64,000 bases of DNA from an uncultured Ruminococcus sp. (GTDB taxonomy: Bacteria; Bacillota; Clostridia; Oscillospirales; Ruminococcaceae): the NCBI GenBank assembly GCA_902780505.1, contig CACZFN010000005.1:51561-115560 (forward strand). The letters run 5' to 3'. This document shows, in pieces, positions 1 to 64,000 of this stretch (position 1 is the first letter of the stretch; each line of letters begins with the position of its first letter). A program made the translations under genes and the position numbers. The notes under the pieces were generated by a model that did no database searches, was not told where the DNA came from, and was given only the letters and a program-made list of their open reading frames with translations.

Positions 1-270
1 GACAGATAGAATAATAATTGTTATGGTTATTATTTCACGAAGTTTTGTTTTTCCTTTTTCATAATTGATTAGTTCACGGTAGGTCTGCCCGTTTGTTTTT
101 GCAGCAATTATAAGCATGGCAATAGTAAGGATATTGACAGCCGTAGCAACAGCAGACCACCAGTTGCTGATATCGTTAAGTTCCTTGCCGGTCAATGCGG
201 AACCTATGATAAAAACGAGCACAAAAACGACAGACCTTACAGGCAGCAAAAAGTATAACTTTTTATCCAA
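1..270 (-). CDS. Partial membrane protein, possibly N-terminus of a CPBP-family intramembrane protease
   Basis: The minus strand is open for 90 codons from a TTG at 270 to the window edge, so the C-terminus is missing. An AGGAAG ribosome site lies about 5 bases upstream of the TTG. The product has a first hydrophobic segment (about residues 5-25), a second (about 40-58), a basic stretch containing the motif YRELINYEKGK, then the start of a third hydrophobic segment. That two-helix plus YRDLI-like layout resembles the N-termini of CPBP glutamic proteases. The catalytic motifs would lie outside the window, so the family is inference. A good promoter sits directly upstream. Confidence 0.6.
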   Translation of the reverse strand, partial: MDKKLYFLLPVRSVVFVLVFIIGSALTGKELNDISNWWSAVATAVNILTIAMLIIAAKTNGQTYRELINYEKGKTKLREIITITIIILSV

Positions 271-316
271 TATACTTCCTCCCTCAGCGAATAGCTTTAG
301 TGTTTTATTACAGATC

Positions 317-346
317 ATTATAGCATAAGGTCCTTGTCTTTGTCAA
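317..346 (-). promoter_or_regulatory. Sigma-A type promoter for the partial membrane protein
   Basis: On the minus strand TTGACA (341-346) and TATAAT (317-322) are separated by 18 bases. Both hexamers match the consensus and the start codon at 270 lies about 45 bases downstream of the -10 box. Confidence 0.75.
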
Positions 347-353
347 TAAAAAA

Positions 354-536
354 CTATAGCATAAGCATATCAGCGGGCTGATGCGAAGGTGAAAGACTTG
401 CATCTGTCACATCTGCCTTGTCCTTGCTCACGAGCACATAAAACACCGCCGCATTAAAGCAGACACTGCCGAATGTGTATCCGGAAACCTTACAAAAGAC
501 CTGAATGCGTGTCTGACGAACAATGGGCGTGCAGTG
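354..536 (-). pseudogene. Possible C-terminal gene fragment
   Basis: A 60-codon open frame between two stops ends at 354 and has no convincing start or ribosome site. Its product contains a hydrophobic stretch followed by a charged tail ending ADMLML. It looks like a decayed gene tail but I do not recognise the family. It could also be chance. The rest of 271-592 shows only the promoter at 317-346. Confidence 0.25.
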
Positions 537-592
537 TTACTGTAACGGCACCTAAAAAGCCTGTGCCGTTTTGCGATTGTCCCTATCTGCAA

Positions 593-1006
593 TCATTCCG
601 CTTGCCTGTTTTCAAATTCTTTCAACCATGCAAGCCATAGTTCGTCTTGATTCTTTTCTGCGCTTAACTTGCTGTATTTCAGCGCTTCATCAGTCAGAGC
701 TTTTGGCATTTTTGCAAGCCTGTTGATTATTATCCCGGCTCCGGGCCAATTCAAATCCTGAAGCCATTCAAACAAATAATTGAGATAAGGTATCAATTCT
801 TCATCTGATCTGTCTGCAATGACTTTTGCGCATGGTTCCCATACTGATTTGCTTTTGCCATTCGGAATATACGGCTGTAAAAAAGGAAACAGGTATTTCA
901 CACTTTTAGCCAGTTCCAAACCTTGCTGCTCACGAAGGCTGTATTCTTCTTCCGTATAAATACTGTCCCATGTAAACAATTCATATATCTCATCAATGTT
1001 TACCAT
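593..1006 (-). CDS. DUF5071-like protein
   Basis: This is a 137-residue soluble protein with no signal peptide or membrane segment. Two features resemble DUF5071 proteins: the block DEELIPYLNYLFEWLQDLNWP (residues about 69-89) and the following GAGII segment, where the family has an EELIP..EWLQDMNWP pattern. Molecular function is unknown. A GGAGGG ribosome site lies about 10 bases before the ATG, inside the remnant frame upstream. The gene is the last of a short minus-strand run that begins with the GNAT gene at 1613, so the two are probably co-transcribed. Family assignment is from motif memory, moderately sure. Confidence 0.65.
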   Translation of the reverse strand: MVNIDEIYELFTWDSIYTEEEYSLREQQGLELAKSVKYLFPFLQPYIPNGKSKSVWEPCAKVIADRSDEELIPYLNYLFEWLQDLNWPGAGIIINRLAKMPKALTDEALKYSKLSAEKNQDELWLAWLKEFENRQAE

Positions 1007-1007
1007 A

Positions 1008-1127
1008 TTAACGATCGCCCTCCGGTTTCTGTATCAATGCCGCAGTCAAGACACTCGACGTCAGGATGAACGGCTTATCTTTTGGCATATAGAATTCCTT
1101 ATACTCTTTTTTATGATCAAAAGGCAA
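1008..1127 (-). pseudogene. N-terminal remnant of a GyrI-like domain protein
   Basis: A 39-codon frame starts at a TTG with an AGGAAGG ribosome site about 6 bases upstream and ends one base before the DUF5071-like start. Its first part, containing HKKEYKEFYMPKDKP, is the characteristic opening of GyrI-like small-molecule-binding proteins (about 200 residues when intact). After roughly 20 residues the similarity stops, as expected after a deletion or frameshift. It lies in the same transcript as the GNAT gene and the DUF5071-like gene. It could still be translated as a short peptide, but I regard it as debris. Confidence 0.5.
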
Positions 1128-1139
1128 AGCCAAACCTTC

Positions 1140-1613
1140 CTACAATTCACAAACCATTATGTATTCTTCTTCGTTCTCGTCTGCTATATGAAAGCCGACT
1201 TTCTCATACATACGCACAGCATAGTTTGCTTTCTGTACTGCAAGTGATGCTTTCTTGAAGCCTTGTGTCTTCAGAAGCGGGAGCATCTCTTTCATAAGCC
1301 TTGTGCCAATGCCCTGAGCACGATAATCCTTGTAAAGTGAGATGGCGAAAGACGGAGTATCATCATCCACATGGCCATAATCGTCCATGATCCTCGTCCA
1401 GACCGCACCGACAACTTTATTATCAATTACTGCGACAAGACAGTTGTCTCCCCGTCGAGTTCCAAAATCATCTGTATATACCCTCAGTTCTGGCTTATCG
1501 ACTATTTCTCTCGGTGGTGGTGTGACACCCTCTGGTATAAATATAGCTTCGTAAAGGAACTCCCTTAAAATAGCGATTTCATTGTTTCTTATTGCTCTTA
1601 TTTCTGCCCGCAT
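1140..1613 (-). CDS. GNAT family N-acetyltransferase
   Basis: This 157-residue protein carries the acetyl-CoA binding motif A of the GNAT fold, YRAQGIGTRLM (about residues 98-108, matching R/Q-x-x-G-x-G/A). It also has the preceding beta strand SFAISLYKDY and the C-terminal NYAVRMYEKVGF block that closes the active site. It would transfer an acetyl group from acetyl-CoA to an unknown small molecule or peptide. Length is typical of single-domain GNATs. It is first in a minus-strand run with the GyrI-like fragment and the DUF5071-like gene. Substrate cannot be predicted. Confidence 0.85.
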   Translation of the reverse strand: MRAEIRAIRNNEIAILREFLYEAIFIPEGVTPPPREIVDKPELRVYTDDFGTRRGDNCLVAVIDNKVVGAVWTRIMDDYGHVDDDTPSFAISLYKDYRAQGIGTRLMKEMLPLLKTQGFKKASLAVQKANYAVRMYEKVGFHIADENEEEYIMVCEL

Positions 1614-1991
1614 ATTTTCTCCGATCTGACTGGCATATAAATCACAGTTTCACCCATGCCGCAAAAACATCTAAACCGGCCACTTGACTCTCCGAATAAT
1701 CGCTTTGATTTGTTTCCACCGTGCTTTTTTGACCGTTTTCGTTCTCTGCCGCCGATGGCCAAAATGCCCGAAAAGCCCGGAAATGCGGCACTTTTTCGGT
1801 GGTCAGCACTTTGCCTGTGTCATCAATACTACGCACTCGATGTGCGCCGAGACGTAAGAATTGATAACCGTCAAGGCAGAGTAGGCGATAGTGGTTTCCG
1901 TGAGTGAGGAGATTGGTTTTTTCGGAATTTTATATGCGTGGAAATATTTCAATAATCGCTCTGCTTACGGGAGAAAGGCAATTGGTGATTC
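1614..1991. other. Stretch without a recognised gene
   Basis: Both strands contain short open frames (minus 1642-1836, plus 1656-1907). Neither has a convincing ribosome site or a sequence I recognise. The minus frame stays open for about 90 codons when read without requiring a start, so this may be a decayed gene. Confidence 0.4.
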
Positions 1992-2219
1992 TTATACGCC
2001 CAGATGCTTTTCAAATACTGCCATGATTTCTTCGACACGCTTATCGCAAATACCCTTGATCTGACGGAGATCTTTCTCAACCTCCCGGAGATCGATGGAC
2101 TTGCCGTCTTTCTCCAGCAATCCGTCAGTGTAGCGCATCAGGAAGGCTTGAAGCTCCTCACAACTCATTTTCTTTATCGCACTATAGGTGTCTCGGTCGA
2201 TAATCTTCAGTTTTGCCAT
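1992..2219 (-). CDS. Small hypothetical protein, 75 residues
   Basis: The product is a charged, mostly helical 75-residue protein. Its C-terminal half (DLREVEKDLRQIKGICDKRVEEIMAV, residues 43-68) has the rhythm of a helix-hairpin-helix (I-K-G-I-x-x-K-R-x-E-E-I). This could indicate a DNA- or RNA-associated role, but that is inference from pattern only. The ATG at 2219 is preceded by an AT-rich leader without an obvious Shine-Dalgarno site. A strong promoter (2271-2299) points at it, which supports it being a real gene. I do not recognise a family. Confidence 0.55.
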   Translation of the reverse strand: MAKLKIIDRDTYSAIKKMSCEELQAFLMRYTDGLLEKDGKSIDLREVEKDLRQIKGICDKRVEEIMAVFEKHLGV

Positions 2220-2270
2220 AGAATACAGTTTTTTTATTATTCCGTGCGATTTTTTATTTGCGTTTTTTTA

Positions 2271-2299
2271 ATTATAACATAATTATGCTGGAAAATCAA
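2271..2299 (-). promoter_or_regulatory. Promoter for the 75-residue protein
   Basis: Minus-strand TTGATT (2294-2299), a 17-base spacer and TATAAT (2271-2276). The spacer contains CATAATTATG, and TAATTATGCT recurs in the divergent promoter at 2361-2389. The two may share a regulator. Confidence 0.65.
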
Positions 2300-2360
2300 T
2301 ATTTCGATTGCAGATATAAGTGTTAAGAATAAAATGTTTGACGATAATAATGAAGTTGCC

Positions 2361-2389
2361 TTGACTAAATAACGTAATTATGCTATAAT
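2361..2389 (+). promoter_or_regulatory. Promoter of the restriction-modification operon
   Basis: TTGACT (2361-2366), 17 bases, TATAAT (2384-2389). Transcription would start near 2396, at the first base of a perfect palindrome, about 55 bases before the AbrB-like gene. Confidence 0.8.
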
Positions 2390-2395
2390 GAATAT

Positions 2396-2421
2396 AATTC
2401 AGGCCGAATCTGGCCTGAATT
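2396..2421. promoter_or_regulatory. Perfect inverted repeat at the transcription start, candidate operator
   Basis: Arms AATTCAGGCC and GGCCTGAATT (10 bases each, no mismatch) flank the 6-base spacer GAATCT. Its position at +1 of the promoter suits a repressor operator. It would also form a stable hairpin in the leader RNA. The small DNA-binding protein encoded next is the obvious candidate ligand (inference). Confidence 0.6.
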
Positions 2422-2449
2422 CAGGAGGAACTATACGGAGAATAACGAA

Positions 2450-2626
2450 GTGCTTTTAGAAAGAAATATGTTGCAAAAAGATTTACGAATTCGTCTGCCA
2501 AAGCAGATATTAACCAATCTTAATATTACTATTGGTAAAGAGTTAGATATTTATATTGACACTCTTAAACAAGAAATCATAATTCGTAAAAGCAAAGAAA
2601 CCGTTAATAATACACAGAAAGTATAA
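2450..2626 (+). CDS. AbrB/MazE-like small DNA-binding protein (candidate controller of the R-M operon)
   Basis: The frame gives a 58-residue protein. The segment RIRLPKQILTNLNI...GKELDIYI...IIIRK (about residues 13-46) follows the swapped-hairpin AbrB fold pattern: R-x-x-x-P, L-x-x-G-x-x-L-x-I-Y, then a basic beta strand. Start is uncertain: GTG 2450 has GGAG 9 bases upstream, while ATG 2468 (residue 7) has only a weak AGAAAG. The N-terminus is shorter than in typical AbrB/SpoVT proteins. It is the first gene after the operon promoter and lies 23 bases before the first methyltransferase. By position it resembles controller genes of restriction-modification systems, which delay endonuclease expression. 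Antitoxin function is less likely because no toxin gene is adjacent. Confidence 0.65.
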   Translation: MLLERNMLQKDLRIRLPKQILTNLNITIGKELDIYIDTLKQEIIIRKSKETVNNTQKV

Positions 2627-2649
2627 TTGTTAGAGGTGATAAAAAGTAA

Positions 2650-3435
2650 ATGATACTTGACCACATTTTTAACTCTACAAGTGAGAATATGTCCGATATC
2701 CCGGATGAATCTGTTGATCTTGTAGTTACATCACCTCCATATAACATCGACATTCAATACGGAAATAAAACTGAAAAAGGCAGCATTCTTGAAAGCAAAG
2801 GAATAAAATATGCCGATAAAATGGATGAAGAAGATTATAGAAAAATGCTTCTATCCGTTTTCTCCGAATGCAAACGAGTAATTAAGAAAAATGGATCAGC
2901 ATGGGTTAACATAAAGAATAGATATGATAACGGAATTGTTATTCCTCCATTTTGGCTTCTTGAGATGTTTCAAGATATGTATCTGAAAAACCTTATAGTC
3001 TGGAATTTCGACTGGGGTGGTTCAACAAACAAACGCTTTGCACCCAGATATGAATTTGTATTTTGGTTTGTTAAAGACAAGAATGATTATACATTTAATC
3101 TTGATGACATTAAAATTCCAGCTCTAAACTATAGGCCGGATAGATATAAAAGTCAATTAAAGAACCCAACGGATGTTTGGCGTATTTCCATGGTTTCTGG
3201 TAATTTTGAGGAAAGAACATCTCATCCTGCTCAATATCCTGAAGAATTGATTGAACGAATTGTTCTTGCTGGAACAAATAAAGGTGATATTGTTTTAGAT
3301 CCTTTTATGGGAAGCGGCACATCTGCAGTTGTGGCAAAAAAACTCGGCAGACATTATCTTGGCTATGAAACTGTTCCGGAATATTGCCAAATTGCTGAAG
3401 AGCGCTTATCAAGAGTTTCGGAGGATAGAGTATAA
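2650..3435 (+). CDS. DNA methyltransferase, beta class (N4-cytosine or N6-adenine), first of two
   Basis: This 261-residue protein has the catalytic motif IV TSPPYN at residues 27-32 and the S-adenosylmethionine motif I DPFMGSGTS at about 217-225. That order (IV before I) defines the beta group of amino-methyltransferases. SPPY is seen in both m4C and m6A enzymes, so the modified base is not settled. The closing segment ERLSRV is typical of the family. It is followed after 2 bases by a second methyltransferase and then by endonuclease genes, so it is the protective half of a type II restriction-modification system. A GAGGTG ribosome site lies 11 bases upstream of the ATG. Confidence 0.9.
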   Translation: MILDHIFNSTSENMSDIPDESVDLVVTSPPYNIDIQYGNKTEKGSILESKGIKYADKMDEEDYRKMLLSVFSECKRVIKKNGSAWVNIKNRYDNGIVIPPFWLLEMFQDMYLKNLIVWNFDWGGSTNKRFAPRYEFVFWFVKDKNDYTFNLDDIKIPALNYRPDRYKSQLKNPTDVWRISMVSGNFEERTSHPAQYPEELIERIVLAGTNKGDIVLDPFMGSGTSAVVAKKLGRHYLGYETVPEYCQIAEERLSRVSEDRV

Positions 3436-3437
3436 TA

Positions 3438-4223
3438 ATGAGTGAGATCTTTTATAAGATTGGTGATTGTAGAGAGCTTTTGAAAGATGTACCAAGTCAA
3501 TCAGTAAAACTGGTGGTAACATCACCGCCATATAATATTGGTAAGCCTTATGGAAAGTATTCTGATAAGATGCCACTTGAAGAATGGAAAGAACTAATCA
3601 GAGCTGTAACAAAAGAAGTGTATAGAATATTGACACCAGATGGAAGCTTCTTTTTAAACCTTTCTCCTGTTCCATATGGAAAGGATAAAGAAATCCTGCC
3701 TTTGCCGTTCATCGGGTATGAAATCATGCAGGAGTGTGGATTACACCTGAGAAACATGATAACATGGACTTTTAACAATATGCAGAATTGTACAAACAGA
3801 TTATCAGGTCGATATGAGAATATCCTATGGGGAGTGAAAGACCTGAGTAACTATGTTTTCAATTTAGATGATATTCGTATTCCATATATAACCCAAAACG
3901 ATAAACGTCTTGAAGGTGGAAAAGGCAGAAATCCTACAGATGTATGGTATTTTGACCGTGTAAACAACATGACAAAAAAGAAGCTTGGCTTACAGCATCC
4001 TACTGTATATCCGCTTCCAATGATCATGAGGATTCTGCAAATGTCAAGCAATCCGGGGGATACAATACTCGATCCTTTTTTAGGCAGTGGATCTTCACTT
4101 GTGGCGGCCAAACTGCTTGACAGAAACGGAATAGGATTTGAATTGGATGCAAAGTATGTTGACGAAATTGAAATGAGATTAGCACAAGAAGGGGTAAGAC
4201 AATTATCTCTTTTTGAGAATTGA
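3438..4223 (+). CDS. DNA methyltransferase, beta class, second of two
   Basis: This protein is also 261 residues and clearly paralogous to its upstream neighbour. It has TSPPYN at 28-33, DPFLGSGSS at about 212-220, and the shared middle block RYE...WGVKD..NYVFNLDDIRIP. The start is 2 bases after the previous stop, so translation is probably coupled. Two separate methyltransferases in one type II system usually mean an asymmetric recognition sequence whose two strands are methylated by different enzymes (established for such systems). Divergence in the target-recognition middle part supports two specificities. It overlaps the region just before the endonuclease start at 4232. Confidence 0.9.
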   Translation: MSEIFYKIGDCRELLKDVPSQSVKLVVTSPPYNIGKPYGKYSDKMPLEEWKELIRAVTKEVYRILTPDGSFFLNLSPVPYGKDKEILPLPFIGYEIMQECGLHLRNMITWTFNNMQNCTNRLSGRYENILWGVKDLSNYVFNLDDIRIPYITQNDKRLEGGKGRNPTDVWYFDRVNNMTKKKLGLQHPTVYPLPMIMRILQMSSNPGDTILDPFLGSGSSLVAAKLLDRNGIGFELDAKYVDEIEMRLAQEGVRQLSLFEN

Positions 4224-4231
4224 GGAAATGT

Positions 4232-5002
4232 ATGTTATATCAAGAATTATTAGATTCATGTCGTGATCGCTTTGATGAATTTTTTCAAAACGTACCTATT
4301 TTTCATAATCAGTTCAGGTGGAATGAATATAATAATGCCTGCTACCAATTGATGTATTCTGAATATTTGGAAGATAGTATTGCCACCGTAAAAGAATTGA
4401 AATCAAAAATTCCGGAACTCACAGACTTGTGTAAGCAATGCGGTTCCTTCTTCATTCCAGCAAGAAATAAGAGCCTTCCCAAATATGATGTAATAATGGG
4501 ACAACAGCACGAAGAAGCTCTTATGAAATATCTTTCACAGAAGCTTAATACTGAAGTATGCCGTGCTGATCTTGAAGATCGCAGTATGCCTGATTGTAAA
4601 GTATTAAAGTCTGATGGCACAGTGGCTGCTTATTTTGAAGTGAAGTTTCATGGAGCCCCGTTTGTTTGCGCGTTGCAAAAGACCGGAAGGTATTGTTATG
4701 AAGGAAGTGCCACACTGGATTATAAAAAAATAGAAAAACAACTTGGAATAATCGAAGGATTAGAGGCCCCGGTATTCTATGTTCATTGGATTGAATATCC
4801 ATGCTTAAAAGGTGTATTCTACGAGACAAGTGATCAGGTTAAGCAATACATTGCTGAACAACATGAAACATTTGAAAGAGAAAAACGTGAAGGCGATGAA
4901 ATGAAATCAGCTAAAGCTGTCTATTTGAAAAAGATGTATTCTCCACTTCTGCAAATGAAAGACTTTGAGTCTTTTGTTACGGAATTAAGTGCCTTACTTT
5001 AA
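4232..5002 (+). CDS. Type II restriction endonuclease candidate, PD-(D/E)XK fold
   Basis: I chose the ATG at 4232 because GAGGAA lies 5 bases upstream; the in-frame ATG at 4220 has no ribosome site. The 256-residue product has an N-terminal helical part and then a PD-(D/E)XK core. Helix GQQHEEALMKYL (90-101) supplies the first acidic residue. P120-D121 and, 15 residues later, E136-V137-K138 form the metal-binding and catalytic triad. The C-terminal block APVFYVHWIEY...GVFYETSDQV (179-203) recurs in the next gene. It would cut DNA at the site protected by the two methyltransferases. No database match could be run; the call rests on the motif and operon context. Confidence 0.8.
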   Translation: MLYQELLDSCRDRFDEFFQNVPIFHNQFRWNEYNNACYQLMYSEYLEDSIATVKELKSKIPELTDLCKQCGSFFIPARNKSLPKYDVIMGQQHEEALMKYLSQKLNTEVCRADLEDRSMPDCKVLKSDGTVAAYFEVKFHGAPFVCALQKTGRYCYEGSATLDYKKIEKQLGIIEGLEAPVFYVHWIEYPCLKGVFYETSDQVKQYIAEQHETFEREKREGDEMKSAKAVYLKKMYSPLLQMKDFESFVTELSALL

Positions 5003-5018
5003 TTGAGAGGTGTTTAAT

Positions 5019-5552
5019 ATGAGTGGTCAAGAATTCATTTCTTTCTGTTGCTCTCCTACTATGCAACTTCCTTTGGTTATGGATAATGCTGATATCTGTA
5101 CTTCTGATACTGGCATTATCGACTATTTCATTCAGTACATGAAAACGAAATACAAAATTAATATCGTGGCATGGGTGCCATCATCGTGTGCGTATCCCAA
5201 TTATATGTTTCTTGGCGGCGATAGAGGAATCTTAGCATATATTTCATTTCGATATATTCATTCTCCTTCAAGTATTACATCAGAGGATATAAGTTGGGAA
5301 AGCAAAGAGGTCCTGAAAACAGTTCGTGCAGCTACTTCACAATTGGACAGGCCCGTATTCTATATTTATCTTATAAATACAGCGGATCGCATCGGAATAT
5401 ACTTTGAAACAGATGAACAGATTCGAGACCGTTGGTTATCAACCGGTTTTTCATCTGATATTTACACGCCTGTCACAGCAGAAATGGGAGATTTTCAAAA
5501 CCTATTATCAATTTTACTTGATTTAAAGCGTAACAGTGTAAAGGTTTCATAA
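5019..5552 (+). CDS. Endonuclease-like paralogue with degenerate catalytic site
   Basis: Start ATG 5019 follows GAGAGG by 8 bases. The 177-residue protein aligns with the second half of the preceding endonuclease. RPVFYIYLIN...GIYFETDEQI (111-135) matches APVFYVHWIEY...GVFYETSDQV, and DIYTPVTAEMGDFQ matches KMYSPLLQMKDFE. At the equivalent catalytic positions P60-N61 and S76-F77-R78 replace P-D and E-V-K with the same 15-residue spacing, so all three catalytic residues are changed (D to N, E to S, K to R). It lacks the N-terminal helical part. It is probably a non-cutting partner subunit, specificity subunit or inhibitor. An adjacent bidirectional terminator ends the operon. Confidence 0.7.
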   Translation: MSGQEFISFCCSPTMQLPLVMDNADICTSDTGIIDYFIQYMKTKYKINIVAWVPSSCAYPNYMFLGGDRGILAYISFRYIHSPSSITSEDISWESKEVLKTVRAATSQLDRPVFYIYLINTADRIGIYFETDEQIRDRWLSTGFSSDIYTPVTAEMGDFQNLLSILLDLKRNSVKVS

Positions 5553-5557
5553 TATGT

Positions 5558-5605
5558 AATATAGCAAGAGCAGCTGCCTTATCGGACAGCTGCTCTTGCT
5601 ATATT
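5558..5605. terminator. Bidirectional terminator between the R-M operon and the transglycosylase gene
   Basis: Perfect 19-base arms (5558-5576 and 5587-5605) with a 10-base loop, AT-rich at the base. It overlaps the last two bases of the convergent gene. Confidence 0.85.
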
Positions 5606-6965
5606 AAAGATGCTCAGAGATATATTTCAGCCCAAGGAACAGTTTGCTGGGATAAGCTGCTGAAAAGGCATGGATATCTGTATAGTTAGGGAGAATTTCA
5701 CATAGTTTACGGTGTTGCATTACTGCATGAAGGCCTATCAACTGTCTGCTATAATAATTTGCTTCTGAGTTTGTTGATTTCATGGAATACAGTTGCTTTA
5801 TATTGTGTACTGTCTGAGCCTGCAAACAAGCAGGACAACCACATAAAGGCATATCGTCAGGGACTTCGTTCAATTTTATATATCCGGTTTTTTCAAATCT
5901 CATGCTATTATCTATATTGATTCCGCCCATAAAGAATTTACTGAAACCTACTTTAGATGGAGTTGGATCGAATACAATTCTTGTTGATTCATCACTGCCG
6001 TCGCCAACACGTCTAACGGGAGAGGCGGCATCAAAAGATGTGGCACCACAGTAATAATTGAGTGCAATGTTATTATATCCGCCACATCCTAAAGCATGAA
6101 TCGGCCTATCTCCAACGAGTTCTCTGACAATTTTGCTTGCTCTTGCAGGGACGATAGTTTCTATAAACCCACGTTTTCCTATTCGTGATAGATTTATATT
6201 ATTGTACCAACTTGGATCTACTTGTTTATAGCTTGCAACACCGCCAAGAGCAAAGCCCCAAAAGTGAGCATTATACTGTTCTTCCAAGCTAAGATTATAT
6301 TTTGTGTTTTCGGAATATTCTGCGGGGGTATCACCATGTACTGTCGCTAAAACATAAGGATAGAAATCGGGATGCTCTTTGATGTACTTAACTGTAAGTT
6401 CAAGCAAAGCATTATTGATATCATTTTTATCAAGCGAAGCAAGAAATCTCACGAGTCTTGGATTTTTCTTCTCTCCGTCTTTTTCTGTGTATTTGCCGCC
6501 TAAATCAAACCCGACAACAATATCGCACTTGATTCTATCTGCAAAATCATAATATTCAGCGGCAGCTTCAAGAATCCTCTCTCTGAATAAGGCGAGATTG
6601 TAATCTACTGACTCTGCAATCTGCTTCATAATATTGTAAGCACCAGAATCAAGAAGAAACACTTTCTGATTAAAATTATAATCTGGAGAAGAATAGCCAC
6701 GATAAATCTCACCCTTCTTTATTAAAGAAGCGCGAATGTAATTGTACAAGTCACCAACAGTATTGAAGCGTCCGATTTCGTCGAATAGTTTACTGCTAAA
6801 CGTATGCGGGAATGAATTGTTGATATAGAAGTAATTGATTAAAGCAGGTGTATTACCGGTTAACTCTGCGTAAACAATTTCTCTGTCTTTGTCACCGTTT
6901 CCGCCGCCATAATTGTAAACCTGAAAGAAAGATGGGACTGGTAGATCTTTTCCGTGAACATTCAT
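5604..6965 (-). CDS. Transglycosylase of the tRNA-guanine transglycosylase superfamily, DpdA-like candidate
   Basis: The start at 6965 has a perfect AGGAGG 6 bases upstream; an in-frame GTG at 7031 has only a weak site. The 453-residue protein carries the superfamily hallmarks: DSGAYN (106-111, general-base Asp), HALGCGG (290-296), SFDAASPVRR (310-319, nucleophile Asp312) and the zinc site CGCPAC (375-380) followed by His413. Housekeeping Tgt enzymes are about 370-380 residues with FDCVLPTR and GLSVGE, and these loops differ here. The divergent loops and the neighbouring restriction-modification genes favour a DNA-directed paralogue (DpdA inserts 7-deazaguanine into DNA) over queuosine tRNA modification, but substrate is inference. 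No preQ0 synthesis or dpdB-K genes are in the window. Confidence 0.75.
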   Translation of the reverse strand: MNVHGKDLPVPSFFQVYNYGGGNGDKDREIVYAELTGNTPALINYFYINNSFPHTFSSKLFDEIGRFNTVGDLYNYIRASLIKKGEIYRGYSSPDYNFNQKVFLLDSGAYNIMKQIAESVDYNLALFRERILEAAAEYYDFADRIKCDIVVGFDLGGKYTEKDGEKKNPRLVRFLASLDKNDINNALLELTVKYIKEHPDFYPYVLATVHGDTPAEYSENTKYNLSLEEQYNAHFWGFALGGVASYKQVDPSWYNNINLSRIGKRGFIETIVPARASKIVRELVGDRPIHALGCGGYNNIALNYYCGATSFDAASPVRRVGDGSDESTRIVFDPTPSKVGFSKFFMGGINIDNSMRFEKTGYIKLNEVPDDMPLCGCPACLQAQTVHNIKQLYSMKSTNSEANYYSRQLIGLHAVMQHRKLCEILPNYTDIHAFSAAYPSKLFLGLKYISEHL

Positions 6966-7052
6966 AATAAACCTCCTTAGTAATGCTCTGTTGTTGTCCG
7001 TGCCATCTGTCAAAATGTTACTGTATGTCACAGCTTTTCCGTCTATGTAATA

Positions 7053-7081
7053 ATTTTATCACACTTGTGTGAAATAGTAAA
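7053..7081 (-). promoter_or_regulatory. Promoter of the transglycosylase gene with a palindrome in the spacer
   Basis: Minus-strand TTTACT (7076-7081), 17 bases, TAAAAT (7053-7058). The spacer holds TCACACTTGTGTGA (7059-7072), arms of 6 bases around TT. A repressor bound there would block RNA polymerase, so the gene is probably regulated. Confidence 0.6.
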
Positions 7082-7354
7082 GACCTTTTTCAGATTTCAC
7101 TAATAAAAGAGGAAGGCTCTGCAAGTATCAGTTTAATACTAAAGCAGAGCCTATACATATAATTATTAAACTCTAAAAAAATATATATCTTCAAGCTTTC
7201 ACAGAGGATATATATACTGATATTGGCAGGATACATTCTTCTCTAAACGCCAAATGCCTTCATATTTTGTTATAGATGTCTCTAACTCATTTCACATTTT
7301 CAATTCACGAAGAGAATATAAATACACTGCAAGGTTTAGGCGAATATAGCGTTT

Positions 7355-7429
7355 TTAAGTGATTGTCCCTTCGTCCAGATCTGACATCTGCTCAAATATG
7401 AAATCCAAGTATTCTTTGCTCGATGCCAT
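7355..7429 (-). pseudogene. tfoX N-terminal remnant
   Basis: The frame from ATG 7429 begins MASSKEYLDFIFEQMSDLDE, the very characteristic opening of TfoX N-terminal-domain proteins (about 110 residues when intact). It runs into a stop after 24 codons. The rest of the domain is missing, so this is a deletion remnant. No good ribosome site is visible. Confidence 0.65.
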
Positions 7430-7442
7430 ATAACAATTTTTT

Positions 7443-7520
7443 AAACATCTATCTCGAACACTCAACACCCCTGACATCTAATCCACAGCTTCAACTATGT
7501 GACATCCAATCCGGCAACTC
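7443..7520. repeat. Three imperfect direct repeats of 28-29 bases
   Basis: Units 7464-7492 and 7493-7520, plus a shortened unit 7443-7463. On the minus strand each contains GAT(T/A)(G/A)GATGTC flanked by GAG/GAA and GTT. They are upstream of the tfoX remnant on its own strand and may be regulatory or a scar of a mobile element. Confidence 0.4.
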
Positions 7521-7640
7521 AACTCTCACACTTTTTTCTCAAAGCCGCCATAGATAAGTTACCGAGAAGCGTTCGTCCTGCCAAATGCCAAATCTGCTCG
7601 ATCACCCGAAAACCGCAGTATTACCGGGCTTTTGTGGCTA

Positions 7641-8810
7641 TTACCCTTTGACCTTTGACATCAATACTATCGTTTCCACATGCGGTGTCCTCGGGAACAT
7701 ATCAAACGGCATAATAACTTCAGCGCAGTATCCGGCGCTTTTAAGTACCCTGAGATCTCTTGCGAGCGTGTCGGGCGCACATGAAATGTATATGACCTGC
7801 TTTGGCGAAAGCTCACACAGTGCATTAAGGAACGCCCTGCTTGCCCCGGCACGCGGGGGATCAAGAATGACAGAATCGATGTGAGTACGATTTTTTACAC
7901 AGTCAATCATAAGATCTTTAGAATCACAGCAAAAGAATTCAGCGTTCTGAATATTATTGATTTTGGCATTTTTTCGTGCGTCTTTTACAGCAGATGATAC
8001 AATTTCAGCGCCGTACAATTTTTTGGTCTTTTCACTGCATATAAGACCGATCGTACCCGTACCACAATATGCATCAAGGAGTGTGTCACATGGCTTTAGT
8101 AATTCTTTTGCGGCAGAATATAACCTTTCGGCCTGAACAGGGTTCACCTGCATAAAGGATCTTGGCGATATGCAAAAACGTTTGCCGCAGATAATATCCT
8201 CTATATAACCTTTCCCGAAAAGAATAATATCCCTGTCACCAAGTGAAAGAGGCAGGGGAGAACTGCATATATTCTGAACGCAAGTGCTGATGTACGGAAA
8301 ATTGGTCTTTAAAGCAGTCGTAAGCGCGTTTTTGTTTTTAAGTTCTGCCCTTGGCGTTACGATACAAAGGAGCACTTCGCCTGTCCTATGCGCTGTTCTT
8401 ATGAGTATCTGCCTGATGTCTCCGCGCCCGGTTTTATGGTCAAATGGGGCGTATTTAAGCTTTCCGAGCACATCTGCTATCTTGTATGCAAGTTCACTTG
8501 CACGCTTGTCCTCCAAAGCGCAACTGCGAACGGGTATACACCCTCCGCTGTTTGACTTGTATACGCCGCTCAGTAATACTTTATTGTCCGCTTTTTTGAA
8601 CACGCGGGATACTTTAGATCTATATCCGTAAGGCGTTTCCATAGCCGCTATCGGTGCGACTTTTCCAAACCTTGAAAGCAGCAGATTTACTTTTGTCTGC
8701 TTTCTTTCAAGTTCTTTCATGTAAGGGATATCATACCCGCAGCCACCGCAGCTTTTAAACTTGCTGCATTTGAAACCACCGCCGTTAAGATATGTTATAT
8801 TCTGTTTCAT
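7641..8810 (-). CDS. rlmD: 23S rRNA (uracil-C5)-methyltransferase, RlmD/TrmA family
   Basis: This 389-residue protein would methylate a uracil C5 in 23S rRNA using S-adenosylmethionine. Three cysteines at 15, 21 and 24 (C-x5-C-G-G-C) plus C97 form the [4Fe-4S] site of RumA-type enzymes. DAYCGTGTIGL is the cofactor motif, DPPRAGAS holds the catalytic loop, and C344 in YISCAPDTLARDL is the nucleophile. The usual N-terminal TRAM domain is absent. In Firmicutes one enzyme (RlmCD) may modify both U747 and U1939. The start overlaps the dnaI stop by 4 bases, so it is the third gene of a dnaD-dnaI-rlmD operon. Confidence 0.9.
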   Translation of the reverse strand: MKQNITYLNGGGFKCSKFKSCGGCGYDIPYMKELERKQTKVNLLLSRFGKVAPIAAMETPYGYRSKVSRVFKKADNKVLLSGVYKSNSGGCIPVRSCALEDKRASELAYKIADVLGKLKYAPFDHKTGRGDIRQILIRTAHRTGEVLLCIVTPRAELKNKNALTTALKTNFPYISTCVQNICSSPLPLSLGDRDIILFGKGYIEDIICGKRFCISPRSFMQVNPVQAERLYSAAKELLKPCDTLLDAYCGTGTIGLICSEKTKKLYGAEIVSSAVKDARKNAKINNIQNAEFFCCDSKDLMIDCVKNRTHIDSVILDPPRAGASRAFLNALCELSPKQVIYISCAPDTLARDLRVLKSAGYCAEVIMPFDMFPRTPHVETIVLMSKVKG

Positions 8811-9784
8811 ATATTTGCATTACTGCCCTTCATTTTCATATCTATCCGTATATCCCTGCCTTCAAATTTGACAGGAGTAAAACACCCAAGTATCCTTGAA
8901 AAAATACGCTCATTATACATTTTCTTTATTTCACCTATGCTGAGGTTCGTGGAGATCAGCAAAGGCTTTTCATTGTTGATGCGCTGGTTTAAAATATTAT
9001 AAAGTGCAGCTTCTGTAAAGTTTGTCTTGAACTCAGCCCCCAAGTCATCTATTATAAGCAGATCACAGCTGCTTATCGTGGCAAGGGTATCAGTGTCTGC
9101 CCGCCCGAAGTTCTCATTTTCAAGCCTTTTGAACATCTCAAAAGCAGACATGAATGCGACAACATATCCGTGTTCTGTCAGCGTCTTTGCAATACATGAA
9201 CTGACCAAAGTTTTACCCGTACCCGTTCCGCCGATCAAAAGCATTGACTGCGTTGTTTCACAGCTGAAGTTTTCGGCATAGTTTTTTAAATAGAGAAAAT
9301 TATTACCCATTTTTGTTTTGACGCTGTCAGGGTAGATGTCAGTTTTTAATTCATCAAAACTGTGCAGCTTTATTGAAAGCAAGCTGTTAAGCTGTTTTGC
9401 AGCATATTTTTTAAGCAGATCAGTGTAGCATTTACAGTTCTTACCCTCAACAGCACCAGTGTCCTTGCATAATGGGCAAAAATAATGTACAGTTAAAAAA
9501 TCCTCACCATAGCCCTTTTCTTTTAGAAATCTGCGTTCAAGTTCCTGCGACCGTCTGTTTTCCTGCTCTATCTGTCTTAGTGCCTCCTGCGGGTTTCCTC
9601 CTTTGCCGAGTATCTGTAAGCTCAGCTTGAAAAAAGTATTGCGCACCTGTTGTTCAAGCTCGTATATTTCAGGTTCTTTTATGCGTATAAGCATCAGGTT
9701 TTGTTCGTATTTTTCCTGTGCTTTTTGCTGTCTTTCAGTCAGTTCATTCTGCGCTGCATCTATTACTTCCTTTGGGTACCCCAT
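8807..9784 (-). CDS. dnaI: Primosomal helicase loader, DnaI/DnaC type AAA+ ATPase
   Basis: This 325-residue protein loads the replicative helicase onto DNA. Residues 1-95 are a charged, helical, probably coiled-coil segment. C103, C106, C117 and C119 (YFCPLCKDTG...CKC) form a zinc site as in Bacillus DnaI. GGTGTGKT (185-192) is Walker A and LLIIDDLG is Walker B. An arginine-finger region IFSRILG follows. It begins directly after the dnaD stop (TGAATG junction) with GGAGGTG inside the dnaD tail, so translation is coupled. Together with DnaD it forms the Firmicute primosome. Confidence 0.9.
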   Translation of the reverse strand: MGYPKEVIDAAQNELTERQQKAQEKYEQNLMLIRIKEPEIYELEQQVRNTFFKLSLQILGKGGNPQEALRQIEQENRRSQELERRFLKEKGYGEDFLTVHYFCPLCKDTGAVEGKNCKCYTDLLKKYAAKQLNSLLSIKLHSFDELKTDIYPDSVKTKMGNNFLYLKNYAENFSCETTQSMLLIGGTGTGKTLVSSCIAKTLTEHGYVVAFMSAFEMFKRLENENFGRADTDTLATISSCDLLIIDDLGAEFKTNFTEAALYNILNQRINNEKPLLISTNLSIGEIKKMYNERIFSRILGCFTPVKFEGRDIRIDMKMKGSNANI

Positions 9785-10777
9785 TCAGACACCTCCGTTA
9801 TTAACTGTACTATAATCAAGACTGTTAAGATATGCTTCGTATTCGTCAACGATTTTTTCGCGGCTTTTGTCACTGCTTTCCGCTTTATGGGCGTTGTTTT
9901 CCTGCTCAGCTTGCAGAGGCGTTTTTATGCCGTTTTCAAACCATGATGTCAGTATTTTGTTCATATACGCTATGCTGAATCTATCACAGTTGTTTACAGT
10001 TTTATCGTAAGCAAGTTCAAGCATATCGTCCGAAAATCCGTACATTTGCCATTTTTCAAAAAATTCTCTCTGTTTTTTTGTGGTATTTGTTTCAATTCCG
10101 ATTATTCTTTTCAGTTTGCTTTCAAAAGAGAAATAATTTGTACTGTTGATTATCTTTCTCTCCACGCTCTCAAAATCGCTTATACCTTCTTCAAACCAGT
10201 TGGCTGCAACTTTCAGTATGTATGCACTTGCCGTTTTCCCTCGGCCTTTGCAGTATTCGGCTATCATCATAATAACAGCGGGGGATAATTCTAAATGCTC
10301 GTACATCTCGACTATATCCCCTAAATTGCTGTGTGTCAGCGGTTTTGCAAGAAGCTCCTCCATGCTTTCACAAAGCATTTTAAGATCACTGTCGCTGTCT
10401 ATTTTCTGTGCAAGTTCTTTCGGCGAATACCTTACTCTTGCCATTTTTTTAAGTTCTCTTTGTGTGCCATTTATTGCCTTTTCACCGCCGATGAGTTTAA
10501 GATCCGTTTGCTTAAAGGGCGTTTCTTTGTACTCAAAACCCGCAAGCTTTATCAGCCCGCACCCTGCAAGTGTTTCAAGAGATGTCTGCACATTATCTTC
10601 ACTTACCCCCGAAAGCTTTGAGATCTCACCTGAATCTATTTTGCCTTTTCCGAGGCAGTACACACATAAAAGCACCTTTATGCTGTCGCCGCTAAGGCTT
10701 TTCAGGTGCTCGTCTACTACCGCCGCGGGCAGCATAAAAAGCCTGCCAAGCGCCGATAGTTCTATCTGAAATTCCAT
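9785..10777 (-). CDS. dnaD: DnaD-domain replication initiation protein
   Basis: This 330-residue protein has an N-terminal winged-helix part (about residues 20-90, with SGEISKLSGVSEDNV). Two copies of the DnaB2/DnaD C-terminal helical domain follow, each ending in the family signature. The first is SAYILKVAANWFEEGI and the second AYMNKILTSWFENGIKT, about residues 175-195 and 265-285. Such proteins remodel DNA at the origin and recruit the loader encoded immediately downstream. An AAGGAGATAGGAT site precedes the ATG and a strong promoter lies 29-57 bases upstream. It heads a dnaD-dnaI-rlmD operon. Confidence 0.9.
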   Translation of the reverse strand: MEFQIELSALGRLFMLPAAVVDEHLKSLSGDSIKVLLCVYCLGKGKIDSGEISKLSGVSEDNVQTSLETLAGCGLIKLAGFEYKETPFKQTDLKLIGGEKAINGTQRELKKMARVRYSPKELAQKIDSDSDLKMLCESMEELLAKPLTHSNLGDIVEMYEHLELSPAVIMMIAEYCKGRGKTASAYILKVAANWFEEGISDFESVERKIINSTNYFSFESKLKRIIGIETNTTKKQREFFEKWQMYGFSDDMLELAYDKTVNNCDRFSIAYMNKILTSWFENGIKTPLQAEQENNAHKAESSDKSREKIVDEYEAYLNSLDYSTVNNGGV

Positions 10778-10805
10778 ATCCTATCTCCTTTTGATTGGTT
10801 ATTTC

Positions 10806-10834
10806 ATTATAGCACATTACGACTTTTTTTGCAA
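10806..10834 (-). promoter_or_regulatory. Promoter of the dnaD-dnaI-rlmD operon
   Basis: Minus-strand TTGCAA (10829-10834), 17 bases, TATAAT (10806-10811). It is divergent from the rfbB promoter 15 bases away. Confidence 0.75.
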
Positions 10835-10848
10835 TAGTGTTTTTGCTC

Positions 10849-10877
10849 TTGACATATATTTTTACTTGTTGTATAAT
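10849..10877 (+). promoter_or_regulatory. Promoter of rfbB
   Basis: Perfect consensus TTGACA (10849-10854), 17 bases, TATAAT (10872-10877). It leaves a leader of about 80 bases before the ATG at 10967. Confidence 0.85.
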
Positions 10878-10966
10878 TTTATCAGATAATACCGATCGAC
10901 ACCTGTGCATCAGAGGCGTTTGCCGCTTGTTGTGCGGTGTTGCCTTAGTTTTGAGGGGGGTTCTTT

Positions 10967-11986
10967 ATGACTGTGATTGTTACGGGCGGTGCAGGTTTTA
11001 TCGGTTCTAATTTTATTTTTTATATGTTAAGTAATCACCCCTGTCACCGTATCATTTGTCTTGATAAGCTGACCTACGCGGGTAATCTTTCTACGCTTGA
11101 ACCTGTTATGAATAATGATAATTTCCGTTTTGTAAAAGCGGATATCTGTGACAGGGCGGCGGTCGAGGCTGTTTTTAATGATGAGCGCCCCGATATCCTT
11201 GTCAACTTTGCCGCCGAAAGCCATGTTGACCGTAGTATAGACGATCCGTCTGTATTTCTTTCTACCAATATACTCGGCACACAGACACTTATGGACGCCT
11301 GCCGTAAGTTTGGTATCAGGCGTTATCATCAGGTATCAACTGATGAAGTTTACGGCGATCTGCCGCTTGACAGACCTGACCTTTTCTTTACTGAGCAGAC
11401 TCCTCTCCATACATCAAGTCCGTATTCTGCATCAAAAGCAGGCGCTGACCTTCTCGTGCTCGCATACCACAGAACTTACGGGCTTGATGTTACGATAAGC
11501 AGGTGTTCCAATAATTACGGTCCCTATCATTTTCCCGAAAAGCTTATCCCGCTTATGATCGTCAACTGTCTGAAGGGCAAGCCGCTTCCTGTTTACGGCG
11601 AAGGAAAGAATGTTCGTGACTGGCTTTATGTCGAAGATCACTGTAAGGCTATTGACCTTATCCTGCAAAAGGGAAGGGCAGGCGAAGTCTACAATATCGG
11701 CGGCCATAATGAGATGCGCAATATTGATATCGTAAGGCTAATATGTAAGTATCTTGGTAAGGGTGAAGAACTTATCACCTATGTTGCTGACCGTAAAGGT
11801 CATGATTTGAGATATGCTATTGATCCTTCAAAGATACATAAAGAGCTTGGCTGGCTTCCGGAAACTAAGTTTTCGGACGGATTAAGAAAAACTATCGACT
11901 GGTATCTTTCAAATCAGGCCTGGTGGGAGGATATCATATCAGGTGACTATCAGCTGTACTACGAAAAACATTATTCAAACAGATAA
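10967..11986 (+). CDS. rfbB: dTDP-glucose 4,6-dehydratase
   Basis: This 339-residue enzyme converts dTDP-glucose to dTDP-4-keto-6-deoxyglucose, the second step towards dTDP-rhamnose for surface polysaccharide. It is a short-chain dehydrogenase: TGGAGFIGSNF (6-16) binds NAD, TDEVYG (125-130) contains the catalytic Asp-Glu pair, and Y153-x3-K157 in SSPYSASKAGA is the catalytic pair. Substrate-binding segments NNYGPYHFPEKLIPL and KNVRDWLYVEDHC are intact. The other rhamnose genes (rfbA, C, D) are not adjacent. It is monocistronic, between a consensus promoter and a strong terminator. Confidence 0.95.
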   Translation: MTVIVTGGAGFIGSNFIFYMLSNHPCHRIICLDKLTYAGNLSTLEPVMNNDNFRFVKADICDRAAVEAVFNDERPDILVNFAAESHVDRSIDDPSVFLSTNILGTQTLMDACRKFGIRRYHQVSTDEVYGDLPLDRPDLFFTEQTPLHTSSPYSASKAGADLLVLAYHRTYGLDVTISRCSNNYGPYHFPEKLIPLMIVNCLKGKPLPVYGEGKNVRDWLYVEDHCKAIDLILQKGRAGEVYNIGGHNEMRNIDIVRLICKYLGKGEELITYVADRKGHDLRYAIDPSKIHKELGWLPETKFSDGLRKTIDWYLSNQAWWEDIISGDYQLYYEKHYSNR

Positions 11987-11988
11987 AG

Positions 11989-12035
11989 CAAGGCACAGCC
12001 CGGGGTTAAGTTCCCGGACTGCGCCTTGTTTTTTA
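11989..12035 (+). terminator. Rho-independent terminator after rfbB
   Basis: A CAAGGCACAGCCCGG / CCGGACTGCGCCTTG stem (one mismatch) with a short loop is followed by a T run at 12029-12034. Confidence 0.85.
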
Positions 12036-12063
12036 GATGATATATGGAAAAAGCGGGTAAATC

Positions 12064-12486
12064 TTATCTGACTTCAAGCCTTCTCGAAGTCGGGGCTTCG
12101 GGCTGTTTTTTCGGCAGGTTAAGGGTAAGGATGCCGTTTGTGTACTGAGCATCTATTTTATCTGCATCTACGCCCGAAAGGTCGAAGCTTCTCTTGTAAG
12201 AGCTTGTGCTTCTCTCACGCCTGATGTATTTGCCTTTTTCATCCTTCTGGTCTTCGTTGGTTTCGTGTTTTGCGGTAATTGTCAGTATCTTGTCGCTGAT
12301 ATCAATGCCGATGTCTTCCTTGCAAAAGCCGGGGAGTTCGGTTTCCATAACATATTTGTCATCTTCCTCCCTTATATCAGTTCTGCACGGTGCAAATCTT
12401 GCGCCCGACATAAAGTCATCATCAAAAGCATTGAACGGATCAAATATATCAAAATCTCTTCTCTCAAATGGTGTAATTCCAAACAT
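12064..12486 (-). CDS. Hsp20 family small heat-shock protein
   Basis: Start ATG 12486 has AAGGAGG 7 bases upstream; the longer in-frame start at 12573 has no ribosome site. The 140-residue protein (MFGITPF...) has a short N-terminal arm and an alpha-crystallin domain (about residues 30-125). The domain includes the conserved ELPGF, ANG-type loop YTNGILTLNLPK and the RSF block before it. It acts as an ATP-independent holdase during heat or other stress. A perfect CIRCE operator upstream shows control by HrcA, which is more often seen at groESL and dnaK than at hsp20. Confidence 0.93.
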   Translation of the reverse strand: MFGITPFERRDFDIFDPFNAFDDDFMSGARFAPCRTDIREEDDKYVMETELPGFCKEDIGIDISDKILTITAKHETNEDQKDEKGKYIRRERSTSSYKRSFDLSGVDADKIDAQYTNGILTLNLPKKQPEAPTSRRLEVR

Positions 12487-12635
12487 ATAGATTCCTCCTT
12501 GATAATTGTTCTTTTGTCTTGTCTTTGTCAGAGTGTTTTGTGTTCCATTGGTATCTACCTCTTTTTCTTTCATTGTCTATATGATACCCCTGTATTATGA
12601 TATTTATGTGAAAATATTATGTCCGTTATCTGAAA

Positions 12636-12662
12636 ATTAGCACTCACTCGCATAGAGTGCTA
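12636..12662. promoter_or_regulatory. CIRCE operator (HrcA binding site)
   Basis: TTAGCACTC, 9-base spacer, GAGTGCTAA: a perfect CIRCE inverted repeat. It lies about 150 bases upstream of the hsp20 start and is expected to mediate heat-inducible repression by HrcA. Confidence 0.95.
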
Positions 12663-12690
12663 AAATTCGACGTTTTTCTTTTTATAATAC

Positions 12691-12724
12691 AAAAACCCCG
12701 CAGGTGATCATTTTCACCCGCGGG
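12691..12724 (-). terminator. Terminator for the 531-residue secreted protein gene
   Basis: The minus strand reads a CCCCGCGGGTGA / TCACCTGCGGGG stem (one mismatch) with a short loop, followed by five T residues. Confidence 0.8.
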
Positions 12725-12751
12725 GCAGATTATTACTGATTCTTACTCAAA

Positions 12752-14350
12752 TTAAGCCTGAGGAGCTATTGTTTTGAACTGTGAACCGCCGAATATCTCG
12801 TCGAAAAGCTCGTCGCCGAGAGCATCCTTGAGGTTTGCCTCAAAGCCGTCAATGTCAATTGTTGCAGCGTATTCCTTAGCACCTGTGCCGTCGTTGAGGT
12901 TTATCTCGATCGAATCTGATGGAACAGTGATGTCGCTTGCATCAGTTTCTTCAAGCAGGAAGTTTACATCAAACATCTTCTGCGAATTCATAAGTGCACT
13001 AACCGTCAAGTCAGTCTTTGTGTCAGTGGAGTTTGATGTTAATGTTACAGCTGCTGTCTGGTTGTCGGCAGTTACTTCAAAGCCTATAGTACCGGTCATT
13101 ACATCTGAGCTGACATCAACGTTATCCATTGTGTATACAAAGCTTACATCTTCGCTGCCTTCCTTAGCGTTTACCTTGATCGAACCGTTAAGTACATCAT
13201 TCTCGTCCTTTATAGCACCTGCGATAGTCATATCCATTTCGTCAGCCGAGAACTTGACATCAACAACAATGTTATTATCAACCATTGCCATTACAGCGTA
13301 CATCGAACCTTCATCGCCCATATCAAGATTAAAGCCTGAAGCGTTGCCGTCTGCATCAAACATAACGTCAAAGCTTACAAGTTTATTATCGCCTGATTCT
13401 GCCGAAGCTTTGTCAAGTTCGTCTATAAGTGCCTGCATCTCGCTTGTGTATTTAGAAGAATCGAACTGTGTCATATCCTTTATGACCTGCTGATCGAGGA
13501 AGTCCTTGACCAGCTGATCGTCCTTTGCTTTCTGGGCAACTGCCTTTGCGATCTTTACGGCGTCATCAACTGTAACGTCATATGTCTTTGTTGTCAGTTC
13601 GTATGTTACGCCGTCAACAGTGCCTTTTGTATCAGCAGCTTCCTTGCCCTCAGGGAAGTTGTCGGCTGCAAGTTCAACGTATTCTTCTATATCCTTTTCA
13701 AGTGCTTCAATATCGATCGAACCTACTGCATTTATAAGTTCGTTGTAATCGGGCATAGTGCTTGCAGGAATATCCACGCCCTGCTGAGATGCTGCTTCAG
13801 CAGACTTTTGTACATAAGCTTCAAGCGGGGCCTTGATCTGATTTTCAACAAAGCTTCTTAAACTGTCGCCTGTTACTGACACATAAGTGCTTGAGAGTTC
13901 AGGAACCTGCGCGTAGATCTTATCGCCGCCTCTGTCGCCTACAATGTTAGCTGTGGCAAGCGTCTTGCCGTCGTAAGCGCCTGAAAGTGAAAAGCCTGTA
14001 ACGTCACCCTTCTGCTTTGCGGAAGCGTTTAATGCAATGCTCTTTATATCCGCCTGTGAAGTAATGACTTCGCCGGGTGTGAATGTAACAGATGCATTGT
14101 ATGAAAAATCAAGATCGCCGCTTATTGCTTTCTCAATGACCTCTGCCTGTTCCTTGACTTCGTCCTTGACGTCCTCAACCTTCTGTACAACTGACTTATC
14201 GCTGCTGTTTTTGCCTTTTTTACTGCCGCTGCTTGATTCGTCATCAGAAGATCCGCTGTTATTGCTGACAAAATAATAAGCACCTGAGCCTATTACCGAT
14301 ACAGCCAGTATACCTGATAAAACAGGGGTAAGTAATGACTTCTTAACCAT
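12752..14350 (-). CDS. Secreted or membrane-anchored hypothetical protein
   Basis: This protein of about 532 residues opens with MVKKS and one hydrophobic segment (about 8-29) lacking a lipobox cysteine, so it is a signal anchor or signal peptide. A Ser/Gly/Lys-rich linker (30-52) follows. The extracytoplasmic remainder is acidic, Ala/Asp/Ser/Val-rich and likely beta-rich, with repeated segments of the type GxIKDENDVLNGSIKVNAKEGSEDVSF. This resembles the LppX-like beta-sheet cradle lipoproteins in texture only; I do not recognise a family. A GGAGGG ribosome site is 7 bases upstream. A consensus promoter and a good terminator indicate a single-gene unit. Confidence 0.75.
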   Translation of the reverse strand: MVKKSLLTPVLSGILAVSVIGSGAYYFVSNNSGSSDDESSSGSKKGKNSSDKSVVQKVEDVKDEVKEQAEVIEKAISGDLDFSYNASVTFTPGEVITSQADIKSIALNASAKQKGDVTGFSLSGAYDGKTLATANIVGDRGGDKIYAQVPELSSTYVSVTGDSLRSFVENQIKAPLEAYVQKSAEAASQQGVDIPASTMPDYNELINAVGSIDIEALEKDIEEYVELAADNFPEGKEAADTKGTVDGVTYELTTKTYDVTVDDAVKIAKAVAQKAKDDQLVKDFLDQQVIKDMTQFDSSKYTSEMQALIDELDKASAESGDNKLVSFDVMFDADGNASGFNLDMGDEGSMYAVMAMVDNNIVVDVKFSADEMDMTIAGAIKDENDVLNGSIKVNAKEGSEDVSFVYTMDNVDVSSDVMTGTIGFEVTADNQTAAVTLTSNSTDTKTDLTVSALMNSQKMFDVNFLLEETDASDITVPSDSIEINLNDGTGAKEYAATIDIDGFEANLKDALGDELFDEIFGGSQFKTIAPQA

Positions 14351-14439
14351 AATAATTCCCTCCGTCTGAAATTAGTTCACATAGTTCTTTATTTTTCTTG
14401 AAACGGTATAAACACACACCTATACCATTTTGTAAGATA

Positions 14440-14468
14440 ATTTTAGCATAGTTTTTCAAAATTGTCAA
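14440..14468 (-). promoter_or_regulatory. Promoter of the 12752-14350 gene
   Basis: Minus-strand TTGACA (14463-14468), 17 bases, TAAAAT (14440-14445). The leader is about 80 bases and includes GGTATA...TATACC. Confidence 0.75.
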
Positions 14469-14630
14469 TGTTATTTATATCACAATTTAGTAACAATTTA
14501 AGAGCCTTTCTTATTTATATTATGCAAAATTAAGCATTCAGCCGTCACGGCTTTACATTATTTGCCTGTTTATCCTCGGCTCAAACGGCAATAATAACAG
14601 TAAATACATCAGTGAAAGGAAAATAGCCAT

Positions 14631-15440
14631 ATGAAAAAGCTTATATTATTCACCCTTGCAGTTTTCCTGCTTGCAGGCTGTGCCGACGAGGACGAAGACG
14701 CAGATCTCGTTGACAGGACACTGAGCGGCGTGCAGAAGATAGTTACAGAGATCACAGAAAGTGTGGAAAAGACTCTTTCAAAAGAAAAACACGGCTATGG
14801 TCAGGGCGTTATAACAGATGACGACAACAGACCTGTCGGCGCTGTGGATTTCAATGATAAATTCGGTAAATATGATGCCTATGCCCTGAACGAGGGCAGC
14901 GATATAACCCTGACCTTTGACGAGGGTTATGAAAACGGTTATACCGAAAAGATCCTTGATACCTTAAAGGAAAAGAAAGTGTCAGCTGTTTTCTTTATTA
15001 CAGGCGATTATGCAGAGAAAAACCCCGAGCTTGTAAAACGCATGATTGCGGAAGGCCACACAGTCGGCAACCATACCATGAACCATTATTCAATGCCCGA
15101 TCTTTCAGCGGAGGAGATAAAGGACGAGTTAATGCAGCTGCATGACTATGTTAAAAAGCACTTTGCTTATGAAATGACTCTTATGCGCCCGCCGATGGGG
15201 GAGTTTTCCGAGTTCTCGCTAAGTCAGACAAAAGCTCTCGGCTATAAAACTGTTATGTGGAGCTTTGCCTATAAAGACTGGCTCACCGACGAGCAGCCTG
15301 ATCCTGCAGCGTCAAAGCAAAAGCTTATTGATGCTGCCCACGAGGGTGCTGTCTATCTCCTCCACCCGGTTTCATCCACCAATGCTGAAATACTCGGAGA
15401 TGTTATAGATGCTATCCGCGCAAAAGGCTTTAAGGTGTAA
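14631..15440 (+). CDS. Polysaccharide deacetylase lipoprotein, PdaA-like
   Basis: This 269-residue lipoprotein has lipobox LLAGC with C17, an acidic linker, then a NodB-type carbohydrate esterase 4 domain. TFDEGYENGYT (95-105) aligns with the TFDNGYENGYT block of PdaA, which removes the N-acetyl group of muramic acid during delta-lactam formation in spore cortex. H148 and H152 in GHTVGNHTMNH are the metal ligands. RPPMGEFSEFSL and HPVSSTNAEIL are later catalytic blocks. Whether it serves cortex or vegetative peptidoglycan is unknown. An AAAGGAAAA site precedes the ATG. It is transcribed alone and ends at a shared terminator. Confidence 0.88.
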   Translation: MKKLILFTLAVFLLAGCADEDEDADLVDRTLSGVQKIVTEITESVEKTLSKEKHGYGQGVITDDDNRPVGAVDFNDKFGKYDAYALNEGSDITLTFDEGYENGYTEKILDTLKEKKVSAVFFITGDYAEKNPELVKRMIAEGHTVGNHTMNHYSMPDLSAEEIKDELMQLHDYVKKHFAYEMTLMRPPMGEFSEFSLSQTKALGYKTVMWSFAYKDWLTDEQPDPAASKQKLIDAAHEGAVYLLHPVSSTNAEILGDVIDAIRAKGFKV

Positions 15441-15485
15441 AATATCTTCCCCATATCGGCGGCATTTAAACAATGCGCAGCTATA

Positions 15486-15526
15486 TAAAAAAGACATTCC
15501 CGCTTTTGGCTTGGGAATGTCTTTTT
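15486..15526. terminator. Bidirectional terminator
   Basis: AAAAAGACATTCCC / GGGAATGTCTTTTT stem with a 12-base loop, flanked by A and T runs. It serves both the pdaA-like gene and the convergent lipoprotein gene. Confidence 0.85.
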
Positions 15527-15540
15527 GCTTTTATCAGGGA

Positions 15541-16377
15541 TCATTCAGCTTCGGATTCGACTTCTTCTGATACTTCGTCCGGCTCTACTTTTGTAAGGCC
15601 TGTTGTATCCGGTTCCTCAATGCTTATGTTTTCAAAGGAGAGCGAAACAACTTCAACAGTCACCTTGCCGATCGCAGATGAATCTGTAACGATCTTTTTA
15701 AGAACGCCGTCTTTGTCATAGTAATACTTTGTGGGTGTTTCTGTTTCGCCTTCGTATGTTACACCTTCACCGAGTTCCATATCGATCGGAACATTGTAGG
15801 TTTCAACAGTGAATTCGCCTTCGGTTTCAGTGCCCTGGTATACAGCTTTTTCATTAAGTGAATAGCTGTCGATCTGGTCAAGGTCGACCGGCAGGTCTGA
15901 TGCTACTGAATATGCTTTTTCACTCGGCACCACTGTATATACCTGGCTGCCTATCTTGGTCACTTCAAGATCCATACCGAAAAAGTTTACCTTTGCATAG
16001 AAATCGTCGCCGTTGCGCTTTACAATAGTTGTGGTTTCTGCGGGGGCTTCATCATCAAGAGCTATTCCGGGCATTTTAAGCTCGATCGCATATACATTTC
16101 CCTTGATCTTGTCATTGAAAGCCTTTGTCAATTCACCGATCTCTCTGCTTTCACCGCCGTCATTGCTGCTTGCATCTTCGCTACTTGTATTTTCGCTGCT
16201 TGCATCTTCGCTGCCGGAATCAGCACTGTCGGCAACAGCCTCACTGCTGTCAGCTGCCGCTGTTGAGGAACTTTCATTCTTTGAAGCCTTTGAAGATGAA
16301 GTATCATCATCACCGCAAGCTGTCATAAATGAAGCTGACATAATAACCGATAAAGCAAATGCCAATATCTTTTTCAT
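15541..16377 (-). CDS. Hypothetical lipoprotein
   Basis: Start ATG 16377 has AAGGAGAA 6 bases upstream; a longer in-frame start at 16473 lacks a site. The 278-residue protein has signal MKKILAFALSVIMSASFMTAC with a lipid-attachment cysteine at 21. A Ser/Asp/Glu-rich linker of about 60 residues follows, then a globular part with alternating hydrophobic strands (VYAIELKMPGIAL, DFYAKVNFFGMDLEV, GSQVYTVVPSEKAYSV). The strand pattern resembles outer-surface lipoproteins of the LppX/LprG or DUF-type cradle, but no family is certain. The 284 bases upstream hold only AT-rich sequence with a possible TTGACA. Confidence 0.75.
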   Translation of the reverse strand: MKKILAFALSVIMSASFMTACGDDDTSSSKASKNESSSTAAADSSEAVADSADSGSEDASSENTSSEDASSNDGGESREIGELTKAFNDKIKGNVYAIELKMPGIALDDEAPAETTTIVKRNGDDFYAKVNFFGMDLEVTKIGSQVYTVVPSEKAYSVASDLPVDLDQIDSYSLNEKAVYQGTETEGEFTVETYNVPIDMELGEGVTYEGETETPTKYYYDKDGVLKKIVTDSSAIGKVTVEVVSLSFENISIEEPDTTGLTKVEPDEVSEEVESEAE

Positions 16378-16661
16378 TGCAGTTTCTCCTTTTCTTTTGA
16401 ATGGTTTATTTATGCTTGCAAATTTAATATGATTATTATATAATGTTCTATAATGTTCTGTCTTATTTGTCAATGTTTATTATTACCAAAAATTAATAAA
16501 GCGTAAAAGGTCAGGATTTGCAGGAATAATAAAACCTTACAAAAGCGTATTCTGCCATGAATGATGAAGAAAGCCGTTTAAATCAGCGTTACTGCCGTTT
16601 TGTTATGATATAGCTGACTTCTTATAAAGCCGTACACAAAAAAGGTGCAGCCTATATTTTT

Positions 16662-19517
16662 CTATCCGCGTCTTTTTCTGCTAAGGCTGAGTGTCAGTGC
16701 AATGTTTCCCGAAAGCCTTCTTGTTTTGAAATATGTCAGCACGATCGTTACTATGCACATTATTGACAGAATAATGATAGTCGGCTTTAGTGCGTCAATA
16801 AACCACATGGTATATTCGATAAGGTACTTTCTTTCCAAAAGCCACTGTTCGTGCTGGTTGTGGTTTATGTATTCACTGAATTCGTTTATTTCTTCATTTG
16901 TGTACCCGCCGTTTGACATATCGACAAGCTTCTGAAAATCCTCTCTTTCCTTAGCATACATTTCGTTTATCCTTACATTTGCATCAAGCATTATCTTCTG
17001 CATGAGCCTTATGCCGCCGTATGCGATGGCTGCTGCAAACACGGGTATCTTTATACCTTCAAAATTAAGCCTTCGCCTGAGTTTCTTCAGTGGCGTGCCG
17101 ACAGCCCGCATTACCGATAACTGGTATTCTTTAAGGCGTATTTTCATTCCAATGCCGTTAAAGTATGCTGAAAACCCGAGCAGTGACATTATAAGTACAA
17201 GCAGTCCCATTGAAGCATACAGCTCTGCATTCTGTATAAAGATATCGTGCTTTTGCTTTTCTTCCGATATCACGTTGAACCCTGTTCCAAGCGGCAGCTT
17301 GCTGCCTATTGGTGAGCGTGCCATAATCTCGGTATAATTAGTGCCGTAAAGTCCTGCGTTCTCAGCCCCTGTTGATGTAGTCAGCAGGTTATAGTCTACT
17401 GCGCCCGCTGCAACACAGTATTTGAGCATACTGTCTATATCGCTGTCATATTTCACTACTGCACCTATTTTTATATCGCCTGATAAAAGCTCGGTTATCC
17501 CGAAGCCGTTGTCGGTCACTGCCTGATAAAGCTCTAAGCTTTCACCAACCGAAAAAGGCGGTTCACCGTATCTGGAAACAAGTATCATTTCCTTTCCTGA
17601 GTTTATCCGGTCTATGTCTATCTCGCCCGATATAACATATTTTGAAATCTTGTCTACAGTCTGTCTGTCACATATCGCAGTCGGCATCTGATAAAGCTTT
17701 TTGCCGCTTTCAACAAGAGCCTTGCCGTCGCCCGAGGAATTGTCGGATACAAATTTTCTACCGTCGGTATTGCCGAGGTTTATTTCACCTTTCAGCTTGT
17801 CGTTGTCTTTATAAGCCACGAATGAACTTAATATCCTGCCTTTTATATAACAGTTTTCAAGTTTGTCTGCTGTGCTGTCATCTATTCCGTTCAAAGAGGT
17901 GGCACGCATATTCATGGTGAAGTTGTTTACACCCGCTTCGGGAGCACCGTCTGTACTGTAGTATTCAAGAATATCCTCCTCACGAAGGTCAAACTGTGAT
18001 TTGTCGCCGAACTGATAATTAAGGTACGGCTTAAACTCACCTACATTTTCGGTGTTGCCGGAATCGTCATTTACATACTGCCCTGTTGTATGCTTGTATA
18101 GCATATAGCCGTATATAGTACCAAAGCATATAAGGGACAGAGATATCACCTGTATCACCGTAACAGCCCTGTTTCTTAGCACCCTTGAAATGCAGAAATA
18201 CAGTCTGCTTGCTTTTTTGCTCTTGCGGGAGGGGAGTTTTATCTTTGAGAATATAAGCGCCGTTACCACACCGAGCAGAAGCACACCTGCCGCTGTCAGC
18301 ATACTCCATATAAAAGGTGAGGGTGTGAAGTGTGCGTATTCGTTTTTGGTAAATGCCGAATACGGCGATTTTTCAAGCACGCTTACTTCAAATCGGTTTA
18401 CGCACAGGTGTGTTACACAAGCGAGCGCAATGCCGATAACCGCCTGAATGACCGCAAACACTAAGTATTCGCTTATGTATATGACCGAAAGCCTGCGCTT
18501 TGAAACGCCTATGCGCCGCAGCATCTGCATTGTGGAACTTCGCTCGTCAAATATTATTCTTATAACCGCTATGACCGAAAGCCCTGCAATAAGCGCACAT
18601 ACCACAAACAAAGGCATCATTTTGTAAAGCCTGTATTTATATATTGCATCATATGTCGTTAATGCGTTCATTTCCTTTGCATTGAATATACCTGCTATTT
18701 CAGGAGATTCATCAAGATAATAATAAGCATCATCTTTATCAGGAAAAAACCTGTCGATAAGGCCTGTCATAAACTTGTAATGCGGATCGTCGTTGTCAAG
18801 GTGCTGCGCTTCATAGCTTTCATAGTCATAATCCTCGGAAATGGGCGGTATGCCGTTTATGTTTTCAAGCATTACCCATGTGTACTGAATGTCATTCTTG
18901 TGGTCGCCGCCTACAAATATAACAGGCAGCCAGTGTGTGGGGGCATAAGGGTTGTCATTGTAAATATCACCGCTGTGTGCAATTTCATACTGCTGCTTTA
19001 CGCCATATCGTGAGGAATAGTCTTCAAAATTCCATTCGTTGCCTTTTATAATGCCGACAAGTGTGTAGCTGCCCGTGTCAAAAGTTATCTCGTCACCGAT
19101 TTTGCCGAAAAATCCTATATCATTCAGCACCGCCCTTGTTACAGTTATTTCATTTTCGCTTTCGGGCAGGCGGCCTGCTTCCATTGGTATGTGTGCAAGT
19201 TCATGCGTGTCATTTATCGTCCCATATGTATATCTGAAATTCCCGATACCCATTTCACCTATAACACCCATTTCACCGCGTATGGTGTCTTCGTTTGTAA
19301 GGTAGTCGATTATGTCCTGCTTGTCGTCTGTGCACATATAGGAAAAGTAGCCTTCCTGGTCATAATGTTTATGAAGGTTCCTTATAAATTCCTGCCTGAC
19401 TGACAGCAGGATATAACACAGCACCGTACACAAAAGTGTCCCCGAAAAAATCAGTGCAAAGGCGTTCTTTTTGTGTCTGCGCCAGTATTTGAAGGTCAGT
19501 ATAAGCATCTGTTTCAT
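16662..19517 (-). CDS. Large ABC transporter permease, FtsX/MacB type
   Basis: This 951-residue protein has the two-FtsX-domain layout. An N-terminal helix (about 15-38) is followed by a long extracytoplasmic domain, three helices around 300-430 including the segment before RRIGVSKRRLSVIYISEYL, another long periplasmic-type domain, and three C-terminal helices with AVGTPLKKLRRRLNFEGI. FtsX-type exporters act on antimicrobial peptides, lipoproteins or cell-wall hydrolases and need an ABC ATPase. None is encoded beside it, which is unusual because such pairs are normally adjacent. GGGGGATT precedes the ATG. A 9-base inverted repeat upstream suggests regulation. Confidence 0.85.
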   Translation of the reverse strand: MKQMLILTFKYWRRHKKNAFALIFSGTLLCTVLCYILLSVRQEFIRNLHKHYDQEGYFSYMCTDDKQDIIDYLTNEDTIRGEMGVIGEMGIGNFRYTYGTINDTHELAHIPMEAGRLPESENEITVTRAVLNDIGFFGKIGDEITFDTGSYTLVGIIKGNEWNFEDYSSRYGVKQQYEIAHSGDIYNDNPYAPTHWLPVIFVGGDHKNDIQYTWVMLENINGIPPISEDYDYESYEAQHLDNDDPHYKFMTGLIDRFFPDKDDAYYYLDESPEIAGIFNAKEMNALTTYDAIYKYRLYKMMPLFVVCALIAGLSVIAVIRIIFDERSSTMQMLRRIGVSKRRLSVIYISEYLVFAVIQAVIGIALACVTHLCVNRFEVSVLEKSPYSAFTKNEYAHFTPSPFIWSMLTAAGVLLLGVVTALIFSKIKLPSRKSKKASRLYFCISRVLRNRAVTVIQVISLSLICFGTIYGYMLYKHTTGQYVNDDSGNTENVGEFKPYLNYQFGDKSQFDLREEDILEYYSTDGAPEAGVNNFTMNMRATSLNGIDDSTADKLENCYIKGRILSSFVAYKDNDKLKGEINLGNTDGRKFVSDNSSGDGKALVESGKKLYQMPTAICDRQTVDKISKYVISGEIDIDRINSGKEMILVSRYGEPPFSVGESLELYQAVTDNGFGITELLSGDIKIGAVVKYDSDIDSMLKYCVAAGAVDYNLLTTSTGAENAGLYGTNYTEIMARSPIGSKLPLGTGFNVISEEKQKHDIFIQNAELYASMGLLVLIMSLLGFSAYFNGIGMKIRLKEYQLSVMRAVGTPLKKLRRRLNFEGIKIPVFAAAIAYGGIRLMQKIMLDANVRINEMYAKEREDFQKLVDMSNGGYTNEEINEFSEYINHNQHEQWLLERKYLIEYTMWFIDALKPTIIILSIMCIVTIVLTYFKTRRLSGNIALTLSLSRKRRG

Positions 19518-19596
19518 TTTTTAATCCCCCTTTTTCTATACAAATAATACTTTCAGGGGCGTCTTTATATTGCAGGGCGGTGAATAATTTGTAGCT

Positions 19597-19628
19597 TTGC
19601 ACAAATTGTATCACATCACTTTGTGCAA
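19597..19628. promoter_or_regulatory. Inverted repeat upstream of the FtsX-type permease, candidate operator
   Basis: TTGCACAAA and TTTGTGCAA, perfect 9-base arms with 14 bases between. A TACAAT -10 candidate for the minus strand lies inside the repeat, so a bound repressor would block transcription. Confidence 0.5.
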
Positions 19629-19708
19629 TTGACAGGGCTTATAAAAACAGATGGTTTACGCATGAGGGGAACGCTTTAATAATATATCTGCGCTGATATT
19701 CTGTGAAT

Positions 19709-19737
19709 TTGACAAAAAGCGGGAAATATGTTATAAT
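19709..19737 (+). promoter_or_regulatory. Promoter of the citrate synthase gene
   Basis: TTGACA (19709-19714), 17 bases, TATAAT (19732-19737): perfect consensus, about 30 bases before the start. Confidence 0.85.
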
Positions 19738-19769
19738 AGAATACTATTACAAAAGAGGAGGAAATGAAT

Positions 19770-21116
19770 ATGATAAATGAAAAAGCAAGGAAGCTGCTAT
19801 GCAGGCAGTTTGTCAATAATAATACTATAGATCCTAAATATTATGATAAATATGTTATCAAGAGAGGACTGCGCAATGCTGACGGCACAGGTGTTCTGGC
19901 AGGGCTTACAAATATATGTAATGTTCACGGCTATGTTATAAATGAGGGTGAAAAATCCCCGATACAAGGTCAGCTTATATACAGGGGATATAATATCAAC
20001 GATCTTGTCGGCAATGTTGTGAAGGAAAACCGTTTTGGCTACGAGGAGATAGTTTACCTGCTTCTTATGGGTGATCTTCCCTCAAAAGACGAGCTTGAAG
20101 CGTTTTCACAGATCATTTCCGAAAACCGGGCACTGCCGGATAACTTCTTTGAGGATATGATACTTAAATCACCCTCGCCAAATATTATGAATAAGCTCGG
20201 AAGGAGTGTGCTCTCGCTGTATTCATATGATGATGATCCCGAAAACACTTCACCTGAGGTGGAAATGGCAACAGCTATCTCTATCATTTCAAAGCTGCCT
20301 AATATTATGGTTTCTGCTTATCAGGTAAAGAAAAGGGCTTATGATAATGAAAGCATGATAATGCACCCGCTTATCTCCGAACATTCAACTGCTGAAATGA
20401 TCCTTTCAGCATTAAGGCCCGACAGATTATTTACAGATGCCGAGGCAAAGCTGCTTGATATTATGCTTATGCTTCACGCTGAACATGGCGGCGGCAATAA
20501 CTCAACATTTACCTGCCGTGTGCTGACTTCTTCCGGGACTGATCCGTATTCGGCATACTCTGCGGCTATTGGTTCGCTAAAGGGGCCGAAACACGGCGGC
20601 GCTAATGCAAAGGTGACAAGTATGCATGACTGCATCAAATCATATGTCAAGAACTGGGAGGACGAAGGCGAGGTTGCCGACTGCCTGCGAAAGATACTCA
20701 GAAAAGAGCTTCATGACGGTTCGGGGCTTATATACGGTATGGGGCACGCGGTCTACACTCTTTCCGATCCGCGTGCGGTAATACTGAAAGAGAATGCCGA
20801 AAAGCTTGCAAAGGGTACAGAGTATGAAAGGGAATTCAATCTCTTAAAGCTTATCGAAGAACTTTCACCTGAGCTGTTTGCGGAGGTGAAGGGTTCATCA
20901 AAGGTAATGTGTGCAAATGTTGATATGTATTCGGGACTTGTATACAGAATGCTCGGTATCCCTCAGGATCTTTTCACACCGCTGTTTGCAGTTTCAAGAA
21001 TGGCCGGCTGGGCGGCACACCGCTTTGAGGAAATGGTCACAGGCAAGCGTATCATAAGACCTGCTTACAAATCTGTAATAAGGGAAAAGGTGTATATCCC
21101 GTTAGAAAACAGATAA
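19770..21116 (+). CDS. gltA: Citrate synthase
   Basis: This enzyme condenses oxaloacetate and acetyl-CoA to citrate, feeding 2-oxoglutarate and glutamate synthesis in a fermentative organism. ATG 19770 sits 8 bases after AGGAGG; the ATG at 19764 is too close to that site. The protein is about 448 residues. Catalytic blocks are present: LHAEHGGGNNSTF (first His), GPKHGGANAKV, GMGHAVYTLSDPRA (second His) and ANVDMYSGLVY (catalytic Asp). The long N-terminal extension before the core is common in clostridial enzymes. The next gene starts within 30 bases and may share the transcript. Confidence 0.95.
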   Translation: MINEKARKLLCRQFVNNNTIDPKYYDKYVIKRGLRNADGTGVLAGLTNICNVHGYVINEGEKSPIQGQLIYRGYNINDLVGNVVKENRFGYEEIVYLLLMGDLPSKDELEAFSQIISENRALPDNFFEDMILKSPSPNIMNKLGRSVLSLYSYDDDPENTSPEVEMATAISIISKLPNIMVSAYQVKKRAYDNESMIMHPLISEHSTAEMILSALRPDRLFTDAEAKLLDIMLMLHAEHGGGNNSTFTCRVLTSSGTDPYSAYSAAIGSLKGPKHGGANAKVTSMHDCIKSYVKNWEDEGEVADCLRKILRKELHDGSGLIYGMGHAVYTLSDPRAVILKENAEKLAKGTEYEREFNLLKLIEELSPELFAEVKGSSKVMCANVDMYSGLVYRMLGIPQDLFTPLFAVSRMAGWAAHRFEEMVTGKRIIRPAYKSVIREKVYIPLENR

Positions 21117-21141
21117 TGCCCTTGTGAAATGGGGGAGTAGT

Positions 21142-22065
21142 TTGAAAAGTAAAGTATTTGTGATACATAAGGCAATTGCAGGGATAGTTTTTCTTGTGCT
21201 TGGCATATCGCTTATACACTTTATAATAGTATGGAAGGATATGCCGCAGGAAATCGGTATGCACTTTGACGGCGAGGGTAATTTTGATGTATATGAATCA
21301 AAAAACTATGGCTTTTACCCGTATGTGATAAGTACGGTCATCATATCAGCGCTGCTTCTGGGCGGGCGCTTTGTTAAAAAGGTAAATACAGGTATACCGC
21401 TAAGCGAAAAGGGCGACCTTATTTTCAGGAACATTATACTTTTTGCTTTTGATGCCGTGATGATATATATGTGCATATTTGCACTTTTCTGGTCAAGGGC
21501 GGTAGAAAAGCAGCATCCGCTGAAAATAGGGTTTCTTAGCAATGTACTTTTGGCAATATTTGCCTACTGCCTGCTTATCACCCCGATAGCGCTTGTGACG
21601 GTGAGGCGAAGATATGCCCCCAAAAGCAAGGCGGCGGATAAAAATACGAGCCACAAGATCGACAGAATGATAAGTCTGGCTTTAAGCTGTGTCAGTGTGC
21701 CGCTAATGATAGTTTTGTGGGAAAGGCTGCCTTCGGGTAAACCTACCACAGATCCCTTTGCGACGGTCTATTTTGCCGACCTGCATATACACGCCCCGAA
21801 GATCTTTTGCATAACGCCGGTAGTTTTATGTTTTGTGCTGTTTTTTGCAGGCGAGCTTATAATAAAAAAGCTTGGTGATAAAAAGGGTGCAAATTTTGTA
21901 AAGCTGGTAGATGATCTGCGGGGGTTTCTTACTGTAATGCTGTTTACAAGGCTGCTTTTTGATCATGAATATGCTTACCCGCCTGGGCCCGCTTTGGTTT
22001 TTTTAGCACTTATAACAGCGGCAATCATAAGGTTTATAATAACAAAAAAACGCTCCCCCAGGTGA
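21142..22065 (+). CDS. DUF1648-type membrane protein
   Basis: I chose TTG 21142 because GGGGGAG lies 4 bases upstream. The protein is about 307 residues with roughly seven hydrophobic segments. The N-terminal part after the first helix contains WKDMPQEIGMHFDGEGNFDVY, the signature of DUF1648, also found at the start of SdpI immunity-type membrane proteins. Function is unknown. Later segments (VRRRYAPKSK, FFAGELIIKKLG) separate paired helices. It follows citrate synthase closely. A bidirectional terminator overlaps its stop codon. Confidence 0.75.
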   Translation: MKSKVFVIHKAIAGIVFLVLGISLIHFIIVWKDMPQEIGMHFDGEGNFDVYESKNYGFYPYVISTVIISALLLGGRFVKKVNTGIPLSEKGDLIFRNIILFAFDAVMIYMCIFALFWSRAVEKQHPLKIGFLSNVLLAIFAYCLLITPIALVTVRRRYAPKSKAADKNTSHKIDRMISLALSCVSVPLMIVLWERLPSGKPTTDPFATVYFADLHIHAPKIFCITPVVLCFVLFFAGELIIKKLGDKKGANFVKLVDDLRGFLTVMLFTRLLFDHEYAYPPGPALVFLALITAAIIRFIITKKRSPR

Positions 22066-22079
22066 GGAGCGTTTTTTTT
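22049..22079. terminator. Bidirectional terminator overlapping the stop of the DUF1648 gene
   Basis: AACGCTCC / GGAGCGTT stem flanked by an A run and an eight-T run, between convergent genes. Confidence 0.85.
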
Positions 22080-22084
22080 ATTAT

Positions 22085-23239
22085 TCAGACCATGTCATAC
22101 TTTTTAAGAAGGTTCTGTATCTTTTCGTGCGGATCTATAACGTCGGATATAGACATATCGTGGTTGAGCGTTGTTATGAAGTAGGCAATGTATTTAGCGC
22201 AGTCAACTACATAGAACCAATCCTTTGAGAGAAGCTCGGGCGAGAGGTATGTGAGGTTTGTGCCGAATACACCGTCGATTATGCCGTCTTTATAAGCCTT
22301 GTCAAACTTTTCAAAGCCGTTTGTGAAGATAGGATAGGTAGCGTAGCAGTAGATCTTGCCGGCATTTCTCTTTTTGAGTTCAACCGCTACTTCAAGCATT
22401 GATTCACCTGAGGAGATGATATCATCTGCAATGAAGATATCCTTGCCTGTCACATCATTGCCCATATATTCGTGTGCAACTATAGGGTTGCGGCCGTTTA
22501 CCACTACAGAGTAGTCACGCCTCTTGTAGAACATACCCATATCAACACTGAGAACTGATGCATAGTACATATTCCTGTTGATAGCACCCTCGTCAGGAGA
22601 AACTATCATGAAATGCTCTTTGTTGGGTTTGAAGTCTGAGAGGTTTTTAAACATTGATTTGAGCACCTGATATGAGGGTATGATATTATCAAAGCCCATA
22701 AGCGGTACAGCGTTCTGAACGCGGGGATCATGTGCATCAAAAGTGAGCACGTTTGATACGCCCATTGCCTGAAGTTCCTGCAATGCAACTGCACAGTCAA
22801 GCGATTCACGGTAGTTTCTTCTGTGCTGCCTGCCGCCGTAGAGTGAAGGCATTATAACGTTTATTCTGTGAGCCTTGCCGCTTGCCGCCTGTATAATACG
22901 CTTCAGATCCTGATAATGATCGTCGGGGGACATACAGTTTTCGTGACCGAAGTAGTCATAGGTTATGCTGTAATTTCCCATATCGCAGAGAATAAACAGG
23001 TCATTGCCCCTTATCGTCTGCTTGATAAGCCCTTTGCCGTCGCCTGAAGAAAACCTCGGGCAGTCGGCTTCAACAAGAAAGGTATTGATATCGTCATAGC
23101 CTGCTTCATTTGCCCAGCCTGTGAGGTAAGAATTCACCTTGTCGCCAAGCTCGGATGCGCCCTTCATTGCAATAAGCCCTAAGGGTGCTACCCTTGTCTG
23201 AGGATCAAACAGTACCTTCTTTTCATTCTGAATTGACAT
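22085..23239 (-). CDS. prs: Ribose-phosphate pyrophosphokinase (long clostridial form)
   Basis: This 384-residue enzyme makes PRPP from ribose 5-phosphate and ATP for purine, pyrimidine, histidine and tryptophan synthesis. Conserved blocks are INVIMPSLYGGRQHRR (ATP-binding flexible region), LTFDAHDPRVQNAVP (metal-binding HD) and DIFIADDIISSGESM (PRPP loop, here SSGE where most enzymes have TAGT). It is about 70 residues longer than the usual 310-320 residue form, which fits the Clostridia-specific variant. GGAGG lies 9 bases before the ATG, and a promoter (23281-23309) is upstream. Confidence 0.88.
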   Translation of the reverse strand: MSIQNEKKVLFDPQTRVAPLGLIAMKGASELGDKVNSYLTGWANEAGYDDINTFLVEADCPRFSSGDGKGLIKQTIRGNDLFILCDMGNYSITYDYFGHENCMSPDDHYQDLKRIIQAASGKAHRINVIMPSLYGGRQHRRNYRESLDCAVALQELQAMGVSNVLTFDAHDPRVQNAVPLMGFDNIIPSYQVLKSMFKNLSDFKPNKEHFMIVSPDEGAINRNMYYASVLSVDMGMFYKRRDYSVVVNGRNPIVAHEYMGNDVTGKDIFIADDIISSGESMLEVAVELKKRNAGKIYCYATYPIFTNGFEKFDKAYKDGIIDGVFGTNLTYLSPELLSKDWFYVVDCAKYIAYFITTLNHDMSISDVIDPHEKIQNLLKKYDMV

Positions 23240-23280
23240 AGATAAAAACCTCCATACTATTTTTAAAAAAGTCTTACTTT

Positions 23281-23309
23281 ATTATACAATATTTTTTGTT
23301 CGTTTACAA
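23281..23309 (-). promoter_or_regulatory. Promoter of prs
   Basis: Minus-strand TTGTAA (23304-23309), 17 bases, TATAAT (23281-23286). Confidence 0.7.
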
Positions 23310-23429
23310 TAGGTAACTTTCATATTTTTTGCTTTTTGCAAATTTTTGGCGTTTTAGCAAAATAAATCTGTATTTTTGCAGGATTTTTTCCTATTTGAGC
23401 AACAAAAATCGTTTGCGTATAAAAAAGGC

Positions 23430-23458
23430 TTGATATTTTTTCCTTTTTATTATATAAT
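23430..23458 (+). promoter_or_regulatory. Promoter of the murD cluster
   Basis: TTGATA (23430-23435), 17 bases, TATAAT (23453-23458), with a T-rich spacer. It precedes a close run of six genes. Confidence 0.75.
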
Positions 23459-23508
23459 AGAATAGAATGAAAGTGCAGATCAATTCTTTTATAAAGGAGA
23501 ACATATAT

Positions 23509-24900
23509 ATGACAAAGGCAATGCGTTTTTTTAACAGTATAAAGGACAAAAGGGTGGCTTTTATCGGTGTTGGGGTATCACATAACGATCTGATAAAGCT
23601 TTTCCTTACAAAAGGAATAAATGTCGTTATCTGCGACAGAAAGAGCGAGGATGAATTTGACGAAGCGCTTTACGAAGAATTTTCAGCAAAGGGCGCAGAG
23701 TTCTCGCTGGGGGAGAATTATCTTGACGAGATTTTTAACTGTGATATAGTTTACCGCACCCCCGGTTTTTATTATAATAACGAGATACTTACAAAAGCAA
23801 GGCAGTCGGGCGTTATAATTACGAGTGAAATGGAAACCTTTTTTGATATATGCCCCTGTAAGATATATGCAATGACAGGTTCGGACGGCAAGACTACCAC
23901 AACGACTCTTATCAGTGAGTTTTTAAAGGCTGAGGGCAACCGTGTCCATCTCGGCGGAAATATCGGCAAGGCACTTCTGCCGATAGTTGAAACAATATCC
24001 GATACAGATTATGCTGTCGTTGAGCTTTCAAGCTTTCAGCTTATATCAATGCGTGAATCGCCTGATGTGGCAGGTATAACAAATATCACCCCTAATCACC
24101 TGAATGTGCACGGCACAATGGAGGAATATATTGATGCCAAGGCAAATATTCTGAGGCATCAGAATGCTTTTTCAAGGTCTGTGCTTTCCTATGACAATCA
24201 GACTGCCAGAGAACTTGCACCGATAGTAAGGGGAAGGCTCAGTTGGTTCAGCAGGTATGAAAAGGTTGAAAACGGCGCATTTTTAAGGGAAGACGGTATG
24301 CTTTGCTATAATGACTATGGCAGAATAACAGAATACGTCCATAAAGACGATATCCGTATACCGGGTATGCACAATGTGGAGAATTTCCTTACTGCGATCG
24401 CTATGACCTTTGGCGATGTAAGCCCTGAAACTGTTGCAAAAGTCGCAAAGGAATTCGGCGGTGTCGAGCACAGGATAGAGTTTGTAAGAGAACTTGACGG
24501 CGTAAAGTATTACAATGACTCTATTGCATCAAGCCCGACAAGGGTGCTTGCAGGGCTAAGAAGCTTTGAACAGAAGCTGATACTTATACAGGGCGGCTCG
24601 GATAAGGGGATATCCTTTGAGCCTATGGCTGATGAAATATGCCGGCGCTGTAAGCTGCTTATTCTTATGGGGCAGACAAAGGAAAAAATACGGGCGGCAG
24701 TTGAAGCTTCGTCTTTCTACAAAGATGGCTGCCCTAAAATAGTGATAGTAAACAATATGCAGGAAGCGGTTGAAACTGCACATAAGCTTGCGGTGTCAGG
24801 CGATATCGTTTCGCTTTCTCCCGCTTGTGCAAGCTTTGATATGTACACAATGTTTGAGGAACGCGGAAGGCATTTCAAACAGCTTGTAAATGAATTATAA
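23509..24900 (+). CDS. murD: UDP-N-acetylmuramoylalanine--D-glutamate ligase
   Basis: This enzyme adds D-glutamate to UDP-MurNAc-L-Ala in the cytoplasm, step two of the peptidoglycan stem. ATG 23509 follows AAAGGAG by 9 bases; an upstream in-frame ATG at 23467 overlaps the promoter region. The product is 463 residues. The Mur ligase blocks are present: RVAFIGVG N-terminal Rossmann start, TGSDGKTTTTTLI (ATP loop), ELSSFQL, NITPNHLNVHGTMEEY (typical MurD HLD/HG segment) and YNDSIASSPTR (C-terminal). First gene of the cluster. Confidence 0.95.
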   Translation: MTKAMRFFNSIKDKRVAFIGVGVSHNDLIKLFLTKGINVVICDRKSEDEFDEALYEEFSAKGAEFSLGENYLDEIFNCDIVYRTPGFYYNNEILTKARQSGVIITSEMETFFDICPCKIYAMTGSDGKTTTTTLISEFLKAEGNRVHLGGNIGKALLPIVETISDTDYAVVELSSFQLISMRESPDVAGITNITPNHLNVHGTMEEYIDAKANILRHQNAFSRSVLSYDNQTARELAPIVRGRLSWFSRYEKVENGAFLREDGMLCYNDYGRITEYVHKDDIRIPGMHNVENFLTAIAMTFGDVSPETVAKVAKEFGGVEHRIEFVRELDGVKYYNDSIASSPTRVLAGLRSFEQKLILIQGGSDKGISFEPMADEICRRCKLLILMGQTKEKIRAAVEASSFYKDGCPKIVIVNNMQEAVETAHKLAVSGDIVSLSPACASFDMYTMFEERGRHFKQLVNEL

Positions 24901-24918
24901 AATAAAGGAGGATCTAAA

Positions 24919-25878
24919 ATGGCAGAGCTTTTCAGTGTATCGGTCAAGGAGATAGTGGAGGAGCACAAGCTTGAAGTTATATATGCACCAAGAGAGATAA
25001 GCGAAATACTTGTATATGATAACGACTGTAACCGCCCCGGTTTGCAGCTTATGGGCTTTTACGAATACTTCAATGCCGAAAGGATACAGATATGCGGCAA
25101 TATGGAATTTGCATACCTCGCTTCTCTTGACGAAGAAGTAAGGCGTTCAAGGATAGAAACGTTATTCAAGACCAAGATACCGCTGTTTATAGTTGCAAGG
25201 GGGCATGAACTCTACCCTGAAATGATAGAACTTGCAAAACAGTACGAAATACCCATTGCAAGAACAGAGGAAAGCACAACGACATTTATCGCGGCACTTA
25301 TCGCCTTTTTAAACCTCCGTCTTGCGCCGAGGATAACAAGACACGGTGTTCTTATAGAGGTTTACGGCGAGGGCGTGCTTATCGTCGGTGAAAGCGGTGT
25401 GGGAAAATCCGAAACTGCTATTGAGCTTGTCAAGCGCGGTCACAGGCTTGTCGCTGATGATGCTGTTGAGATAAGACGCGTTTCATCAATATCGCTTGTA
25501 GGTTCGTCGCCTGATAATATAAGGCATTTTCTTGAACTCCGCGGCATAGGGATAATAAATATAAGAAGGCTGTTCGGTATCGGTTCTGTCAAGGTCACGG
25601 AAAAGATAGACCTTATAGTTGAACTTGAACCGTGGGAACGTGACAAGATATATGACAGAATGGGTATAGATAATGAATACACCACGATCCTTGGCGTAAA
25701 GATACCGAGCCTTACCATACCGATAAAGCCGGGGCGTAACCTTGCAGTGATCCTTGAAGTTGCAGCTATGAATAACAGGCAGAAGAAAATGGGCTATAAT
25801 GCCGCGCAGGATCTGCTTGATAATCTTGGTCTGCAAATGGATACTAAGGACAAGGTAAAGAACTGGGATTCTATCTGA
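24919..25878 (+). CDS. hprK: HPr kinase/phosphorylase
   Basis: This 319-residue bifunctional enzyme phosphorylates or dephosphorylates HPr Ser46 and so drives CcpA-dependent carbon catabolite control. It has the N-terminal MurF-like domain (1-130), H142 in RHGVLIEVYG, Walker A GESGVGKSE (157-165), VADDAVEI and the signature ELRGIGIINIRRLFG. The C-terminal K3 region (PIKPGRNLAVILEVAAMNNRQKKMGYNAA) is complete. AAAGGAGG precedes the ATG. Position between murD and murB is common in Clostridia. Presence implies PTS- and catabolite-linked regulation; a LacI-controlled sugar operon occurs later in the window. Confidence 0.96.
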   Translation: MAELFSVSVKEIVEEHKLEVIYAPREISEILVYDNDCNRPGLQLMGFYEYFNAERIQICGNMEFAYLASLDEEVRRSRIETLFKTKIPLFIVARGHELYPEMIELAKQYEIPIARTEESTTTFIAALIAFLNLRLAPRITRHGVLIEVYGEGVLIVGESGVGKSETAIELVKRGHRLVADDAVEIRRVSSISLVGSSPDNIRHFLELRGIGIINIRRLFGIGSVKVTEKIDLIVELEPWERDKIYDRMGIDNEYTTILGVKIPSLTIPIKPGRNLAVILEVAAMNNRQKKMGYNAAQDLLDNLGLQMDTKDKVKNWDSI

Positions 25879-25894
25879 TAAACAGGGGTTTTAT

Positions 25895-26827
25895 ATGCTT
25901 GATAAATATTATGATATAATAAGCCTTGCACTCAAAACGGGCTGTGAGGTCAGGGAGAGAGAACCGCTTTCGGCACACTGTACATTCCGTGTGGGCGGAG
26001 AGTGTGATGTGTTTATAGAAGTCTGCTCGGCACAGGCGCTTGGCGCTCTTGTAAAGCTTGCAAGAAAGTCGGGTGTCAGGTATTTTGTTCTCGGAAACGG
26101 TTCCAATGTACTGTTTTCCGATTCGGGGTACAGGGGCGTTATACTGCATATAGGGCAGGCTATGAATGAGATCCGCCTTGAAGCCGGCAGCACCATTTAC
26201 GCACAGGCAGGCGCAAGCCTTACAAGGGTGTGTAACTTTGCACTTGAAAATGAACTTACAGGCCTTGAATTTGCATATGGCATACCCGGCTATGTCGGCG
26301 GCGGTGTGTTTATGAATGCGGGGGCTTACGGCGGAGAACTCAAAGATGTTCTTGTTAGCGCCGAGGTCATCACGCCTGAGGGCGATGTCAGGAGTTTTTC
26401 TGTAGATGACCTGAAGCTTTCTTACAGACATTCGGTTTTAATGGAAAATGAATGTGTTGTGGTTTCGGCGCTGTTCAGGCTTGATAAAGGCGTAAGAGCA
26501 GATATCAGGGCTGAAATGGACGACCTTATGGGCAGAAGAAAGGATAAACAGCCTGTCGAATACCCGTCTGCGGGCTCTACTTTTAAAAGACCTGAGGGGC
26601 AGTTTGCAGGGGCGCTTATCCAGAACAGCGGGCTTCGCGGGTATACTGTCGGCGGGGCACAGGTGAGTGAGAAGCATTGCGGCTTTGTCATAAACAGGGG
26701 CGGCGCTTCAGCGAAAGATATAATGCAGGTCATAACTGATGTGCAGAAGACTGTTTTTGAAAAAACAGGCTTTATGCTTGAATGTGAAGTTCGTATCATT
26801 CCCGCAGAGGAGGAGAGTATGTCTTGA
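25895..26827 (+). CDS. murB: UDP-N-acetylenolpyruvoylglucosamine reductase
   Basis: This 310-residue flavoenzyme reduces the MurA product to UDP-MurNAc with NADPH. FAD-binding blocks HCTFRVGGECDVF and VLGNGSNVLFSDSGYRGV are followed by GLEFAYGIPGYVGGGVFMNAGAYG, QPVEYPSAGSTFKRP with the catalytic Ser, and a C-terminal Glu region CEVRIIP. The type II arrangement (no extra tyrosine loop) is as in Firmicutes. It starts 17 bases after hprK and overlaps rapZ by 4 bases. MurA is encoded separately at 35562. Confidence 0.95.
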   Translation: MLDKYYDIISLALKTGCEVREREPLSAHCTFRVGGECDVFIEVCSAQALGALVKLARKSGVRYFVLGNGSNVLFSDSGYRGVILHIGQAMNEIRLEAGSTIYAQAGASLTRVCNFALENELTGLEFAYGIPGYVGGGVFMNAGAYGGELKDVLVSAEVITPEGDVRSFSVDDLKLSYRHSVLMENECVVVSALFRLDKGVRADIRAEMDDLMGRRKDKQPVEYPSAGSTFKRPEGQFAGALIQNSGLRGYTVGGAQVSEKHCGFVINRGGASAKDIMQVITDVQKTVFEKTGFMLECEVRIIPAEEESMS

Positions 26828-27684
26828 AATTTCTGATAGTTACAGGGCTTTCGGGCAGTGGTAAATCTACTGCTGTTGATGTTCTTGAAGATATAGGCTA
26901 TTACTGTATAGACAATATGCCGCCCGAGCTAATAGGCAAGTTTGCCGAGATAAGTGCACAGTCGGGCGGTAAGCTTGAAAAGGTGGCTTTTGTTGCTGAT
27001 ATAAGGGGCGGGGATTTCTTTTTAAAGCTTGATGAAACTATAAAGCAGCTGAAAAGTGAAAACGAAGATATCAAAGTCCTTTTCCTTGACAGCGCTGATG
27101 ATATAATTGTAAGACGCTATAAGGAAACAAGGAGAAAACACCCGCTTGACGAGGTGTCAAAAGGCAATATAAGGCGTGCTATAGATACTGAGCGCAAGAT
27201 GCTTGTGCCGATAAAGGAACAGGCAGATTTTTATCTTGATACTTCGGGGACTTCAACTGCTCAGTTCAAGGAAAGAATGTATTCACTTTTCCTTGAAAGC
27301 GGTGAACAGCCGCTAAGAATGGACGTTTGCTCGTTCGGCTTCAAGTATGGTACTTTCAATGAAGCAGACCTTATATTTGATGTAAGGTGTCTGCCTAACC
27401 CGTTTTATATTCCCGAACTTAAAGAAAAGACAGGACTTAACAAAGAAGTCTATGATTATGTTCTCAGTTTTCCCGAAGCAAAAGAGCTTTTGAAAAAGCT
27501 TATTGACCTGCTTGATTTTCTTATCCCGTTATATAAGAAAGAGGGTAAGAGCCAGCTCGTCATCGCATTCGGCTGTACCGGCGGAAAGCACAGAAGCGTT
27601 ACATATGCAGAGGCTGTGGGCAGGTACCTTGAAACCAAATTCCCAAAGCTTCGTATAACACACAGGGATATTGATAAACACTGA
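26824..27684 (+). CDS. rapZ: RapZ/YvcJ nucleotide-binding protein
   Basis: This 286-residue P-loop protein starts at TTG 26824, overlapping the murB stop, with GAGGAGAG upstream. Walker A TGLSGSGKST (7-16), the R-Y-K-E-T-R-R-K-H-P-L block and the C-terminal signature AFGCTGGKHRSVTYAE are all intact. In enterobacteria RapZ is an adaptor for RNase E acting on GlmZ and controls glucosamine-6-phosphate synthesis. In Firmicutes YvcJ has GTPase/ATPase activity with less defined roles. It usually neighbours yvcK and whiA; here yvcK is missing and whiA follows after 21 bases. Confidence 0.94.
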   Translation: MKFLIVTGLSGSGKSTAVDVLEDIGYYCIDNMPPELIGKFAEISAQSGGKLEKVAFVADIRGGDFFLKLDETIKQLKSENEDIKVLFLDSADDIIVRRYKETRRKHPLDEVSKGNIRRAIDTERKMLVPIKEQADFYLDTSGTSTAQFKERMYSLFLESGEQPLRMDVCSFGFKYGTFNEADLIFDVRCLPNPFYIPELKEKTGLNKEVYDYVLSFPEAKELLKKLIDLLDFLIPLYKKEGKSQLVIAFGCTGGKHRSVTYAEAVGRYLETKFPKLRITHRDIDKH

Positions 27685-27705
27685 TAATACAATGGAGGGT
27701 GATAT

Positions 27706-28638
27706 ATGCCTTCTTTTTCATACAAGGTAAAGGAGGAAATACTGGCATCAGTCAGTTCAAAGGACAAGGCTGATGCTGTGATGCTCGGCATCCTTACCTT
27801 TGCTAATTCTCTTGAAGATAAAAAAATATTGCTGCTTACCGAAAATGAAAAGGTAAAGGACTTTTTTATCCTCAATACCGTGCGTATATGCGGTGAAGAT
27901 TCGGTGATTGCCACAGAAAGCCGCAAGGGGCGGGGCCAGACACTTTACAGTATAGAAGTCATAGGTGAAGAAAACAGGCTCACACTCCTTGAATACTTTC
28001 AGACCGACAGCAGCAGAAGGCTGACACCTGATGAACTTCCGAAGGAAAAGTTTTACCCGCTTGTGATAGCAGGGGCGTTTTTAGCCTGCGGCAGTGTAAA
28101 TGATCCTTTAAAAAAATATCACCTTGAATTTGTCGTGCCGACACTTGATCTTTGTAATGATCTGGGACTTCTGCTTATAGAAAGCTACGGCATACTGTGC
28201 AAGCACGCCGAGCGTAAGGGAAATAATATCGTATACCTGAAGGAAAGCGAAAACATTATAGATATGCTTACCCTTATGGGGGCGACTGATTGTTCTATAG
28301 AACTTATGAATGTTAAGATAGAAAAGGATATGCGCAATAAGATCAACAGGGCTGTAAACTGTGATAATGCAAATATCGAAAAGGCTCTCAGGGCATCTGA
28401 AAAGCAGATAAGTGATATTGAACTCATTGACAGCGTTATGGGGCTTTCGGTACTGAGTGACAGTTTGCGGGAAATAGCTGTACTAAGATATGAAAACCCT
28501 GACCTTAACCTGACAGAACTCGGCGAGATGTTAAAGCCGCCCATCTCTCGTTCGGGTGTGAACCATAGGTTTGCAAGGATAGCTAAAATTGCCGATGAGA
28601 TACGTGCTTGCAGAAATAAAACGGAGAAACAGCCATGA
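27706..28638 (+). CDS. whiA: DNA-binding protein WhiA
   Basis: This 310-residue protein has two N-terminal LAGLIDADG-like domains (about 10-200, including RRLTPDEL, FLACGSVNDP and YHLEFVV). A C-terminal helix-turn-helix follows (DLNLTELGEMLKPPISRSGVNHRFARI, about 265-295). It lacks nuclease activity in known homologues. It regulates sporulation septation in actinomycetes and growth/cell division in Bacillus. AATGGAGGGTGAT precedes the ATG. It overlaps dnaE by 4 bases, so expression is coupled to replication-gene expression. Confidence 0.95.
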   Translation: MPSFSYKVKEEILASVSSKDKADAVMLGILTFANSLEDKKILLLTENEKVKDFFILNTVRICGEDSVIATESRKGRGQTLYSIEVIGEENRLTLLEYFQTDSSRRLTPDELPKEKFYPLVIAGAFLACGSVNDPLKKYHLEFVVPTLDLCNDLGLLLIESYGILCKHAERKGNNIVYLKESENIIDMLTLMGATDCSIELMNVKIEKDMRNKINRAVNCDNANIEKALRASEKQISDIELIDSVMGLSVLSDSLREIAVLRYENPDLNLTELGEMLKPPISRSGVNHRFARIAKIADEIRACRNKTEKQP

Positions 28639-31600
28639 AGGATTTTGTACATCTTCATCTGCATACTGAGTATTCGCTTCTCGACGGCGCCTGTCGTATC
28701 GGGGAACTTGTTTCGCATTTGAAAAGTATCGGTCAGCGCGCGTGCGCTATAACCGATCACGGCAATATGTTCGGGGCAGTCCGCTTTTATGATGAATGCA
28801 GGGCACAGGGTATAAAGCCGATAATAGGGTGCGAGGTCTATGTCGCACCCGGATCAAGGTTTGAAAAGGAAAACAGGAATATCAGGCGTTATTATCACCT
28901 TATACTTCTTTGTGAGAACAATACCGGTTATAAAAACCTGATAAAGCTTGTGTCGCTCGGCTATACTGAAGGGTTTTACGGCAAGCCGAGGATAGATATT
29001 GAGCTTATAAGAAAATACCACGAGGGACTTATTTGCCTTTCAGCCTGTATGGCGGGTGAGCTTTCTGTCAGAATACAAAACGGCGATTATCAGGGCGCGG
29101 TAAATACCGCAAGGGAGTATGAAAAGATATTTGGCAAGGGCAATTTTTTTATTGAGATACAGAACCAGGATTTTATCGAACAAAAAAGGATATTCCCGCA
29201 GCTGATAAGGCTTTCAAAGGAAACGGGGATCCCCCTTGCCGCAACTAATGACTGTCACTATATAAAAAAAGAGGATGCCGAATATCAGCAGATACTAATG
29301 TGTATATCAACAGGGACTACTGTTAATGATCCCGATAAGATGTCCATGCCGACAAGCGAGTTTTATGTAAAAGATGCAGATGAAATGTATGCGGCTTTTG
29401 CAGGTTATGAACAAGCCCTTGAAAATACAGTAAAGATAGCTCGGCGCTGTAATATTGAATTTGAATTCGGCGTTACAAAACTGCCGTATTTTAAGATAGA
29501 CGGTGTTGAGGATAACGAAAAATTCCTGCGTGATATGTGTAAAAAAGGACTGAAAGAACGTTACGGTGAGCCGACAAAGCAGGCAGCAGAGCGTATGGAA
29601 TATGAACTGAATGTCATATCACAAATGGGCTATGTAAATTACTATCTGATCGTCTGGGATTTTATCAGGTATGCAAAAAGCCATGATATACCCGTAGGCC
29701 TTGGCAGGGGTTCCGGCGCGGGCAGTCTGTGTGCATACCTTATTGGTATAACGGGTATCGATCCGCTGAAATATGACCTTCTTTTTGAACGCTTTTTAAA
29801 CCCCGAGCGTGTTTCAATGCCTGATTTTGATGTCGATTTTTGTATTGAAGGCAGGCAGAAGGTCATAGACTATGTTATCAGGCGATATGGTGAGGAACAC
29901 GTAAGCCAGATAATAACATTCGGCACACTTCAGGCAAAGCAGGCTGTGCGTGACTGTGCAAGGGCAATGGGGTACCCTGCCGCATATGGGGATATGATAG
30001 CGAAAACTGTACCGAGGAATTACCCGCTTGAGTATTCGGTGGAGAATGTGCCTGCGGTAAAAAAACTGTACCACGGTGACGCAAAAGCGCACGAGGTCAT
30101 AGATAATGCTATAAAGATAGAAGGACTGCCGAGAAACGCATCGACACACGCAGCAGGTGTTCTGATAACAAAAGATCCTGTCGACAGCTATGTGCCGCTT
30201 TATTCAAGGGACGGTCAGGTGTCCGCCCAGTATACTATGACAGAACTTGAAAGGCTCGGACTTTTGAAAATAGATTTTCTGGGGCTTAGAAACCTGACGA
30301 TCATAAAGCACTGCTGTGATGAAATAAAAAAGAAGAATAAAGGCTTTGATATCGAAAAGATACCCCTTGACGATAAGCAGGTCTACGCTATGCTTTCTGC
30401 GGGCAGGACACTTGGGGTGTTCCAGTTTGAAAGTGCGGGAATGACAGCCAACCTGATGCGCCTTAAACCTGAAAGGCTTGAGGACATGATAGCCATGAAC
30501 GCCCTGTTCCGTCCCGGACCTATGGATTCTATCCCCACTTATATCAGGAACCGCCATAACCCCAGTCTTGTAAGATATAAGCATGAAAAATTAAAGCCTA
30601 TACTTGAAGTGACCTACGGCTGTATAGTTTATCAGGAACAGGTAATGGAGATATTCCGTTCGCTTGCGGGCTATTCTTACGGGCGCGCCGATATAGTAAG
30701 GCGTGCAATGGCAAAAAAGAAAAAACAGGTGCTCGAAAACGAGCGAAAGGCTTTTCTGTACGGCGATAAGGACTGCTGCGGCTGTATTGCGAACGGGATC
30801 GACGAAAAAACAGCAAATGACATATTTGACGAGATGCAGTCTTTCGCATCATATGCATTCAATAAATCCCATGCGGCAGCGTATTCGACGATCGCCTATC
30901 AGACGGCTTTCCTTAAATGCCATTATTTTAATGAATTCATGGCGGCACTTTTGACCTCCGTTATAAATGACAGCGCCGACAAGCTGTATTCGTATATTGA
31001 TGAATGCAATAAAAACGGCGTTGAAATACTGCCGGTTGACATCAACAAAAGCTGTGCTGATTTTATTGCGGAAGGCGACAATATCCGCTTTGCAATGCTT
31101 GCAGTAAAAGGTGTCGGCGAGGGTGCTATAGAAAGAATTATAAGCGAGAGGAAAAGCGGCGGCGAGTATACTTCTTTTGTCGATTTTTGCAGGAGGAATA
31201 TATGCTTTGAAGTTAATTCCCGTGCTGTGGAGAGCCTTATAAAGGCAGGCGCTTTTGATAACCTCGGCAATAACAGGCATGAGCTTCTTGACAGTTTTGC
31301 CGAAGTGCTCGACAGGGTTGAGGAGCAAAGCAGAAGCGTAATTGAAGGTCAGATGGATTTCTTCTCCCTTTCAGGTGAGAGCAGGGAGATCGAGATGACT
31401 ATTCCAAAAAAAGATGAATACCCCGCTGACAGACTTCTTGAGCTTGAATTTGAAGCACTTGGTATGTACGTTTCAGGGCACCCGATAGACCGCTTTCTGC
31501 CGTTTGCTGATGCCTGCGGATTTATTCCGCTGTCCGTTATCTCACAGATTGGCGAGCAGGGGAGGGAGGATAAGGACAGAGCACCCGCAGCCTGTGTCGG

Positions 31601-32096
31601 CGTTATTGCAAATACTCGTGCACTTAAAACCAAAAAGGGTGACAGGATGTGCTTTGTCACCCTTGAAGACAGATCTTCTCAGGCAGAGTGTGTTTTCTTC
31701 CCCACGGTTTTTTCGCAGTTTGAAAGTATCCTTACATCCGGTGCTATCATAGCAGTCGAAGGAAGACTTTCGGTGCGTGCTGACGAAGGTGCAAAGCTGA
31801 TCGCCGAAAATGTTGATTATGCAGACAGGTATTTTGATAAGACGGCAGACCGTACACTCTTTGTAAGACTTTTATCATATGACAAGGACAAACTTGAAAT
31901 GATAAAACATACAGCCATACAAAACAGCACTGAGATTTCACATACACCGCTTGTGTTGTTTATATCGGATATGAAGAAAAAGATATCACTTAAAAATGCG
32001 CCGAAGATCACACTTACAGATAAGGTGCTTTCAGAACTTTCGGCAATTGCAGGAAAAGAAAATGTTTTGTTTGCAGGAGGTAAGAAAAATGCATGA
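28635..32096 (+). CDS. dnaE: DNA polymerase III subunit alpha, DnaE type
   Basis: This 1153-residue polymerase begins with a PHP domain (HLHLHTEYSLLDGA, 6-19). The palm carries the PDFDVDF catalytic aspartates near residue 395 and GLGRGSGAGSL before it. Finger and helix-hairpin-helix segments (KGVGEGAIERI) follow, then an OB-fold near 990-1070 (GVIANTRALKTKKGDRMCFVTLEDRS). No exonuclease insertion is present, so it is DnaE and not PolC. In Firmicutes DnaE extends primers alongside PolC. A CGGAGAAACAGCC ribosome site precedes it. It ends 8 bases inside the next small gene. Confidence 0.96.
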   Translation: MKDFVHLHLHTEYSLLDGACRIGELVSHLKSIGQRACAITDHGNMFGAVRFYDECRAQGIKPIIGCEVYVAPGSRFEKENRNIRRYYHLILLCENNTGYKNLIKLVSLGYTEGFYGKPRIDIELIRKYHEGLICLSACMAGELSVRIQNGDYQGAVNTAREYEKIFGKGNFFIEIQNQDFIEQKRIFPQLIRLSKETGIPLAATNDCHYIKKEDAEYQQILMCISTGTTVNDPDKMSMPTSEFYVKDADEMYAAFAGYEQALENTVKIARRCNIEFEFGVTKLPYFKIDGVEDNEKFLRDMCKKGLKERYGEPTKQAAERMEYELNVISQMGYVNYYLIVWDFIRYAKSHDIPVGLGRGSGAGSLCAYLIGITGIDPLKYDLLFERFLNPERVSMPDFDVDFCIEGRQKVIDYVIRRYGEEHVSQIITFGTLQAKQAVRDCARAMGYPAAYGDMIAKTVPRNYPLEYSVENVPAVKKLYHGDAKAHEVIDNAIKIEGLPRNASTHAAGVLITKDPVDSYVPLYSRDGQVSAQYTMTELERLGLLKIDFLGLRNLTIIKHCCDEIKKKNKGFDIEKIPLDDKQVYAMLSAGRTLGVFQFESAGMTANLMRLKPERLEDMIAMNALFRPGPMDSIPTYIRNRHNPSLVRYKHEKLKPILEVTYGCIVYQEQVMEIFRSLAGYSYGRADIVRRAMAKKKKQVLENERKAFLYGDKDCCGCIANGIDEKTANDIFDEMQSFASYAFNKSHAAAYSTIAYQTAFLKCHYFNEFMAALLTSVINDSADKLYSYIDECNKNGVEILPVDINKSCADFIAEGDNIRFAMLAVKGVGEGAIERIISERKSGGEYTSFVDFCRRNICFEVNSRAVESLIKAGAFDNLGNNRHELLDSFAEVLDRVEEQSRSVIEGQMDFFSLSGESREIEMTIPKKDEYPADRLLELEFEALGMYVSGHPIDRFLPFADACGFIPLSVISQIGEQGREDKDRAPAACVGVIANTRALKTKKGDRMCFVTLEDRSSQAECVFFPTVFSQFESILTSGAIIAVEGRLSVRADEGAKLIAENVDYADRYFDKTADRTLFVRLLSYDKDKLEMIKHTAIQNSTEISHTPLVLFISDMKKKISLKNAPKITLTDKVLSELSAIAGKENVLFAGGKKNA

Positions 32097-32259
32097 AAAC
32101 GGAATGCTTTCGATAATGGAAGTTGAGGGAGATACTGTTGTTGCAATAAATACTGCAACCGGAGAGAATGTTTTTTTAAGTGCCGCTTTTATCGGGTTTG
32201 AAGTATACCCGGGCGATATTTACCCCTATGAAATGTTAAAATATGCTATTATCGGATAA
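32089..32259 (+). CDS. Small hypothetical protein, 56 residues, translationally coupled to dnaE
   Basis: ATG 32089 follows AGGAGG by 8 bases, inside the end of dnaE, which argues strongly that it is translated. The product (MHENGMLSIMEVEGDTVVAINT..., ending YEMLKYAIIG) is short, acidic and beta-rich. I do not recognise a family. A terminator follows directly. Confidence 0.7.
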   Translation: MHENGMLSIMEVEGDTVVAINTATGENVFLSAAFIGFEVYPGDIYPYEMLKYAIIG

Positions 32260-32260
32260 A

Positions 32261-32296
32261 AACAACCCGCAGGTCTGAACTGCGGGTTGTTTTTTG
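32261..32296 (+). terminator. Terminator of the murD-dnaE cluster
   Basis: AACAACCCGCA / TGCGGGTTGTT stem, 9-base loop, then a T run. It is also placed to stop the convergent P-type ATPase gene. Confidence 0.88.
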
Positions 32297-32303
32297 AAGT
32301 GGT

Positions 32304-34937
32304 TTATGAAAACCACCTGTGACTTTTGAGCACAAGTGCCAGGACGGTAGGCAGTGCTGCAAAGCCGAGTGATATCAGCATATGTATCGGTGTTAGCCCC
32401 GTACCGCCGAATATTGCCTGAAGCGGCGGGAATACAACAGACAGTGCCAGTGCTGCAAAAGAAATAATAACAGAAAGAATAAGCAGTGGGTTGTCAAGCA
32501 GGTCAAGCTTGTAAAATGGCTTGGTTTCACTTTTACATTCAAAAACGTGTATTAGCTGTGATGATGCGAGTGTCAGCAGAGCGCCCGTTCTTGCACAGTC
32601 AAGCGTCAGCCCGATGCGAAGCATTACAGTAAAGCACATAAGCGAACTTGCAGCGATCATTATCCCTCGCAGGAATACACGCCACAGCAGGCCGTTTTCA
32701 AAAAAGCTGTCGCTTTCCTTACGCGGCGGCTTTTTCATTATGTCCTTGTCTGCACGCTCAACACCTAAAGCAATTGCCGGCAAGCCGTCGGTCACAAGGT
32801 TTACAAGAAGTATCTGTGACGGTGTCAGAACTGTAGGCATACCCATTATTATCGCCCCGAAAGTTGTAAGCACTTCACCAATGTTGCACCCAAGCAGAAA
32901 TCTGACAAATTTTCTGATATTGCGGTAAATAGCCCTGCCTTCTTCAACTGCGCTTTCAAGTGTCGCAAAATTGTCATCAAGCAGTATTACATCTGCTGCT
33001 TGTTTAGTTACTTCTGTTCCTGTTATCCCCATAGCCACACCTATAGATGCTTCCTTTACGGCGGGGGCATCATTTACTCCGTCACCTGTCATTGCACAGA
33101 CACTTCCGCGTTTTTTCAGTGCTCTTACTATTCTTAGTTTATGCTCTGGTGTTACACGTGCATATACGGTTGTGTTTTCAACAGTATCTTCAAGCTGCTT
33201 ATCTGTCATTTTGTTTAGCATATCGCCGCTTATAATACTGTCGCCCTCACGGAATATCCCTGCTTCCTTGGCTATGGCTTTAGCTGTTAGCATATGATCG
33301 CCTGTTATCATAACTGTTTTTATCCCTGCGCGCCGGCAGCTGAGAACAGCTTCACGGGCTTCCTGACGAAGCGGATCTTTCATAGCGGCAATACCCAGAA
33401 GCACGTTGCCGCTGCCGTAATCTGCACTGAGCATAATAACACGCAGACCGTTTTCGGCATATCTTTCAGCGGCTTTTTTTATCAGGTCTTTCTCCGCTTG
33501 CGAAAGCGGGGCAAAGCCTTCGTTTTCTTTTCTTAGTGTACATATGCCTATTACCCTGTCAGGTGCGCCTTTGGTGAAAGTTATCTTGTTTTCACCGTCA
33601 TATACCGTTACGGACATTTTTTTGCTTTCACTGTCAAACGGCACTACATTGATCCTTTCATATCCCGAACCGTCTGCAAAAACACCTTCTGCCGCCGCTG
33701 CAAGTGCAAGGGCTGCTTCTGTAGGTTCGCCCTCACAAGAAAGCTGAAGCCTGCCGCGGTTTCTGCTGTCTTGTTTTTCGCGTGTACGCAATACTTTAGC
33801 ATCACTGCATATGCAGGCACATTTAAGCAGCTCGTTGAGTTCACTTGCTCTGCCTTTCTGTATGGGCACATAGTGCGAATTATCAAGTTCATATTCGCAA
33901 GGTTTGTCTGAATATACAAAAATATCAGTGACTGTCATTTTATTCTGTGTTACTGTCCCCGTTTTATCAGTACAGATAACTGTTGCACAGCCGAGTGTTT
34001 CTACACTGTGAAGTCCCCTCACAAGGGCTTTTTTGTTCATCATTCTTCTTACGGCAAGTGCGAGTGCTATAGTCACCGCAGCAGGCAGACCTTCGGGTAT
34101 CGCAGCAACTGCAATGGTAATGGATGTCATAAGCATATCTGTTATGTTTTCGCCGCGCAGTATACCTGCTATAAAAACGATAACGCAAATTGCAATGCAG
34201 ATAATCGCAAGTGTCTTTCCAAGTTCGCCGAGCTTTTTCTGCAAGGGTGTAAGTTCGCTGTCTGTACCGCTTATAAGTGATGATATCTTTCCCATTTGTG
34301 TGCGCTTTCCTGTAAACACCGCCTTCATAAGCCCCGAACCTTTAACAGCTGATGTTCCCATATAAAGCATATAGTCAAGACCTATTTCACATACTTCTTT
34401 TTCATCACGCCTTGCCCTTTTAGGCGAGGAAACACTCTCGCCGCTGAGTGTGCTTTCATTGGTTTCAAGCCCATAACTGTCAATTATGAAGCCGTCGCAG
34501 GGAATTGTGTCACCCGCTTTTATTTCAATTATATCACCGACAGCTATCTGTGATGACGGCACTTTTTTAAGTAAGCCGTTTCTGTAGACTCGTGCGGTCG
34601 GGGCAGTCAGTTCTTCAAGGCGTTCTAATGTCTTTTCCGCCCTGTATTCCTGAATAAAGCCGAGTATTGCATTTATAACGACTATTATGATTATTGGTAT
34701 GGCGTCCCTTGCCTGTCCTAAAATAATAGTAAGCACCATAGCACCGAGCAGTATCATGACCATAATATCATGAAACTGATTTGCAAATATCTTCGCGGGA
34801 TTAACGTGTTTTTTCCCGCCTATAATGTTTTCTCCGTCCTGTGCTATGCGTGCGGCAGCTTCCTCGTCGGTAAGACCGTCCCAGGTCCTTGGAACAGCAG
34901 GAGAGGGCGTGTTTTTTGTTTTGGTGATATCAAGCAT
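32304..34937 (-). CDS. P-type cation-transporting ATPase, probable Ca2+ pump (P2 type)
   Basis: ATG 34937 has AAAGGAGAA 6 bases upstream; the longer frame from 35036 has no site. The 877-residue protein has an N-terminal cation-ATPase domain (GLTDEEAAARIAQDGEN), four helices around the A-domain motif TLSGES, and ICTDKTGTVTQNKMT with the phosphorylated Asp. KGAPDR is in the nucleotide domain, MTGDGVNDAPAVKEASIGVAMG is the hinge, and six C-terminal helices follow. PEGLP in helix 4 (AAIPEGLPAAV) is typical of P2A/P2B calcium pumps. It would export Ca2+ from the cytoplasm. Single-gene unit. Confidence 0.92.
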   Translation of the reverse strand: MLDITKTKNTPSPAVPRTWDGLTDEEAAARIAQDGENIIGGKKHVNPAKIFANQFHDIMVMILLGAMVLTIILGQARDAIPIIIIVVINAILGFIQEYRAEKTLERLEELTAPTARVYRNGLLKKVPSSQIAVGDIIEIKAGDTIPCDGFIIDSYGLETNESTLSGESVSSPKRARRDEKEVCEIGLDYMLYMGTSAVKGSGLMKAVFTGKRTQMGKISSLISGTDSELTPLQKKLGELGKTLAIICIAICVIVFIAGILRGENITDMLMTSITIAVAAIPEGLPAAVTIALALAVRRMMNKKALVRGLHSVETLGCATVICTDKTGTVTQNKMTVTDIFVYSDKPCEYELDNSHYVPIQKGRASELNELLKCACICSDAKVLRTREKQDSRNRGRLQLSCEGEPTEAALALAAAAEGVFADGSGYERINVVPFDSESKKMSVTVYDGENKITFTKGAPDRVIGICTLRKENEGFAPLSQAEKDLIKKAAERYAENGLRVIMLSADYGSGNVLLGIAAMKDPLRQEAREAVLSCRRAGIKTVMITGDHMLTAKAIAKEAGIFREGDSIISGDMLNKMTDKQLEDTVENTTVYARVTPEHKLRIVRALKKRGSVCAMTGDGVNDAPAVKEASIGVAMGITGTEVTKQAADVILLDDNFATLESAVEEGRAIYRNIRKFVRFLLGCNIGEVLTTFGAIIMGMPTVLTPSQILLVNLVTDGLPAIALGVERADKDIMKKPPRKESDSFFENGLLWRVFLRGIMIAASSLMCFTVMLRIGLTLDCARTGALLTLASSQLIHVFECKSETKPFYKLDLLDNPLLILSVIISFAALALSVVFPPLQAIFGGTGLTPIHMLISLGFAALPTVLALVLKSHRWFS

Positions 34938-35099
34938 TTTGCTTCTCCTTTCAGTTTTACTTTGTAAAAGCTTATGCTCAAATATCTGAAAAAAGAACAA
35001 GCTGTCAAAGCCCTCCCGAATATAAGTTTTGGACATTTAACAATTAGCACCAAAGTTTACAAGTAATTATAGCGGGAAAATTTTCGGACAGGCTAAATA

Positions 35100-35155
35100 T
35101 TACAAAAGGTTACAAATATCGGTAAAAGGGTTACAAACAATAAATATGTTTGTAA
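35100..35155. promoter_or_regulatory. Helically phased TTACAAA repeats, candidate operator array
   Basis: TTACAAA at 35100-35106, 35110-35116 and 35131-35137 (spacings 10 and 21), then an inverted TTTGTAA at 35149-35155. The last direct copy and the inverted copy form TTACAAACA / TGTTTGTAA with 7 bases between. Spacing by helical turns suits an OmpR/PhoB-type regulator. It lies just upstream of a TATAAT for the ATPase whose -35 is poor, as in activator-dependent promoters. Confidence 0.45.
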
Positions 35156-35226
35156 ACTGCCTGTTTTTCTTCCGTAATAAACACGAAAAAATCTTTGAAA
35201 AACCGCGATTTTTCGGCGGAAAGCTA

Positions 35227-35255
35227 TTGACCTTTTGAAAGTTATGTGATAAAAT
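35227..35255 (+). promoter_or_regulatory. Promoter candidate upstream of murA (distal)
   Basis: TTGACC (35227-35232), 17 bases, TAAAAT (35250-35255). It would give a leader of about 300 bases before murA, or a separate small RNA. Confidence 0.5.
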
Positions 35256-35487
35256 ATTAGTGTACTAAATTTTACATATTTTTTTGTTTAAAAGCTTCCT
35301 GTAAATAATACCCACGTAAAAAGCCGCGGGCTGACAGAGTCGTGATTGGTCAGCTTGTGATATGTTGCAGGAATAAAATAATATAATATAAGCTAATTTT
35401 CTGATATCGGGGGCGGCAAAAATGTACTTAAATTTTGTGCACCCGGCTGTATTTTTTAGCTAATTAGCGGAAAATGTTCTCAAAGGG

Positions 35488-35516
35488 TTTTAAATAAGTG
35501 CTTTTCGTGGTATAAT
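35488..35516 (+). promoter_or_regulatory. Promoter candidate of murA (proximal)
   Basis: TATAAT (35511-35516) with a weak TTTTAA 17 bases upstream. Confidence 0.5.
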
Positions 35517-35561
35517 AAACGCAAATGAAATTGCGATTCCGAAAAAGGAGTTGTTCAGATA

Positions 35562-36848
35562 GTGGAAAAATTTGTTATAAGGGGCGGTAAGCCGCTTTAT
35601 GGTGAGGTTTCTATAAGCGGTGCCAAGAATGCAGCTGTTGCTCTCGTTGCCGCAACGATCCTCTGTGACGAGCCATGCGTGCTTGAAAACGTTCCCGAGA
35701 TAAGTGATATAACCAAATGCGTCAAGATCTTAAAGGAGATGGGCGCAGATGTTACTATAATAAATAAAAATACCATTAGATTCGATACGAAGAATATCAG
35801 AGAGCCTGTAGTGCCTTACGAACTTGCTATCACAATGCGTGCTTCAAGCTATTTTCTTGGTACACTGCTCGGCAGGTTTCATGAGGCTTATGTGCCGATG
35901 CCCGGCGGCTGTGACCTCGGTGACAGGCCGATAGATCAGCATCTTAAAGCTTTTCGTTCACTTGGCGCAAAGGACGAAATAATAAACGGCGCAAACCATA
36001 TCACTGCGGACAGGCTTATCGGTTCGCAGATATACTTTGATTTTATAACAGTCGGTGCTACTATAAATGCTATCTTTGCCGCAGTTAAGGCTGAAGGTCT
36101 TACTATTATAGAAAACTGTGCTAAAGAACCCCATATAGTTGACCTTGCAAACTTTCTTAATTCAATGGGCGCAGATATCAGGGGCGCCGGTACAGATGTT
36201 ATTAAGATTAGGGGCGTTGAGCACCTTCACGGTGTTACTTATGCTACTATCCCCGATCAGATAGAAGCAGGCACATATATGGTGGCGGCAGCAGCTACTA
36301 AGGGCGATGTACTTATAAAGAATGTTATACCTAAGCATCTTGAATCAATTACAGCTAAGCTCAGAAAAGTGGGCGTTACTGTTGAGGAATTTGATGAAAG
36401 TGTAAGAGTAAAGGTGGAAGGAACACTTGTAAAGACTTCTCTTAAAACTCAGCCGCACCCGGGCTTCCCGACGGATATGCAGCCGCAGTTTTCGACGCTT
36501 CTTACGCTTGCTGAGGGCACAAGCATTGTAACAGATGATATTTTTGACAACCGCTTCAGATATGTGGGCGAGTTAAGAAAAATGGGCGCTGATATTTCTG
36601 TTGACGGAAAGGTCGCTGTAATTCAGGGCGTTGGCGGATTAAAGGGCGCGCCTGTCATAGCTACAGACTTGAGAGCCGGCGCAGCAATGGTAATAGCAGG
36701 GCTTGCAGCTGAAGGCACAACGGAGATAGACAATATCTTCTATATTGAGCGCGGCTATGAGAATATTGACGATAAGCTCAGAGAGCTGGGTGCTGACATA
36801 ACCCGCGTTTACTCGGAGGATAAGAATGCAGCCAAGCTGAGCAGCTGA
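35562..36848 (+). CDS. murA: UDP-N-acetylglucosamine 1-carboxyvinyltransferase
   Basis: This 428-residue enzyme transfers enolpyruvate from PEP to UDP-GlcNAc, the first committed step of peptidoglycan synthesis. GTG 35562 follows AAAGGAG by 11 bases. SISGAKNAAVAL opens the EPSP-synthase-like fold. The loop MPGGCDLGDRPIDQHL holds the cysteine attacked by fosfomycin; the residues after Cys (DLGD) differ from the AIG pattern of many homologues. GFPTDMQPQ and FDNRF are typical later blocks. GARAGAA-type RAGAAMVIAGLAAEG is intact. The Firmicute MurA1/MurA2 distinction cannot be made by eye. Fosfomycin sensitivity is therefore expected, as the Cys is kept. Confidence 0.95.
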   Translation: MEKFVIRGGKPLYGEVSISGAKNAAVALVAATILCDEPCVLENVPEISDITKCVKILKEMGADVTIINKNTIRFDTKNIREPVVPYELAITMRASSYFLGTLLGRFHEAYVPMPGGCDLGDRPIDQHLKAFRSLGAKDEIINGANHITADRLIGSQIYFDFITVGATINAIFAAVKAEGLTIIENCAKEPHIVDLANFLNSMGADIRGAGTDVIKIRGVEHLHGVTYATIPDQIEAGTYMVAAAATKGDVLIKNVIPKHLESITAKLRKVGVTVEEFDESVRVKVEGTLVKTSLKTQPHPGFPTDMQPQFSTLLTLAEGTSIVTDDIFDNRFRYVGELRKMGADISVDGKVAVIQGVGGLKGAPVIATDLRAGAAMVIAGLAAEGTTEIDNIFYIERGYENIDDKLRELGADITRVYSEDKNAAKLSS

Positions 36849-36860
36849 TAGCTGAAAACC

Positions 36861-36891
36861 ACACTTCCCGATTTTTCGGGGAGTGTTTTTT
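36861..36891 (+). terminator. Terminator after murA
   Basis: ACACTTCCC / GGGGAGTGT stem with an 8-base loop, then a T run. Confidence 0.8.
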
Positions 36892-36928
36892 GAATACTTA
36901 CATTTTTCGTTTATAAGGAGAATGATTG

Positions 36929-37714
36929 ATGATAAAGCTTTATCCCTTGTATTCCTCAAGTAAGGGTAACTGTACATATATAGGTGATGAAAACTGCGGT
37001 GTACTTATTGACTGCGGTGTTTCCTGCAAGAGGGCCGCAGATGCACTTGCTGTGCATGGTATTTCCGCTGCGGCAGTAAAGGCGATATGTGTCACCCATA
37101 CCCATTCCGACCATATACAAGGACTGAAAGTGCTTACGAAAAAGCTTCCGGCTGTTCTTGTGGCACAGCAGACTAATTTGCAGATACTTGCAGGGGAGGG
37201 CAAGATATCCCCATGCAGCCTTTTTGCAATTGAGGAGGGCGGCGGTTTTGATATCTGCGGTATGCAGATCAGAGCTTTTGCCACTTCTCATGATACTCCT
37301 GCAAGCTGTGGGTATAGTGTGACATTTGAAAACGGAAAAAAAGCAAGCGTGTGTACTGATCTCGGTATTGTTACCGAAAGTGTGGTCAAGGCTGTAAGCG
37401 GGAGTGATGCGGCGCTTATCGAAGCAAACTATGACAGAGATATGCTTATAAACGGTCCGTATGCTGATCAACTAAAATCACGTATAATGTCAGACTGCGG
37501 GCACCTTTCAAATGATGACAGCGGCAAATTTGTGCGAAGGCTTATAGAGGGCGGAACGACAAAGATCGTCCTCGGACATTTGTCGGAGCATAATAATACC
37601 CCGGAACTTGCTGAGCGTACAGTTTTTAACAGCCTTGACGGGCTTAAAAGAGGGACTGATTATACTCTTGATGTGGCTTCGCCCACCTTTGACGGACTGG
37701 CGGTGGAATTATGA
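36929..37714 (+). CDS. walJ: MBL-fold metallohydrolase, WalJ/YycJ type
   Basis: This 262-residue metallo-beta-lactamase-fold protein starts at ATG 36929, 8 bases after AAGGAG. The metal motif THTHSDH (56-62) and later DCGHLSNDD and LGHLSEHNN blocks match YycJ/WalJ, a protein linked to the WalRK cell-wall regulon and to 5'-exonuclease activity. LYSSSKGNCTYIG near the N-terminus is the family's hallmark (SGSxGN). It overlaps rlmH by 4 bases. The yyc gene order (walJ near rlmH) is conserved in many Firmicutes, though walRK itself is not adjacent. Confidence 0.9.
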   Translation: MIKLYPLYSSSKGNCTYIGDENCGVLIDCGVSCKRAADALAVHGISAAAVKAICVTHTHSDHIQGLKVLTKKLPAVLVAQQTNLQILAGEGKISPCSLFAIEEGGGFDICGMQIRAFATSHDTPASCGYSVTFENGKKASVCTDLGIVTESVVKAVSGSDAALIEANYDRDMLINGPYADQLKSRIMSDCGHLSNDDSGKFVRRLIEGGTTKIVLGHLSEHNNTPELAERTVFNSLDGLKRGTDYTLDVASPTFDGLAVEL

Positions 37715-38193
37715 TAAAAATAAATATAATAACAGTCGGCAGGCTTAAAGAAAAATACCTTCGTGATGCACAGGAGGAGTATTCAAAACGACTCGGCGCA
37801 TACTGCAAGCTCAATATCGCTGAGCTGAATGAATGCCGCCTGCCCGACAGACCGGGCGATAGCGTTATTAAAAACGCCCTTGCCGAAGAAGCGCAGGCTA
37901 TGTCAAAATTTCTTGATATCAAGGACGCTAAGAATATAGCAATGTGTATTGAGGGCGGTCAGCTTTCAAGTGAAGCACTTGCGGGCAGGATAGAAGCACT
38001 TTCACTTGAAGCAAGCACACTCAATTTTGTTATCGGTTCGTCATTCGGGATAGATGAAGGCGTTAAGAAACGCGCTGATATAAGGCTGTCAATGTCCGAA
38101 ATGACATTCCCGCATCAGCTTGCAAGAATAATGCTGCTCGAACAGCTGTACAGGGCGTTTTCTATCAATAATGGCGGGAAATATCATAAATAG
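37711..38193 (+). CDS. rlmH: 23S rRNA (pseudouridine1915-N3)-methyltransferase
   Basis: This 160-residue SPOUT-class enzyme methylates pseudouridine 1915 in helix 69 of 23S rRNA. It begins MIKINIITVGRLKEKYL and has the trefoil-knot cofactor-binding segments LNFVIGSSFGID and the invariant tail FPHQLARIMLLEQLYRAFSINNGGKYHK (the usual ending is ...RGEPYHK). Length matches the family (about 159). It is coupled to walJ by a 4-base overlap. Confidence 0.97.
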   Translation: MIKINIITVGRLKEKYLRDAQEEYSKRLGAYCKLNIAELNECRLPDRPGDSVIKNALAEEAQAMSKFLDIKDAKNIAMCIEGGQLSSEALAGRIEALSLEASTLNFVIGSSFGIDEGVKKRADIRLSMSEMTFPHQLARIMLLEQLYRAFSINNGGKYHK

Positions 38194-38375
38194 CTGTGCA
38201 GTATCCACAGCGGTTATGACAACACGGTTAAAAATATTTACAATCAGGCAAAAACTATTGACTATTGCAATTGTATGTGGTACAATCTTGCCAAAGGAAG
38301 GCAGACGTGCCCCTTATAATATAAAGGCTGTCAGGAAAGATATATTTACAGCCAAAGATGATGACGCAAAACCTT

Positions 38376-38408
38376 AGGCTGCCCGAGAGATCGGGCGGCT
38401 GATTTTTT
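38376..38408 (+). terminator. Terminator after walJ-rlmH
   Basis: GCTGCCCGA / TCGGGCGGC stem (one mismatch), 4-base loop, then seven T residues. Confidence 0.8.
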
Positions 38409-38410
38409 TG

Positions 38411-38440
38411 TTGACTTATTTGTGTTTTGTGTGATATAAT
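38411..38440 (+). promoter_or_regulatory. Promoter of the DUF5662-like gene
   Basis: TTGACT (38411-38416), 18 bases, TATAAT (38435-38440), directly after the previous terminator. Confidence 0.75.
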
Positions 38441-38461
38441 AGAGTAATGAGGTGAGTATCA

Positions 38462-38989
38462 ATGAATAAACTGCTCGGACATTTCAGGACAATCACACAC
38501 CACCGCCATCAGGTGATACGAAACTGCTTTTATGCTGGGATCTTTTTTCAGGGGCTGTTTCATGACCTCTCCAAGTATTCGCCGACGGAATTCATAGTAG
38601 GTGTCAGACATTACCAGGGTACACGTTCCCCCAATGAAGGCGAGCGTGAGGATTATGGGTATTCTCTTGCGTGGATGCACCATAAGGGCAGGAATAAGCA
38701 CCATTTTGAATACTGGACAGACTATGACCAGAAAACAAAGGTCATGACTCCAGTAAAAATGCCTGTGCGGTATGTCAAGGAAATGTTCTGTGACAGAATG
38801 GCGGCAAGCAAGATATATCTCGGCGATAAGTATACCGACAGCGCACCGCTTGATTATTACCTCAAAGGCAATACCGCAAAGCGTATGCACCCTGAAACTG
38901 CAAAGCTGCTTGAAAAACTCCTTGTGATGCTCAGGGACAAAGGCGAGAAAAAGACATTTGCGTATATCAGGCAAATTAAGGATTACTGA
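38462..38989 (+). CDS. DUF5662-like protein
   Basis: This 175-residue soluble protein contains HHRHQV...FQGLFHDLSKYSPTEF (about 16-44) and WMHHKGRNKHHFEYW (68-82). This pattern of paired histidines and HDxSKYS is typical of DUF5662 proteins, often mis-annotated as catalase. The histidine-aspartate arrangement resembles an HD-type metal site, so a hydrolase is possible, but function is unknown. A GAGGTGAGTATC site precedes the ATG. The next gene starts 3 bases after its stop. Confidence 0.75.
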   Translation: MNKLLGHFRTITHHRHQVIRNCFYAGIFFQGLFHDLSKYSPTEFIVGVRHYQGTRSPNEGEREDYGYSLAWMHHKGRNKHHFEYWTDYDQKTKVMTPVKMPVRYVKEMFCDRMAASKIYLGDKYTDSAPLDYYLKGNTAKRMHPETAKLLEKLLVMLRDKGEKKTFAYIRQIKDY

Positions 38990-38991
38990 CT

Positions 38992-39375
38992 ATGAAAAGC
39001 ATGATTCTTTTGCTTTGTATAAGCTTTGTGATACCTGTGTTCTATGTTATATACGGTACTGTGCTGTTTATAAAGGAAGTGCCGTTTTTAAGCCCGTATG
39101 GGTTTGTGACATTAATGTCTAAGAAGAATAAGCAGGTGTGGGATTTTGCAAATAGGAAACTCGGTAAAAAGCTTGTTGTACTCGGTATTGCCGAGATAAT
39201 AATAAGTTTGTTTATGCTGTTAAGCGTTGTAATTGATCCGCCTCAAATAAGTGCAGGCGAGGTTTTGCTTATAACCTGTTCGCTTGAGCTGTTTAGCTTT
39301 GCTGTACCTGCGGGACGGACAGTGAAGCTTATTGAAAGGTATTTTGATGCAGACGGTAATTCTAAAGATTTCTGA
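38992..39375 (+). CDS. Small membrane protein
   Basis: The 127-residue protein has three hydrophobic segments (about 3-27, 60-80 and 88-105). Between the first two is a hydrophilic block KKNKQVWDFANRKLGKKL that recalls the W-x-x-x-N-x-x-x-G-K signature of the SdpI C-terminal domain. It may be an SdpI-like fragment-length protein, but similarity is weak. It is co-transcribed with the DUF5662-like gene. Confidence 0.6.
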   Translation: MKSMILLLCISFVIPVFYVIYGTVLFIKEVPFLSPYGFVTLMSKKNKQVWDFANRKLGKKLVVLGIAEIIISLFMLLSVVIDPPQISAGEVLLITCSLELFSFAVPAGRTVKLIERYFDADGNSKDF

Positions 39376-39458
39376 TATTTTCAGAAGCCTTTCATAAATG
39401 TATCACAATAAAGGAATAGACTGGTAATGACTAAAAATATCAAAAGGGGAGATATAAT

Positions 39459-40139
39459 ATGCCGAGAATACTGATAGTTGATGATGAACCTAAGATAAGA
39501 GAACTTATACGTGAGTATGCAGAGTTTAACGGCTTTGAGGTCGTTGAGGCCGGTGACGGAATGGAAGCGGCAGAGCTTGCAAAGGCACACGATTATGATG
39601 TTATCATAATGGATATTATGATGCCTAAGCTTGACGGATATTCCGCAGTAAAGGAAATAAGGAAAACAAAGCGTACCCCTGTAATAATGCTTTCAGCAAG
39701 GGGTGAGGAATACGATAAGCTTTTCGGTTTTGAGATAGGCGTTGATGATTACGTCGTAAAGCCATTCTCGCCAAAGGAACTTATGGCGAGGATAAAGGCT
39801 GTCATAGCACGTTCAAAGCCTTCAAGGATAAGCGAGGAAGAAGTCCTTACCTATAAGGGGTTAGAGATAAACTTTACAGCCCGTGAGGTCAAGATAGACG
39901 GTGTCAAGGCACAGATGACACCGAAGGAATATGACCTGCTGTTTTTCCTTGTTAGGAATATGAATATTGCACTTTCGAGGGAAAAACTCCTTGAAGAAGT
40001 GTGGGGGTTTGATTTCTACGGCGATGACAGAACTGTTGATACACATATAAAAATGCTCAGAAACAGCCTGGGGCCATACCGCAACCTTATTGTAACACTT
40101 CGCGGAATGGGGTATAAGTTTGAAAAGATCGAACAGTAA
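39459..40139 (+). CDS. OmpR/PhoB-family response regulator
   Basis: This 226-residue regulator has a receiver domain (3-118) with acidic pocket D8-D9, phosphoacceptor D52 in IIMDIMMPKLDG, conserved Thr in PVIMLSA and Lys in VVKPFSP. A winged-helix DNA-binding domain (about 127-223) ends in the recognition region DDRTVDTHIKMLRNSL. GGGGAG lies 7 bases before the ATG. It overlaps the start of the histidine kinase gene by 20 bases, so both are made together. Targets are unknown; TTACAAA repeats near 35100 are one candidate site of the right class. Confidence 0.93.
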   Translation: MPRILIVDDEPKIRELIREYAEFNGFEVVEAGDGMEAAELAKAHDYDVIIMDIMMPKLDGYSAVKEIRKTKRTPVIMLSARGEEYDKLFGFEIGVDDYVVKPFSPKELMARIKAVIARSKPSRISEEEVLTYKGLEINFTAREVKIDGVKAQMTPKEYDLLFFLVRNMNIALSREKLLEEVWGFDFYGDDRTVDTHIKMLRNSLGPYRNLIVTLRGMGYKFEKIEQ

Positions 40140-41646
40140 GCGGGCATCACGTAAGCATGGCATAAAATACTATGTGTGGATATATTTTATGATATTTACA
40201 CTGCTTATACTATTGCTTCTCTGGGTGTTCCAGTATTTCTTTATTGAAAACTACTACAGGTCGGCTAAAAAGCGCGATATGGCAGTAGCGGCTTCAAGGA
40301 TATCTTCAAATTCCGATATGGACAAGGATGACCTTGAAAAGCTTGTATATGAAACGGCTTTTAAAAATGCTATGAATGTCAAGATCGTCGATAAATTCGG
40401 CAACGAGATATTCAAGGAAAACAATATGGGGAGCCTGTCGCTGCTTGCCCAGGATAAATTCGGAACAACTACATTTGACCTGATAGGCAAATATACCGAG
40501 TCGGGCGGGCAGACTTACAGCGAAGTGATAAGCAACGATTACTTTAAAATGAAAGAACTTGTTCTTGTTACATCATTCGGGCTTGATACCGACGGAACGG
40601 AAAGGTATCTTATTATAGAAGCGTCGATCGAACCGCTTGCATCTACCACAAAGATAATAAGGGAACAGCTTATATATATATCTATAATACTTTTTGAACT
40701 TGCTTTTATCGTTACGATGATCATATCACGCAGGCTTTCAAAGCCTATTGCGGATATTACCAAGACTGCAAAGGATTTCGGCGCAGGTGATTATGATGTC
40801 AGCTTCAATGCAAAGGGCTATGCTGAGGTCGAGGAACTCTCTAATGTCCTTGAAAATGCCAAGGACGAGATAAAGAAGGTCACTGATCTCAGAAAAGAAC
40901 TTATAGCTAATGTTTCCCATGACCTGAGAACACCGCTTACTATGGTAAAAGCGTATGCTGAAATGATAAGGGATCTTTCGGGCGATAACCCTGTAAAGAG
41001 AGAGGAACATCTGAAAGTCATAATTGATGAATCAGACAGGCTCTCAAACCTTGTTAATGACCTGCTTGCAATATCAAGGATAGAATCGGGCAATATGGAG
41101 CTTAATAAACAGAATTTCTCGATAGTTGAAAAGCTTAATGATTGTATGACGCGTTATAAGCTGCTGATAGAACAGGAGGGCTATGATATTCAGTATATTC
41201 CTGACGAGGACAGAGAAGTTTATGCTGATATGGAAAAGATAGATCAGGTCATATATAACTTTATAAATAACGCTATAAACTACAGCGGGGAAGAAAAGAT
41301 CATAAGAGTTGTGCAGAAAAATATGCATGACTGCGTAAGGATCGAAGTTGTCGATAACGGGCAGGGCATATCTAAAGAACTTCTGCCGAAGGTGTTTGAC
41401 AGATACTATAGAGGTGAAAAGTATAAGCGTGATGTTGTAGGCACAGGGCTTGGGCTTTCTATCTGTAAGGAGATACTTAAAAAGCATGATTTCGCCTTTG
41501 GCGTGCAGTCTACCGAGGGCGTGGGCTCTACCTTCTGGTTTGAGATACCGATAACCCCCGAGGAAAAGAAGCATAAAAAATCTTCGGTAAAGGAAAAAAA
41601 TAAAGAGAAGAAACCTCCGACAGAACAGGTTTCAGATAAAACGTAA
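40120..41646 (+). CDS. Membrane sensor histidine kinase
   Basis: This 508-residue kinase starts at TTG 40120 within the regulator gene. Layout: first membrane helix (about 18-42), extracytoplasmic sensor of about 140 residues (45-185), second helix (about 187-207), and HAMP linker (RRLSKPIADITKTAKDFGAGDYD). The H-box is NVSHDLRTPLTMVKAY, the N-box YNFINNAINYSGE, G1 DNGQGIS and G2 GTGLGLSICKEI. The C-terminal tail is Lys/Glu-rich. It phosphorylates the adjacent OmpR-type regulator. The signal is unknown. Confidence 0.93.
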   Translation: MKRSNSKRASRKHGIKYYVWIYFMIFTLLILLLLWVFQYFFIENYYRSAKKRDMAVAASRISSNSDMDKDDLEKLVYETAFKNAMNVKIVDKFGNEIFKENNMGSLSLLAQDKFGTTTFDLIGKYTESGGQTYSEVISNDYFKMKELVLVTSFGLDTDGTERYLIIEASIEPLASTTKIIREQLIYISIILFELAFIVTMIISRRLSKPIADITKTAKDFGAGDYDVSFNAKGYAEVEELSNVLENAKDEIKKVTDLRKELIANVSHDLRTPLTMVKAYAEMIRDLSGDNPVKREEHLKVIIDESDRLSNLVNDLLAISRIESGNMELNKQNFSIVEKLNDCMTRYKLLIEQEGYDIQYIPDEDREVYADMEKIDQVIYNFINNAINYSGEEKIIRVVQKNMHDCVRIEVVDNGQGISKELLPKVFDRYYRGEKYKRDVVGTGLGLSICKEILKKHDFAFGVQSTEGVGSTFWFEIPITPEEKKHKKSSVKEKNKEKKPPTEQVSDKT

Positions 41647-41668
41647 GTTTAATATATTTGCATATATA

Positions 41669-41703
41669 ATGCCGTTCTTTCTGTAAAAGGGCGGCATTTT
41701 TTT
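41669..41703 (+). terminator. Terminator after the two-component system
   Basis: ATGCCG / CGGCAT stem with inner pairs, followed by eight T residues. Confidence 0.7.
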
Positions 41704-41756
41704 AATATCTGCTTAAAATGTTCATAAATAATGGCGCCTGATACGCCCGACTATCA

Positions 41757-41800
41757 AAAACGTTTTCGCTATTGACAAATGCAAAAATATTTGTTATAAT
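41757..41800 (+). promoter_or_regulatory. Consensus promoter with AAAACGTTTT palindrome just upstream
   Basis: AAAACGTTTT (41757-41766) is 5 bases before TTGACA (41772-41777), which is 17 bases from TATAAT (41795-41800). The palindrome has the central CG typical of LacI-family half-sites. Confidence 0.65.
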
Positions 41801-42064
41801 AATATAGAAATCACAACAGGCTTTGTCCATTTTGATAAAATTATGGGCATTTTAAACATAAGAAATAAAGATTGACAAAAGCAAAGGTTAATCGCGGCAA
41901 ACAAATTTCGTTGACATTTCGTGAATGAAAAGTGAATTTGCGGCGGCGTTACAAATTGGTTACGTTTAACAAAATAACGTGGTTAAAATGCACAAATACA
42001 CACATCAAAAGTTGTGAATTCAGCCATATTTTATTACATAGCGCAAAAAAAATGTATAAAACAC

Positions 42065-42150
42065 TTGCAAAATTGAACGGAATATTGTATATTCTTTATT
42101 AGCGGAAACGATTTAGACAGTGCTGAAAAAGAATGTACCGAAAACGTTAT
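42065..42150 (+). promoter_or_regulatory. Proximal promoter and two LacI-type operator-like sites
   Basis: TTGCAA (42065-42070), 17 bases, TATATT (42088-42093). Just downstream are GAAACGATTT (42105-42114) and AAAACGTTAT (42141-42150), 36 bases apart. Both share AAACG(A/T)T with the palindrome at 41757. Autoregulation by the LacI protein encoded at 42180 is likely. Confidence 0.55.
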
Positions 42151-42179
42151 ATATTTAGTATAAGGGGCGAAGGATAGAC

Positions 42180-43190
42180 ATGGTTTCTCTTAAAGATATA
42201 TCCGTTCGCTGCGGCGTATCGGTAGCAACAGTCAGCAAGGCGCTCAACGGACATAAGGACGTCAGCGAGGCTACAAAGGAAAGGCTTATAAAAGCTGCCA
42301 AGGAAATGGGTTACTTCCCGAATTCCCAGGCAAGGGCTCTTAAAACCAACAGGACATATAACCTCGGCGTTATGTTCCTTGATGAAGCCGGTAGCGGACT
42401 TACGCACGAGTTTTTCGCAAGGCTCCTGAACAGCTTCAAGACTGAAGCTGAATCGGCAGGGTACGATATCACATTTATAAACAGGGATATGGGTTCGAGA
42501 AAAATGACGACCTATGAACACTGTAAGTACAGAAATGTTGACGGTGTGATAATAGCCTGTACCGATTTTACATCACAGGATGTGTATGAAGTTATAAATG
42601 GTGATATACCTGTTGTCACGATCGACCATACCTTTGAATGCCGTTCGTCAGTGCTCTCAAATAATGAACAGGGCATTGAAGAACTTGTGGAGTATGCGTA
42701 CTCAATGGGGCATAAAAAGATAGCCTATCTTCAGGGGAATAAGTCGGCAGTTGCTGAAAAGCGGCTGAAGGGTTTTCTGAGATCCATGGCGGCTAAAGGG
42801 CTTGAGATAAGGCAGGGCTGGGTGCTGACAGCCGATTATCATAACCCTGAGCTTACCTATAAGCTCACAAAAAAACTCCTTGAAAACGATGACAGACCGA
42901 CTTGTATTTTTATGCCGGATGATTATTCGGCGATAGGCGGCTATAATGCGATCAAGGATATGGGGCTGAAAGTCGGTGAGGATGTTTCAGTGGTAGGGTA
43001 TGACGGCATAGCGTATGCAACGCTTGTGTCACCAAAGCTTACTACATATGCACAGGATACCGAAAGGATCGGGAGAGAGGCTGCGAAAAAACTGATAGCA
43101 CTTATCGAACAGCCGCAGACGACATTTCATGAGGTCATAACGGTCGGCGGAAGCCTTGTAAAAGGCGAGTCGGTCGCTAAGATAAATTAA
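42180..43190 (+). CDS. LacI/GalR-family transcriptional regulator
   Basis: This 336-residue regulator has a LacI-type helix-turn-helix at the N-terminus (VSLKDISVRCGVSVATVSKALNGHKDVS, residues 2-29). The hinge GYFPNSQARALKTNRT follows. A periplasmic-binding-protein-like sensor domain (about 60-330) includes NVDGVIIACTD and GYDGIAYATLVSPKLTTYAQD. It presumably senses a sugar imported by the ABC system encoded directly downstream and represses that operon. GAAGGA lies 5 bases before the ATG. Confidence 0.94.
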   Translation: MVSLKDISVRCGVSVATVSKALNGHKDVSEATKERLIKAAKEMGYFPNSQARALKTNRTYNLGVMFLDEAGSGLTHEFFARLLNSFKTEAESAGYDITFINRDMGSRKMTTYEHCKYRNVDGVIIACTDFTSQDVYEVINGDIPVVTIDHTFECRSSVLSNNEQGIEELVEYAYSMGHKKIAYLQGNKSAVAEKRLKGFLRSMAAKGLEIRQGWVLTADYHNPELTYKLTKKLLENDDRPTCIFMPDDYSAIGGYNAIKDMGLKVGEDVSVVGYDGIAYATLVSPKLTTYAQDTERIGREAAKKLIALIEQPQTTFHEVITVGGSLVKGESVAKIN

Positions 43191-43200
43191 AGGCATTAAG

Positions 43201-43223
43201 ATTTTTGGAAAAGTTCCAAAAAT
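43201..43223. promoter_or_regulatory. Perfect hairpin between the regulator and binding-protein genes
   Basis: ATTTTTGGAA / TTCCAAAAAT, 10-base arms around AAG. There is no T run, so it is not a simple terminator. It may be an operator or an RNA element separating regulator and transporter expression. Confidence 0.5.
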
Positions 43224-43259
43224 ATAAAAACAAATGCAAATTTAAGGAGGAAATTTATT

Positions 43260-44702
43260 ATGACAAAGCTTAAAAGAGTGCTTTGCGGCACAATGTGCCT
43301 TGCAATGGCAGGCTCAATGCTCACAGCATGCGGTGATGACAGTTCATCAAGCGGCACAAATGTTGCAGAGGTACCGCAGAAAAAGGAAGGTAATGAGGAG
43401 TCCAAGAACACCATTAAGATCTATGTGTGGAACCAGGAATTCCAGGGCTTATTCAGAAGATACTATCCTGAATACGATGCTGTAAAGTCCAACTATGACA
43501 CAGAAAAGCATGAGAAGAAGGACACCGGTGATGACTTCCTCAAGGACGGCAAGAAGGTCGTTTGGGTTGTAAACGATAACCAGGGTAATAACTACCAGGA
43601 TAAGCTCGATGCAGCTCTCAAGGCTCAGGCTGATTCCGAGGATAAGGTTGATATGTTCCTTATCGAAGCTGACTACGCTCTTAAATATGTAAACAGCGGC
43701 TATACAAAGGATCTTTCTAAGATTGGCATCACAGATACTGATACAGCTCAGATGTATGACTATACAAAGCAGGTTGCTACTTCTGAAGACGGCACACTTC
43801 GTGCAGTATCGTGGCAGGCAACTCCTGGTCTGTTCGCTTACAGGAGAGATATCGCTAAGGATGTTCTCGGCACAGACGATCCTGCAGAGGTTCAGGCTGC
43901 TCTTTCTGACTGGACAAAGTTTGACGAAGTTGCTGCTAAGATGAACGAGAAGGGCTACAAGATGCTCTCCGGTTTTGATGACAGCTATCGTGTATTCTCC
44001 AACAACGTTTCTAAGCCTTGGGTTGACGAGAATAAGAAGATCGTTGTAGACGATGCTCTTATGCAGTGGGTTGACCAGACTAAGAATTATACAGACAAGG
44101 GCTATAACAACAAGACTTCACTCTGGACCGATCCTTGGGCAGCTGACCAGGGCCCGACAGGTAAGGTATTCGGCTTCTTCTATTCTACATGGGGCATCAA
44201 CTTCACACTTAAGAAAAACTCCCTTGAAACTCCTGTAGATAAGGGAGGAGAAGAAAAGGTTGGTAACGGTATCTATGGTCAGTATGCTGTATGCGAAGGC
44301 CCTGCTGCTTACTTCTGGGGCGGTACATGGCTCTGCTGCGCAGCTGGTTCCGATAACGAAGATACAGTTGCAGACATCATGAAGAAGATGACTTGCGACA
44401 AGGATATCGCTACACAGATCACAAAGGATACTCAGGACTATACAAACAACAAGGAAGCTATGGATGCACTTGCTGCTTCTGACTATGCTTCTGACTTCCT
44501 CGGCGGTCAGAACCATATCGCTCTGTTCGCTTCTACTGCTCCTAACATCAAGATGGATAAGACAACAGCTTATGACCAGGGCCTTAACGAAGCATTCCAG
44601 GATGCATTCAAGGATTACTTCAACGGCAACGCTACTAAGGACGAGGCTCTTGAAAACTTCTACAAGGCAGCACTTGAGAAGTATCCTACACTCAGCAAGT
44701 AA
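43260..44702 (+). CDS. Sugar ABC transporter substrate-binding lipoprotein
   Basis: This 480-residue lipoprotein has lipobox SMLTAC with C24, an acidic/Ser-rich linker, and a family 1 extracellular solute-binding fold. Blocks include IKIYVWNQEFQGLF, KVDMFLIEADYALKYV, VSWQATPGLFAYRRDI and AYFWGGTWLCCAAGSDN. It is the ligand receptor of the importer formed with the two permeases downstream. Perfect AAGGAGG precedes the ATG. Codon use is strongly biased (AAG, ATC, GCT), unlike the ATA/AAA-rich neighbours, pointing to very high expression. No ATPase gene is in the operon, so a shared MsmK-type ATPase is expected elsewhere. Confidence 0.93.
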   Translation: MTKLKRVLCGTMCLAMAGSMLTACGDDSSSSGTNVAEVPQKKEGNEESKNTIKIYVWNQEFQGLFRRYYPEYDAVKSNYDTEKHEKKDTGDDFLKDGKKVVWVVNDNQGNNYQDKLDAALKAQADSEDKVDMFLIEADYALKYVNSGYTKDLSKIGITDTDTAQMYDYTKQVATSEDGTLRAVSWQATPGLFAYRRDIAKDVLGTDDPAEVQAALSDWTKFDEVAAKMNEKGYKMLSGFDDSYRVFSNNVSKPWVDENKKIVVDDALMQWVDQTKNYTDKGYNNKTSLWTDPWAADQGPTGKVFGFFYSTWGINFTLKKNSLETPVDKGGEEKVGNGIYGQYAVCEGPAAYFWGGTWLCCAAGSDNEDTVADIMKKMTCDKDIATQITKDTQDYTNNKEAMDALAASDYASDFLGGQNHIALFASTAPNIKMDKTTAYDQGLNEAFQDAFKDYFNGNATKDEALENFYKAALEKYPTLSK

Positions 44703-44734
44703 TTTAAAAGCTGATAATAATATTTCGAGAAATC

Positions 44735-44759
44735 GGGGTGGTGGCTTGACCGCCGCCCC
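44735..44759 (+). promoter_or_regulatory. Intercistronic stem-loop after the binding-protein gene
   Basis: GGGGTGGTGG and CCGCCGCCCC pair over 10 bases (two G-U in RNA) around a 5-base loop. No T run follows. Such structures often protect the upstream message, keeping binding protein in excess over permeases. Confidence 0.55.
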
Positions 44760-44817
44760 ATTCTTGAATTATACTCTATGAAAGGAAAATTTGCTATTAT
44801 TATAGCAGGGTGAGTAT

Positions 44818-45789
44818 ATGGCGTCATCAAATAAACATAAATCCATAAGCTATGCTAAATGGGGCTATATTTTTATTCTGCCGTTCTTTATAGTGTATGC
44901 AGCTTTTCAGCTTTATCCTATGTTCTCTACAATACGTGACTCTTTCTATGAAAAGATCACTGAAGGTCTGTTAGACCTTCCTGAGAGATTTGTGGGGCTT
45001 GAAAACTATTCCAAACTCTTTGAAGAAGGCGATATATTCTCCTATTTTGGCAATACCTTTATTATCTGGATAATCGGTTTTATACCCCAGATATTTATTT
45101 CACTCCTCCTTGCTGCTTGGTTCACTGATATACGTCTTAAAATTAAAGCACAGGGCTTCTTTAAGGTTGTAATCTATCTTCCTAACATAATCATGGCTGC
45201 GGCTGTATCTATGCTGTTCTTCGCTATTTTCTCCGATATCGGTCCTATTAACGAAGTATACAAGAATATTACAGGTTCCGACGAGCCATATCAGTTCTTT
45301 GCACATATTGCATCAACACGTATAATCATTGCGATCATCAACTTCATTATGTGGTATGGTAATACTACAATACTCCTTATGGCTGCAATAATGGGTGTTG
45401 ATCCTGCTCTCTATGAAGCTGCTGAGATCGACGGTGCTTCACCTTCTCAGACATTCTGGCAGATCACTATCCCTTCTATCAGGCCTATCCTTATCTACGT
45501 TCTTGTTACATCACTTATCGGTGGTGTTCAGATGTATGATATCCCGCAGATCATCACTAACGGCACAGGTAGCCCTGTAAGATCTTCAATGACTGTTGTT
45601 ATGTACCTTAACAACCAGATCTCCGTTGGTAAGAACTACGGTAAAGCAGGTGCTATTTCAGTTATTCTGTTTATTGTTGCTGCTGTACTTTCACTTCTTG
45701 TGGCGGCATTCAATTCAAAGGATCAGATCGCTGAAAACAGAGCTGCTAAATTAAAGAAAAAGAAAATGAAAGGAGCAATGAAGATATGA
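44818..45789 (+). CDS. Sugar ABC transporter permease, MalF type
   Basis: This 323-residue inner-membrane protein has six or seven helices. The ABC-interacting EAA loop is YEAAEIDGASPSQTFWQITIPSIRPI (about residues 200-225). The N-terminus (KWGYIFILPFFIVYAAFQLYPM) is typical of MalF-like permeases without the large extra loop. It pairs with the MalG-type protein encoded next, whose start overlaps its end by 4 bases. Together with the lipoprotein upstream it imports a carbohydrate, probably an oligosaccharide. Confidence 0.93.
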   Translation: MASSNKHKSISYAKWGYIFILPFFIVYAAFQLYPMFSTIRDSFYEKITEGLLDLPERFVGLENYSKLFEEGDIFSYFGNTFIIWIIGFIPQIFISLLLAAWFTDIRLKIKAQGFFKVVIYLPNIIMAAAVSMLFFAIFSDIGPINEVYKNITGSDEPYQFFAHIASTRIIIAIINFIMWYGNTTILLMAAIMGVDPALYEAAEIDGASPSQTFWQITIPSIRPILIYVLVTSLIGGVQMYDIPQIITNGTGSPVRSSMTVVMYLNNQISVGKNYGKAGAISVILFIVAAVLSLLVAAFNSKDQIAENRAAKLKKKKMKGAMKI

Positions 45790-46664
45790 GCGCAAACACT
45801 ACAGATCATGTTGGTGAGCATACCAACAAAACCAAGCTTCTTATCAGAAGAATAATAGCTTATGTTGTGCTCGTTCTTCTGACTATAATATCGCTCTTTC
45901 CGTTTGTTATAATGATAATCAACTCAACCCGTTCACATCCTGAGATCCAGAAGGGCTTTAAGTTCGTACTTGGAAGCAGTTTCGGTGTAAACTTCAAGAA
46001 CGTTTTCAGAAACACTGACCTTCCGCTTTTCTACGGTCTTAGAAACTCCCTTGTAGTTGCAGGCTTCTGTGCACTTCTCAGTACATATTTCTCTGCACTT
46101 ACAGCTTACGGTATCCATGTTTATGAATTCAGACTCAAGAAATTTGCGTTTGCTTTCATTCTTGTTATCATGATGGTACCTGCTCAGGTTTCTGCTCTTG
46201 GTTTCTACAGAATGATGTTCGATCTGGGTTTGACAAATAACCTTCTTCCGCTTATTATACCGTCAATTGCGGCTCCTGCTACTTTCTTCTTTATGAAGCA
46301 GTATATGGATTCGTCCCTGCCCCTTGAAATAGTTGAGGCAGCTCGTATCGACGGCTGTAATGAATTCAGGACCTTCAACTCGATCGTAATGCCTATCATG
46401 AAGCCTGCAATGGCAGTTCAGGGTATCTTTACTTTCGTTGCAAACTGGAACAACTACTTTATTCCTTCTCTTATCATTGATAAGAAAGAACTCAAAACTC
46501 TCCCTATCATGGTCGCAACACTCAGATCTGCTGACTTCTTAAAGTTTGATATGGGCCAGGTTTATATGATGATCTTTATTGCGATCATACCCGTTGTTAT
46601 CGTGTATCTTGCACTTTCTAAGTTCATCATCAGAGGTATTGCTCTTGGTTCTGTAAAGGGCTGA
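45786..46664 (+). CDS. Sugar ABC transporter permease, MalG type
   Basis: This 292-residue membrane protein has six helices. Its EAA loop is VEAARIDGCNEFRTFNSIVMPIMKPA (about 180-205). The cytoplasmic N-terminus (SANTTDHVGEHTNKTKLLIRR) precedes a first helix at about 22-45. The C-terminus SKFIIRGIALGSVKG is the classic ending of MalG-like permeases. A terminator follows, so no ATPase is co-transcribed. Confidence 0.93.
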   Translation: MSANTTDHVGEHTNKTKLLIRRIIAYVVLVLLTIISLFPFVIMIINSTRSHPEIQKGFKFVLGSSFGVNFKNVFRNTDLPLFYGLRNSLVVAGFCALLSTYFSALTAYGIHVYEFRLKKFAFAFILVIMMVPAQVSALGFYRMMFDLGLTNNLLPLIIPSIAAPATFFFMKQYMDSSLPLEIVEAARIDGCNEFRTFNSIVMPIMKPAMAVQGIFTFVANWNNYFIPSLIIDKKELKTLPIMVATLRSADFLKFDMGQVYMMIFIAIIPVVIVYLALSKFIIRGIALGSVKG

Positions 46665-46678
46665 TATGTAAACAAATT

Positions 46679-46709
46679 AAAGTCTGTCCATCTTTGGGCA
46701 GACTTTTTT
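46679..46709 (+). terminator. Terminator of the sugar ABC operon
   Basis: AAAGTCTGTCC / GGGCAGACTTT stem (one G-U), 6-base loop, T run. Confidence 0.85.
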
Positions 46710-46771
46710 ATGTTAAAATATACAGCGCTATTTTTAAAACCTGCTTGAAATTTGATTTTTATCACAAAAAT

Positions 46772-46834
46772 TTGTATTATTTGGTTACAATATGTATAAT
46801 TGTACTTGCAAAAAATATGCTGATGTGCTATAAT
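46772..46834 (+). promoter_or_regulatory. Two tandem promoters of the amino-acid ABC operon
   Basis: First: TTGTAT (46772-46777), 17 bases, TATAAT (46795-46800). Second: TTGCAA (46806-46811), 17 bases, TATAAT (46829-46834). The start codon is at 46912. Confidence 0.65.
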
Positions 46835-46911
46835 AATCTATGGCTTTAATGATATGTGGTATTCACATATATACATTTTATGCGCATATTTTTTTTAAGG
46901 AGTAGATCGTA

Positions 46912-47694
46912 ATGTTAAAGAAATTATTGGGTGTTTCCTGCGCTGTTATTATGCTTGGTGCTTCGCTTGCTTCCTGCGGTGTTCCTGCTAATACTGTGCA
47001 TAGTATAGATGACTTAAAGGGTAAGACTATCGGTGTTCAGCTTGGTACTACAGGCGATATTTATGCCGAAAATGTGGAAGATGCTAAGGTCGAAAAGTAT
47101 AATAAGGGCGCTGATGCTGTTCAGGCTCTTAAACAGGGTAAGATCGATGCAGTTCTTATTGACTCTGAGCCTGCAAAGGTTTTTGTTAAGGAAAATGATG
47201 ACCTTGAAATACTTGATGAACCTTTTGCAGAAGAAGAATATGCAATTGCTATCAAACTTGATAATACTGCACTTCAGGCCGATATCAATAAAGCACTTTC
47301 TGAGCTGAAGGCTGACGGAACGCTTGATAAGATCAAGAACAATTATATCGGTGATGAAGCTGGTAAAAGCCCTTATAAATCACCTGAAGGCGTTGACAGA
47401 AGCAAAGGTAAGCTTGTAATGGCAACAAATGCTGAGTTTCCGCCTTATGAAAGTAAAAACGGCGATGATATCGTCGGTATCGATGTTGATATGATGAAGG
47501 CTGTATGCGATAAACTTGGCTATGAACTAACTATAGATGATATGGTCTTTGACTCTATTATTGCGGCAGTTTCTTCGGGTAAAGCTGATGTCGGCGTTGC
47601 CGGCATGACCGTTACTGAGGACAGACAGAAAAATGTACTTTTCTCTGATCCTTATACCACTTCTAATCAGGTCATTATCGTAAGAAAGAAATAA
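46912..47694 (+). CDS. Polar amino-acid ABC transporter binding lipoprotein with permuted domain order
   Basis: This 260-residue lipoprotein has lipobox SLASC with C22. It belongs to family 3 extracellular solute-binding proteins, but the two halves are in reversed order. Residues 30-147 (SIDDLKGKTIGVQLGTTG...IDAVLIDSEPAK...ELKADGTLDKI) match what is normally the second half. Residues 167-260 (KLVMATNAEFPPYES...GIDVDMMKAVCDKLG...VGVAGMTVTEDRQKNVLFSDPYT) match the normal first half. A linker of about 19 residues joins them. This is the picture of a circular permutation that keeps both lobes complete. It supplies an amino acid, probably glutamine- or cystine-like, to the downstream permease. 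Confidence 0.88.
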   Translation: MLKKLLGVSCAVIMLGASLASCGVPANTVHSIDDLKGKTIGVQLGTTGDIYAENVEDAKVEKYNKGADAVQALKQGKIDAVLIDSEPAKVFVKENDDLEILDEPFAEEEYAIAIKLDNTALQADINKALSELKADGTLDKIKNNYIGDEAGKSPYKSPEGVDRSKGKLVMATNAEFPPYESKNGDDIVGIDVDMMKAVCDKLGYELTIDDMVFDSIIAAVSSGKADVGVAGMTVTEDRQKNVLFSDPYTTSNQVIIVRKK

Positions 47695-47763
47695 TAGTTG
47701 TTGTAGATTTTCCCCTGCCTGTTAGGGTGGGGGATAATCCTTTTTTGAGAGGAGTGTTCTGAT

Positions 47764-48456
47764 TTGGACGAGCTGATAGCATCATTCCGACAGAATTTTA
47801 TAGAACAAGACAGGTGGAAGTACCTGACAAACGGTCTTAAAACCACACTGATAATAACATTTTTTGCTGTTCTTATTGGTTTTGTCCTCGGCTTTATCGT
47901 TGCAGTTATCCGTTCTACACACGATAAAACCGGTAAGCTGAAGATAGCAAACCTTATCTGTAAGATATATCTTACAGTCATTCGCGGGACGCCTATGGTC
48001 GTTCAGCTCCTTATTACATACTTTGTTATTTTTGGCAGCGTTAATATTGATAAGATATTTGTGGCAGTTATGGCGTTCGGAATCAACTCGGGCGCTTATG
48101 TTGCCGAAATAGTCCGTTCAGGTATCATGAGCATTGATAACGGTCAGCTTGAAGCAGGCAGAAGTCTTGGCCTTAATTACAGACAGACTATGTTTTATAT
48201 CATTATGCCGCAGGCACTTAAAACAGTTCTTCCTGCTCTTGCAAACGAATGTATAGTGCTCTTAAAGGAAACCTCAGTAGCGGGCTATATTGCAGTTCAG
48301 GATCTTACTAAGGGCGGCGATATTATCAGATCTCAGACTTATTCGGCTTTTATGCCGCTTATAACTGTAGCGGTCATATATCTTATGATGGTTATGATCC
48401 TTTCAAACCTTGTAAGCAGACTTGAAAGGAGGCTTGCAAAAAATGATAGACATTAA
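47764..48456 (+). CDS. Amino-acid ABC transporter permease, HisM/GlnP type
   Basis: This 230-residue membrane protein starts at TTG 47764 with GAGAGGAGTG upstream. It has the His/Glu/Gln/Arg permease signature: an N-terminal [20 protein letters not shown] helix, [10 protein letters not shown] and the EAA loop [25 protein letters not shown]. Five helices are expected. It probably acts as a homodimer, since a second permease gene is absent. A GC-rich imperfect hairpin lies in the 69-base gap after the binding-protein gene. Confidence 0.93.
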
Positions 48457-49168
48457 AAATCTTTGCAAGGACTTCGGCAATACAAGAGTTCTTAAAAACA
48501 TCACCGAAACAATACACAAGGGCGAAAAGGTAGTTATTATCGGACCGTCCGGTTCGGGTAAGTCTACATTTCTTCGATGCCTGAACCTTATGGAAACCCC
48601 GACTTCAGGCGATATTGTATTTGAGGGCAGTAACATCACAAAAGCAAGTGACAGGGAGATCAATCTTTTAAGGCAGAGAATGGGAATGGTTTTTCAGCAT
48701 TTTAACCTTTTCCCGCACCTTACTATCAGGAAAAATATCACACTTGCGCCTGTAAAGCTGAAGCTTATGACACAGCAGGAGGCTGATGATAAAGCGGAGG
48801 AACTTCTGAAGATCGTCGGACTTCCCGAAAAGGCTGACGAGTACCCTGCAAGGCTTTCGGGCGGACAGAAGCAGAGGATAGCAATTGCTCGTGCACTTGC
48901 AATGAAGCCTGAAGTCATGCTGTTTGATGAACCTACTTCGGCACTTGATCCCGAAATGGTCGGCGAAGTGCTTGAACTTATGAAAAAGCTCGCTGATGAC
49001 GGAATGACAATGATAGTTGTTACACATGAAATGGGTTTTGCGAGAGAAGTTGCGTCAAGGGTAATGTTTATGTCTGACGGCGAGATACTTGAGCAGAACG
49101 AGCCGGGAGAATTCTTCTCAAATCCTCAGAATAAAAGACTTAAAGATTTTCTTTCAAAGGTGCTGTAA
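48443..49168 (+). CDS. Amino-acid ABC transporter ATP-binding protein
   Basis: ATG 48443 follows AAAGGAGG by 10 bases, inside the permease gene end. The 241-residue ATPase has Walker [11 protein letters not shown]-loop [11 protein letters not shown], signature LSGGQKQR, Walker B VMLFDEP and H-loop [18 protein letters not shown] is characteristic of the GlnQ/HisP class. It energises the permease upstream, completing a full importer with one gene for each component. Confidence 0.95.
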
Positions 49169-49169
49169 T

Positions 49170-49592
49170 ATGGAACTCAGGATTTATTTATTTGATAAAC
49201 TTGTTTCTGACGCGCAAAAGCTAAGGACTGATGTCTTTATAAACGAGCAGGGCTTTAAAAACGAGTTTGACGAGATAGATGACCGGGCTACACACGTGAT
49301 CATTTATGATAAGAATATACCTATCGCCACAGGAAGGCTTTATACAAATGACGGTGAAAACTTTATTATCGGCAGGGTTTGTGTAGCAAAGGATTATCGT
49401 GATAAGCATTTAGGCAAACGTGTAATATCAGCGCTTGAAGAAGATGCGCGAAAGATGGGCGGCAAGGCTGTAAGCATTTCAGCACAGTGCAGAGTACAGG
49501 GCTTTTATGAAAAGCTTGGTTATACTGCAACTGATGATCTTCATGACGACGAAGGCTGTCCGCACGTAACAATGATAAAAAGCCTGAGATAA
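49170..49592 (+). CDS. GNAT N-acetyltransferase, ElaA/YjcF type
   Basis: ATG 49170 starts one base after the ATPase stop, with AAAGGTG upstream. The 140-residue protein has LRTDVFINEQGF (about 16-27), the R-x-x-V-F-x-x-E-Q signature of the ElaA/YjcF group. The acetyl-CoA motif is VCVAKDYRDKHLGKRVI. The GFYEKLGYTATDDLHDDEGCPHVTMIK ending is also typical. Substrate unknown. Co-transcription with the amino-acid importer may mean acetylation of an imported amine or amino acid (inference). Confidence 0.88.
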   Translation: MELRIYLFDKLVSDAQKLRTDVFINEQGFKNEFDEIDDRATHVIIYDKNIPIATGRLYTNDGENFIIGRVCVAKDYRDKHLGKRVISALEEDARKMGGKAVSISAQCRVQGFYEKLGYTATDDLHDDEGCPHVTMIKSLR

Positions 49593-49638
49593 AAAACAAC
49601 CCGTGAACGGATCTGTGAACGTTCGCGGGTGTTTTGTA
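49593..49638. terminator. Terminator between convergent GNAT and YnbB-like genes
   Basis: AACCCGTGAACG / CGTTCGCGGGTT-like stem with minor mismatches, flanked by an A run and T-rich sequence. Confidence 0.7.
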
Positions 49639-49641
49639 TTA

Positions 49642-50919
49642 TTATAGTGATATAAGCCCTCGGCTCAGCATATTCTGTGCGGCTATCATTACCCCTGCCT
49701 TGCCTGTAGGATAGGTGAGCCCGCCTTGCAGCCAGACTGCATAAGGCTCCCTTATCGGGGCATCGGCGGAAAGCTCAATAGATGCGCCCATTGTAAACGC
49801 ACCCGCCGCCATTATTACTTTGCTGTCATATCCGGGCATATCCCATGCTTCAGGCGTTACATAAGAGTCAACAGGTGAACCTTTCTGTATTCCCTGACAG
49901 AATGCCACAAGGTTTTCTTCGTTCTGCAATAACACGGAAGCGATAATATCTGTACGCTTTTCTGTACTTTTGGGAAGTGTGCCGAAGCCAAGTTTTTCAA
50001 ATAGTCTGCAAGCAAATACGCTGGTTTTTAAAGCAGCTGCCACTACCTCAGGTGAGAAAAACAACCCTAAAAGCATTTCCCTGTTCTGACCGAGTGTTGC
50101 ACCGATTTCCTTGCCCATGCCAATGCAGGTAAGCCTGTCAGCGCATTTGTTTACAAGTTCTGATTTTCCGCAGATGTATCCGCCGGTCGATGCTATACCG
50201 CCGCCGAGGTTTTTAATAAGCGAACCCACGATAAGATCAGCCCCGGCTGCAAGCGGTTCACATTCTTCAACAAGTTCACCGTAGCAGTTGTCAACAAGTA
50301 CGATAATATCGGGGTTTTTGCTTCTTGCGGCTTCTGTTATTCGCCCGATAGTTTCTACGTCAAACGAAGGCCTTAACGAATACCCGCGTGAACGCTGAAT
50401 ATGTGCAACTCTGGCATTTGCAGCTTTACGTGCTATCATTTCATAGTCGGGCATTCCGTTTTCTTTAAGCGGTACCTCGTCATAGTTTACACCAAAATCT
50501 TTAAGCGAGCCGTTGCCTTTTTCATATCTTATGCCAATTACTTCCTCAAGGGTATCATATGGTGCACCGGTGCAGGCAAGAAGTGTATCACCAGGTCTTA
50601 ATACTCCGAAAAGTGCAGTGGAAATTGCGTGTGTTCCGTTGGCAAACGTGTGCCGCACCAAAGCATCCTCACCGCCAAGCACCTGGGCAAATACTTTGTC
50701 GATCGTTTCCCGCCCGAGGTCGTCATAGCCATATCCTGTTGTTCCTTTAAGGCATACCTCACTTACCCTGTTGTCAATAAATGCTTTCAAAACTTTCTGC
50801 CCGTTTTTATGTGCAATTTTTTCTATCTCAGCAAAGCTTTCTCCGCACTCGGCTTCAGCTTGCTGCGAAAGCGCAGTGATGCGTTCATCTATATCAAAAA
50901 CATTATTCATCAGTTTCAT
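49642..50919 (-). CDS. YnbB-like PLP-dependent enzyme (methionine gamma-lyase family, aluminium-resistance type)
   Basis: This 425-residue protein is of the Cys/Met-metabolism PLP family. HTFANGTHAISTALFGVLRPGDTLL is the cofactor-phosphate region, IVLVDNCYGELVEE holds the PLP Asp, and GSLIKNLGGGIASTGGYI contains the Schiff-base Lys (about residue 236). The tail LQGGLTYPTGKAGVMIAAQNML is specific for the YnbB group, often annotated as aluminium resistance protein. True substrate is not established. GAGAGG lies 4 bases before the ATG. It overlaps the end of the GNAT gene upstream by 17 bases. Confidence 0.9.
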   Translation of the reverse strand: MKLMNNVFDIDERITALSQQAEAECGESFAEIEKIAHKNGQKVLKAFIDNRVSEVCLKGTTGYGYDDLGRETIDKVFAQVLGGEDALVRHTFANGTHAISTALFGVLRPGDTLLACTGAPYDTLEEVIGIRYEKGNGSLKDFGVNYDEVPLKENGMPDYEMIARKAANARVAHIQRSRGYSLRPSFDVETIGRITEAARSKNPDIIVLVDNCYGELVEECEPLAAGADLIVGSLIKNLGGGIASTGGYICGKSELVNKCADRLTCIGMGKEIGATLGQNREMLLGLFFSPEVVAAALKTSVFACRLFEKLGFGTLPKSTEKRTDIIASVLLQNEENLVAFCQGIQKGSPVDSYVTPEAWDMPGYDSKVIMAAGAFTMGASIELSADAPIREPYAVWLQGGLTYPTGKAGVMIAAQNMLSRGLISL

Positions 50920-51679
50920 TTTTCCTCTCTAAAACCAAGTCAACACTGACAGGCGTGAATCCTATCTCGTTGTAATAGCTTACCCTGTGTGGGCGCGCAA
51001 AAAGAATTACCTCAAATCCGTCACGCGAAAGCCGCTCGCCTATCCAGTAAAGCAGTTTTCTTGCATGAAGCTTTCCGCGCTGTTCGGGAACTGTAGCAAC
51101 GTGTCCGATCAGCACCACCTTATCAATTATATACTGGATAGTAGCTGTAGTGTAATCACCAAGCAGAAATGACTGAGCCAGCCCCCGCCTTACTCTGTGT
51201 GACATATCTGTAAGCCAAAGCTCATATGAATTTGCGATAGCAGGGAATGATGAAGCAAGTATCTTGTAAACATCACCGAGCGGCGGCACATCATCAACAT
51301 CAAGTGCGGGTATTTCATTTCTTGGCTTGTAGCGAAACTGCGTGCGTTTGTCTGTTTTGTATTCGGGGAGTGTTTCAAGAAGTGCAGGTACATATGCCTT
51401 TTCAAGTTCACAGGAAAGCGGTTTGTTCATTGATATAAACATACTGACCTCAGCAAGTTCACCTTCACTTAGTGTACAGCCTTCGAGTGTTGACATAAGC
51501 ATCGAGGAGTTGAAAAGCACAATAATGCCCTTTTCCTTTTCCTCGTCTTTTATTATAAAAAACCGACAGAAATCATAACCCCCGCCGTATGCCTGATAAT
51601 GCGAGCGTATTCGTCTTGAATAGTGGTTGCCGCGCATTTTAGGTATCAGGCTGTCAAAATTTAAGGTCTGTGTTATCAT
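50903..51679 (-). CDS. GNAT-domain protein
   Basis: This 258-residue protein has an N-terminal part that could be a degenerate acetyltransferase half (SRRIRSHYQAYGGGYDFCRFFII). Its C-terminal half has a clear GNAT motif A, VATVPEQRGKLHARKLLYWIGERL (about 197-220), followed by EVILFARPHRVSYYNEIGF. Q/R-x-x-G-K replaces the usual G-x-G/A start but the spacing fits. It overlaps its neighbours on both sides by a few bases, so it is part of a minus-strand operon with two peptidases and the YnbB-like enzyme. Substrate unknown. Confidence 0.8.
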   Translation of the reverse strand: MITQTLNFDSLIPKMRGNHYSRRIRSHYQAYGGGYDFCRFFIIKDEEKEKGIIVLFNSSMLMSTLEGCTLSEGELAEVSMFISMNKPLSCELEKAYVPALLETLPEYKTDKRTQFRYKPRNEIPALDVDDVPPLGDVYKILASSFPAIANSYELWLTDMSHRVRRGLAQSFLLGDYTTATIQYIIDKVVLIGHVATVPEQRGKLHARKLLYWIGERLSRDGFEVILFARPHRVSYYNEIGFTPVSVDLVLERKNETDE

Positions 51680-52701
51680 AGCTTTTGTATCCTTTTTGAA
51701 AGTTCACAAGCAAGTTTTTTGACACTTGTAAGGTCTTTTTTGTTTATCACACAGGAAGGACTGTGGAGGTATCTGCATGGAACTGATATCGCACAGGTCC
51801 TGACACCGCCGCGGGATCTGTGTATTGCCCCCGCATCATTTCCGCCTGCAACCATAGTCTTTGTCTGAACAGGGATATCTGCTTCTTTTCCTGTTTCAAA
51901 ACAAAGCCTGTAAAGCTCTTTGTCATAAAGCGTTGACCTGTCCATAAACGATACCACAGCACCACGGCCGAGTTCACAGACACGTTTTTCATTGCTGCTT
52001 GCAGGTATATCTGCGGCTGTAGTGGCTTCAAGAACAATAGCAAAATCAGGATCAACTGTATACGCTGCCGCAGCAGAACCCCGCAGGCCGATCTCCTCCT
52101 GCACCACAAAGGTAAAGTAGGTGTCATACATTACACCTTTTTCGATCATATCTATCATAACCGCACAACCTGCTCTGTCATCTATGGCTTTTGATTTGAT
52201 ACAGTCATTCCCAAGTTCGGTAAAGCTGCTGTCAAACACTACACTATCGCCAAGAGCCACAGCATTGCAAGCTTCATCATAGCTTTTTGCACCTATATCA
52301 ATGTAAAGCTTATCAAAGTCCGGGGCTTTGTCACGTTCACTGCTTTCAAGGTGATGAAGTGCTTTCCCGCCGACAACGCCGAATAGCTTGTCCTTGCCGA
52401 CTTTAACACGCTTTCCGAATACTACCCTCGGATCTATTCCGCCAACAGGTGAAAATTTCAAAAACCCGTCAGGAGTAATATATGTCACAATAAACCCTAC
52501 TTCGTCCATATGTGCCGATATCATAAGCTTTTTATCGCTGCTGCGGCTTCCCTTGCAAAATGCAATAAGGTTGCCGAGCGGATCGGTTGTAAGCTCACAT
52601 TTATCCTTTATTCTTGAAATTATGTATTCCCTTACTTCACCCTCGTCGCCGGATATGCCGTCAAGTTCACAGAGTGTCCTTAGACTTTGTAAAATATCCA
52701 T
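51676..52701 (-). CDS. M42-family metallo-aminopeptidase
   Basis: ATG 52701 has AAGGAAG 6 bases upstream. The 341-residue cytoplasmic peptidase shows the co-catalytic zinc ligands of the M42 (PepA/FrvX/TET) family: SAHMDEVGF (His, Asp), KAIDDRAGCAV (bridging Asp), QEEIGLRGS (catalytic and ligand Glu), VLEATTAAD (Asp-like position) and RYLHSPS (His). Family members form tetrahedral dodecamers that trim peptides. A second paralogue is encoded 21 bases upstream in the same operon, suggesting a mixed-specificity pair. Confidence 0.9.
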   Translation of the reverse strand: MDILQSLRTLCELDGISGDEGEVREYIISRIKDKCELTTDPLGNLIAFCKGSRSSDKKLMISAHMDEVGFIVTYITPDGFLKFSPVGGIDPRVVFGKRVKVGKDKLFGVVGGKALHHLESSERDKAPDFDKLYIDIGAKSYDEACNAVALGDSVVFDSSFTELGNDCIKSKAIDDRAGCAVMIDMIEKGVMYDTYFTFVVQEEIGLRGSAAAAYTVDPDFAIVLEATTAADIPASSNEKRVCELGRGAVVSFMDRSTLYDKELYRLCFETGKEADIPVQTKTMVAGGNDAGAIHRSRGGVRTCAISVPCRYLHSPSCVINKKDLTSVKKLACELSKRIQKL

Positions 52702-52721
52702 AATCATCTTCCTTTTGATTA

Positions 52722-53738
52722 TTATTCAAGCCCTTTTATGTATTCGCTGATAAGAACTGCCGTGTTTTCAGTGTCATTAAGATCTATTACTTCGGCAGGC
52801 GTGTGCATATAACGCTCAGGTACAGAAACCGTGACCGTTTTGATACCGCCCTTTGATACAGCTATCATATCAGCGTTTGTTCCTGTTTTACCGCCCATGA
52901 CTTCATACTGGTAAGGAATGCCTTTTTCTTTCGCAAGGCTGATAAGTGCCTGTGACATCTCCCTTGAAAGCGATGGGGATATCCCGATCATAGCACCCAT
53001 GCCAAGCTCACCGCATTCCTCTTTATTCTCGCCGATAGTGTCGGCAAAGGAAACATCAACGGCTATCGCCCAGTCAGCATCAATGTCAAATGCGCCGACT
53101 TTTGCACCTATTTCACCGATCTCCTCTTTTGATGATAAGAGCAGTACAACATTAACGCTAAGATCATACCCGTCAAGCATTTCTATACACCGTATAAGCG
53201 TCATTACACCGCATCTGTCATCAAGTGCCTTGCCGCTTATCCTGTTTCCTAATAGCCTGACAGGTTCGTTTATTACGGCAGCCTTGTCACCCAAAGTGAT
53301 AAGCTTTTCTGCCTGTTCTTTTGTCATGCCTGTATCAATGAATATATCCGCTGTTTCAGGGGCGTTTCCATGTTCCTTTTCAAGGTGCGGCGGTGTAGAG
53401 GTTATCACACCCTTCACCTTTTCTCTGCCAAAAACAGTCACCTCACTTGCAAGCAGCATTCTTCTGTCTATACCGCCTACAGGTGCGGCTTTTAAAAAGC
53501 CGTCATCAGTAATATAAGTTATCACAAATCCTATCTCGTCTGTATGTGCATCAAGTAAGATAGTTTTTTTGCTTTTATCAAAGCCCTTTCGCCGGAAAAA
53601 AGCGTTGCCTGTTCTTTCATCAAACTTTCCCGTACCGTAGGGCGACAGGAGTGAAAGAGCCGCCTCTGCCGCATACCTTTCTTCCCCCGAAACGCCAAAA
53701 GCAGGGGAGAGTTTTTTGATTATTTCAAAGCCATCCAT
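52722..53738 (-). CDS. M42-family metallo-aminopeptidase, second copy
   Basis: This protein of about 338 residues has the same ligand set: LDAHTDEIGF, KALDDRCGVMTL, SSKEEIGEIGA, AIAVDVSFADT and RYMHTPAE. Start is uncertain among GTG 53747, ATG 53744 and ATG 53738; AAGGAAA is spaced best for 53738. Sequence identity to the neighbouring M42 is moderate and concentrated in the motifs, so the duplication is old. First gene of the minus-strand peptidase/GNAT/YnbB operon. Confidence 0.9.
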   Translation of the reverse strand: MDGFEIIKKLSPAFGVSGEERYAAEAALSLLSPYGTGKFDERTGNAFFRRKGFDKSKKTILLDAHTDEIGFVITYITDDGFLKAAPVGGIDRRMLLASEVTVFGREKVKGVITSTPPHLEKEHGNAPETADIFIDTGMTKEQAEKLITLGDKAAVINEPVRLLGNRISGKALDDRCGVMTLIRCIEMLDGYDLSVNVVLLLSSKEEIGEIGAKVGAFDIDADWAIAVDVSFADTIGENKEECGELGMGAMIGISPSLSREMSQALISLAKEKGIPYQYEVMGGKTGTNADMIAVSKGGIKTVTVSVPERYMHTPAEVIDLNDTENTAVLISEYIKGLE

Positions 53739-53820
53739 TTTCATCACTTTCCTTACAATATCTACTATGCATTATATCACGATTACACGGCTTTGTCAAA
53801 TAGGTTTGGTGTGTGTCCCA

Positions 53821-53843
53821 CGGAAATCAATTCTTGATTTCCG
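53821..53843. repeat. Perfect short inverted repeat
   Basis: CGGAAATCAA / TTGATTTCCG around TTC. There is no T run, and it lies between divergent transcription units. It could be an operator for either side. Function unknown. Confidence 0.45.
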
Positions 53844-53908
53844 TAGAAGCAAGATTATCAGATGCAAGAAGCAAGACAAGTATTTTGTATGCTTTGCGGG
53901 GAATGGGG

Positions 53909-53937
53909 TTGACTGTTAATGAAATATATGATATAAT
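53909..53937 (+). promoter_or_regulatory. Promoter of the GLUG-repeat lipoprotein gene
   Basis: TTGACT (53909-53914), 17 bases, TATAAT (53932-53937). Confidence 0.75.
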
Positions 53938-53988
53938 TTAATAAAACTATCTTTATAATATCTGATGATTAAAATTATGGTGGTAAAT

Positions 53989-55605
53989 ATGCTTAAACGT
54001 ACTTTGACAGCTGTATCAGCGCTTGTTTTTTCTTTTTCTGTCTGCGCCTGCGGCAGTACAGATGAAAGTCATGCAAAGCGCCCGAGCCTTGAAAGTGCTT
54101 TTGAAATAAAGCCTGCCGAAAAAACAGATCCTTCCGACGGCAGTTCTGAGGGTGAGGATACCTCAAAGCCTGATGATCTGTCTTCTGATGACAGCAGTCT
54201 TTCTTCAAAAGAAACAATTGAAGACCATACTGTCAGTCAGGATATGGATTATAATGAACCAAAAGCTGTAGAGGAGGTTTCCCTCTATAATGCAAAGTGT
54301 GATGATATAAAAAGTAAAGTGACTATTCGTAATCTGTATGGCAGACACGCTTTGCACACAGCGGTCGTCGGGCTTGTCGGTGCACCTGCCGAGATCAGCT
54401 TTGATAAGGCGGATCTTCCAAAGGGTGCGCTTATGCAGTTTATTGTAAACACAGAAGAACTTCGCGGTGTGCGTACTGATGCACTTATGTTTTTGTGGTA
54501 TGATGAACTGAATGATAAGTACATTGAGTATGATAAAGATACAGCCCTTAAAGAAGGAAACGGCTTTGCGGTATGCTCTATGCATATAGAGGAACCGGGG
54601 GCGTATATGCTTGTGAATAAGTATAGCTGGTATAACGCTTGGGGCGCAGGAATTGATGATGACGGGCTTGAAAAGGGCTATGAACCCGGGCTTTCCGATC
54701 TTGTACCGGGCGGGGTGTGGGAAAATGAACAGAATGCAGGTGATATTCCCTCACTTGTTGATGAGCAGTATCTTTTATCTTCTCTTACTGACAGCGGTGC
54801 GGATTTCAAAGTGTCAACTGCCGGGCAGCTTGCAACAGCCTGCTATTTTGTAAACTGCTGTGACCTTGACAGATACTCTGAAAGAAGCGTTGATATAACC
54901 CTTGAAGCAGACATTGACCTTAAAGGCATTGAATGGTCACCTATGGGGTGGGGTATGGCCGGTTCTGACCATAGGTTTGAGGGTGTGTTGATCGGCAACG
55001 GGCATACCATAAAAAACCTCACAGTAGCAGAAGGCATTTATAACAGCGGCTTTATTGGCGAAAGCTGCGGCTGTGTCGTTTCCGATGTCAAAATTGAAAA
55101 CGCCAGTGTCAGTGGTATAAACCAGACGGGTATACTGATCGGTCAGGACGTGCGCTCACACATATATGATGTGAAAGTATCCGGAAAGGTGTCAGGCGGC
55201 GAAGCAGGCCCTGTTATCGGAAGCGAAGCGGGTGCGTCATTTTATAACTGCAAAGCTGATGTGATCGTCAATAACGGCGATGATCTCGGCGGGGCGCTTT
55301 CATATACACGTTATATCGTAAAAAAGCTTTCCGATGAATATGGCTACCCTGAAAAGATCTCGATCGTCGGTGATAATGTCGTAAGGCAAGCAGGCATTGA
55401 AGACAGTTACGATAATCTGCAATGGCATTTCTGTGCAGACGGCAACAGCGTATTTGAAGGCAGCAGAGATGTCGAATTGAGTATAAAAAAACTTTTTAAT
55501 AAAGTAAATGTTGATAAAAACTGTAAGTATACTGTTGCACTTTATGCCTTTGTAAAGGGATACTATATCCCTATAAGCAATGAAATTGTATTGCCTGTAG
55601 AATAA
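53989..55605 (+). CDS. Secreted lipoprotein with GLUG-like repeats
   Basis: ATG 53989 follows GGTGG by 5 bases. The 538-residue protein has a signal ending VCAC, with the likely lipid Cys at 19, and an acidic Ser/Asp/Lys-rich linker to about residue 85. A globular region follows. From about 270 comes a beta-solenoid-like part: GVLIGNGHTIKNLTV, GFIGESCGCVVSDVKIENASV, GILIGQDVRSHIYDVKVSG and PVIGSEAGASFYNCKA. This is the GLUG-motif pattern found in surface adhesins and peptidases. No catalytic motif is seen. It probably displays on the cell surface. Monocistronic. Confidence 0.75.
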   Translation: MLKRTLTAVSALVFSFSVCACGSTDESHAKRPSLESAFEIKPAEKTDPSDGSSEGEDTSKPDDLSSDDSSLSSKETIEDHTVSQDMDYNEPKAVEEVSLYNAKCDDIKSKVTIRNLYGRHALHTAVVGLVGAPAEISFDKADLPKGALMQFIVNTEELRGVRTDALMFLWYDELNDKYIEYDKDTALKEGNGFAVCSMHIEEPGAYMLVNKYSWYNAWGAGIDDDGLEKGYEPGLSDLVPGGVWENEQNAGDIPSLVDEQYLLSSLTDSGADFKVSTAGQLATACYFVNCCDLDRYSERSVDITLEADIDLKGIEWSPMGWGMAGSDHRFEGVLIGNGHTIKNLTVAEGIYNSGFIGESCGCVVSDVKIENASVSGINQTGILIGQDVRSHIYDVKVSGKVSGGEAGPVIGSEAGASFYNCKADVIVNNGDDLGGALSYTRYIVKKLSDEYGYPEKISIVGDNVVRQAGIEDSYDNLQWHFCADGNSVFEGSRDVELSIKKLFNKVNVDKNCKYTVALYAFVKGYYIPISNEIVLPVE

Positions 55606-55649
55606 GCTGAACAAAGCCTGCACATTTTTTGTGCAGGCTTTGTTTCAGC
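55606..55649. terminator. Bidirectional terminator after the GLUG lipoprotein gene
   Basis: Arms of about 19-20 bases containing ACAAAGCCTGCACA / TGTGCAGGCTTTGT, a T-rich loop and near-perfect pairing. Confidence 0.85.
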
Positions 55650-55770
55650 TGCCGAGCAGTCCTTTTATACCTTCTTTTTTAAACAGATCTTTGTAACGCT
55701 CAAGCTCGGAAACCACATTTAATGGATACAGGGTAAGAAGGGTAAGATCAGGCTGCCATATTTCGATACA
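55645..55770 (-). pseudogene. C-terminal fragment of a lost gene
   Basis: A 41-codon open frame bounded by stops reads IEIWQPDLTLLTLYPLN...LERYKDLFKKEGIKGLLGS, with normal protein texture and a proper end at the terminator. There is no start codon or ribosome site. It looks like the tail of a housekeeping-type gene whose body was replaced when the AT-rich island to the right was inserted. I do not recognise the family. Confidence 0.5.
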
Positions 55771-55779
55771 TCACTTGAG

Positions 55780-55814
55780 GAGAGTATATCTACTGATTTT
55801 GTGGATATACTCTC
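55780..55814. repeat. Perfect 11-base inverted repeat
   Basis: GAGAGTATATC / GATATACTCTC with a 13-base loop, at the left edge of the AT-rich island. No T run. Possible operator, or a recombination scar. Confidence 0.45.
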
Positions 55815-55871
55815 ACTTCTTTTATCCACTTTAAACATGTGCTATAGATGCTGTTTAATGACTTTTCAGTA

Positions 55872-55978
55872 TTGAAAAAAAAGATTTGATATGTTATAAT
55901 ACTATGTAGCAAAGTATGGATAATACTATGTTGCAAAGTATGGATATCATTGACAAGTAATCGGTAATGAGTTAGAAT
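55872..55978 (+). promoter_or_regulatory. Two promoters flanking a tandem 24-base repeat upstream of the LytTR regulator
   Basis: P1: TTGAAA (55872-55877), 17 bases, TATAAT (55895-55900). Two 24-base units (55896-55919, 55920-55943) differ at one base, each containing ATACTATGT(A/T)GCAAAGTAT. P2: TTGACA (55950-55955), 17 bases, TAGAAT (55973-55978). The repeats end 6 bases before the P2 -35, the usual place for a LytTR-type activator such as AgrA. Confidence 0.65.
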
Positions 55979-56091
55979 GTTAGGTCAGTATGCTTTTATG
56001 GTAAGACAGCAATCAATCCCATGATATATAGGCGATTATTAGGAATTGCATTAAATACCAAAAACATATTTAGAATGGAAGGGAAATAAAT

Positions 56092-56838
56092 ATGATTCGC
56101 ATTGCAGCCGTAGATGATGATAGACTTTTTTTACAGACATTAAAGGATATCATTGCTTTACAAATTGATATTCATCAATATTCCTATGAATTGGATTTAT
56201 ATGATGATTCAGAAATGTTTTTGAATTGTCAAATGACAGCACCATATGATCTTGTGTTTTTGGATATGGATATGCCTAAATATGATGGTATTTCCATAGC
56301 AGAAAAAATGTCTGCTCAAAACATTGATACAACAGTAATTATAATTACTGAACACGAGCATTACGCTCGAGTAGGCTATCGATATCATGTATTTCGTTTT
56401 GTACGTAAAGGGTATCTTACAGAGGAAATTCAAGAACCCATAGAATCATTTCTGTCAGAAAAAGTAAAGATGAAGCATAATATTATCTTGAATACAGACA
56501 ATGGTATGGTAAGGAGTATATTGCCGAGTGAAATTGTATATCTTGTATCAGTTGGACACTATATTTCTCTTAAAAAATATGGTTCTTCTGATATTATTAA
56601 TCTTATTTCAGGCAAATATACGATGAATCAGTTTGAAACGCAGTTGGAGCCGTATGGATTTTTAAGAATTCACAAATCATATTTAGTGAATTTTCGATAT
56701 GTTATTAAAATCCAATACGATAAAATGACAATCTCAGAAAGTGTGGGATCATGCAAAATATTACCGATTAGCCACAAGAAAAGTTCGGATATACGAAAAA
56801 AAATTGATTTACTATTTCGGAGGGAAGATAAACTATGA
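56092..56838 (+). CDS. LytTR-family response regulator (AgrA-like)
   Basis: This 248-residue regulator has a receiver domain (2-125) with acidic pocket D8-D10 and phosphoacceptor D58 in LVFLDMDMPKYDG. A LytTR DNA-binding domain follows (about 138-240), with EIVYLVSVGHYISL, FLRIHKSYLVNFRYV and KMTISESVGSCKILPIS. This is the architecture of AgrA/ComE regulators that bind pairs of direct repeats. It overlaps the histidine kinase start by 4 bases and heads the agr-type locus. A GGAAGGGAAATAAAT site precedes the ATG. Codon use is clearly more AT-rich than in the housekeeping genes to the left. Confidence 0.93.
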   Translation: MIRIAAVDDDRLFLQTLKDIIALQIDIHQYSYELDLYDDSEMFLNCQMTAPYDLVFLDMDMPKYDGISIAEKMSAQNIDTTVIIITEHEHYARVGYRYHVFRFVRKGYLTEEIQEPIESFLSEKVKMKHNIILNTDNGMVRSILPSEIVYLVSVGHYISLKKYGSSDIINLISGKYTMNQFETQLEPYGFLRIHKSYLVNFRYVIKIQYDKMTISESVGSCKILPISHKKSSDIRKKIDLLFRREDKL

Positions 56839-58151
56839 TGATGATTATAAAACTATTTGGTATTATTTCAGAGTGTATGATCATTACGTATTTTTTATGT
56901 AAATATTTTGGACTTAAGCATCACAACTATGCAGTCGTAAAAGCAAGTTTATTTTTTATAATAATAGCCATTTATGATTATGCTTCTGGAGAATACATTT
57001 CATCAGAATTTGCTACTTTTGGTGGCTTCTTTATATTGACATTTCTGTTCTCTTTTCTATTTTTAAAGGGAAATATGTTAGAGAAGATAGCAACCTGCGC
57101 ATTAACTTTCATTCTTATTGCAGCAATTAATTTGCCCATCCTTGCTATTTCAAGTGCTATTACAAATCAATATCCGGATGCCATTTTGAACAGCAATGAC
57201 AAAACGGATGTTCTGATTTTAGATACTTTTCTGTCTAAAATTATTTATTTTGGTGTTTTGCAAGCTATATTGCTTTTTCGGAAAAAAGAGAAAATTGTAC
57301 TAAAAATGAAAGAATGGATTGTTATTATAGTTTCTTTTATAATATCCATTCTGATTGCCTCATTGGTTCGTTTGCTGTTGATCACACATAGCACACAGCC
57401 TTTTTTTTATTTTTTAATTGCGTTATGCCTAACAGCACTTGATTTGATTATTCTTTTATTTATTATATGGGTCAATCGCTCCGTTTCAATTCGAGAAGAA
57501 AACTTACAAATCAAATTGAGATTAGAGAAGCAAGAAAAAGAAACAAAACTTATTAACGCTAAATATGAAGAAACTTCCATGCTAAAACATGACTTTAAAA
57601 AACACCTTCATAACATTGATAAACTGCTTGATAGAAATGAATTAGATAATGCAAGGAATTATATGAAAGGATTGCTGGAACAACAAAATGATTCCTTATT
57701 ACGTACTGTTCATTCGGATCAAACAATTCTGGATTCTCTGATAAATGAAAAAATCCAAGAGGCAAAAGAAAAGAGGATAGATATTACGTGCCGATTGATT
57801 ACAATCATACCGGATGAGTTGCAAATGGATGTGTGTTCGATATTAACTAATTTAATTGATAATGCAATCGAGAACTCTCCCCCTTCTATGAATAATAGAA
57901 TTATCGTAATTATACAGAAATCACACGGATATTATCGTATAACAGTAAAAAATAATATCAATCATTCTGTCTTAAAGTACAATCATGACTTGCATTCTAA
58001 AAAAACAGATGGAGAGCAGCACGGCTGGGGTCTAAAATCTGTACGCCGTGTAGCTGAAAACCACGATGGCAGAGTTGATGTTTACGAAGAAAACGATATG
58101 TTTATTGTCGCAGTAATTCTGCAAGATGACTGCTCACCCCAAAAATCGTAA
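56835..58151 (+). CDS. GHKL sensor histidine kinase (AgrC-like)
   Basis: This 438-residue protein has about six or seven N-terminal membrane helices (residues 1-215), the usual AgrC-like polytopic peptide sensor. The cytoplasmic kinase has H252 in LKHDFKKHLHN, N-box ILTNLIDNAIENS and G-box GWGLKSVRRVAENH. This is the HPK10/GHKL class. It should detect the peptide made by the AgrB/AgrD-like pair downstream and phosphorylate the LytTR regulator. Its stop codon overlaps the direct repeats that precede the agrB promoter. Confidence 0.92.
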   Translation: MMMIIKLFGIISECMIITYFLCKYFGLKHHNYAVVKASLFFIIIAIYDYASGEYISSEFATFGGFFILTFLFSFLFLKGNMLEKIATCALTFILIAAINLPILAISSAITNQYPDAILNSNDKTDVLILDTFLSKIIYFGVLQAILLFRKKEKIVLKMKEWIVIIVSFIISILIASLVRLLLITHSTQPFFYFLIALCLTALDLIILLFIIWVNRSVSIREENLQIKLRLEKQEKETKLINAKYEETSMLKHDFKKHLHNIDKLLDRNELDNARNYMKGLLEQQNDSLLRTVHSDQTILDSLINEKIQEAKEKRIDITCRLITIIPDELQMDVCSILTNLIDNAIENSPPSMNNRIIVIIQKSHGYYRITVKNNINHSVLKYNHDLHSKKTDGEQHGWGLKSVRRVAENHDGRVDVYEENDMFIVAVILQDDCSPQKS

Positions 58152-58216
58152 CTTGATGCAGGAAAGTGTAACTTGGTGCAAAAGCTATTGAATTATTCTG
58201 CGATATATGGTAGAAT
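58148..58216 (+). promoter_or_regulatory. LytTR-type direct repeats and promoter before agrB
   Basis: GTAACTTGATGCA (58148-58160) and GTAACTTGGTGCA (58168-58180) repeat with a 20-base period. Then TTGAAT (58188-58193), 17 bases, TAGAAT (58211-58216). The layout is the same as at 55896-55978: direct repeats, -35 within 8 bases, and a TAGAAT -10. It is likely activated by the LytTR regulator. Confidence 0.7.
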
Positions 58217-58239
58217 ATGCCTCAGAAAGGCGCGATAGC

Positions 58240-58821
58240 ATGATAGAAAAGTTTTCAAAACAAATCACAAGTCATCTGATTCTTAAAGATGTGATACAAT
58301 CGGAAACGGCTGAAGTATATCGATATGGAATTGAGCTCGTCATATCGACATTTATTGGCATTATTCTCGTATTATTATGCGGGTTGATTTTTGATATGTT
58401 TTGGCTAACGGTTCTATACTATGTTATATTCTTTATAATTCGACGATTTGCTGGCGGATACCATGCTAATACATACATGGGCTGTAAGGTTGTTCTGGTC
58501 GTGTCAACAATTATGGTTTTGGGGATTACGAAATCCCTTGCCTTTCTAAAATCATATTCGTTGATTATCCACATCTTGCTTTTGATTTTTTCGATATCCA
58601 CTCTGATTCAATTATCTCCGATTGATAACGAAAACAAGCCTTTGGACACAGAACAGGAAAAAAGATGCAATTTAATCGTATCAATATTATCGATTACTTT
58701 TGCTGTAATAAGCTTGCCCTTATACTATCTGAAGGTTGAGTGTGCTTGTATCATTGCGTTGACATTGGTTTTAATCGCTGTTATGCAAATTGTTGAGTTT
58801 TCACGGAGGGGGGGCGAATAA
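58240..58821 (+). CDS. agrB: AgrB-like accessory gene regulator protease
   Basis: ATG 58240 follows AGAAAGGCG; an upstream in-frame GTG at 58207 lies inside the promoter. The 193-residue membrane protein has about five to six helices. RRFAGGYHANTYMGC (68-82) contains catalytic H75 and C82, spaced exactly as His77/Cys84 of Staphylococcus AgrB. It cleaves the C-terminal part of the AgrD precursor and forms a cyclic (thio)lactone at the inner membrane. The ribosome site of the next gene lies inside its last codons and that gene starts 1 base after its stop. Confidence 0.95.
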   Translation: MIEKFSKQITSHLILKDVIQSETAEVYRYGIELVISTFIGIILVLLCGLIFDMFWLTVLYYVIFFIIRRFAGGYHANTYMGCKVVLVVSTIMVLGITKSLAFLKSYSLIIHILLLIFSISTLIQLSPIDNENKPLDTEQEKRCNLIVSILSITFAVISLPLYYLKVECACIIALTLVLIAVMQIVEFSRRGGE

Positions 58822-58822
58822 A

Positions 58823-59449
58823 ATGAGCAATAGCAACAAATTCGTTCTGAAGTCGGTAGCAAAGCTTGCTAAAAGTGCTGCTCGCCGAGCTTATGGAGCT
58901 GCTTCCTTCTTTGATTTTCACCAGCCAAAGGAACCGGCAAATCTGAAAGCTATGATGAGAAAATTCGCTGCCGCAATCATGGCTGCAGCTACGCTGGCAA
59001 CATCTGCGGTATGCAATATTAGCGCAAGTGCAGCAAATATCACGGATGCCAACTTTAACATTACAATTCAAAGTGGACTTAAGAGTGCTAACGCTTATTC
59101 TCGTAGATTGAAGGAAAACGATTCTTCCACCTATGTGAATTATGCAACACGTGCTGATCATACGACACCTGCTTCTGGTCCGTATAAGTTCAAATGCTAT
59201 GTATATGGTTCAGATACTTCTACGAGCGGACTGGTAGATTTGTCAAGTTACGACCAGTATGGTAACGCAAGACCGGATGCTGTCGTAACTCGTGGTTCAA
59301 TCGGATATATTTACCAGCTGATCCACGAAACTTTTGGTGACAATGCGTATGCCCAGTTATATGGAGGACAATACCAAAGTTACACTGGTACAGCAAAGGG
59401 ATGCTGGAGTTCTGACAGTGTAGGTTCAGGTATAGTATACAACGCATAA
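58823..59449 (+). CDS. AgrD-like autoinducer precursor fused to a signal peptide and secreted domain
   Basis: This 208-residue ORF has three parts. Residues 1-42 are a full AgrD-type precursor: an amphipathic basic helix (SNKFVLKSVAKLAKSAARRAYGAA), a candidate pheromone core S28-F-F-D-F32, then HQPKEPANLK matching the conserved QPKEP tail of cyclic-lactone precursors. Ser28 would give a lactone ring where most have Cys. Residues 44-70 are a Sec signal peptide ending SASA. Residues 71-208 are a secreted domain (ANFNITIQSG...YKFKCYVYGS...LIHETFGDNAYAQLY...KGCWSSDS) with two cysteines (C125, C194). It vaguely recalls small secreted bacteriocin-like proteins; I do not recognise a family. No stop or ribosome site separates the parts. 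Confidence 0.8.
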   Translation: MSNSNKFVLKSVAKLAKSAARRAYGAASFFDFHQPKEPANLKAMMRKFAAAIMAAATLATSAVCNISASAANITDANFNITIQSGLKSANAYSRRLKENDSSTYVNYATRADHTTPASGPYKFKCYVYGSDTSTSGLVDLSSYDQYGNARPDAVVTRGSIGYIYQLIHETFGDNAYAQLYGGQYQSYTGTAKGCWSSDSVGSGIVYNA

Positions 59450-59470
59450 ACAGTAAAATATTAAAGGATA

Positions 59471-59522
59471 TATGCCCGAGAATTGTAGCAATTATACAAC
59501 TATTGCATAATCCTCGGGCATA
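59471..59522. promoter_or_regulatory. Long hairpin between the AgrD fusion and the lipoprotein gene
   Basis: TATGCCCGAG / CTCGGGCATA, 10-base perfect arms 32 bases apart, with an inner GCAAT / ATTGC pair. No T run follows. It may partly terminate, or protect the agr message from 3' decay. Confidence 0.55.
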
Positions 59523-59543
59523 GCCATATATGGAGGCAAAAAT

Positions 59544-60389
59544 ATGAAAAAACATTTTTTGATTGCTGCAACTATTTCCAGTATGCTGTGTTTTTTCGGA
59601 TGTTCATACTCTAAAATAGATAACGCTTTACAAGAAAAGATACATGAAGAACCCGATTCAGCTATAACAGTAGATGACGAAAACAGTGTGGTGCGCGATG
59701 TTGATGATACGCCTATAAATTACGAAGGCATTATATATGCAGGCATAAATGATTCTATTTCAGATTATTACTGCTATACAGATCAGTTCGGCGAAAAAAA
59801 CGAATTCGGAATAAAAGGATTAACATATACCTTAAATAAAGTATCTGTTTATGATTCTATTAATGATTGTGATATAACTCCAGAAATGTGCAAATATATC
59901 GATTTTGGTGATACTTTTAACGATATGACTAAGCACAATAGCTTTATTGTTGTTGATATGTCAGTAGCTTATAACAAATCATCAGAGGGTGGTGATGAAA
60001 TTATACAACCGATTTTTGAATTTGATTCAATATATCACATAGGTGATCCGTTTAAAGATTTTCATCCCTCAACGGAAGCAGATGAACCAGGTAAGGAGAA
60101 TTATATCTCCGTAGAACCACGGATTGTATATTTTTCCGAACAACCCCAATCAGGCGATAAAGACATATATGGAAATATCATCAGTGAAAAGTCGGCTAAC
60201 TGGTTTAGAACAGCATTGAAGGATGGCGAAAGCATCGAATTTGAAATAGGGATTATATGCTCTCCTGACTTGATTGAGAATAACAATGTATTTTTAGCTC
60301 ACAGATTCCAAACTCCTCCCTCTTATGAGCCTATATATCAATTTGATTTATTAGGAGGAATAACAAATGAAAAAAATGCTCAGAATTGA
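59544..60389 (+). CDS. Lipoprotein of the agr-linked ABC cluster
   Basis: This 281-residue lipoprotein has lipobox CFFGC with C20 and GGAGG 7 bases before the ATG. After an acidic linker (25-55) comes a globular domain with strands GLTYTLNKVSVYDSIND and NSFIVVDMSVAYNKSS, and a late YFSEQPQSG...WFRTALKDGESIEFEIGII block. Such telluric-like beta-sandwich domains (a measured signal followed by VVDMSV) are seen in DUF5027/DUF4352-type lipoproteins; assignment is tentative. It overlaps the first permease by 23 bases, so it belongs to the ABC unit, possibly as self-immunity or a periplasmic-side partner. Confidence 0.75.
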   Translation: MKKHFLIAATISSMLCFFGCSYSKIDNALQEKIHEEPDSAITVDDENSVVRDVDDTPINYEGIIYAGINDSISDYYCYTDQFGEKNEFGIKGLTYTLNKVSVYDSINDCDITPEMCKYIDFGDTFNDMTKHNSFIVVDMSVAYNKSSEGGDEIIQPIFEFDSIYHIGDPFKDFHPSTEADEPGKENYISVEPRIVYFSEQPQSGDKDIYGNIISEKSANWFRTALKDGESIEFEIGIICSPDLIENNNVFLAHRFQTPPSYEPIYQFDLLGGITNEKNAQN

Positions 60390-61260
60390 ACTAAAAAAAG
60401 CTTTCTTTTCTAAGTCTTTTCTTGCCGGATTAGGTATTCTACTTTTATTATCATTTCTCAGTGGATTATATATGATAGAAAATTGGAGCGAGTATAATCC
60501 TAATGCAATCAACAGCACATATATAAAGAATGGTGAAATTGTGATCAATCCTATCATTCCCGTTTATTCATTTTTCTGTGCTTGGCTTGGGGGGGATACT
60601 CTTTCTTTGGCGGGTACAATGTTCTTCTATTTTCTTCCTGTAGGAGCTGCTTTGCCTTATGCGTGGTCATACCATACAGAAAGAAAATGCGGATATATAA
60701 AGAATGTAATTACAAGAACATCACGAAAAAAATATTATGCTTCAAAGTCCATTGCAGTATTTAGCACAGGCGCAATAGTCATTTTAATCCCTTATATTGT
60801 TAATATATTTATGGTTAGTGCTTTTATCCCTTGTATAAAGCCCTGGACTGGATATAATATGTATAATTTTGTATACTTTGGCACTTTGTGGTCAGACTTA
60901 TTTTTTACAAAGCCTATTATACATACATTATTTTATGTGCTTTTAAACTCATTGTATGGCGGATTGTTCGCTTTATTAAGCTTTAGTATTTCTATGTATA
61001 TTAAAAACATTATTCCTATTATTTTTTCTCCATTTTTAATTATAATAATTGCGGGGTACTTAGAAAATGTTATTTATGAGAAATACTTTGCAAACTCACT
61101 ATTATATTATGAGTTAGTTCCTACTCACTTTCTTAGGTCAAGAGATGTTCATTATATGTCAATCGGATGGGTAATCACAATAGAAACCTTGATTTTGTTT
61201 TTGGTATCTGTCATACCCATATTTATAATTGGAAGGAAATGGAAGAATGAGCTTAATTAA
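60367..61260 (+). CDS. ABC-2 type permease, first of two
   Basis: This 297-residue protein has six hydrophobic segments. The N-terminal MKKMLRIELKKAFFSKSFLAGLGILLLL, where a basic amphipathic helix runs into helix 1, is typical of ABC-2 exporter permeases. An extracytoplasmic loop carrying SEYNPNAINSTYI follows, and later helices include GYIKNVITRTSRKKYYASK (cytoplasmic coupling region). AGGAGG is 8 bases before the ATG. It pairs with the next permease and the ATPase to form an exporter or immunity pump, common next to peptide-pheromone and bacteriocin genes. Confidence 0.85.
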   Translation: MKKMLRIELKKAFFSKSFLAGLGILLLLSFLSGLYMIENWSEYNPNAINSTYIKNGEIVINPIIPVYSFFCAWLGGDTLSLAGTMFFYFLPVGAALPYAWSYHTERKCGYIKNVITRTSRKKYYASKSIAVFSTGAIVILIPYIVNIFMVSAFIPCIKPWTGYNMYNFVYFGTLWSDLFFTKPIIHTLFYVLLNSLYGGLFALLSFSISMYIKNIIPIIFSPFLIIIIAGYLENVIYEKYFANSLLYYELVPTHFLRSRDVHYMSIGWVITIETLILFLVSVIPIFIIGRKWKNELN

Positions 61261-62071
61261 GTTTATCCGATTTGACATAAAGAATGGAATAATGAGAAGG
61301 CTTTATGTATACTTAGTTTATTCTTTGTTTATTGTTGTATCCGTTTGGTTTTTTCAAGGGAAATTACATTCCTATGAAATTGAAAAATACTCAATCGGAG
61401 ATTGTTTATTATTTCTTTATGGTGGAGCAAAGGAATATGTTCCTAAAACTGGCGAGGTATTTGAAATGCCTTATTTATGGCTTGTGAATCATCTTTTAAT
61501 ACTCTATTTTACATTGAATTACACGGATAATGATCTGACCGGATTTGGACAGCAGCTTATTTATCGTTCCGGCGGAAGAGTTATCTGGTGGCTATCTAAA
61601 TGTATATGGAATATTATTATGGTGTCTGGCTTTTATATAATAGGCATTATAATAACTCTCCTGCTTGGGATCAACAATGCTGAGTTTACTCTTGATATTT
61701 CTGAACATATATCATATGTTGTAAATTTTGGAGATCAGTTAAAGCAGAATCATACTCAAAAAATAGCGTTAGAAATACTATTATTGCCTATATTATATTC
61801 CGTTGCAATAAGTTTACTTCAAATGTCCTTGACTTTGCTTTTCAAGCCTATATTTTCATATATAGTTTCAAGTTCAATTTGCCTCTCATCAGCCTATAAA
61901 CTTACTCCCATTTTGATAGGGAATTTTTCAATGGCTGCACGTAATGATAAAATTGTTAATAATGGCGTTAGTAGCGCATTAGGTATAATTTCATTTTCCA
62001 TTATTATCATACTGAGTGTAATAATTGGCGTGTTAATTATTAGAAAATGCAATATCTTAAATAAGGAGTGA
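61247..62071 (+). CDS. ABC-2 type permease, second
   Basis: ATG 61247, after GGAAG, overlaps the previous gene by 14 bases. The 274-residue protein has six hydrophobic segments and a coupling region LTGFGQQLIYRSGGRVIWWLSKCIW equivalent to the RTSRKKYYASK segment of the first permease. The two probably form a heterodimeric membrane channel. No substrate can be assigned from sequence. The next gene starts 5 bases after its stop. Confidence 0.82.
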   Translation: MSLIKFIRFDIKNGIMRRLYVYLVYSLFIVVSVWFFQGKLHSYEIEKYSIGDCLLFLYGGAKEYVPKTGEVFEMPYLWLVNHLLILYFTLNYTDNDLTGFGQQLIYRSGGRVIWWLSKCIWNIIMVSGFYIIGIIITLLLGINNAEFTLDISEHISYVVNFGDQLKQNHTQKIALEILLLPILYSVAISLLQMSLTLLFKPIFSYIVSSSICLSSAYKLTPILIGNFSMAARNDKIVNNGVSSALGIISFSIIIILSVIIGVLIIRKCNILNKE

Positions 62072-62076
62072 ATAAT

Positions 62077-62727
62077 ATGTCAATAGTCCTTAAAAACGTA
62101 ACTAAGAAGATCGGTAGAAACATGATTATTAATGATGTTTCATGTAACATAGAAAATGGCAGTATTACAGGATTTAAAGGTATCAATGGTTCTGGAAAAA
62201 CTATGTTGCTTCGTTTAATATCTGGTCTTATTTATCCTACCTCTGGTACAGTTGAGATTGATAAAAAAATACTGGGGAAGGATATTGCTTTTCCTGAAAG
62301 CATTGGGATAATGTTAGAGAATCCTTCATTTATAAACTCGTATAGTGGATATGACAATTTACGAATGCTTGCTGATATAAAGGGATTGATTGATGAAGAT
62401 CGGATTTGTGAGGTTATGGATCTCGTCGGATTAAAAGAAAACGGTAATAAAAAATACAGAAAGTTCTCGCTTGGAATGAAGCAAAGATTGGGTATTGCTG
62501 CAGCAATTATGGAAAAACCTGGGATCATCCTATTAGACGAACCCACTAATGCCTTGGATGAATCGGGTGTCAAGTTACTGACTGAAATAATTATAGCCGA
62601 GAGAAATCGTGGTGCTACAATAATACTTTCGAGTCATGATGCTCAATTCTTAAATAAAACCTCTAATAGAATAATAGAGATATCAAATGGGAAAATAACT
62701 AACGAAAGGAACAATTATGACATTTAG
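62077..62727 (+). CDS. ABC transporter ATPase
   Basis: ATG 62077 follows AAGGAG by 8 bases. The 216-residue ATPase has Walker A GINGSGKT (35-42), an N-G-S variant, signature FSLGMKQRLG, Walker B IILLDEP, D-loop NALD and H-loop SSHD. SLGMKQR in place of LSGGQ is typical of the BcrA/lantibiotic-immunity subgroup that works with ABC-2 permeases. This supports a role in export of, or self-protection from, a peptide product of the neighbouring agr-type locus. The next gene begins inside its last codons. Confidence 0.9.
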   Translation: MSIVLKNVTKKIGRNMIINDVSCNIENGSITGFKGINGSGKTMLLRLISGLIYPTSGTVEIDKKILGKDIAFPESIGIMLENPSFINSYSGYDNLRMLADIKGLIDEDRICEVMDLVGLKENGNKKYRKFSLGMKQRLGIAAAIMEKPGIILLDEPTNALDESGVKLLTEIIIAERNRGATIILSSHDAQFLNKTSNRIIEISNGKITNERNNYDI

Positions 62728-63346
62728 AATATTAAATAACAGAAGAAAAATTGCAATTGTATCCATTTCTATATTATCTGTCTTACTGGTTTGTATATGG
62801 GCTATAAAGATACGCGACACTAATTCTAAGGCTTACAATGTTAGAGAAGAAATCTATGATTCAAATGATTATGTTGCTCTTAATGGTAATTATTTTTTTG
62901 AAGCAATAGAAAAAACCGATGGATATTCGATTAAACTTAACTCTGTAGAAATTGAAGATTATGATACTTTCTATAATTCATATAACCGAGAAGCTCCCAG
63001 TTATAACGGTGTCTCTCCAAAACATATTGTGATGATAAACGTTACGGTAAAAAACGATTCAAACACCGATGGCTGTCTTCCGTTTAAGGGGTTTGGAATT
63101 TACAATGGTGCTCTCTACATACCTATTGATTTTGAAGCTTTGAATATGATTGATCCTAAAATTAATGGTAGTAGTGTTTTACAATTGAAAGAAAACTCCG
63201 AAGTAACCCTATCATTTCCATTCTCGGCTATGCCATTAGACGAAGCAGTCAACTCAAATAAATTGAACGATGTTTTAGAAAATGAAGATTTATATTTATG
63301 TGTATGTGAATTCCCTGTAAGAAAACTAATCCTGATAAGAAAATAA
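62717..63346 (+). CDS. Membrane-anchored protein of the agr-linked ABC cluster
   Basis: This 209-residue protein has one N-terminal hydrophobic segment (about 12-29) and no lipobox, followed by an extracytoplasmic domain. YSIKLNSVEIEDYDTFYNSY and HIVMINVTVKNDSNTDGCLPFKGFGIY have the same strand pattern as the lipoprotein at 59544. The two are probably related beta-sandwich proteins, one lipid-anchored and one membrane-anchored. AAAGGAAC precedes the ATG, overlapping the ATPase gene by 11 bases. Function unknown. Last gene of the unit; no clear terminator follows. Confidence 0.72.
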   Translation: MTFRILNNRRKIAIVSISILSVLLVCIWAIKIRDTNSKAYNVREEIYDSNDYVALNGNYFFEAIEKTDGYSIKLNSVEIEDYDTFYNSYNREAPSYNGVSPKHIVMINVTVKNDSNTDGCLPFKGFGIYNGALYIPIDFEALNMIDPKINGSSVLQLKENSEVTLSFPFSAMPLDEAVNSNKLNDVLENEDLYLCVCEFPVRKLILIRK

Positions 63347-63516
63347 CCAACTCTCCGGCGTTGTAGTAGTTGTTCGTTGATTTCTACAGAATCATTGGCT
63401 AAACTAAATCACACTCTAAAACTTGAAAAATGTGTTTGAAATACCAGCACATAAGTTCCCCCATAATTATCGGCAACGTCTCTGAGGAACATTCCCGTTC
63501 GTCTGAGAGCCTGTCA
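63347..63516. other. Short stretch without a recognised gene
   Basis: AT-rich after the last ABC-cluster gene, becoming more GC-rich towards 63480. No coding signal, terminator or attachment site could be recognised. Confidence 0.4.
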
Positions 63517-63859
63517 TCATTCAAGATATGAGTTCTTATGCTTCGCCTGTGTCCTCTGACGGCTACGGGCAACATTCTCTACACAGCGGTTGAGCTTTGT
63601 ATCGGGGTTGTCCTCAAAGGACGGATCGATCAGTCTCGGATCAAGACCGAGCTTTCTGCCGTCCGACGTAATCTTGAGCATATTGTCGATCGTAGGATCA
63701 ACATTTCCTGCATTGATAGCATCGGCACGGTCAGCAAGCTCCTGAACAAGCTCCTGCATCAGCGGTACGAATGTCAGCCACCTGCTTGAACATACTTATC
63801 AATTCGGGCAGACCTGTATAGTTAGCGATACGGGTGCGCTCCTTGAAACCTGTCACTGA
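63517..63859 (-). pseudogene. Remnant of a mobile-element mega-helicase (SNF2/DEAD-type)
   Basis: Two frames together match the C-terminal helicase region of very large proteins carried on integrative and conjugative elements. The first reads VTGFKERTRIANYTGLPELI followed by SMFKQVADIRTAD. It then shifts frame at about 63755 into ELVQELADRADAINAGNVDP, TIDNMLKITSDGRKLGLDPR and LIDPSFEDNPDTKLN. The segment normally between these parts is missing, and the end diverges into an unrelated tail. A stop codon precedes the first part. It marks the decayed edge of a former element. Confidence 0.7.
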
Positions 63860-63961
63860 CTACTTATGGACTCGTTCTAAGCGATCTTACCGATAGATTG
63901 AAAAAAGACAGGTAAATGGCTACTCTCCGTGTGTTGGAGAGATTGAAAGGACGAGAATACT

Positions 63962-64000
63962 ATGATCGATGCACTTTACAACTACCGCCAGGGCGAAATC
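63962..64000 (+). CDS. Start of a gene cut by the window edge
   Basis: ATG 63962 with GAAAGGACGAG upstream opens a frame MIDALYNYRQGEI that runs to the window end. Only 13 codons are visible. It may be a cargo gene of the element whose remnant lies to the left. A CTCTCC / GGAGAG hairpin is just before it. Confidence 0.35.
   Translation, partial: MIDALYNYRQGEI

What the first reader, a model, noticed from the sequence alone, without database searches (positions are those of the whole stretch)
58240..59449. AgrD autoinducer precursor fused in frame to a Sec signal peptide and a secreted domain
AgrD precursors are normally 40-60 residues. Here residues 1-42 have every AgrD element (amphipathic basic helix, S-F-F-D-F core, QPKEP tail), and the frame continues into a signal peptide and a 138-residue exported domain with no stop or internal ribosome site. 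AgrB cuts AgrD after the core, so cleavage would release a cyclic lactone and a C-terminal piece carrying its own signal peptide: one gene would give both signal and effector. Serine at the ring position predicts a lactone. AgrB with intact H75/C82 is encoded immediately before it.
Basis: partly seen in the sequence, partly recalled or inferred. Interest (0 to 1): 0.88.

Follow-up and report, generated by a model that had tools for sequence, protein, structure and literature searches.

The report
Signal precursor fused to secreted protein
A bacterium carries one gene that joins the precursor of a cell-to-cell signalling peptide to a protein that looks exported, so a single cut could release both the signal and the exported protein, but only one genome shows this and nothing has been tested in the laboratory.

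Summary
Window 58823-59449 is one 208-residue frame. Residues 6-42 pass the curated AgrD model (25.4 bits, cut-off 19). Residues 44-70 look like a Sec signal peptide and 71-208 like an exported domain. AgrB with H75 and C82 lies directly upstream.

The fusion is exceptional. In one search's family sample the 102 other AgrD rows end at most 15 residues after the motif, against 166 here. All 20 other listed frames of 100 aa or more (two lists cut) are open upstream only.

The unfused parts exist nearby. In relatives agrD stops and is often followed by a separate Sec-secreted gene. The window's exported domain belongs to a group of separate secreted proteins, three of nine next to an agrD.

Best reading: a real gene fusion that removed the agrD stop and spacer. 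AgrB would cut after F32, close an S28 lactone and free a Sec preprotein. The fusion and its parts are shown; processing is inferred. Rivals: a vestigial AgrD part, an indel artefact. A new variant of a known kind, seen in one genome.

The parts
56092..56838 (+). agrA-like response regulator (receiver + LytTR)
   Evidence: Pfam Response_reg 1.2e-14 and LytTR 6.1e-12
56835..58151 (+). agrC-like GHKL sensor kinase
   Evidence: Pfam HATPase_c_5 2.9e-19
58143..58180 (+). two direct repeats of 18 nt, start-to-start 20 nt, probable LytTR/AgrA-type site (overlaps the last codons of agrC)
   Evidence: only place in the own genome at up to 3 mismatches; repeats of period 20-21 before agrB in 16 of 31 loci, mononucleotide shuffles mean 0.25
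58188..58216 (+). promoter-like hexamers just after the repeats
   Evidence: 9 of 12 matches with TG; weak, the scan found 50 sites against 42.7 in shuffles
58240..58821 (+). agrB, catalytic pair H75/C82
   Evidence: PF04647 1.8e-39; residues
58805..58814 (+). strong ribosome site of the fusion gene
   Evidence: -11.7 kcal/mol
58823..59449 (+). agrD-secreted-protein fusion gene, 208 aa
58823..58951 (+). AgrD part, residues 1-43
   Evidence: TIGR04223 over residues 6-42
58904..58918 (+). predicted lactone ring S28-F29-F30-D31-F32; predicted AgrB cut after F32
   Evidence: register with AgrD positions; the cut itself is inferred
58952..59032 (+). signal peptide, residues 44-70 (MMRK..SASA), predicted cut A70/A71
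   Evidence: by inspection; highest hydropathy windows start at residues 48-52; 57% identical over 35 residues to a separate gene in L007, E 0.0012
59033..59446 (+). exported domain, residues 71-208
   Evidence: profile of 9 unfused secreted proteins, window left out: 24.2 bits, rank 1 of 5001; other member sets
59471..59522 (+). stem-loop between the fusion gene and the next gene
   Evidence: -28.5 kcal/mol, z -4.83; no T-run, not listed by the terminator scan
59544..60389 (+). lipoprotein, companion gene
   Evidence: lipobox by eye; DUF5027 15.3 bits, cut-off 25
60367..62071 (+). two membrane proteins, probable ABC permeases (60367-61260, 61229-62071)
   Evidence: no Pfam match; permease role inferred from the ATPase behind them
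62068..62727 (+). ABC ATPase
   Evidence: PF00005 4.4e-28
62717..63346 (+). second membrane-anchored protein
   Evidence: DUF5028 23.7 bits, below cut-off 29.9

Best explanation
This is a true in-frame fusion of agrD with the neighbouring gene for a Sec-secreted protein. The ancestral layout was agrB-agrD-spacer-secreted gene; the agrD stop, the spacer and the secreted gene's ribosome site were lost, so the junction lies about where agrD used to stop. One ribosome site now makes one protein. The AgrD leader brings it to AgrB. AgrB would cut after F32 and close the ring on S28, giving a lactone signal that AgrC/AgrA read. The other piece, starting at H33, is an ordinary preprotein whose signal peptide (44-70) directs export and is cut at A70/A71. 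Signal and exported protein would come out one to one, both under agr control. Export of the C-terminal piece could replace the degradation of the AgrD tail that pulls the reversible AgrB reaction forward in S. aureus. Shown: frame, AgrD and AgrB identity, missing internal ribosome site, unfused relatives, repeats before agrB. Inferred: the route by which the fusion arose, cut, ring, export, signalling, and the role of the exported protein (perhaps an antagonistic or surface protein with the lipoprotein/ABC genes as its partners).
For: AgrD match above cut-off in the fused frame and by an independent model. The AgrD part is complete through L41-K42. AgrB has its domain and catalytic pair, and AgrC and AgrA their domains. 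Unfused relatives have agrD, stop, a spacer (53, 131, 202 and 208 nt in L152, L007/L096, L153, L120) and a secreted gene with its own ribosome site. A Sec-type protein is the next called gene in 38 of 93 AgrD loci by a crude caller; the rest were 8 AgrB, 19 other, 28 none called (at least two of the 38 are AgrB pieces). The signal peptide is 57% identical to that of such a separate gene, whose mature part is not in the window's domain group. The exported domain is found by a blind profile of nine unfused sequences (24.2 bits; 15.7 to 26.4 bits with other member sets, rank 1 each). No ribosome site at M44/M45 (-1.7), whereas 11 unfused starts have -3.5 to -12.9 kcal/mol. LytTR-type repeats before agrB.
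Against: One genome only; two scans of genome contigs (one genome for each of 84,980 species; the own genome may be left out) confirmed no relative of the fusion. A single indel in the short linker would separate the frames. In S. aureus the length of the AgrD tail and Glu34 are reported to matter for AgrB (passage); here the tail is about twelve times longer and position 34 is Gln. In six loci that hold unfused members of the domain group no AgrD was found nearby, so that group is not always agr-linked. A first three-member profile did not find the window. No expression, mass-spectrometry or structure data; structure prediction was off.
Confidence: 0.5

Rival explanations
1. The AgrD part is vestigial. 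The fusion is real, but AgrB no longer processes it; the protein is just a secreted protein with a long N-terminal extension, cut by signal peptidase, and no signal is made.
For: Tail length matters for AgrB in S. aureus. The fusion is seen once in the listed rows, as a recent or failing change would be.
Against: The AgrD elements are kept and score well; AgrB, AgrC and AgrA keep their domains; the genome has no other AgrD match at E 0.01 or better, so loss would leave the sensor pair without a signal of its own.
Confidence: 0.2
2. Artefact or recent indel: the genes really overlap by a few bases, agrD stopping at the start codon of the secreted gene, and one wrong or new base in the linker merges them.
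For: Stops lie in another frame right at the junction. A natural overlap of agrD and a secreted gene exists in G283:C46.
Against: That overlap carries a strong ribosome site inside the agrD tail (-10.8 kcal/mol), the window has none (-1.7). No run of more than four equal bases at 58930-58965, no N in the window, and the two long genes checked by Pfam for this (DnaE 1153 aa, cation ATPase 910 aa) are whole, so indels look rare, though read data were not available. Only one overlap was seen among the 38 called secreted neighbours.
Confidence: 0.13
3. Two products from one mRNA: besides the fusion, the secreted protein is started at M44/M45, or a ribosomal frameshift in the linker gives a short AgrD.
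For: Two adjacent ATG codons at the presumed old start and stops in the +1 frame. FsrB/FsrD of Enterococcus is a known in-frame pair with a separate second gene (passages).
Against: No ribosome site at M44/M45, though some real starts pair weakly too (window agrB -3.4, L081 -3.5). No slippery motif was looked for beyond reading the three frames.
Confidence: 0.12

Closest known systems
AgrD autoinducer precursors (TIGR04223; S. aureus agrBDCA)
   Same: Leader, ring with S/C at 28, proline-containing tail through L41, AgrB next door
   Different: 208 aa instead of 40-50; tail continues into a signal peptide and a 138-residue domain
Serine-type AgrD lactones (S. intermedius/pseudintermedius, C. 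difficile agr2, per passages)
   Same: Serine at the ring position
   Different: None is described as fused in the passages read
FsrB/FsrD of Enterococcus faecalis (passages)
   Same: Signal precursor in frame with a neighbouring gene; lactone signal
   Different: There the in-frame partner is the processing protein upstream; here it is a secreted protein downstream, and no second ribosome site is seen
Unnamed group of small secreted proteins, weakly like Pfam DUF2712
   Same: Signal peptide, R-x-K..S-S and G-x-W-x-x-D motifs (alignment); next to agrD in L120, L152, L153
   Different: The others found here are separate genes; in six loci with members no AgrD was found. DUF2712 itself is only a sub-threshold match to two relatives, none to the window

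Membership tests
AgrD (TIGR04223) | Profile score above curated cut-off | tested here: met
   25.4 and 30.8 bits, cut-off 19
AgrD (TIGR04223) | Amphipathic basic leader, ring S/C, proline-containing tail | tested here: met
   Leader moment reached by 0.5% of shuffles; S28, P38 and L41 present, Q at position 34
AgrD (TIGR04223) | Short precursor with a tail of about 14-15 residues | tested here: not met
   166 residues follow the motif against at most 15 in 102 other rows; so it is a fusion containing an AgrD domain, not a plain AgrD
AgrD (TIGR04223) | Cognate AgrB with His/Cys pair adjacent | tested here: met
   PF04647 1.8e-39, H75, C82; one base separates its stop from the fusion start. That it is the cognate enzyme is inferred
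AgrD (TIGR04223) | Processed to a cyclic peptide that activates AgrC | not testable with these tools
   needs expression and mass spectrometry
Sec-exported protein | Basic n-region, hydrophobic core, A-x-A cut site | tested here: met
   Residues 44-70 by eye and hydropathy; no trained signal-peptide predictor was available
Unnamed group of secreted proteins (L120, L152, L153, L193-L196, L198, L202) | Homology of the exported domain to unfused members | tested here: met
   24.2 bits, E 8.6e-6, rank 1 of 5001 with the window left out; other member sets also rank 1. Against: a first three-member profile failed, the genome search with it did not report the own genome, and most single members do not find the window
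DUF2712 (PF10916) | Score above Pfam cut-off | tested here: not met
   No match for the window; 14.8 and 14.6 bits for two relatives, cut-off 22

The most novel reading that the evidence does not exclude
A bifunctional quorum-sensing polyprotein: one AgrB cut both closes the lactone signal and frees a Sec preprotein, so signal and exported protein are made one to one from one mRNA, and export of the tail piece pulls the reversible ring closure forward. A cell that makes the signal would then necessarily make the exported protein.
Probability: 0.35. Interest if true: 0.85.

Novelty: new variant of a known kind. Interest (0 to 1): 0.62.

Why it matters
If the fusion works, AgrB accepts a tail about twelve times its usual length that carries an exported domain, which bears on how AgrB recognises and releases AgrD, and it ties signal production to the production of a secreted protein so that signalling without making that protein is impossible. 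Independently of that, the neighbourhood survey points to agrD followed by a secreted-protein gene as a frequent layout in this bacterial family (38 of 93 loci by a crude caller).

Tried and rejected
Rejected: that the fusion is one member of a common type. The 20 other listed AgrD rows with open frames of 100 aa or more (2, 4, 7, 7) were opened; their extra length is upstream of the AgrD start and they end within 8 residues of the motif. One further long frame, G303, is below the cut-off and is kinase-like by eye. Rows below 100 aa were not opened outside the family set, apart from eight of 46-99 aa, and the lists were cut, so a C-terminal extension elsewhere could be missed.

Led nowhere: plasmid and phage records, viral contigs, two genome-contig scans, solved structures (best E 0.65), PADLOC and PHROGs (best E 0.026 and 0.19), Pfam DUF4344 at 14.8 bits, cut-off 29.6. 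My first patterns for the repeats had a wrong gap and missed the window itself; corrected. Homology of the lipoprotein to those behind the unfused genes: rank 1 of 2001 but E 0.12, not significant. L196 (E 1.3e-4) was overlooked when the nine-member profile was made; adding it gives 26.4 bits; alone it ranks the window 16th. Further weak hits were not used. Papers: nine searches listed no title or abstract start about an AgrD with a C-terminal secreted domain; I saw passages of three papers and only listings of the rest, so absence from print is not established.

Full report
What is there. The frame runs from ATG 58823 to a stop at 59447-59449 and codes for 208 residues. One base separates it from the agrB stop, and it has a strong ribosome site (-11.7 kcal/mol). 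Upstream are agrB (58240-58821, PF04647, E 1.8e-39), an agrC-like GHKL kinase (56835-58151) and an agrA-like LytTR regulator (56092-56838). Downstream are a lipoprotein, two membrane proteins, an ABC ATPase and a DUF5028-like protein. The organism was not identified.

The AgrD part. TIGR04223 matches residues 6-42 at 25.4 bits in the whole protein and 30.8 bits in residues 1-43; the cut-off is 19. A model from 96 of the 104 rows (window, G303 and six partial or odd rows left out) gives 55.7 bits; the best of 2000 shuffles gives 9.3. S28 and L41 coincide with the positions of Cys28 and Leu41 that a review names for S. aureus AgrD; at the third named position, Glu34, the window has Gln (passages). 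Leader residues 6-23 are amphipathic. The predicted ring is S28-F32, a lactone, as known for S. intermedius and as the serine listed for C. difficile agr2 suggests (passages).

The rest of the frame. Residues 44-70 form a Sec-like signal peptide by inspection and hydropathy; no trained predictor was available. In the family search its best match outside the own genome is the signal peptide of a separate gene in genome G251, 57% identical over 35 residues, E 0.0012. There agrD ends with a stop, a 131-nt spacer follows, and the secreted gene starts behind its own ribosome site. The mature part of that G251 protein did not come up in the domain group; only the signal peptide is alike.

How unusual. 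In one search, 297 genomes of the family gave 104 rows. One (G303) is a false hit below the cut-off. Of the other 102 besides the window, none has more than 15 residues after the motif; the window has 166. In the family, order, class and phylum samples (297, 394, 391 and 264 genomes, partly overlapping) the 20 other listed rows with a frame of 100 aa or more were opened: the extra length is upstream, and at most 8 residues follow the motif. The match lists were cut. Two scans of genome contigs confirmed no relative of the fusion.

Ancestry of the parts. With a crude gene caller, the gene after agrD was called Sec-secreted in 38 of 93 family loci with at least 700 nt downstream (8 AgrB, 19 other, 28 none called; median gap of the 38 133 nt). 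At least two of the 38 are pieces of agrB and one looks like a membrane protein; on the other hand starts with weak ribosome sites, such as L081, were not called. One case (G283:C46) overlaps agrD by four bases and has a strong ribosome site inside the agrD tail. In the window the junction lies about where the G251 agrD stops, and no ribosome site is seen: -1.7 kcal/mol at M44 and M45, against a median of -2.1 for 82 internal ATGs and -3.5 to -12.9 for 11 unfused secreted starts. The window's own agrB start has -3.4, so a weak value is not proof.

The exported domain. A profile of window plus L153 found two other agrD-adjacent secreted proteins, L120 and L152, but a profile of L120, L152 and L153 without the window did not score the window above shuffles, and a search of 247 genomes with them did not report the own genome. 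That search did bring in more members: L193, L194 and L195 at E below 1e-33, L196 at 1.3e-4, and L198 and L202 at E 0.0022 and 0.0076, the latter two kept because they carry the shared end motif. A profile of nine unfused sequences from eight loci (L196 overlooked), window left out, scores the window domain at 24.2 bits (E 8.6e-6), rank 1 against 5000 shuffles. With only the six stronger members it is 18.6 bits, with L193-L195 alone 15.7 bits, and with L196 added 26.4 bits, each rank 1. Pairwise, L195, L194 and L202 of the nine rank the window in the top three; the other six do not (ranks 153 to 2704), nor does L196 (rank 16). I take the domain to be a diverged member of this group. Only L120, L152 and L153 were found next to an AgrD; none was found in L193, L194, L195, L196, L198 or L202, loci of about 3.5 kb, so the group is not always agr-linked. 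Two relatives resemble DUF2712 below the cut-off; the function is unknown.

Regulation. Two 18-nt direct repeats with a 20-nt start-to-start distance lie at 58143-58180, about 60 bases before agrB, overlapping the end of agrC and just before a weak promoter-like site. No other such pair occurs in the genome at up to 3 mismatches. In 16 of 31 loci where agrB directly precedes agrD, including the window, a repeat pair of period 20-21 lies before agrB; 20 sets of mononucleotide shuffles gave 0.25 on average and 1 at most. Some of these loci are related to each other. This fits an AgrA/LytTR site that controls agrB and the fusion; binding is inferred. A strong stem-loop at 59471-59522 (z -4.83) separates the fusion from the lipoprotein gene and may tune expression.

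Mechanism. The most likely working is given under the best explanation. The parts and their order are shown; cutting after F32, ring closure, export and signalling are inferred from AgrB biochemistry as reviewed (passages). The same review reports that AgrD tail length matters and that degradation of the cut tail drives the reaction in S. aureus. The first point is evidence against processing here; for the second, export of the tail piece offers a substitute sink, which is my own inference.

Verdict. Observation confirmed; interpretation partly supported; a new variant of a known kind, resting on one genome.

Noticed in passing
L174 (G769:C429:3682-3771): An AgrD that is in frame with an upstream AgrB-like sequence (277-aa frame), with a strong ribosome site (-13.4 kcal/mol) before the AgrD start, like FsrB/FsrD.
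   Followed up: partly
L178 (G541:C2:92402-92497): AgrD motif in frame behind what looks by eye like the first part of an AgrB, in a 111-aa frame.
   Followed up: no
31 agrB-agrD loci of the family, e.g. L076, L081, L115, L145: Direct repeats of period 20-21 before agrB in 16 of 31 loci, different words in different loci: probably diverging AgrA/LytTR sites that could be paired with their regulators.
   Followed up: partly
L104 (G283:C46:7408-7497): agrD stop overlaps the start of a 1276-aa secreted protein by four bases, with the ribosome site inside the agrD tail.
   Followed up: partly
L069 (G161:C1) and L090 (G153:C42): Two AgrD-like frames in tandem, one of them scoring low.
   Followed up: no
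L074 (G247:C4:148799-155360): Two copies with identical AgrD about 6.5 kb apart, each followed by an AgrB-like frame and a different large secreted protein.
   Followed up: no
window 2650-7031: Two genes that look by eye like DNA methyltransferases, two more frames and a protein with a sub-threshold match to queuine tRNA-ribosyltransferase (PF01702, E 3.1e-4, 20.4 bits, cut-off 26.3), perhaps a DNA-modification island.
   Followed up: no
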